Notes under the pieces: model-generated
What the model saw: only the letters and a program-made list of their open reading frames with translations
Database searches by the model: none
What the model was told of the DNA's origin: nothing
Origin: a virus
Direction: 5' to 3' (one strand)
Length of the DNA stretch: 26,319 bases
Virus record (IMG/VR): IMGVR_UViG_3300043587_000013
Coordinates: 1 to 26,319 of that record
Program-made: the position numbers and the translations under genes
Shown here: positions 1 through 26,319 of the stretch, in pieces
Layout: every line of letters begins with the position of its first letter
How positions within the stretch are numbered: the first letter of the stretch is position 1

Positions 1-203
1 GGGACCGTCGCTTCCTCGCCCGCCGCCATCTCGCGCGCCGGGATCGCCGCCCTCGCCGCCTTCAACCCGACCTCCTGCACCTGACGCATGATCTCGGCGA
101 TGACCGGCGCGGCCTGTCGATAGGGCGCGTTGTGCAGGGCATCGATCACCCCGTTCCACATCTGCGCTTCCAACGTGATCGATACTTTGTCGGTGAGTTC
201 CAT
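1..203 (-). CDS. Partial hypothetical protein downstream of the tail fibre gene
   Basis: An open frame starts with ATG at 203 and runs off the left edge without a stop, giving at least 67 codons. An AAGGAAG Shine-Dalgarno sits 5 nt before the ATG, and the start lies 10 nt after the tail fibre stop, so it belongs to the same late operon. The visible N-terminus (MELTDKVSITLEAQMWNGVI) is soluble, mostly helical in character and has no signal peptide. I do not recognise the family. From its position it could be a fibre-associated protein or the first gene of a lysis or accessory block. Existence is well supported; function is unknown. Confidence 0.6.
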   Translation of the reverse strand, partial: MELTDKVSITLEAQMWNGVIDALHNAPYRQAAPVIAEIMRQVQEVGLKAARAAIPAREMAAGEEATV

Positions 204-213
204 GTCGCTTCCT

Positions 214-2538
214 TCAGGTTGGTTGTGCCGCGCGGCTCTCCAACTGGACGATCCGCCGGATGGCGACCGCCAGATCGTCAGTGGTTTTGTTTAGCTTATC
301 GTTCAGTTCGCGCAACGCATTGAGCGCGACGAACAACAGCGGCTTCTCGTCCACCGATAGCTGGCCGGGAAAGCGCGCGTCGGTCGCTGGCTTCTCGGCG
401 AAGGGGTCCACCGGTTGTGGCGGCGTATGATACACCGCTTCCGGCACCAGCTTCTCCACTTGCTGGGCGATCAGCCCGACGCGGCGCTTGCCATCGTCAG
501 AGGTGCCGCCCAGCCCGTTGTAGAGATAACTGACCGGCGTCAGTTGCGTGATGACATCGAGGCCGCGCTTCCAGGGTGCGACCTCCTTCTTGACCCGCTC
601 ATCGGACGCCGCCTGGCCGGGAAGAAAGCTGCCGCGGCAAAGGACGTTGCCCGCGCCATCGGTCCACGACATGGCGTTGTTGCCACCGAAGGCCGTGTTG
701 TTCGCCCGATAGACCAGTGACCCATCGTTGCTCCAGAACAACCCCCAGCCATCGGCCTGAAACCGGATGGCGCGTCCAGGGAGGTTGCCATAGATCACGA
801 AATCGGCCCCCGCCGCCTCGCCGATGAAGATGCCCTGCGTGACATGGAAGTTGCCGTTGGGTTCCAGCATCATGGTCCGGCTGCTGCCCCAGTACCACTC
901 ATGCGCGTAGGCGGCGCGCCCGCCACCGCTGAGAATGAAGTTGGCCCCGCCACTAAAGTCGGTGCTGCCACAGATCGTGGTATAGGAATTGTTGACCCGG
1001 CAATTGATGCTGTTGTCGCCGGCGGCGACGTAGAGTCGGCTGGCGACATTACAGGTTCCGCCGATGCCGACGTTGCGTCCGACGCCGAGATCATAACCGG
1101 CGTAGAGATGGGCTGACGCGGTGATGTTGCCGGTCATACTCAGACTGCCCCGGTTGCCATCGCCGAGAGGGTTCTCCGTCGTCATCCCGCCGTAATAAAT
1201 AATCGGGACGCCATCGCCACCCATCTGGCCGAACCGCAGACCGTTGTCGGCATATATCCCGGCGGCGTAATTAAAGTGCGTGTCCCACACGCAGAATGAT
1301 GGGTTGTTCCAGCTGCCACACGAGATGACCCGCGCGCCATTGGTGAAGATGCGACCGGCGGTCACCAGCCCGCCGCTCAGAAACACCTCGGCGGTCTGGC
1401 GATTGATGAAGAGCGGCGCGTCGAGGTAAGTCCCGGCATCGTTGCAGCGGCCCAACAAGAAATTGGAGCCGATATTGCTGCCGTCCTGTGGGTCGTTATC
1501 ACCCGTGCCCAGTTGCATGATCCAGCGGGTAAAGCCGCTGCTGTAGCCAACGACCTGGTTGACCTGGCTGTAGCCGTTCGGGCGGTTCAGGGTGATCGTC
1601 GCGGACTGACCCGGCTGGGCGTAGATCGACATCGAGTTGGTGGAGGTGACGTTGCCATTGGATGTCAGCGATCCCACCGTGGCGGCACCCGTGATCGAGA
1701 ACGCGCCGCCCGCCGAGAATGCGCCGGTCACCGAAAGCGTGCCGGTCATGCTCCAGCCGGTGTAGCCATTCTCGGCGTTCATGTTCAGCACGGTCGTGCC
1801 GTAGCCGATGTAGCCCGCGCGCACGCCGTTGGCCTTGAAGAAGGCGACGTAGCCCGCGTTGGCGGCGTCGCCCAGGTTGAGTGACGAGTAGCCGGTCGCC
1901 GCCAGGGGATCGCGCGCTATCACGCCAGCCGCCTGGAGCGATCCCTTGACGGCCACGCTGCCCTGCAAGGCGATGCTGGGAGCGTTCAGGGTGATGCCGG
2001 TCAGCGTCATGCCCGTGCGGGTGACGGTGAGCCAGTTGCTGGACACGGTGTATGGATCGTTCATCGCGCGACCCCAAAGGGTGTCGCCAGACGAGAGGAA
2101 GTCCCACGCCTTACTGTCCGACGCGCCCGACTGTTCCCGCATACCAATGATCGCGCCGCCCCCGGTGGCCGTCGCGTAGAACCCCTTGGCGGTGATGTTG
2201 GCCCCGGCGACGGAGATGTTGCCCGCGTTATCGACCCACAGCGTCCGTTCCGCTGGCGTCTCGTTGTAGACTTTGGTTTCACCCAGGAAATTCAGGCGCG
2301 CGTTCGAACCCGCCGAGTTCTTCAGGACCGTCGTGCGATTCAGTTTGTTCGGGCTGCCGGCGGTATAGGTGCCGATGCCCCATTCCGATTGCGTACCGTC
2401 ACTCATGACGTAAAAACATTGCGCGCCGCTCGCGAACCAAAAGCCGAACGGCAGACGCCCCGACGTGGGGCCAAGCAGATTGCAATCCGCCGTCGTTCCG
2501 GGCGCGTTGCACATCTCAAGGATCAGATTGCCGAGCAT
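214..2538 (-). CDS. Tail fibre/spike protein with C-terminal S74 intramolecular chaperone
   Basis: A 774-residue receptor-binding fibre candidate. The N-terminal part (about 1-110) probably attaches to the tail tip. The middle is Gly-, Asn- and Thr-rich with short beta-strand repeats typical of trimeric fibres. The last ~130 residues match the peptidase S74 chaperone: the SDERVKK motif places the candidate catalytic Ser at residue 645 with the usual following Asp and Lys, then GLIAQQVEKLVPEAV and a C-terminal coiled coil. In this family the chaperone trimerises the fibre and cuts itself off. I chose ATG at 2538: it forms an ATGA overlap with the upstream stop and has AAGGAG 9 nt before it. 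An in-frame GTG at 2568 would add 10 residues but has no good ribosome site. Confidence 0.85.
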   Translation of the reverse strand: MLGNLILEMCNAPGTTADCNLLGPTSGRLPFGFWFASGAQCFYVMSDGTQSEWGIGTYTAGSPNKLNRTTVLKNSAGSNARLNFLGETKVYNETPAERTLWVDNAGNISVAGANITAKGFYATATGGGAIIGMREQSGASDSKAWDFLSSGDTLWGRAMNDPYTVSSNWLTVTRTGMTLTGITLNAPSIALQGSVAVKGSLQAAGVIARDPLAATGYSSLNLGDAANAGYVAFFKANGVRAGYIGYGTTVLNMNAENGYTGWSMTGTLSVTGAFSAGGAFSITGAATVGSLTSNGNVTSTNSMSIYAQPGQSATITLNRPNGYSQVNQVVGYSSGFTRWIMQLGTGDNDPQDGSNIGSNFLLGRCNDAGTYLDAPLFINRQTAEVFLSGGLVTAGRIFTNGARVISCGSWNNPSFCVWDTHFNYAAGIYADNGLRFGQMGGDGVPIIYYGGMTTENPLGDGNRGSLSMTGNITASAHLYAGYDLGVGRNVGIGGTCNVASRLYVAAGDNSINCRVNNSYTTICGSTDFSGGANFILSGGGRAAYAHEWYWGSSRTMMLEPNGNFHVTQGIFIGEAAGADFVIYGNLPGRAIRFQADGWGLFWSNDGSLVYRANNTAFGGNNAMSWTDGAGNVLCRGSFLPGQAASDERVKKEVAPWKRGLDVITQLTPVSYLYNGLGGTSDDGKRRVGLIAQQVEKLVPEAVYHTPPQPVDPFAEKPATDARFPGQLSVDEKPLLFVALNALRELNDKLNKTTDDLAVAIRRIVQLESRAAQPT

Positions 2539-3323
2539 CAGAGGCGCTCCTTGATACGGAATTTCCACGCATGTCGATCATGGAATCCCGCGATATAGCT
2601 GACATCGGCGGTCACCGTGACACGACCGAACACCGCTTCGCCGCTTATCGTGGCCGAAGCGAGATCGGACACGAAAAGAATGTTGCCGCCGTAACGGGAA
2701 ATCCGGTCCAGGTTCTGCGCCTCGGTCCACAGTTCGCTGTCGGTGATGGCGTCGAACGCCACCTCCCATCGCCGTTGCTGGAACCGATACGTTGGGTATT
2801 CCTGGCCGCCACGCGAGATCATTTCATCGACCGTCGAGTCCCGGCCAAATGTCGAATTCCATGTATGCCCCAGCACCGGCTGCCAGGCCGGTCCCGCGTA
2901 GGCCAGCGGCACGTTCACGAACCCGTCCGGATTGCCCGCGTCGGTGATATCGACAACGCAATAATCAGCCTCGATGTCAGCGGGGGCCACGGCGACGACC
3001 TGGGCGTAGCCCGGACGCGGCCCGGTCACCGTGCCGCTCCAGACCAGCGTGGACGGATTGATGAACAGGCTGAACGTCACGCTCGCGCCCTGCGACAGAT
3101 TGGTGCGGAACAGGCCGAACAGCCGCCAGGCCTGGCGTACCGATGTCACCCGGAAGGTCGCCCCATCGGTGGGCGTCATAACGCCAGAGACGGTCTGCCA
3201 GGCCACGGAAGCCGCGCCCGAATCGATTTGCAGATTGGTGATCGGCATCGACGGCACCGACGACCCGGCGATCAGCGCGCCCGATTTGACCAAATTGTTG
3301 ATGCCAAGAACCGTGTTGCCCAT
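2538..3323 (-). CDS. Putative distal tail protein, 261 aa
   Basis: A 261-residue protein between the putative hub and the fibre, linked to both by ATGA stop/start overlaps, so its translation is probably coupled. No signal peptide or membrane segment is visible. The sequence alternates short beta-strands (for example SVTFSLFINPSTLVWSGTV near residue 100), as in the beta-sandwich proteins common at tail tips. The C-terminal half, which includes RRWEVAFDAI, resembles tail-tip domains that pack against the hub. I do not recognise a named family. A tail tip or minor tail role is inferred from position and beta-rich composition only. Confidence 0.6.
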   Translation of the reverse strand: MGNTVLGINNLVKSGALIAGSSVPSMPITNLQIDSGAASVAWQTVSGVMTPTDGATFRVTSVRQAWRLFGLFRTNLSQGASVTFSLFINPSTLVWSGTVTGPRPGYAQVVAVAPADIEADYCVVDITDAGNPDGFVNVPLAYAGPAWQPVLGHTWNSTFGRDSTVDEMISRGGQEYPTYRFQQRRWEVAFDAITDSELWTEAQNLDRISRYGGNILFVSDLASATISGEAVFGRVTVTADVSYIAGFHDRHAWKFRIKERL

Positions 3324-5131
3324 CAGATTAGCACCCGGAGGACGACCGACGCGTCGGGAGAACGGAAACTGTAGCCGACGATCTGACCGGCCAGACCGTT
3401 GGTCAGGTCGTCCATCGGATACTTCAGGGTAACGACGTGGCCCATGTCCAGCGCCACGCCGATAAACGCCGGAACGGTCACGTCATAAAGCCGCCGCCGC
3501 ACACCCCAGAGCGCCCCCAAATCGTTCACCACGGCCTGTGCCTCGGACTGCTTTAGCAGTATCCCCTGGATCGGTGGCGGGTCGTTGGGGCGGCGGAACG
3601 CGGTCAGCACAGCCGTGCTACTCCAGTAAGCGAAACTACCGGTCATCTCCACGAACTGCTTGTGCGCCGCCGTCATCGACGCGGTATTCATATCGGATGT
3701 TTGCACGGTGAAATTATGATCGTATTCGGAACGGATACGATATGGCGGCGGATCGAGCGTGGCGGGGAGCGGAACCGGATCGATCTTGATGATGGTGGAT
3801 AAATCAAAGATCACCTCCGATATGACGCCAACCGGTAGCGCCCGCGGCATATAGAGTCCAAGCCGTCCATCGCGTTTGGAGATCATCTTGCATCCCGGCC
3901 CCGCCAGCACCGCCGTCAGCACATCGATACCGGTCACCGCCGCGTCGCTGCTGTAGTAGCCGCCAGCCGTGTAAGGCCACGACGCATCGACCGCGATGAA
4001 CGAGGCGACATCGATCAGTTCCGACGGCAGGAGCAAATCCTCGGTCAGGATGTAGAGGGCGAGTTGAGCGAAAGTGGTGATCGTGCCAGCCAGCGGGAAT
4101 TGTCCGGTGACATCACAGGTGATGGCGTGGACGGCGACCGAGCCGAGTTGAAACAGGCCACGCGAGTTGTCGGTGCGATATTGACCGGCGGGGCAACCGC
4201 CCGCGTAAAGATTGGTGGTGTCGCCGCTGTAAGTGATGACCTGGGCACCGCCCTCGTAGAGCCTCACCACGGTCCCCGGCCCATCGGTGTATTGATAGAT
4301 GCGGTTGAGCGGATCGACCAACGTCGGCGTGACGTTCATCACCGGTTCCGCCGGGGTGCCGCCACGCGTCCTCGGCAGCGGCTTCCCGGCCAGGGTGGGC
4401 GTGCCGAAATAGGTGCCGGTGCCGGTATAGACGGAATTTTGATAGGGCCGGTCCAGCCAGTATGTGGCGTCCCGTATCGGAATGGTAAGCGCCGTGTCGG
4501 ACAAGAACCACGGCGTCGCCACGCCGCCCCACATGGATCGCAACGAGGCGTAGCTGGGATCGCGGTGATACTGGCGTAAACCGTCCCAGGATTTCATGCC
4601 GGTCAGGATGCGTACGCCGCGACCGTCCGAATTGAACGTCCCGGCCATCGTGTCGAACTGATTATCGACATTGGACAACACGATGGTGCCCCACGCCGCG
4701 CCGACACCAGAGGCCGATAATTCCAGATTGATTTTGTTATCGACCTGGAACGCCTGATCAAGGATGGGCGGATACGGCACGACGCCGCCCACGTCGGTTT
4801 CCATCGTGCGATAGCCAAGATCGCTGGCGAGAATGCGCGCCGATATCTCGGCGGGATCTTCGAGGTCGGCGAGCGCCAGATGCGGACGGCTGAGATGGCT
4901 CTCTGTCGTCGTCACCACGAGCGTGCCTGGCTTGTACACGTCGAGTTCGACGATGATGAAGGGGATATCCACCCCAGGAAATTCAACGACCACGACTCCG
5001 GTCGGAGCGGAGCCATACAAGCAAAAGTCATAGAGCGTAACGTCATAAATCCCGATCCCCGGCGCGCCTCCCTCGGCATACAGGGAATCGTCATAGAGCG
5101 TGTCGTCGTAAATGCCGGTTACGGACGGCAT
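3323..5131 (-). CDS. Putative tail-tip/baseplate hub protein, 602 aa
   Basis: A 602-residue protein encoded directly after the tape measure, where siphoviruses usually encode distal tail and hub proteins. The N-terminus carries two copies of a short motif, IYDDTLYDDSLY (about 7-18) and IYDVTLYDFCLY (about 28-39). The C-terminal stretch (LKYPMDDLTNGLAGQIVGYS, then alternating hydrophobics to VVLRVLI) resembles the last beta-domain of hub-type tail proteins, which ends in a 'returns to the original frame and is linear in r' type of strand pattern. ATG at 5131 lies 13 nt after the tape measure stop with a purine-rich GAGAGACGAGA before it, and the stop overlaps the next start as ATGA. The hub assignment is inferred from position and the C-terminal pattern. 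Confidence 0.6.
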   Translation of the reverse strand: MPSVTGIYDDTLYDDSLYAEGGAPGIGIYDVTLYDFCLYGSAPTGVVVVEFPGVDIPFIIVELDVYKPGTLVVTTTESHLSRPHLALADLEDPAEISARILASDLGYRTMETDVGGVVPYPPILDQAFQVDNKINLELSASGVGAAWGTIVLSNVDNQFDTMAGTFNSDGRGVRILTGMKSWDGLRQYHRDPSYASLRSMWGGVATPWFLSDTALTIPIRDATYWLDRPYQNSVYTGTGTYFGTPTLAGKPLPRTRGGTPAEPVMNVTPTLVDPLNRIYQYTDGPGTVVRLYEGGAQVITYSGDTTNLYAGGCPAGQYRTDNSRGLFQLGSVAVHAITCDVTGQFPLAGTITTFAQLALYILTEDLLLPSELIDVASFIAVDASWPYTAGGYYSSDAAVTGIDVLTAVLAGPGCKMISKRDGRLGLYMPRALPVGVISEVIFDLSTIIKIDPVPLPATLDPPPYRIRSEYDHNFTVQTSDMNTASMTAAHKQFVEMTGSFAYWSSTAVLTAFRRPNDPPPIQGILLKQSEAQAVVNDLGALWGVRRRLYDVTVPAFIGVALDMGHVVTLKYPMDDLTNGLAGQIVGYSFRSPDASVVLRVLI

Positions 5132-5144
5132 GATCTCGTCTCTC

Positions 5145-8100
5145 TCATGCCGCTATGCGAGCCGGGGCGCTCGCGTTCTGGCGCAGTTGCGTGGTGATGT
5201 TATCCACCGCCGCTTTGAGGTCAGCCAGCGAGGACACCAGTTCCGCCGTCTGGGTGCGCGTCTCGACCTGGAGGACCGACGCGGTGAGCGTGTCGGGTGC
5301 CACGTTGGCCACCGCGCCCAGCGCCTCGAGGACGCGTTGGAAGTCGCTGACGTAGGCCTCGCCAGAGCCAAACACGGCGCGCGAGGCGTTGAGGAATGTG
5401 TCGGCGTAGCCTTGCAGTTGCTGGATCGAGGTGTAATCACCCGCGCCAGCCGCCCCGGCGACGGCGTTGAACCGGCTGCGCGCCAGCGCGAGCTGGTCCT
5501 GCGGTGACAACGGCGAGGCGTTGGAGGTTTGCAGTCCCTGCGCGTAGGCCACCAGCGAGGTGATCGACCCCGCCGCCGTCGCCGCCGCCGCCTCGCTTTT
5601 GGCCGTGATCTCGTCGGCGTATTTCTTGACGATGGCGAGCCGCTCCTCGCCGAGCGTGACCTCCAGCAGCGACATCTGATCGGCGTAGGACTGCGACGCG
5701 GTGTAGCTATCGCCGAACAGGCCGATCAACTGATCGCGGAAAGCCACCCGCTGGCGTGACGCGCTCAGATCGAAGCTGAACAGTTCCTTGTCCTGGGCGC
5801 TGGCCGATCCGGCGTTGACCCGCCGCGCGTTCAGATCCTCGTCAGCCGCGACCACGGTCTTCCACGCGGCGGCGATCTGTTCGTTATACTTCCTGATGAT
5901 GGCGAGACGTTCCGCGCCGAGCGTCCGCTCCTCCAGCGCCATCTGATCGGCGTAGGCCTGGGTGGCGCGGAACGCCTCGCCGAACGAGGCGATCATGCCA
6001 TCGCTGAAATCTTCCCGTTCGCGCCGCGCCCGCACGTCGAAAGAATACAATTCCTTGTTCAGGTCATCGTAAGGGCTGGTACTCTTCGTGGCGGCGTTGA
6101 TCCGCACGTTGAAGTCCTCATCCGCCCTGGTCAGGCTCTTCCACGCGGCGGTGATCGCCTCGGCGTATTTCTGGACGATCTGGAGCCGTTCCGCTCCCTG
6201 CACGGTTTCCAGCCGGTTCATTTCGTTAAGGTAATCGGCTGTCGTCCTGTAAGTCTCGCCATAAATGCCAGCCAACTGGTCACCGAACGACTCACGCTCC
6301 TGGCGCGCACGCGTATCGAAGGAGAACAACTCCTTCGTCTGGGCGTCGGCACCAGAGGCGTTCATGGCCCGCACATCGAGGTTTTCGTTGATCTGACGAA
6401 GCTGTTTGAACTGGGCGAGGATTCGTTCAGCGGCCTGCCTGGCGATGGCCTCTCGTTCCACCGCCAACGTCTCCTCCAGTTGCCGCATCTGATCGGCGTA
6501 GTAGGCGGTGGTGACGAACGCGTCGCCGAACGTATCGACCAGTTGCTTCTTGAAGGCGTCGCGCTGTTGTTGCGCGCCCTGATCGAAACTCGCCAACGCG
6601 ATGGCCTGTGGGTCTTCGCCGTTCGCCTGCATCCGGCGGATGCGGAGCGTGGTGTCGAAGTCGCGGATCTGGGCGTTCGCCGCGTCGCGGATCTTCGCCT
6701 CGCCCGCCGCCTGGGCCTTGGTCAAATCCTCAGTCGCCAGGCCGTATTTCTTCGACCCCTCGACCGCCGCGTTGAACGCGTCGTTCAGTTCCTTGACCGC
6801 CGCCTCGACCGATCCGGTGGTCTTACCGAAATTCATCAGCGTCGGGATCGTGTTCTCGACCAGGACATGATAGTCGGAGATGGCTTTCTGGAGCGTGGCG
6901 CTGTCTTCGAAGCCGCGGCCTTGCAGGTATTTGTTCAGGTTCGGATCATCGGAACTGAAACGTAACTGACTAAAACCAGAAGCAAGATCCTTGAATTTCG
7001 ATGGATCCTGGAAACCATGAGGCGAGTTCGTGCCCAACTGGCCGACCTCGCCGAGCGAAGTCAACTTCAACGCTGTCTGATCGAGATAGGTGTTCAGATT
7101 CTGCACGTCAGTCAGCGCCTGTGTGCGCTCCGCGTCGGTATCCACGCCCTGTCCCAGTGTCTGTCCGACCTGGGCGCGGCCATCCGAGAGCGACAGCAGC
7201 GTTGACGAGAACGGCGAGGCTTTCTTGGGGCCGATGAAGCCACCCGCGCCGCCACCAAGCGTGCCGCCGATCAGACCACCGATGAGTGTGCCGACACCAG
7301 GAATGATGCTGCCAATGATCGCGCCCGCGATGGCACCCGCCGCCGCGCCGATCTCGGGCGCGTATCCGGTCGTGCCACGCGCCCCCTGGATACCTTCCCC
7401 CGCCAGACTGCCAAGCACGAAGCCGCCGCCGATACCGCCAAGAGTGCCCCCAAGCGTACTCATGCCGGGACCAGCCGCCGTCAGCGGACCACTACCGAAT
7501 AAGCTGCCCGCTCCACTGATAGGCGTACCAAAGATCGTACCGCCACCCTGGACGGCGAACAGACTGCCGCCAGGGCCGCCAAGATAGCTGTTGATCGAGC
7601 CTCCGATGCCGCTCTTCAGTCCCAGCGCGTCAGCGATGAAACCGGCACCCGATGTGCCGACGCTACTGAGCGAACCGCCAATGCCGTTGGTCGAGCGGCC
7701 AGAGGTATCGTCGGTCACGCGGCCACTCGCCGCGCCAGCGCCGCCACTGAACAGGCCCGAGAGGGCGAGGTCGAGCGTCGGCTGGGTGGGACCGACGCCA
7801 AGGTAATTCAGGAAGGGACCGACGAACGCCAGCTTGAGGAAGGCCTGGAGAACTTGTTGCGCGGAGGCAACCATGACGTTCTTCCAGTTCACCGCCGCGC
7901 CCTGGCCCGATATGAAGGCCTGGGTGATCGCGTTGCCGATGCTGTCGAACGCCTGGGTAAACGCCGAGCCGAGCGCGTTGACCGACGCCTCGGTGTTTTT
8001 CAGCGCCTGATTCTGCCGCGCCAGATCCCCCAGCAACGCCAGCCGCTCCTCGCGACCGGGTTTGTCGGCACCGGTGGCCATGTTCTTCACGGCGATTTCG

Positions 8101-11100
8101 TCCTTCATCTTCTGAATGACGAGTTCCCGCGCGTCGGCGTTCATGCCCAGCGTTTTGGTCTGAAGTTCCACCAGGGCGATCTCGTCCCTGGTGGTCACGT
8201 TGGCCTTGTTGAGCGTGACCCTGGCCGCGGCGGCGGCCTGTTTCTCCATCTCGACCGTCAGCAAGGCGGTGGCGGTGATGGCCTGGTCCGAACCCTCTTT
8301 GTAATGCTTGTTCGCTTCCGCCAGCGCCTTGTTGGCGATTTCCGTATGGAAAGCGGCTTCCGCGCCCTTCCGCCACGACTCGGCCAAAGCCTCGTTGGCG
8401 GCGGTATCTTCCTTGAGCGCGCGGACCTGAAGGTCGATTGCTGGAACGCTGTCGTAAAGTTCCTTGGTGAGTTGCGCCGCTTGTTGCGCCAGCGCGGCAC
8501 TGGCCGGGTTATTCGCCGCCGCTTGTTGGGCATACCTTAGTTTGGTCGCGATTTCCTCGGCTCTGCGCGCGGGTGTGTTCGCCGCCGTATCCGCTTCCAG
8601 TTTCCGAACCGACTCAAGTTGCGCGTCGTAAGCTTCGTTCAGTTGCTTCTCGGCGGCTATGCGCTGGGCGGTTAACGGCCCGTATTCCTGCCTTACCCGC
8701 GCGAGGGCTTTTTCCCTGTTCGCCTGGATCTGCGCCGCTTCCGAGCCGTGTTGCCACGCGAGGCTCATGCGACCGGCGGCGTCGGTTTCTTCCTTGATCT
8801 GACGGATGTGGAGATCGAACGCCGGGATCGCGTCGTGGATATCCTTGATGAGTTGCGTTTCTCTCTGCTGCAACGCCACGTTTCCGGGGTCTTCTCTCCG
8901 CAACTGCTGAGTGACCTTCAACTGACGCTCAAGCGCCTGGGCGGTCTTCTCTGGCGTGCCCTGCGCCTCGGCGGCGATCTTCCGTTCGACGGAAGTCGTG
9001 ATCGCGTCATACTCCGCTTGCAGTGCTATCTGAAGCGGAACGAGTTTCTCGCTCTCCTTGCCCACCAGCCGAATCGCCTCGGCGTTGGCCTTGTTGCGGT
9101 TCTCCTGAATGATGGACGCATCGACACCGGCCAGCGCCGCGTCCTTGGCCGATATGTTGGCGTCAACGGTTTCCCTGATGGAACGAACCAAGGCTTTCGT
9201 CGCGGGGACCGCTTCGTAATATCTCTTGAGAAGGTCTTCCTGATACTGAAGATAGGCTTCGTTGGTCGGATCGACCTTCAACTGTTCCTTGATGCCTTCC
9301 AGGCCCGCCTTCAGAACCTCGGCGGCTTTCGCCGGGGTGTTGGCGACCGCCTTGTTGGCGTTCTCCACGGCGATGCGATAATTCTCGATGAGCGGAATGA
9401 TCTTGGCGAGATCCGCGCCATCGAAACCGACGTGCATCGCGTCTATCTTGCTAAAATCCAGACCCGTTTTCATGCCGGGGAATTGCTTGACCAGTTCCCT
9501 GACGAACTCTGGCATATCGCCCCTGGAGCCCACGGGATTGCGTCTGGCATTGATGTCGATGGCCGCGCCGGGACTGTGCATACTCATCTTGCCGGTGCCC
9601 TCGACGGTCGCGCCGGGGCGGTAGCTGGAGACATCGTTTGGATCAATCGCGTAACCACGCCTTTCCAGTTGATCGATGACATACTGGAAGGCTGGCGCGA
9701 GTTCCTTCATCACGGTGAACCGGGCACCGCCGGGAGCGGTGATCACGACCATGCCAGCGACATCCGATGCCTGCTGGGGCTTGCTGGGAAATAAACTCGC
9801 CCCGGTCGCGGCATCGACCGCATAACCGGCGACCGGACCGACGACGGGGATCAGTGAAGCCGCCTGGCCGACAGCGACCATCGTCTTGGGATACTTCTCG
9901 CCCAGTTCCCTCAACTTTTCCATGACGCCAGCGATGAGATTCGTGATCCCCGTGAACGTGGTGACGAAGGGCTGGCCGAGCCTTTCGAGGAAATTGCGGC
10001 CATCCTGGCCCGCCACGGTGAACGCCTTGCCGAGCCGCTCAATCGCTTCCTGGGCCTCGGTCGTCGCCTTCCTGGTGTTCTGCAACGCATCGCGCTGACG
10101 GTTCAGATACATCGTGAAGGCGTCGTTGGCCTTACCCGCGAGTTCCAGGTCTCGGATGCTTTCAACGAGATTCGTATCGAAGCCATGGAGCCGCCCGATG
10201 AGGGCTTCCGCCGCCTTCGACGGCGAGGTCATGGAATCAACAAACCGTTTCGACGCCGCCGGAATATCCTCGCCCAGCGCGAGCGACAGTTTCTCGATGT
10301 CCTGGCCCAGGATGACGATGTCGTTGCGGTTGCCCTTGAAATCCATTGCTTTGGCGAGCGCGTTGGAAACGGTGCGCGAATCCTCGGTCGAGAGCGACGT
10401 GGTCCGCGCCAGGATTTTCGCCGCCTCGTCGGCTTCCTTCGCCATTTCCTTGTAATCGATACGCACACCGGACAGCGACTGTTCCAGCTTGCCAAGGCGC
10501 GCGTTGGCGCTTTCCGCCGCCATGCCAAACGCGACGATGGCGGCGGTGGCGGCGACGAAACCGATGACCATGAGCGAGGTCGAACTGGTCAGGAACTCGA
10601 TTGATTTCTTCAGCGTGCCAGACGACACGGCCACGTCGAATACCTGATGCAACTGCTGGATCATGGTGATCATGATCGGCTGGCCGGTGGCGATGCCGCT
10701 GAACATCTGGCTCATCTGCACGGTCAACTGCTGCGTCGCGAACCGCATCTGGCCCGCCGACGCGGTGCCGTCGTTCAGCTTCTTGGAGAGGTCGGCGTGA
10801 CCCTTGCCGACACCGATGATCGCGTCGGCCTCTTTCTCGTAAGTGGCGAGCGCCTGTCGGCGACCGGCGTCAGCCACCGCCCCGCCATCGGTGGCGTGCT
10901 TCTCCCACTCGGCGATCTGCGCCAGCTTGGCCCGGTAATTCTCGCCGGCGGCGAACAACCGGTCGAACCCAGACCGTATCCGGTTGAGTTCCTCGTCCGT
11001 TGGACCGCCGGTACCCCCGGTGGAAATGCCCGCCCTTTTCTTGATCGCCTCGACCTCGGCGTTATAAGCCTCGGTGGTCCGTTTGATCGCCGCCGTGACG

Positions 11101-12326
11101 ATGTCGCTCTCTCCCGGCAACAGCTTCTCAGCCGCCAGCAGACGTTCGATCTCCTTGTTGTATTTCTGGGTCGCCGCGAACAGTGGATCGATACTGGCGC
11201 GCAACGCGTCCAGGTCGGTGTGGGCCGCGCCCATCTCGTGGATCGCCTTGACGTTCGCGTAATACGCGTCGGCGACCTTCGCCAGTTCAGCCGCGATCAC
11301 CTCGGCGCTGGACCCCAGCTTGCCGTGATCGGCGATGACGACCGCCATCTCTTTCTGATACTTCTGCAACGCGGCGGTGAGCGGATTGTACTTGGCCTCC
11401 AGTTGGTCAAGTTCTTTGAACGTCTGTTCCAGTTCCGCCTGACGCTTCGCTTTCTCCGCGCCATAAAGCGGGTTGGTGATGGTGAGCGTATTGTCGGTTT
11501 GACGCGCCACCGGAGCCGATCCCGGTGCCACGCGCGGGTCCAGGGTCATCTGGCTCGCCGCGACGACGCCAAGCTTCATGGTGCGGGCCGCGGCCTCGAT
11601 ATCGTGCATGCGCGCCTGCACGTCGGTCATGCCCTTAACCGCGTCGGAAGTGCTGTTGTACAGCCGCCTGTAGGCGTCCCCGGCCTCGTTTATCGATATG
11701 ACTTCCTCGTCCAGGGCGAACTTAACTTCCGCCAGCGCGGCGGCGAACGCCTTTTGCTGGGCTTCCAACGGCACCAGCTTGGCGCGCAGCCCATCGATAT
11801 CGACGGTGACTTCCTTTACCCCCTTGGACAGCCGTTCCGTCGTCGTGTTCATAAACGCCAGCGCGTCGGCGGCTTCAATGGTCCCGGCTTCCAACTGGCC
11901 CATGACGCCGATGAGTTCTTTCTCGCGCATCTCCAGTAGTTTCGTCCGCGCGATGGCCTCGTCGTCTTTGATCTTCTTGGCGATCAACAGCGTATCGACG
12001 CCTTTGATCGCCTGGCCGACCTTGCCCATCTCCCGCGACAGCGAGGTGTGGGCGAAGATCAGCGGGTCCATGCGGCCCAGGTAGGCGTCCGAGTCGGCTC
12101 TCGCCTTGCGGAGCGCCCCCGCCGTGATCGTCAGCGCGTCAGCTACATCTATTCCCGCTTCCGCTGCCCGTTCGGTGGCGGCGGTGTTCTCCATGATCTT
12201 GGCGGTGGTCTTGTCGAACTCGCGTTGCGCCGCTCGCTGCGCCGCCGCCAGTTGCGCCATGCTGAGTTCGGCCTGATCGGCATCGATAATAATCTCGGTA
12301 ACGATCCGATTTGTCGTGCCGCTCAC
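5145..12326 (-). CDS. Tail tape measure protein with embedded M15-like peptidase domain
   Basis: At 2393 residues this is the largest gene here. Tape measures set tail length and pass through the tail at DNA ejection. At roughly 0.15 nm per residue it implies a tail near 350 nm (inference). Order of parts: coiled-coil N-terminus with ~65-residue repeats of the type LDPLFAAxxKY (about 170-500); hydrophobic helix about 583-605; M15-type zinc peptidase about 860-970 with candidate zinc ligands H917, D924 and H965 and a DxxH acid at D962; three ~129-residue repeats (about 992-1380); Gly-rich hydrophobic segment about 1650-1705; four ~83-90-residue repeats (about 1890-2245). The start is GTG at 12326, overlapping the chaperone G-T stop as GTGA, with AAGGACT upstream. 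Confidence 0.93.
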   Translation of the reverse strand: MSGTTNRIVTEIIIDADQAELSMAQLAAAQRAAQREFDKTTAKIMENTAATERAAEAGIDVADALTITAGALRKARADSDAYLGRMDPLIFAHTSLSREMGKVGQAIKGVDTLLIAKKIKDDEAIARTKLLEMREKELIGVMGQLEAGTIEAADALAFMNTTTERLSKGVKEVTVDIDGLRAKLVPLEAQQKAFAAALAEVKFALDEEVISINEAGDAYRRLYNSTSDAVKGMTDVQARMHDIEAAARTMKLGVVAASQMTLDPRVAPGSAPVARQTDNTLTITNPLYGAEKAKRQAELEQTFKELDQLEAKYNPLTAALQKYQKEMAVVIADHGKLGSSAEVIAAELAKVADAYYANVKAIHEMGAAHTDLDALRASIDPLFAATQKYNKEIERLLAAEKLLPGESDIVTAAIKRTTEAYNAEVEAIKKRAGISTGGTGGPTDEELNRIRSGFDRLFAAGENYRAKLAQIAEWEKHATDGGAVADAGRRQALATYEKEADAIIGVGKGHADLSKKLNDGTASAGQMRFATQQLTVQMSQMFSGIATGQPIMITMIQQLHQVFDVAVSSGTLKKSIEFLTSSTSLMVIGFVAATAAIVAFGMAAESANARLGKLEQSLSGVRIDYKEMAKEADEAAKILARTTSLSTEDSRTVSNALAKAMDFKGNRNDIVILGQDIEKLSLALGEDIPAASKRFVDSMTSPSKAAEALIGRLHGFDTNLVESIRDLELAGKANDAFTMYLNRQRDALQNTRKATTEAQEAIERLGKAFTVAGQDGRNFLERLGQPFVTTFTGITNLIAGVMEKLRELGEKYPKTMVAVGQAASLIPVVGPVAGYAVDAATGASLFPSKPQQASDVAGMVVITAPGGARFTVMKELAPAFQYVIDQLERRGYAIDPNDVSSYRPGATVEGTGKMSMHSPGAAIDINARRNPVGSRGDMPEFVRELVKQFPGMKTGLDFSKIDAMHVGFDGADLAKIIPLIENYRIAVENANKAVANTPAKAAEVLKAGLEGIKEQLKVDPTNEAYLQYQEDLLKRYYEAVPATKALVRSIRETVDANISAKDAALAGVDASIIQENRNKANAEAIRLVGKESEKLVPLQIALQAEYDAITTSVERKIAAEAQGTPEKTAQALERQLKVTQQLRREDPGNVALQQRETQLIKDIHDAIPAFDLHIRQIKEETDAAGRMSLAWQHGSEAAQIQANREKALARVRQEYGPLTAQRIAAEKQLNEAYDAQLESVRKLEADTAANTPARRAEEIATKLRYAQQAAANNPASAALAQQAAQLTKELYDSVPAIDLQVRALKEDTAANEALAESWRKGAEAAFHTEIANKALAEANKHYKEGSDQAITATALLTVEMEKQAAAAARVTLNKANVTTRDEIALVELQTKTLGMNADARELVIQKMKDEIAVKNMATGADKPGREERLALLGDLARQNQALKNTEASVNALGSAFTQAFDSIGNAITQAFISGQGAAVNWKNVMVASAQQVLQAFLKLAFVGPFLNYLGVGPTQPTLDLALSGLFSGGAGAASGRVTDDTSGRSTNGIGGSLSSVGTSGAGFIADALGLKSGIGGSINSYLGGPGGSLFAVQGGGTIFGTPISGAGSLFGSGPLTAAGPGMSTLGGTLGGIGGGFVLGSLAGEGIQGARGTTGYAPEIGAAAGAIAGAIIGSIIPGVGTLIGGLIGGTLGGGAGGFIGPKKASPFSSTLLSLSDGRAQVGQTLGQGVDTDAERTQALTDVQNLNTYLDQTALKLTSLGEVGQLGTNSPHGFQDPSKFKDLASGFSQLRFSSDDPNLNKYLQGRGFEDSATLQKAISDYHVLVENTIPTLMNFGKTTGSVEAAVKELNDAFNAAVEGSKKYGLATEDLTKAQAAGEAKIRDAANAQIRDFDTTLRIRRMQANGEDPQAIALASFDQGAQQQRDAFKKQLVDTFGDAFVTTAYYADQMRQLEETLAVEREAIARQAAERILAQFKQLRQINENLDVRAMNASGADAQTKELFSFDTRARQERESFGDQLAGIYGETYRTTADYLNEMNRLETVQGAERLQIVQKYAEAITAAWKSLTRADEDFNVRINAATKSTSPYDDLNKELYSFDVRARREREDFSDGMIASFGEAFRATQAYADQMALEERTLGAERLAIIRKYNEQIAAAWKTVVAADEDLNARRVNAGSASAQDKELFSFDLSASRQRVAFRDQLIGLFGDSYTASQSYADQMSLLEVTLGEERLAIVKKYADEITAKSEAAAATAAGSITSLVAYAQGLQTSNASPLSPQDQLALARSRFNAVAGAAGAGDYTSIQQLQGYADTFLNASRAVFGSGEAYVSDFQRVLEALGAVANVAPDTLTASVLQVETRTQTAELVSSLADLKAAVDNITTQLRQNASAPARIAA
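5590..6665 (-). repeat. Four tandem ~83-90-residue coding repeats in the tape measure C-terminus
   Basis: Four consecutive units read on the minus strand, each beginning with a D-x-x-R core (FDTTLRIRR, LDVRAMNAS, FNVRINAAT, LNARRVNAG). Each continues with a SFD box, then an R-x-x-F helix, then YADQM or a similar word, then ERLAIVxKYA. The units are clearly related in protein but diverged, so they are old duplications, not recent copies. They look like a helical coiled-coil module. Confidence 0.75.
8190..9350 (-). repeat. Three tandem ~129-residue coding repeats in the tape measure middle
   Basis: Units start near 9350, 8962 and 8574, a constant step of about 388 nt. Each begins with a TPAK, TPEK or TPAR word and continues through a helix ending in AVPATK, AIPAFD or SVPAID, then IRE or LKE, then a long Ala/Glu-rich helix. 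They directly follow the M15-like domain and look like a helical rod. Confidence 0.7.
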
Positions 12327-13134
12327 TGTTCGGAGTCCTTTTGCGCCTGCGCCTGGGCGCGCAGCCAGAGGTCATCCATCCGCTCGATCAAAGCGACCTC
12401 CCACGACAAAAGGCTCAGACCCGACAGGCGCGAAAACGCCTCGATATCTGGCCATTCCAGCGGCGAATGGCCAAAGCCATTGCCGCCTTTCCGTCCACGC
12501 AGTCGGTGATAGACACGCCACAAATACATCATGGACATCGGGAATTCCGGCATCCACAACTCGGCCTCGTATTCGGCCCGCTTGTCCGCGCGCCGTGAAC
12601 GGTTCAGCAAACCTTCAAGGGTTTCCCGCCAGGAAACCCCTTTTTTGTCTACTGCGTTAAGTCTGAACTCACACTCGGCGAAGTCGGTGAGGTCGTCGCC
12701 GAGCGTTTTGTAAAAGACTCGTCGGAATTGAAATACTCCAGAAGCTGTAAGTAAACTTTCCCGAACGACGGATCGAGCAACAGACCCACGACGTTGTCGC
12801 GCGTGTAGGGATAGTCGTTCCCGTTCAGCTTGATCGGGGTCCAGCCCAGGACGCGGGTGGCGAAGCTTTCCGCGTTCTCCCGGCGCATGTCGTCCGGTGT
12901 GCGATCCGGCTCGATCCATTTGCGCCGGTTGACCACCGCCTGTTCGCGCAGCCGGGTTAGCCGCAGCGCGTCCCGCGCGGCGATGTTCGCCGACTCGATG
13001 GATTTGGGATGGCCGGGACCGGCGAGCGTCCACACCCATGTGGTCGGCGCGCCGGTCAACGGATGAACGATGGCCAGTTCATCCGTCTCCGTCGATTTGA
13101 GGTCACTGAGATCGAAAGCGTCCCCGTTCTCCAT
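12323..13134 (-). CDS. Tail assembly chaperone G-T fusion made by -1 frameshift
   Basis: The second frame of the chaperone region (stop TGA at 12325-12323) has no independent start with a good ribosome site, but it carries a typical T-type domain including GVSWRETLEGLLNR and ELWMPEFPMSMMYLW. It is -1 relative to the upstream frame. A slip at TTT (12714-12712) or AAA (12708-12706) gives a 270-residue fusion in either case. Lambda-like phages make G and G-T in a fixed ratio; both help assemble the tail tube on the tape measure. The gene sits between tube and tape measure, as expected, and its stop overlaps the tape measure GTG. The exact slip codon is uncertain because no canonical in-phase heptamer precedes the frame-0 stop. 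Confidence 0.75.
12619..12646. other. Perfect 8-bp hairpin flanked by T6 (plus strand) or A6G (minus strand)
   Basis: The plus strand reads GGGTTTCC, loop CGCCA, GGAAACCC, then C and six T. On the plus strand this has the form of an intrinsic terminator for antisense transcripts. On the coding minus strand it is AAAAAAG followed at once by the hairpin, two codons after the frame-0 stop of chaperone G. Both readings are described in the findings; which of them is used is unknown. Confidence 0.5.
12649..13134 (-). CDS. Tail assembly chaperone G (frame-0 product)
   Basis: A 161-residue protein following the tail tube gene by 15 nt. ATG at 13134 is preceded by AAGGAG at a 5-nt spacing; the in-frame GTG at 13140 overlaps that ribosome site and is rejected. 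The middle (LGWTPIKLNGNDYPYTRDNV, then LLLDPSFGKVYLQLLEYF) matches the conserved core of G-type chaperones. The last ~18 residues after ESFTK are Ser/Thr-rich and look like out-of-frame tail sequence ending at TAG 12651-12649. This fits a termination product made when frameshifting does not happen. Confidence 0.85.
   Translation of the reverse strand: MENGDAFDLSDLKSTETDELAIVHPLTGAPTTWVWTLAGPGHPKSIESANIAARDALRLTRLREQAVVNRRKWIEPDRTPDDMRRENAESFATRVLGWTPIKLNGNDYPYTRDNVVGLLLDPSFGKVYLQLLEYFNSDESFTKRSATTSPTSPSVSSDLTQ
12704..12715 (-). other. Candidate -1 slip site of the chaperone
   Basis: On the minus strand the tract TTTTACAAAACG lies here. Frame-0 codons are TTT ACA AAA CGC. Both TTT and AAA are preceded by a matching base, so a single tRNA can re-pair after a -1 step, but neither site has the two-codon X XXY YYZ pattern. 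The downstream -1 frame becomes conserved a few codons later, so the slip must lie at or just after this point. Confidence 0.45.
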
Positions 13135-13149
13135 AAGCACTCCTTTTTG

Positions 13150-14397
13150 TTAAGACGAACTCTGGATCTTGATCATCGTCGCATCGTAACCAGCCCCGCC
13201 GTTGTCCATGCCGACCAGCGCCATGGGCACCGTGATGGATTGCGTGCGCGGCCCGCCTTCTTTCGAATAGGCGCTCTTCGACAAGCCGCCAAGGGTAAGA
13301 TTCGGAACCGTAATTGATACGAAACTCTTAGGTTCCGCCTCGTTCTCCACCGCGAGGATATGGATGGAGTACTGCGTTTCGGCTACGAAATCATTGAGGA
13401 ACTGCAAGTCTTTTCGCAAACACGTAAAGTTGATGCCGATTCCCATCTGACCCGTGAACACATCCGGCCCATATTTTATGTTTCCGGAGCCGAACACGTC
13501 TGGGCTCATCGGGGTGATGTCCATGGTCAGGTCGAAGCTGGTCAGATCGACCATGTCCTGGGTGCCGATGCGGACAGTGGCATCCACGACCGCCAGCGGC
13601 AGGGTCGAGGAGGGGACCGGCGCGGTGAACACAGGTGCCGACGCGGAGGGGTAGGTCTGCATCTGCCCGGTCCCCACACCGCTGGGATCGACCGTGATGA
13701 TCCCGTTCGGAGCCATGCCAATCCGCATCGCGCCCCACACGAAATCGGACATCACCTCGGAGGTGTCCACGTCGATCTCGTATTCCTCGACGGTGAAATA
13801 CCGTTTGATCAGTTGCGTACCCGTTTGGATCAGCTTCTTGCCTGGGCGGGTCACCGTGAACGAGGCGTCCGCCGTGGGAACGGCGACAAGCTGTTCGCCG
13901 ACCGTGATGACGGTGGGCGTCAGGTTGGTGATGCGGAGGTTCTTGCCGTTGTTCAGCGGCTCGCTGTGGTTGGACAGGCGGATGATATCACCAACCCGCA
14001 GCCCCGCCGTGATCCATGATCCGGCCGCGGCGGTGATGGTGCCGCCGCCGACGCCGGTCGCGGTGACGATGGACACCAGCCCACCCGTGGACTCGGTGAT
14101 CGTCAGATCAGCGGTTGACCATGTGTCGCGCATGATCGCCTCGATGATGCTGTCGAAGCTGCCGATGGAGCCTTCCGCGCTCCACGCGCCCACGGTTTTT
14201 TGGATCCCGTGACGACCCCTTGTCCTCATACCATCGTAACGAACTTCGTTACTCTCGGTGGCGGCCTTGGTGAGGCTTCCGCCCGACCCGCCAGCCACGC
14301 GCAGGATGGACGCACCGGCACCCGTGGCGGGCACGCCGAGCGCGGTCTGGGCTTTGTAGGCGACGATGGAGTTGGATTGAGTTTGATATACGGGCAT
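13150..14397 (-). CDS. Major tail tube protein
   Basis: A 415-residue protein placed between the tail terminator and the chaperone, the normal site of the tube gene. The start (MPVYQTQSNSIVAYKAQT, residues 1-18) and the next stretch resemble the Phage_tube_2 type of tube proteins. Beta-strand-rich segments follow (TFTVTRPGK-like strands near 170, a DLTSFDLTMDIT strand near 285). It is longer than many tube proteins, so an extra surface domain is possible. ATG at 14397 has AAAGGAG 7 nt before it. The stop is TAA at 13152-13150. It probably polymerises into the tail lumen around the tape measure. Confidence 0.8.
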   Translation of the reverse strand: MPVYQTQSNSIVAYKAQTALGVPATGAGASILRVAGGSGGSLTKAATESNEVRYDGMRTRGRHGIQKTVGAWSAEGSIGSFDSIIEAIMRDTWSTADLTITESTGGLVSIVTATGVGGGTITAAAGSWITAGLRVGDIIRLSNHSEPLNNGKNLRITNLTPTVITVGEQLVAVPTADASFTVTRPGKKLIQTGTQLIKRYFTVEEYEIDVDTSEVMSDFVWGAMRIGMAPNGIITVDPSGVGTGQMQTYPSASAPVFTAPVPSSTLPLAVVDATVRIGTQDMVDLTSFDLTMDITPMSPDVFGSGNIKYGPDVFTGQMGIGINFTCLRKDLQFLNDFVAETQYSIHILAVENEAEPKSFVSITVPNLTLGGLSKSAYSKEGGPRTQSITVPMALVGMDNGGAGYDATMIKIQSSS

Positions 14398-14439
14398 TTC
14401 TGACTCCTTTCGAGAGCGAACCGTTGGTTAGCGAACCTT

Positions 14440-14877
14440 TCAGTTCGTGTAGTAGAAATCGAAGGGCACGCTACAAAGCAGAATCGCATAGTTCCCTGCT
14501 TCATCCGTCGCCACGCTGTCGTAAGCCGAGAAGTCAAGAGTTCTGACTGTCTGTCCGAGTTCGGGCACCCTGCCGAATTCAGCCCTTTCCATGAAAGCCG
14601 CCAGCGCGTCGGCGACCTCCAGGGAATCATCCATCCCGGTATTCCAGGGTGCCCAGATGTAGAACCGTATCAATCCGGGGTGGATATAAAGTTGGTTGCC
14701 ACGCTGGCTGAACCCGGTCAGCGCGTTGTAGCCACCGATAATTTCGCATTCCACGAACGGCGAAGCGGTCTGCATCGGGTCTTGCCCGTCCCAGTTCTCG
14801 TTCGCCCACCGCAGTGGAAGCGCGTTGAAGTTGGCGTCCACATGCGCGCGGATCGCCTTGATCGCCGGTCCCAGCAT
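14440..14877 (-). CDS. Tail terminator/completion protein
   Basis: A 145-residue protein directly after the gp10-like gene and before the tube. Position, size and mixed alpha/beta pattern (N-terminal helix MLGPAIKAIRAHVDANF, then strands LYIHPGLIRFYIW and a helix SLEVADALAAFM) fit the tail terminator fold, which caps the tail tube and docks to the head connector. ATG at 14877 is preceded by GAGGTAACAA, and the stop codon of the upstream gene (TAA) lies inside that ribosome region, so translation is likely coupled. The exact family is not certain from reading alone. Confidence 0.65.
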   Translation of the reverse strand: MLGPAIKAIRAHVDANFNALPLRWANENWDGQDPMQTASPFVECEIIGGYNALTGFSQRGNQLYIHPGLIRFYIWAPWNTGMDDSLEVADALAAFMERAEFGRVPELGQTVRTLDFSAYDSVATDEAGNYAILLCSVPFDFYYTN

Positions 14878-14880
14878 TTG

Positions 14881-15621
14881 TTACCTCGCTTCGATCTCCA
14901 GCGCCGGGAAACGGTCTTTCGCGTCGTTGCCGTGGCGCGGCCCGCCCTGCGAATGGAAGCGTCCCAGTTTGTTTCGCCTTGGCGTGCGCGCGATGGCCTC
15001 TTGCTCGATCAGCGCGCCCTCGACGTTGCCGTGATAGGCGAAACGGATGATCGCGATCTTTTCGTATTTGTTCTTCAGGTCGCGCGCGGTGACCTCGTAG
15101 ACGCCGTCCGGTGCCTGGGAGGACAGGCCGGGGCGGCGCTGGGTCAGCCGCGCGCGATACTTGTGCTTCGCCCCACCCTCGATCTTACGTGCGTAGGGCT
15201 TGACATTGATGATGACGATCTTGTCGCCCTTCTTGAGTTCCACCTTGGTGCCGCCCTGCAACATCGCGTCGCGGCGCACGCCGTTGACGTAGAGCCAGTG
15301 GTTGTCGCGGTAGTGCCCGTGTCTGCCGGGGCCGACCGGCGAACGGGTGATCAACAGCCGCAGCGCCTCATCGACCACATTGGTGTGCAGATGGAAGATC
15401 GTGTCGGTGACCGATTGCGCCTGTTCCAGCGGCTTGCCGATCTGGCCGTCCACGATCCGTTCAATCGGAGCCGTGGAGCCGAACGCCTGCATGATGGCTT
15501 GCTGGTTCAGATCCGTCAGCCGCTTCGTCTCGCTGATCAGCATCTCACGGGTATTCGCGCGATAAATCTTGATCAGGTCATCGACCTTTTGTGGCGTGAA
15601 ACCCAGCATCCCGGCCATCAC
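14881..15621 (-). CDS. HK97 gp10-like neck/tail-completion protein
   Basis: A 246-residue protein whose middle contains RSPVGPGRHGHYRDNHWLYV (about 93-112) and VKPYARKIEGG (about 142-152). These match the gp10-type pattern of an SPVDTG-like turn followed by a YA-x-x-x-E-x-G motif. Such proteins sit at the head-tail junction. The start is GTG at 15621, overlapping the previous stop as GTGA; an ATG at 15618 would give nearly the same protein. The C-terminal ~45 residues are basic and proline- or glycine-rich (TPRRNKLGRFHSQGG), longer than in typical gp10 proteins, and may bind DNA or another neck protein. Confidence 0.75.
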   Translation of the reverse strand: MMAGMLGFTPQKVDDLIKIYRANTREMLISETKRLTDLNQQAIMQAFGSTAPIERIVDGQIGKPLEQAQSVTDTIFHLHTNVVDEALRLLITRSPVGPGRHGHYRDNHWLYVNGVRRDAMLQGGTKVELKKGDKIVIINVKPYARKIEGGAKHKYRARLTQRRPGLSSQAPDGVYEVTARDLKNKYEKIAIIRFAYHGNVEGALIEQEAIARTPRRNKLGRFHSQGGPRHGNDAKDRFPALEIEAR

Positions 15622-15968
15622 GCCATCCCCATTACCTGCATGATATGCTCCGCGATCACGCCACCGGGCGCGGCGACCTGAACGCCCTGCACGGTGTAGG
15701 TCGTCGCGGCGATGATGATCTGATCACCCCTGCGGATCGGCGCTGGCCAACCGCTGGCGGCGATCTCCTTGTTCGACACCCGCACATCAATGCGACCCTG
15801 CACGACGCCGCCCACGGCCTCCCCAGGCGCTACAAACGTGGGCACGCATTTCAACGTCACCTCGACCCGCGGCTGGGTTTTGGTCGCCAGGCGGATCAAC
15901 GTGCCCGGTTCGCCGACCCGCGCGATGGCGTCGGCCACCTGTTTGGCGACATAGTCCCCTTTGTTCAC
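15618..15968 (-). CDS. Head-tail adaptor/joining protein
   Basis: A 116-residue protein between the gp6-like connector and the gp10-like protein, the usual place of the head-tail adaptor (HK97 gp7 or lambda FII type). The C-terminal half, RRGDQIIIAATTYTVQGVQV and on to IMQVMGMA, shows the beta-barrel pattern typical of these stoppers. I prefer GTG at 15968: it overlaps the connector stop as GTGA and has CAGGA 9 nt upstream. A TTG at 16004 in the same frame would add 12 residues without a clear ribosome site. The family is inferred from position, size and strand pattern. Confidence 0.65.
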   Translation of the reverse strand: MNKGDYVAKQVADAIARVGEPGTLIRLATKTQPRVEVTLKCVPTFVAPGEAVGGVVQGRIDVRVSNKEIAASGWPAPIRRGDQIIIAATTYTVQGVQVAAPGGVIAEHIMQVMGMA

Positions 15969-16630
15969 GCGTTGAATTCCTGAAACGGTTGCAGCATGTC
16001 GCAAATCTCTGGCGGCAGCGCCGACGTGTTCGGCATCGTCATGCTGTTGTATTCTTCCTTGATGACGCCTGGGATTTCCTGCGAGCGAAGGAACCGGTCA
16101 CGGCCCCAGGTGTCATTGCGGATCTTCAGCAGCGACAGGCATGCCGCCTGCAAATCGGGCGGCAAATTGTTCGGGTCGTAACCACCGGTATAAACGATCT
16201 CCAGGCTCATCATGGCGCTGTTCGACCAATGCCACGACCAATAAGACCGTTGCCCCTCACTGAGCCGCCACAGCCGCCCGCGGTAGGCATCAAGCTGGTA
16301 ATCATCCGCGGACAGCGGCGGATCATCATCGACCGAGCCGAACGACACGATCTCGGTCACCGGATAACGCCGCAGGGTCAGGGGCCGGATCTCCACCGAG
16401 ACTTCCGGCAGATACCAGAAATCAGTGCCATGCCACGTCTCGCTGACCGTCTCCCTGATCAGGGTGCGATTGCAGTGCCGCTCGATATAGACGCTCGTCT
16501 CGCGTATCCAGCGCGCCAGGCGGGCATCGTTCTCGTCGGTGGTGATGCCGAGTTCCTCTTTCGCGATCTCCAGCGTCGTCAGGTCGTGCGACGCCGCCGG
16601 CTCGATCACCTCGATGATAGAAGATTTCAT
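15965..16630 (-). CDS. Head-tail connector protein, gp6-like
   Basis: A 221-residue protein with the gp6-type layout: an N-terminal helical region (TTLEIAKEELGITTDENDA, about 18-36; ARLARWIRETSVYIERHCNR, about 36-55) and later a TGGYDPNNLPPDLQAACLSL motif (about 148-167). The TGGYD...LP..l..A signature is characteristic of DNA-packaging connector proteins that form a ring under the portal. ATG at 16630 overlaps the methyltransferase stop as ATGA, so this essential gene is translationally tied to the two enzyme genes before it. The adaptor follows with a GTGA overlap. Confidence 0.8.
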   Translation of the reverse strand: MKSSIIEVIEPAASHDLTTLEIAKEELGITTDENDARLARWIRETSVYIERHCNRTLIRETVSETWHGTDFWYLPEVSVEIRPLTLRRYPVTEIVSFGSVDDDPPLSADDYQLDAYRGRLWRLSEGQRSYWSWHWSNSAMMSLEIVYTGGYDPNNLPPDLQAACLSLLKIRNDTWGRDRFLRSQEIPGVIKEEYNSMTMPNTSALPPEICDMLQPFQEFNA

Positions 16631-17295
16631 GGGCGCACCCGCCGGAACGCGAACGAGGTGATCCCCTCGCGGCCCAGGATCGTCTCCACGTCACTGACCT
16701 CGCGCAGCTTCCAACCAAGCCCGTCCATGAAAATGATCAGGCCCGCCTTACTGAAGTACCAATAATGCTCATCCTTCCGATAGTGTTTCGACTTCAACAC
16801 CTCGGCGGGACCAGGAAAGACCGGAAGCGAAATGAAGACGCTGTCCTCGACCTGTTCCAACAGTTTTGGAAAATCAGGGATATGCTCCAGGCTGTCCCAG
16901 AACGACATCGCCAGGCACGGCTGGCGGTAGGGGTTCCACAGCTTCTCCTGGGCCTTGAGCCAGGCGACCCCCGCCGGGTTCACGTCATAACCCCAGGTGA
17001 ACGGTCTGGCGTCCACGAAGGCCCCGCTGCCGATGCCGATATCAACGAGGTGACCCTGGTAATGCCGCGCGACCAGCGCGACGCGCGCCACGTTCAGCCG
17101 CGCTCCCAGTTCGGTGCGAGCGTATGCCTGATACTTTTCGAAGTAGGCCTCGTCATAAATCTGCGTGCCGCCGGTCGCCGGGTAATACCCGTAGCCCAGT
17201 TCGGGAAACCAGCAGAGTTCAGTGGACAGCGCCTTCGTCAGGCTGCGCGGGAGGATCGGGAAAGGCGTGGTAAGGCACTCGCCCAGCGACGCCAT
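16627..17295 (-). CDS. Class I SAM-dependent methyltransferase (type 11/23-like)
   Basis: A 222-residue enzyme. Motif I VDIGIGSGAF (about 84-93) binds S-adenosylmethionine, GYDVNP (102-107) provides the acidic residue for the ribose, and SFWDSLEHIPD (131-141) is the usual post-II motif of small-molecule or polysaccharide methyltransferases. HYWYFSKAGL (177-186) is also typical. No DNA-recognition domain or NPPY motif is seen, so DNA methylation is unlikely. It is preceded by a glycosyltransferase-like gene with a 58-nt overlap and followed by the connector with an ATGA overlap. ATG at 17295 is chosen to limit the overlap. ATG at 17349 has a better ribosome site (AAGGGAG) and would add 18 residues. 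The substrate is unknown; a sugar or a glycosylated virion protein is a reasonable guess. Confidence 0.8.
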   Translation of the reverse strand: MASLGECLTTPFPILPRSLTKALSTELCWFPELGYGYYPATGGTQIYDEAYFEKYQAYARTELGARLNVARVALVARHYQGHLVDIGIGSGAFVDARPFTWGYDVNPAGVAWLKAQEKLWNPYRQPCLAMSFWDSLEHIPDFPKLLEQVEDSVFISLPVFPGPAEVLKSKHYRKDEHYWYFSKAGLIIFMDGLGWKLREVSDVETILGREGITSFAFRRVRP

Positions 17296-18155
17296 TGCTT
17301 TTCCAGGTCCGGTATCAGCTTCACGCACTGGTGCCGCATATCGATGCATTGGCAAAACTCCCTTGGCACCGCGAAGCCGATGCGTGATCCGTCCATGCGC
17401 CGGTCGATGATTTTCGATGGCGCGTTCATCCCGCCGTTGCCACCAAGCACGATGAATGTCGGTGTTTTCATCGCTATCGCCGCCGGAACGATCCATCCGA
17501 CACCGCCAACGACCACCGCCGCGTCCCTGACCATCGCCATCAGTTGGTTCAGCGTGCCCTCGCCGCGCAGCCTGGCCAGATTATGCGGCGGCACGTCGCC
17601 CTCGATCCACTCCGCGTTGTAGGCATTCGACGTGTCCGCGATCACGACCACCGCGAAGCCGCGGCGCTTCAGGTCGCCAGCGACGAAATGCACATATTCC
17701 GGCAGCGGGTTCCTGGCCTGATTGTCCCATTCCAGCCGCCGCATCACCGGCCTGACGATGGCCAACGGCGCGCCACCGGTATCGAACGGGCACGGTCCCA
17801 TCTCCGGTAAAGTCCAGTCCGGTGCTTTGGCTTCCGCTTTCGTCATGGGCAGCTTTCGCTCCATGGCGGCGAACACGCCGTCCTCCATCTCCAGGTGACC
17901 GTAGCCCAGCGCGATGGTGCCCAGGCCCGCCGGCAGAGGAGTCCAACGCTCCGGTGGCTGACGGCGAATGTTCTTAAGCTGGGTCCGTAACAACCGCTCG
18001 CCGAGAACGAACTTCAGGTTGGGGATGTCGTCGTAGAATTCCGGCCACGGCGTATCGACATAAAGCGTGCGCTGTTTCGCCGCCGCCTTCAGGAGTGGCC
18101 GCACATAGATCGCGTCACCCAGGCCCCACGGCGCTTTGATATGTAGTGGCGTCAA
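17238..18155 (-). CDS. GT9-like (heptosyltransferase-type) glycosyltransferase
   Basis: A 305-residue protein. The N-terminal GLGDAIYVRPLLKAAAK (about 11-27) is the hallmark of family GT9, which includes ADP-heptose:LPS heptosyltransferases. The C-terminal GGVGWIVPAAIAMKTPTF (217-234) followed by a GGNGGMNAPSK loop matches the donor-binding region in which GT9 members have G-x-D-S-G-x-x-H-x-A-A. Here the usual Asp/Ser and His are absent or changed, so activity is not assured. The start is TTG at 18155, overlapping the upstream stop as TTGA; no other start keeps the GLGD motif. It sits between the 88-aa protein and the methyltransferase, inside the morphogenesis operon, which suggests modification of a virion part or of the host envelope. 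Confidence 0.7.
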   Translation of the reverse strand: MTPLHIKAPWGLGDAIYVRPLLKAAAKQRTLYVDTPWPEFYDDIPNLKFVLGERLLRTQLKNIRRQPPERWTPLPAGLGTIALGYGHLEMEDGVFAAMERKLPMTKAEAKAPDWTLPEMGPCPFDTGGAPLAIVRPVMRRLEWDNQARNPLPEYVHFVAGDLKRRGFAVVVIADTSNAYNAEWIEGDVPPHNLARLRGEGTLNQLMAMVRDAAVVVGGVGWIVPAAIAMKTPTFIVLGGNGGMNAPSKIIDRRMDGSRIGFAVPREFCQCIDMRHQCVKLIPDLEKQWRRWASALPRLSRSSRAA

Positions 18156-18418
18156 CGCTTCTTCTTCGCCGCCGCTTTGCGTGGCGCTTTCTTCTCGTCG
18201 TCATCGTCGTCATCTTCCGGTTCGTCGTCGTCCGCTTCAGGCTCCGGCTCATCGGCGACCACGCGGGTTGGCTTCGTCTCGCTCAGTGCGCGCACCGCCA
18301 GACCGGCCATCTCCAGTTCGGTCGCGCGGTATTCCGATGTCTCGAATTCCTGCCCTCGCTCCACTTGCCCCTCATGATCGGCGTTGTACCAGTCAGCGGT
18401 TGCTCTCATGAGGGGCAT
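18152..18418 (-). CDS. Small acidic/basic protein, 88 aa
   Basis: An 88-residue protein of unrecognised family. Residues 1-48 (including DWYNADHEGQVERGQEFETS) look folded. Residues about 55-75 are almost all Asp, Glu and Pro, with a run of six Asp near 69-74, and the last 13 residues are strongly basic and Ala/Lys-rich. The start is ATG at 18418 with AGGAGA 6 nt before it; the preceding stop TAG is part of that ribosome site. In head operons a small gene after the capsid often encodes a decoration or head-completion factor. That is only a positional inference here. The basic tail could contact DNA or the capsid. Confidence 0.7.
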   Translation of the reverse strand: MPLMRATADWYNADHEGQVERGQEFETSEYRATELEMAGLAVRALSETKPTRVVADEPEPEADDDEPEDDDDDDEKKAPRKAAAKKKR

Positions 18419-18428
18419 GTGTCGTCTC

Positions 18429-19313
18429 CTAGATCAGGAACATTTGTTTAGAACCTTTTTCCATATTATCCCGCTTCCACAAGGGCCGTAGGTTCGTCAA
18501 CGCCCACGCGGCACGAAACTCGGGATCGTCCAGACCGCTAATCCTGAACGAGGAAATCGGCACGATGTGATCGATGTGCCATTTCCCCATATTGGCCCAG
18601 GACATCCTTCCCCTGAACTGCTTCTCCAGATGATCGCGGAGTTGCTCCACGGTGTAACCGAGCGCCGCCCAGGTCTTGGTCGTTTTCACAACTCCCTGCC
18701 GTTTCAAATCCGTTCTGAGGCGGGTTCTGATCCTACTGCACAACGCTCGTTCTTTGTCGGTGTATTTTAAGTTAGACAGGCCCCAACATTTTCTGCTGCA
18801 CGTAAAATGGTTGCGTTTTTTCGGTGCGAATGAAGTGCCACAAATCTTGCACTTTCTCCTCCGCTTTAATGACCGAGCCGTAGCTTCAGCCCTGGCCGCG
18901 ATCAGAACGTGAGGCCCCTTATTGTTGCATGACAATGAACAAAATCTGGCTTCCACCCGCGTTGTCACGAACGCTTTGCCACACATCTCGCAGACACGAT
19001 TGAAACGCTGTGCCCTGTCTTTTCGAGAAAACGTCCTCGACAGTATGTGACATTGATCCGAGCATGTCCGACGCGGATGCCGCTTCCAGGGGTATTCCTT
19101 GCCACAAACCTCACAGATCATTGGTGGCCTTTCGGCCTTGGCCTGACTGAAGCGGTATGTGGTCGAACAGCTAAGGCTGCAACACCTGACCTTTTTGTTC
19201 ACGGGGAAGAACTGGATTCCGCAATTAGCACAATCCGCGGATCGTTTCCCTCGCTTTTTCTCGACCGGCGTTAACAGATCATCGAAAAGCGGCGTAGGTT
19301 GGCGCAGCATCAT
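18429..19313 (-). CDS. HNH endonuclease with four tandem zinc ribbons
   Basis: A 294-residue protein inserted between capsid and the 88-aa gene. Four zinc ribbons share the exact spacing C-x2-C-x13-C-x3-C: C28/31/45/49, C67/70/84/88, C108/111/125/129 and C155/158/172/176. The C-terminal HNH nuclease core has WHIDHIVP (H246, D248, H249) and TNLRPLW plus RDNMEKG (N274, N283). This is the layout of a free-standing homing-type endonuclease with a multi-finger DNA-reading arm. The stretch is visibly more AT-rich than its neighbours, consistent with insertion. ATG at 19313 has AGAGG 6 nt before it. A function in packaging is less likely, since a different HNH gene already lies next to the terminase. 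Confidence 0.85.
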   Translation of the reverse strand: MMLRQPTPLFDDLLTPVEKKRGKRSADCANCGIQFFPVNKKVRCCSLSCSTTYRFSQAKAERPPMICEVCGKEYPWKRHPRRTCSDQCHILSRTFSRKDRAQRFNRVCEMCGKAFVTTRVEARFCSLSCNNKGPHVLIAARAEATARSLKRRRKCKICGTSFAPKKRNHFTCSRKCWGLSNLKYTDKERALCSRIRTRLRTDLKRQGVVKTTKTWAALGYTVEQLRDHLEKQFRGRMSWANMGKWHIDHIVPISSFRISGLDDPEFRAAWALTNLRPLWKRDNMEKGSKQMFLI

Positions 19314-19344
19314 CGTCGTCCTCTAGCCAGGATTGGTGGTGTTA

Positions 19345-19378
19345 GGGCTTCCTTGGGGTTACAGCCCCTTGGAAGCCC
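19345..19378. other. Strong hairpin between capsid and HNH genes
   Basis: In the 88-nt gap after the capsid stop, GGGCTTCC (19345-19352) pairs with GGAAGCCC (19371-19378). The TT/TT pair is mismatched and GGGG (19355-19358) pairs with CCCC (19365-19368), leaving a 6-nt loop. On the transcribed minus strand no T-run follows, so it is not a standard intrinsic terminator. It may stabilise the capsid mRNA end or limit readthrough into the HNH gene. Confidence 0.6.
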
Positions 19379-19401
19379 GCAGTTATACAGTCTGATTTAT
19401 G

Positions 19402-20613
19402 TTACGGCAACGTCCCGTAAATAAACGCCGCCGGGCGGTACACGGCGAGTGCAAGTCGTTCCTCGGCCCTTATGGTGATCATATTCCTCACAAAGTTGTC
19501 CTGGTCCTCTGTTGAGATTAAAACCTCAATAGACATCCGGTCGAAGATTTGCGCGCCAAGACGGAACGCACCCGTGAGGAACTTGGATACCTGCATCGCC
19601 GGGGTCTGCACCACCGGCAAAGTCCACAGGCGGGCCGCGATCTGATTCTGCGGATCACCAACGATGTAGCGATTCATTCCATCTTTGGTGAGTTCGATCT
19701 TCGCCCAGTCAGTCGGATGCATCACGTATCCGGTGGCTGGATAGAGCGCGAGCGTGGCCTGCAGAGCCGCCAGACGCAGCGTGTCGATCGCTTGTGGCGC
19801 GGTCGGCGCGAACGCCGCCGCGTAGGCCGTCGCCTGTGGGATGATGCCCAGGAGATGCTGTCCGGTGCCGTCACCGTAGAGCAACTCGTTCTCCTCGACG
19901 TATTCCAGACCGTAGCGCAGACGACCGTCGATGTAGGACTGCAACTGCGGCACATCATCCATGATCTGCCGTGAAGCCTTCATCCAGTGCGCGATGGTGC
20001 GAACCGGCAACGACTTCAGATCGAACGTGATATTCGACTGCGGTTTCAACGCGCCTTCCGAAACCACCGCCGCGCCCGTTGTCATCGGGTTATCCGTTTC
20101 GACCGGGTATTCAATCGCGTTCGACCGGGTCGATCCCGGCGTCAGCAGATCGCGCACCACCAGATTGCGCCGAGGCGGCTGCACCATCGGCTGGCGGTCG
20201 GGAATGATCAGCGCGTTGGTCGGCGACACGCCCGTGCCCCACAGCGCCGAACCGCTGAAGATGTCCTTCAGTTCGACCGTGATCCGGGCCTGGCCGTTCT
20301 TCTGTTCCATCAGCGATTTGACGCCCGCGTCGTCCACCACATGCTGGCCGAGCGATTTGAGTTCCGACGGCACGTCGCCGTTGCCGCGGCGTGACATCTT
20401 CTGTTCCACCTCGGTGAGCCGGGTGGACAGTTCGTTCATCGCGGTCAGCGCCTTGTCGGCGTTGGCCTTGGTTTCCTCGGTCGCCACACCGAGGTTCTTC
20501 ATCTCGGTCGTGACCTTTTCCGCGAAGCCCTTAACTTCGTCGGTCGCTTTCTTGAGGTCTACACTGAGTGCTTTCAGTTCAACCTCAGTTGGTACGTCGC
20601 CACCATCGGGCAT
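19402..20613 (-). CDS. Major capsid protein (HK97 fold)
   Basis: A 403-residue HK97-family capsid protein. The first ~95 residues form a charged coiled coil (KATDEVKGFAEKVTTEMKNL and on to LTEVEQKMSRR), the delta/scaffold domain normally removed by the protease. The mature part includes GTGVSPTNALIIPDRQPMV (about 126-144), YVEENELLYGDGTGQHLLGI (about 237-256) and a C-terminal NFVRNMITIRAEERLALAVY (about 373-392), all typical. ATG at 20613 has AGGAGA 6 nt before it, and the protease stop TAG is embedded in that site. Order portal-protease-capsid is as in HK97. Cleavage site and cross-linking residues cannot be fixed by reading. Confidence 0.93.
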   Translation of the reverse strand: MPDGGDVPTEVELKALSVDLKKATDEVKGFAEKVTTEMKNLGVATEETKANADKALTAMNELSTRLTEVEQKMSRRGNGDVPSELKSLGQHVVDDAGVKSLMEQKNGQARITVELKDIFSGSALWGTGVSPTNALIIPDRQPMVQPPRRNLVVRDLLTPGSTRSNAIEYPVETDNPMTTGAAVVSEGALKPQSNITFDLKSLPVRTIAHWMKASRQIMDDVPQLQSYIDGRLRYGLEYVEENELLYGDGTGQHLLGIIPQATAYAAAFAPTAPQAIDTLRLAALQATLALYPATGYVMHPTDWAKIELTKDGMNRYIVGDPQNQIAARLWTLPVVQTPAMQVSKFLTGAFRLGAQIFDRMSIEVLISTEDQDNFVRNMITIRAEERLALAVYRPAAFIYGTLP

Positions 20614-20622
20614 AACAGTCTC

Positions 20623-21495
20623 CTATTTTGGAAGGGAAAAGCCGCTGAGAGACTTGCCGATATCGCCAAGCAGTCTCAGCCTCGATTTCGCCTCCTCTTC
20701 CCGAGGATCAGCGGTCGTCGTTTTCTTGAACGCGCGGCCCTCTGTGATCGCGCGAACTTCCGAGTTGGAAAACTTGAAGCCATCCCGCTTCGCGGACTCT
20801 TTCATCCAGTCTTCCAACTTACGGATCGTGTCCGGTTTGGTCCGCGTGCGGAGTTCCTCACCGGTAATCTGTTTGTAGCTGTGTTCCACATGCCGCCGCA
20901 GTTCTTCGTGTTCCTCGCTGTCATCCAGGTCGATCAGCACAGACCAGGCGTTGCGGAGTTCGATCACCGCCGCCTGGTTAGCCGATTTGATACTGTCGAT
21001 GCGCGCCATGTGGTTGGCGGGGTCGCAGACGGGATCAACGGAAAACAGTTCCAGTTCGCCGATGCGCCGACGCGGCTCATCCGACTTGGTCCCCCATTTG
21101 ATGGTGTCGGGATTGGCGGCGAAAGCGATGGAGATGCCGGTCATCTCCCCCGCCAGCATCAGGCTGTGAACCCGTTTCACATGCGGATCATCGAGCGCGA
21201 TCAGGTGACCGCTTACCCTCAGTCCCTTTTCATCGACATCCATGGAGGTCCATTGGCCGACCGGCAGTGGATCGCCACCAGCCGTGTAAACGGAATGCTC
21301 CGCGTACATTCTCGGCATGGTCCCCTTGGATTTATGGTTGGCCAGCGTCTTGTCGAAAGCGTTCGGTTCAATCACATCGCCATGATGATCCGCGGCACCA
21401 AACACCCAGGCGTAGCCTGACAACTCGCCAACTTCCGTATCCTTGTTGGCGTACTTCAGTTCGGCGTGCGCCGCGTAGCGTTCGCGTTGGAGCAT
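20623..21495 (-). CDS. HK97-type prohead protease
   Basis: A 290-residue protein; the first ~165 residues form the serine protease. YAEHSVY contains the candidate catalytic His (67), and MTGISIAF contains the candidate catalytic Ser (122); ELELFSVDPVCDPANHMARI (about 147-166) is the usual C-terminal motif of the domain. The remaining ~120 residues are charged and helical and may act as internal scaffold or targeting domain. It cleaves the capsid delta domain during maturation. ATG at 21495 lies 9 nt after the portal stop with AGGGGA upstream. It shows ordinary family architecture, somewhat longer at the C-terminus than the shortest members. Confidence 0.9.
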   Translation of the reverse strand: MLQRERYAAHAELKYANKDTEVGELSGYAWVFGAADHHGDVIEPNAFDKTLANHKSKGTMPRMYAEHSVYTAGGDPLPVGQWTSMDVDEKGLRVSGHLIALDDPHVKRVHSLMLAGEMTGISIAFAANPDTIKWGTKSDEPRRRIGELELFSVDPVCDPANHMARIDSIKSANQAAVIELRNAWSVLIDLDDSEEHEELRRHVEHSYKQITGEELRTRTKPDTIRKLEDWMKESAKRDGFKFSNSEVRAITEGRAFKKTTTADPREEEAKSRLRLLGDIGKSLSGFSLPK

Positions 21496-21504
21496 ATCGG
21501 TCCC

Positions 21505-22800
21505 CTATGCGCCCGCGGAGGACGCGGCTGGTTGATCCTTGGTTGGATCAGGTGGAGGAAGCGTCGGCGTTGATGACGGGGGCGGCATTTCGCCCAGCTT
21601 GTCGAGCGGCAGGCGGCCCGAGGCCATGGTCAGCTTGTCGCCGCCTTCGATGGGTGGATCGTTGTTCTTCGCCCGCATCTCGTTCGGCGTGTTGATGCCG
21701 GTATCGACCATGATCTTCATGACGTTGGCGCGACCCAGGCTGTCGGTACGCAACAGACCCTCGACGTTGAACTCGCAGTAATAGGCGATGCGTTGCGCTG
21801 GCGTCATTATCGCGCGGGTGATTTCCTGTTCGATCGATCGCAGGATCGGTCGCAAACCGTAAGTCAGGAACCAGAGATTCATCTGCTCGAGGCCGGTGCC
21901 CCAGGCGGTGGTTTTTTCCATGTGCCCAACCATCACGGGAGCGACACCATACCAGCGGCAGATCTGTTCGACCGACCAGGCGCGCGTCGCCAGCAACTGC
22001 GCGTCTTCCGGCTTCATGGTGATCTGGTCGAGGCCCCAGCCGCCCTCGACCAACGGGATTTTGCCCGCGTTGATGGAGCCGGTGAACTTCTCCATCCATT
22101 CGCTGCCGAATCGTTCCCGCTGCGTATCCGAAAGGAAGTTTGGAGCCTTCAACACCATCGATGGGCGCATGCCGTTGCGGAAGAAGCTGCCCGCGCTCTT
22201 CTCCGCGGCGACCGCGATGCCCAGCGTCTCGCGCGCCTGGGAGATCGGCGACATGCCGATGCGGCCATCAAGCGAGAAGCCGCGAATGTGAAAGATTTGC
22301 TTTTCGGTGAAGTCCTCGCGCCGCTGCCCATCGGCGTAAGCGTATTTAAGCGAGCCGTCTTTCTCGATGTGAACGGAAACCTTGTTCGGCAATAATGGTG
22401 TAAGCGAAATGACCGAGTTATCTTTACGCCGGTCTATGTAGGCGTAACCATTTCCCCAAAGTAAGAGGCACGCGGTCATGGCGGTCCAGAAGGTCGCCGC
22501 GCTCATGTCGGCGTTGGGCTGGTCGTGCAGCAAATAGTAAAGCGGAATGTCGCGCACCTGATTGCCGCGGCCATCGGGCAGCTTCTCGAAAGTCTGCATC
22601 GGCAGCGTGCTGATGGTCGAGGCGATCAACCGCACGCATGCCCACACGGTGTCGATATTGAGCGAGGCCTCGACGCCGACCGCCTCGCCCGCGTAGCTGG
22701 GACCGGCCCCGAAGTATTGATACAGGCGCGGATCGGTCAGGCCGATGCCAGAAGCGATGGTGGTGACCGCCTTGAGTTTGATGCGGCTCCAGAGGGACAT
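21505..22800 (-). CDS. Portal protein (HK97 family)
   Basis: A 431-residue portal. Diagnostic parts: NIDTVWACVRLIASTISTLP (about 48-67), then LLWGNGYAYIDR (about 112-123), IFHIRGFSLDGRIGMSPI (about 168-185), and the C-terminal NNDPPIEGGDKLTM (about 382-395), all standard in HK97-type portals. Twelve copies form the vertex ring through which DNA is pumped. The last ~25 residues are Pro-, Ser- and Ala-rich. ATG at 22800 follows the stop of the 57-aa proline-rich gene by only 3 nt. The order terminase-portal-protease-capsid is canonical. Confidence 0.93.
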   Translation of the reverse strand: MSLWSRIKLKAVTTIASGIGLTDPRLYQYFGAGPSYAGEAVGVEASLNIDTVWACVRLIASTISTLPMQTFEKLPDGRGNQVRDIPLYYLLHDQPNADMSAATFWTAMTACLLLWGNGYAYIDRRKDNSVISLTPLLPNKVSVHIEKDGSLKYAYADGQRREDFTEKQIFHIRGFSLDGRIGMSPISQARETLGIAVAAEKSAGSFFRNGMRPSMVLKAPNFLSDTQRERFGSEWMEKFTGSINAGKIPLVEGGWGLDQITMKPEDAQLLATRAWSVEQICRWYGVAPVMVGHMEKTTAWGTGLEQMNLWFLTYGLRPILRSIEQEITRAIMTPAQRIAYYCEFNVEGLLRTDSLGRANVMKIMVDTGINTPNEMRAKNNDPPIEGGDKLTMASGRLPLDKLGEMPPPSSTPTLPPPDPTKDQPAASSAGA

Positions 22801-22803
22801 GGG

Positions 22804-22977
22804 CTACTGATCCTCCGTTGGCGCGGGCGGCAGGACGGAGGGGTCGAACAGCGGCGGCGGCGGCGGCTCATGCGGCGGCAGCGGCGGCGGCGGGGACGCC
22901 ACCGGCGGCAACGGTTCCGGCATCGGTGGCGGTCGATATTCCGGCATCGGCGGCGGGTATTGTTCCGATCCGGACAT
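22804..22977 (-). CDS. Small proline-rich protein, 57 aa
   Basis: A short gene between the large terminase and the portal. ATG at 22977 is preceded by AGGAGGTG at a 3-nt spacing, one of the best ribosome sites in the window, and the frame ends at TAG 22806-22804. Nearly half the residues are proline, in runs such as PPPP and PPPPP mixed with PMPE and EPLPP; two near-copies of PPPMPE occur at the N-terminus. Such sequence is unfolded or forms polyproline helix. The function is unknown; a linker between terminase and portal is speculative. Confidence 0.7.
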   Translation of the reverse strand: MSGSEQYPPPMPEYRPPPMPEPLPPVASPPPPLPPHEPPPPPLFDPSVLPPAPTEDQ

Positions 22978-22989
22978 GAACACCTCCTC

Positions 22990-24720
22990 TTACATCACCG
23001 GTCGTTCCAAGAACCCGGCCAGACCAGCCGCGTCATCACTCATGCTGCGACCGATGGCCATTATCAGCGCCATCACGCCATCGATCCGTCCCGTACTCAG
23101 CTTCTTGGTCGGCATGTAGTTCTCATTCACGTCGGTCCTGACGCGAAGGTTAAGCGCCATCCAGCGAAGCACGGGATTTCCACCATGGTTGAGCCGGTTC
23201 GACAGCAACCATGCCAGCAATTCCTTGGTCGGTGCCGTATAAGAACGAATGCCCTGGATGAATTCTTCCACCACGAAGCCCGAGTTCTGCAAGCCGACCG
23301 CGATCTGGGCGGCGTTCCAGGGGTCGTAAGCGATGGCGGCGACATCGTAGAGGCGTCCGTCCTCCTCGATGTACCGCTGGATCTCATTGTGGTCGATGAT
23401 GTTGCCTTCTGTCGGCTCGATCAGCCCGTCGCTGATCCAGCGGCGATACTGAACCTGGTCACGATCCGCCTTCTGTTCGACCGTATCGCCAGGCATCCAA
23501 AAGTTGGCCACGACATGCCACCGCTCACCGAGGTCCACGGGCGGAAACAGCTTCACCCAGGCCGCGAGGTCGGTCTTGGTGGCCAGATCCAGCCCAGCGA
23601 AGCATCTGCGGCCCCGCAGGACATCTGGATCGAAGGCACCGGTCGAATTGGCGTCCCAGAGCGGCCCGCTGATCAACTGGGTGGCCGAGGCCGTCCGCAT
23701 GTTCAGTCTTAGGCGCTTGAACTCCATCAGCTTGGCCGGATTGTGTTTCGCGGCCCTGGCCTGACGGTGCATGTCGTCCGCTTTGACCGAGATTCCCCAA
23801 TTTGGGTTGGCTTTTGGCCATACTTTCGGGTCATCCCAACGGTCTTCAGGGTCCAGGGTCGCGATATAAACCAGCCATTCGTCGTCGATGAAGGCTTGCT
23901 GGATCACGTTCCTGGCGTAGGTATGCTCCTGCGCGTAGACGCTTTCGGGCGAATCATCGCCGGCGGTGGTGATGATCCACATCAAGGGTTGCCGGCGCGA
24001 CCCCATCGCGGTGTCCAAAACGTCCAGAACCGCCCTGTTCCGATGCTTGTGGAGTTCATCGATGATGATCGCGTGCGGGTTCAGGCCGTCCAGGGTGCGA
24101 TCATCAGCCGATAACGGCTGAAAACTCGACATCGTGCCATCCACGGCGAGCGAGAGCCGGTAAACCGAGACGATCTTCTGCAAATCCTCCGATCTGAGGA
24201 CCGTACGCCGCGCTTCATCGAATACGATGCGTGCCTGGTCTTTTCTTGTCGCCGCCGAGTATACATCGGCACCAGGCTCGCCATCCGCGACCAAACACTT
24301 GAGAGCGATGACGGATGCACTTGTGCTTTTCCCGTTTTTCCTGCCGATTTCTTCGTATACCACGCGAAAGCGCCGCAAACCGTCTTTTCGCAGCCAACCA
24401 AAGGCGCTGCCATGGATGAACTGCTGCCACGGCTGGAACTCGATCCGCTGGCCCGCCCATTCGCCCTTGGAATGGCGGCAGAAATGGGCGAACTCGATAG
24501 CCCTGATCGCGATATCTGGCCGCCAGACGAAGCCGGTCTTCTTGCTGTTTTGGATGTCGCGAAAGTGGCGCTCGCACGCCTGTCGAACGAGGCCGCCGAC
24601 GACGATCTTGCCGTTCAAAACGTCCCATGCGTAGGCCGAAACCGGGTCAATTGACGGTTTTGGGCGCGTCCGCGAGGTAAGATTCGAGCGACTGGCGGGG
24701 GGCGTCCTTGGGTTGGGCAT
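22990..24720 (-). CDS. Terminase large subunit (HK97/Terminase_1 type)
   Basis: A 576-residue packaging motor. ATPase domain: Walker A GRKNGKST (126-133), Walker B HAIIIDELHKH (216-226, with D221 and E222) and motif III TTAG (251-254). Nuclease domain: candidate metal-binding D378 in GLDLATKTDLAAW, D466 in AYDPW and D548 in RIDGVMAL. It pumps DNA into the prohead and cuts the concatemer. ATG at 24720 overlaps the small-subunit gene by 74 nt; no ATG or GTG occurs further in, and only a TTG near codon 35, so the long overlap is kept. No strong ribosome site is visible, suggesting coupling to small-terminase translation. Confidence 0.93.
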   Translation of the reverse strand: MPNPRTPPASRSNLTSRTRPKPSIDPVSAYAWDVLNGKIVVGGLVRQACERHFRDIQNSKKTGFVWRPDIAIRAIEFAHFCRHSKGEWAGQRIEFQPWQQFIHGSAFGWLRKDGLRRFRVVYEEIGRKNGKSTSASVIALKCLVADGEPGADVYSAATRKDQARIVFDEARRTVLRSEDLQKIVSVYRLSLAVDGTMSSFQPLSADDRTLDGLNPHAIIIDELHKHRNRAVLDVLDTAMGSRRQPLMWIITTAGDDSPESVYAQEHTYARNVIQQAFIDDEWLVYIATLDPEDRWDDPKVWPKANPNWGISVKADDMHRQARAAKHNPAKLMEFKRLRLNMRTASATQLISGPLWDANSTGAFDPDVLRGRRCFAGLDLATKTDLAAWVKLFPPVDLGERWHVVANFWMPGDTVEQKADRDQVQYRRWISDGLIEPTEGNIIDHNEIQRYIEEDGRLYDVAAIAYDPWNAAQIAVGLQNSGFVVEEFIQGIRSYTAPTKELLAWLLSNRLNHGGNPVLRWMALNLRVRTDVNENYMPTKKLSTGRIDGVMALIMAIGRSMSDDAAGLAGFLERPVM

Positions 24721-25177
24721 GAGCCTGACTGTTCAATGTCGCACCCAAAGCGGGTGTTCTGGAGTTGTCGGCGAGGATGCGCGGACGCGAAATCGGGCTG
24801 AATCCGAGTTCAGCGCCGTGTTTTCGGACCAGTTCGCCCTGTTTGTTGATGATCGAGATCAGCGGATGCTGCGCTTCGCCCATCTTCTTGAGGATCGTCA
24901 GGTCATCCTGCCCCATCGCCTCGACCGCGCGCCTGTGCAGGCATAAAGCCACGCAATAGGCTTCCAGAATGCCGCTATCGAGGCGTTTGATGAGGTTCGG
25001 CGGCGAGTTGCGGATGGCGAACTCCCAGACCTCGCGCTGTTCCAGCGAGAAGTGCCGCGGAGCGGCGGTGGGGTCTTCGCTTAACGGGTGGTCCGGGATC
25101 GGTTCGTCTTTGTTTTCTGGCAATGTAGAGCCGTGCAGCCTCTTCATTCCCGGCATCGCCTGTACCCGGCCTTTCAT
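24647..25177 (-). CDS. Terminase small subunit, P27 family
   Basis: A 176-residue DNA-recognition subunit. The C-terminal part has QGELVRKHGAELGFSPISRP (about 113-132), the 'L-x-x-x-G-x-x-L-G-x-x-P-x-x-R' pattern of P27-type small terminases. The N-terminal ~40 residues are polar and probably disordered; the middle is helical (LEQREVWEFAIRNSPPNLIK). ATG at 25177 is preceded by AAAGGAG at a 6-nt spacing. It lies 15 nt after the HNH gene. The HNH-TerS-TerL order is the conserved packaging set of cos-type siphoviruses. Confidence 0.9.
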   Translation of the reverse strand: MKGRVQAMPGMKRLHGSTLPENKDEPIPDHPLSEDPTAAPRHFSLEQREVWEFAIRNSPPNLIKRLDSGILEAYCVALCLHRRAVEAMGQDDLTILKKMGEAQHPLISIINKQGELVRKHGAELGFSPISRPRILADNSRTPALGATLNSQAHAQPKDAPRQSLESYLADAPKTVN

Positions 25178-25192
25178 GGTGTCTCCTTTGGG

Positions 25193-25474
25193 TTAGCGCC
25201 ACGCATGACCTTTCTCGGCGTGCCGGATGGCGTCACAGGCGTCGCACAGCAACCGGAGGTTCCAGTCGTGGTCGGGGCCACCCTGTGCGCGCGGCCTGAT
25301 GTGATCGACCCGCCACGAATCGGGCTTGCCGCAGTTCGCGCAGATGCCGCCGTCGCGATATTTGATCCGGTCGCGCGTCTGTTGCCACGCGAAGGTGCTG
25401 TAGAAGGATTCAGTGACCTTTTTAGGGGCTGGTTTCCAGCCGGGAGGGCGGTGTTTCGGCGGCGCGAAGGGCAT
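25193..25474 (-). CDS. Packaging-associated HNH endonuclease
   Basis: A 93-residue HNH nuclease beside the small terminase, as in HK97 gp74 and many cos phages where it assists terminase cleavage. Two zinc-binding pairs, CANC and CDAC, surround the catalytic core DHIRPRAQGG (first His), with the Asn in WNLRLLC and a C-terminal RH. I chose ATG at 25474 because GGAAGG precedes it by 8 nt. A GTG at 25504 would add 10 residues but has no clear ribosome site. The stop is 15 nt from the terminase gene. Confidence 0.85.
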   Translation of the reverse strand: MPFAPPKHRPPGWKPAPKKVTESFYSTFAWQQTRDRIKYRDGGICANCGKPDSWRVDHIRPRAQGGPDHDWNLRLLCDACDAIRHAEKGHAWR

Positions 25475-25524
25475 ATTTGGGGCCTTCCAGGGCCGCTGAG
25501 ACACTATCCCTAGATCGTGACAAT

Positions 25525-25554
25525 TTACTGGTCATTCGTGTGCGCTTTTGTCAA
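25525..25554 (-). promoter_or_regulatory. Candidate promoter upstream of the HNH/terminase genes
   Basis: A perfect TTGACA reads on the minus strand at 25554-25549. At an 18-nt spacing the -10 position is CAGTAA, which matches the consensus poorly. It lies in the only spacer upstream of the packaging genes and points toward them. Alphaproteobacterial promoters often have a recognisable -35 and a weak -10, so it stays a candidate. Confidence 0.3.
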
Positions 25555-25559
25555 GCGCC

Positions 25560-25584
25560 GATTCGCCTGGATTCGGGTCGATTC
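25560..25584. repeat. Three GATTC words at exact 10-bp spacing
   Basis: GATTC occurs at 25560, 25570 and 25580, so copies lie on one face of the helix. They flank the candidate -35 box in the spacer between the 71-aa gene and the HNH gene. This is a candidate site for a protein that binds in phase (terminase, regulator), but the words are short. Confidence 0.4.
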
Positions 25585-25619
25585 TGGTGTTTTTGGTCCG
25601 TTCCGGCCCTTTTTTCGTC

Positions 25620-25835
25620 TCAATCGCCGAAATCCACCATGAAATGCCCGCATTCGGGACAGCATCGGCCATGCGCGGAGATACCCTTCCACGCGGTGTG
25701 GTCACACGCCGGTCCCGCGACCCGCCTCAGTTCGGCGCGATAGATCGTCTCTAGCATCTGACGGCAGAGACAGGCCATGGAGACGTTGGCGATGCATTCG
25801 CCGGTCCTACTCAGGACGCAGCGAAGGTCGCTCAC
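25620..25835 (-). CDS. Small Cys-rich, probably zinc-binding protein, 71 aa
   Basis: A 71-residue protein starting at GTG 25835, which overlaps the stop of the 61-aa gene as GTGA. It contains eight cysteines (6, 14, 22, 24, 44, 58, 59, 62) and a C-terminal RCCPECGHFM ribbon-like end, plus His46, so zinc binding is likely. No family is recognised. A longer frame upstream overlaps the 61-aa membrane protein and has no better start. The gene precedes the packaging block; a regulatory or structural role is open. Confidence 0.5.
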   Translation of the reverse strand: MSDLRCVLSRTGECIANVSMACLCRQMLETIYRAELRRVAGPACDHTAWKGISAHGRCCPECGHFMVDFGD

Positions 25836-26017
25836 GGGTTCGTCCACCAGCCACTTTTGGACATGCCGATCACGATCACGACCAGGCTCAACAGCACGAT
25901 GATGAGTTTCAGGACCGGATCGACCAGCAACGGGCCGCGGATGACCGCGATGAACAGATCGACCGTCCAGCAAGCCAGGTAGGCGAATACAAACCACGTA
26001 ATGGCGCGTTCCTGCAC
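25832..26017 (-). CDS. Small membrane protein with two predicted TM segments, 61 aa
   Basis: A 61-residue protein starting at GTG 26017 with AGGAGG 5 nt before it. Residues about 6-26 (ITWFVFAYLACWTVDLFIAVI) and 33-51 (DPVLKLIIVLLSLVVIVIG) are hydrophobic, giving two membrane helices with a short polar turn, and the last residues (MSKSGWWTNP) are polar and Trp-rich. Size and layout fit a small holin-like or membrane-anchored phage protein, but no endolysin gene is adjacent, so the holin idea is tentative. An upstream extension to 26152 exists in frame but runs through the repeat region and lacks a ribosome site. Confidence 0.6.
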   Translation of the reverse strand: MQERAITWFVFAYLACWTVDLFIAVIRGPLLVDPVLKLIIVLLSLVVIVIGMSKSGWWTNP

Positions 26018-26042
26018 GGTGACCTCCTGGGATTTGTGATTT

Positions 26043-26144
26043 GTCACGCTTCCGCCGGGAAATGTCACGCCTCTCGTCTCGAGTGACGCGTTTCCGCCGG
26101 AAATGACCCCAAAAATGTCACGCCTTTTCCAGAAAAGGTCACGC
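26043..26144. repeat. Three GTCACGC-hairpin modules
   Basis: GTCACGC occurs exactly at 26043, 26064, 26117 and 26138, with diverged copies at 26083 (GTGACGC) and 26104 (TGACCCC). They form three pairs, each 21 bp apart. The bases between each pair form an inverted repeat that differs in sequence but not in form: TTCC/GGAA, TTTCC/GGAAA and CTTTTC/GAAAAG. The block lies just upstream of the 61-aa gene on the minus strand. Confidence 0.75.
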
Positions 26145-26150
26145 CTCGCC

Positions 26151-26230
26151 AAATCGGACAGATCGGACGGACAGATCGGACAAATCGGACAAATCGGACA
26201 AATCGGACGGACAAATCGGACAAATCGGAC
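26151..26230. repeat. Array of 9-bp units (AAATCGGAC) in a 2-4-2 grouping
   Basis: Eight copies, six exact AAATCGGAC and two AGATCGGAC, are split by two 4-bp GGAC insertions into groups of two, four and two. CCAAATCGG (26149-26157) and CCGATTTGG (26248-26256) form a 9-bp inverted repeat around the array. The 4-bp steps break any reading frame, so it is not coding. Confidence 0.85.
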
Positions 26231-26254
26231 GAATCGCCGTTTTTGACCCGATTT

Positions 26255-26295
26255 GGGGTGTTTTTGGGGTATTTTACCGGTTCAAAGGGGTGTTT
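26255..26295. repeat. Three GGGGTGTTT-like words at 11- and 21-bp spacing
   Basis: GGGGTGTTT at 26255, GGGGTATTT at 26266 and GGGGTGTTT at 26287. The spacings are close to one and two helical turns. The remaining bases to 26319 hold no recognisable gene; each minus-strand frame contains a stop soon after the right edge, so an upstream gene could only end here. Confidence 0.45.
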
Positions 26296-26319
26296 CCAGG
26301 TCTATTGGGTGCGTTGCTT

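Follow-up and report, generated by a model that had tools for sequence, protein, structure and literature searches.

The window, by which we mean the whole stretch of 26,319 nucleotides analysed here, is an incomplete record from an uncultured tailed phage, in which the minus strand carries all clear genes (tail genes, capsid, protease, portal, large terminase, small terminase and HNH endonuclease) and which, read in gene direction, begins at base 26319. The large terminase has only distant matches in named genomes, at 55% identity or less. Inside the head-tail gene block, positions 16627-18155 hold a methyltransferase-like gene (16627-17496) and an ORF (17238-18155). Our subject is the untranslated strip between the left virion end (cos) and the first small genes, where a block of short repeated modules lies beside two small ORFs that matched no Pfam family. 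The features of this end of the window are the following.

22990-24720, minus strand: large terminase
24647-25177, minus strand: small terminase (Terminase_4)
25193-25504, minus strand: HNH endonuclease gene
25509-25554, minus strand: conserved promoter-like box before the HNH gene (TTGACA ... TAAATT, then GTCACGATCTAGG), containing a lone TGTCACG word
25832-26017, minus strand: first small ORF downstream of the modules (GTG start, MQERAITWFVFAYLA...), with AGGAGG at 26023-26028
26043-26049, minus strand: word 4, GCGTGAC, 21 bp from word 3 and a short way upstream of the first ORF's AGGAGG
26064-26070, minus strand: word 3, GCGTGAC, 53 bp from word 2, a distance kept in relatives L003, L004 and L018
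26083-26089, minus strand: variant word GCGTCAC of a degenerate middle module, with the palindrome TTTCC/GGAAA at 26091-26103
26117-26123, minus strand: word 2, GCGTGAC, 21 bp from word 1, with the palindrome CTTTTC/GAAAAG between the two
26138-26144, minus strand: word 1, GCGTGAC, 176 nt from the virion end
26150-26236, plus strand: second array, of CAAATCGGA and CGGACAAAT words in steps of 9 and 13
26260-26319, minus strand: left virion end and conserved terminal element (beginning AAGCAACGCACCCAATAGACCTGGAAACACCCC...), alignable in each of the ten relatives and a candidate site for the small terminase

The four exact words read GTCACGC on the plus strand and share one orientation, with the eight-letter form TGTCACGC at three of them, and their spacing of 21-53-21 bp corresponds to two, five and two helical turns. 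The initial annotation described three modules, each with paired GTCACGC words 21 bp apart; two of these pairs are exact (26043/26064 and 26117/26138), but the middle one is degenerate, consisting of GTGACGC at 26083-26089 and ATGACCC at 26103-26109, 20 bp apart. The window contains 13 copies of GTCACGC where 7.5 are expected; two of 100 shuffles reach that observed number, and four of the 13 copies fall within 102 bp. This clustering is not due to chance, since 12 distinct 7-mers form a double pair 20-22 bp apart in this array and the CAAATCGGA array, compared with none in each of 40 Markov-shuffled windows. No further paired GCGTGAC sites were found in the window.

Among close relatives, which we collected via the small terminase, HNH and large terminase proteins, the modules are present in L003, L004 and L018 and missing in the other six of nine (L005, L006, L007, L008, L014 and L015), and this distribution over four of ten lineages is accompanied by changes in whole 21-bp units, one such unit being the indel that separates the window from L003 and L004. 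Word spacing is 21-53-22 in L018, 53-20 in L003 and 53-21 in L004, and L018 keeps the inner 53-bp distance despite only 59% identity in the inner sequence. Across the window, L003 and L004, none of the 28 word columns varies compared with 16 of the 79 other columns (P = 0.01, with few relatives and words picked post hoc). Where relatives lack the modules, different short repeats occupy the position, namely GCGTACAAGCA in L005 and L007 and TTTGCA words in L006, L008 and L015. The CAAATCGGA array, which adjoins the modules and is equally variable, is also found in L003 and L004 and is rearranged in L008. There are no GCGTGAC pairs in the long relatives G004 (67 kb) and G005 (72 kb) and one loose pair, located elsewhere, in G001, and a BLASTN search of the block against plasmids and phages returned chance-level matches only. 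The 72-kb relative has a DNA polymerase III beta clamp gene of its own (L353:8296-9486); close to it are genes for a VapE-like helicase, a PIF1/RecD-like helicase and a C5 DNA methylase.

The palindromes enclosed by the words had been taken to keep their pairing while their bases change, and hence to point to selection on a cruciform or RNA hairpin. They are indeed present, and two of the three exceed shuffled spacers (CTTTTC/GAAAAG, P = 0.001; TTTCC/GGAAA, P = 0.015), while TTCC/GGAA reaches only P = 0.07; the TTCC and TTTCC stems are a single core with a one-base offset. However, compensating changes are not what the relatives display: L003 and L004 have lost the pairing of the first stem (longest stem 3 and 2, respectively) and the whole of the third, and only the second stays unchanged. 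It is the words, not the stems, that are conserved. The more distant L018 does keep a 5-bp stem with different bases, which would suit selection for pairing. Against this, folding of the block is not significant (z = -1.9 as DNA and -1.5 as RNA), self-complementarity is not raised in 54 spacers from the arrays of other phages described below (2.17 vs 2.24 bp), an Rfam search of the block gave no match, and a terminator scan likewise found none. We therefore regard hairpins or cruciforms selected for pairing as exceedingly unlikely, and the palindromes would mostly be by-products of the repeat unit.

The initial annotation also placed the block beside the packaging genes and suggested a terminase-binding or cos element. 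The placement holds, as the last base of the window is almost certainly the virion end. In gene direction the same aligned base starts eight contigs (the window, L003, L004, L005, L007, L008/L009, L014 and L018), and G005 (72,464 bp) has both of its ends there, one reading ...GGACCCCACAC and the other CAGCAACG. L006 and L015 run through this end with nine extra bases (CGGGCGGRG), reading CCAC[CGGGCGGAG] and CCAC[CGGGCGGGG], respectively; in the wider family L109 reads CCAC[CGGCCCCGG]CCGCTTCCC and contig L091 starts at CCGCTTCCC. The nine extra bases would fit a 3' overhang of 9 nt that was removed by blunting. Fifteen contigs that are more distant can likewise be aligned to C.ccC...tgTGCGaCcGgGAAATt..ca.aGGGGGg, starting at their ends and with no gaps. 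At the right virion ends, just outside cosN, seven contigs of relatives (L030, L031, L036, L045, L109, L356 and L357) carry long GC-rich arrays of short words; these arrays (GGGGCAGAGGGGCACGGCC, GGTCGAGGCCAGCGG, GGCAGGGCTGG and GATGCCGCCC) are lineage specific, and several contigs break inside them. Aligned contig ends thus place the virion end, almost certainly, at the end of the window, beside the block, with the modules themselves 176-277 bp in from it on the terminase side.

This distance speaks for a cosB-like role. In lambda cosB, the R sites, to which the small terminase binds and which are important for packaging, likewise form a set of repeats close to the virion end and on the side of the terminase, presumably at broadly the position where the module block lies. 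Unlike what would be expected of such sites, the modules are absent from close relatives with closely related packaging proteins (L005-L008, L014 and L015), including L005, L006, L007 and L008, whose small terminases are 78-93% identical, and it is the terminus that is conserved instead, which is why a terminase or cos element is not supported. A second parallel is with HK97-type cos. Shared features are the HNH, TerS and TerL gene set, an apparent 3'-overhang cosN (9 nt in the window group, compared with figures of both 10 and 12 nt for HK97; PMC9410871) and a conserved A-rich element in the terminal 35 bp; the difference is that the modules lie outside this element and are not conserved with the terminase. 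In HK97 the small terminase binds, and requires no more than, positions +15 to +29 relative to the cut, where there is an A-tract (PMC11331095); this matches the terminal element of the window. The candidate packaging site, judged from these alignments, is therefore the conserved terminal 30-60 bp, separate from the modules, and we consider a terminase-binding role for the modules themselves very unlikely.

A lead to a function comes from unrelated phages. We scanned viral contigs for triple occurrences of the word, with the reversed word as control, and set aside several matches that were collagen-like coding repeats (GVTG). GCGTGAC gave at least 120 matches compared with 76 in all for the reversed word, and among the matches listed irregular arrays accounted for 51 of 80 and 23 of 76, respectively, with 0.92 and 0.17 reverse-strand words per irregular locus. 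Genes around the irregular arrays, again among the matches listed, include DnaB/AAA_25 helicases, DUF1376, DnaT, DnaB_2, primases and Prim-Pol, whereas those around control-word arrays are often capsid and tail genes; a hand tally of replication genes among these matches, over loci that are not fully independent, gave about 27:2 vs 8:15 for the control. Where the word lies within initiator genes, it falls in several frames and is present on both strands. Both L195 and E. coli prophages (in the latter at L363:2501-3541) have the array within a DnaT-like gene that precedes the gene for replication protein P, with steps of nearly always 10-11 bp and never multiples of three; elsewhere steps are 11, 11, 22, 11 and 11 in L182, 21-23 in L202, and mixed in the remainder. 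Such use of frames, strands and steps argues for sites at the DNA level. An unrelated phage with a different kind of terminase, L051, contains GGCGTGACATTTTTGGGGTTAGGCGTGACA, which shares 20 of 21 bases with the 21-bp unit of the window and adjoins a 67% A+T stretch, although this is a single case and a post hoc pattern. Periodicity over all arrays is about 11 bp, but we do not use it as evidence because arrays of the control word do about as well (R 0.32 at 10.5 bp). As a laboratory-strain case we checked E. coli K-12 Rac ydaU, where neither GTCAC nor GTGAC occurs. This DUF1376 gene (L364:4120-4977) instead has recurring TGTTCA-like words in the corresponding linker region, which may be another iteron word. 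A literature search with the word found nothing relevant.

We tentatively favor, on these sequence comparisons and with less than even confidence, the reading that the modules form an array of iteron type, made up of protein-binding words and most likely linked to replication. A sequence-specific phage protein would bind neighboring words along the same face of the helix. A replication initiator would be the best guess for this protein because other phages have this word in their replication genes or close to them. The array would then work as an origin or replication-control site, while packaging would use the separate conserved terminus. As in iteron arrays, the words are direct repeats at helical-turn spacing, in the window (21-53-21) and in L018 (21-53-22) alike; together with the invariance of the words, the 53-bp spacing kept in L018, the L051 unit and the replication-gene neighborhoods elsewhere, this speaks for the reading. 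On the other side, the array is non-coding and adjoins packaging genes, and there is no initiator gene among the ORFs beside it or anywhere in the window. Also to be counted against it are the six of nine relatives without modules, the lack of a GCGTGAC pair in G004 and G005, the single and post hoc nature of the L051 match, the 11-bp periodicity that is not separated from the control word, and a base composition that is only mildly A+T rich (about 0.5 vs 0.39 for the window) and lies outside the most A+T-rich 100-bp stretches of the window. Comparison with known origins is similarly two-sided. Lambda ori, whose iterons lie inside gene O and are bound by the O protein, is likewise a cluster of repeats of one word in a phage, and its placement inside an initiator gene is shared by L195 and the E. 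coli DnaT-like gene. The array of the window differs in being non-coding, beside cos, and without an initiator gene or a clear A+T-rich stretch, and TGTCACG is, as we take it, not the lambda iteron. Plasmid and phage P1 iteron origins share direct repeats spaced by whole helical turns and a unit of about 21 bp, but the window has no adjacent rep gene and only four words, and its origin activity is putative.

Two other explanations deserve weight. A cluster of operators, in which a phage regulator binds the TGTCACGC words and controls the left-end operon and perhaps the HNH-terminase promoter, is a close rival, even if we think it rather unlikely in itself; iterons and an operator set were both among the options named in the initial annotation. 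An operator cluster would make sense of the last word lying just ahead of the AGGAGG that precedes the first ORF, and of module-less relatives having other short repeats there, as if each had its own regulator. The promoter-like box before the HNH gene, possibly an operator, is kept with GTCACGATCTAGG in all close relatives and is recognizable in L043, L088 and L089, and its TGTCACG word (25515-25522) is kept too, as GTCACG in those three, although a lone word there may be chance. However, the module block has no sigma-70-like promoter (promoters of the host may differ from this type), and the window has no paired sites outside the block, with one loose pair elsewhere in G001. As a second close rival, the hypervariable DNA flanking cos in this phage group could simply fill with functionless, duplicated short words, a neutral process for which the adjoining CAAATCGGA array, the short-word arrays at the right ends of relatives and the patchy, unit-by-unit distribution of the modules all offer some backing. 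Neutral growth sits less well with words that stay invariant while the spacers change, with the distance preserved in L018, and with the recurrence of the word in replication genes of unrelated phages on both strands and in several frames, and we consider it unlikely.

The iteron reading has a wider, possible but doubtful, extension, namely that TGTCACG may be a shared origin word, present in helically phased arrays of unrelated phages with different initiators (DUF1376, DnaT-like or primase/helicase), either inside initiator genes or in nearby non-coding DNA, of which the window would be a cos-adjacent non-coding case. As for the virion end, the window shows that the point where metagenome contigs stop can be a physical cos end, and that such ends can yield a terminase recognition consensus for a large uncultured family. 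If the shared origin word were true, phage replication starts would have a single widespread recognition code, which a host factor might read, and its use across initiator families would need explaining, by convergence, origin exchange or a host protein. Were the word a common origin iteron, the origins of many uncultured phages would become findable from sequence alone.
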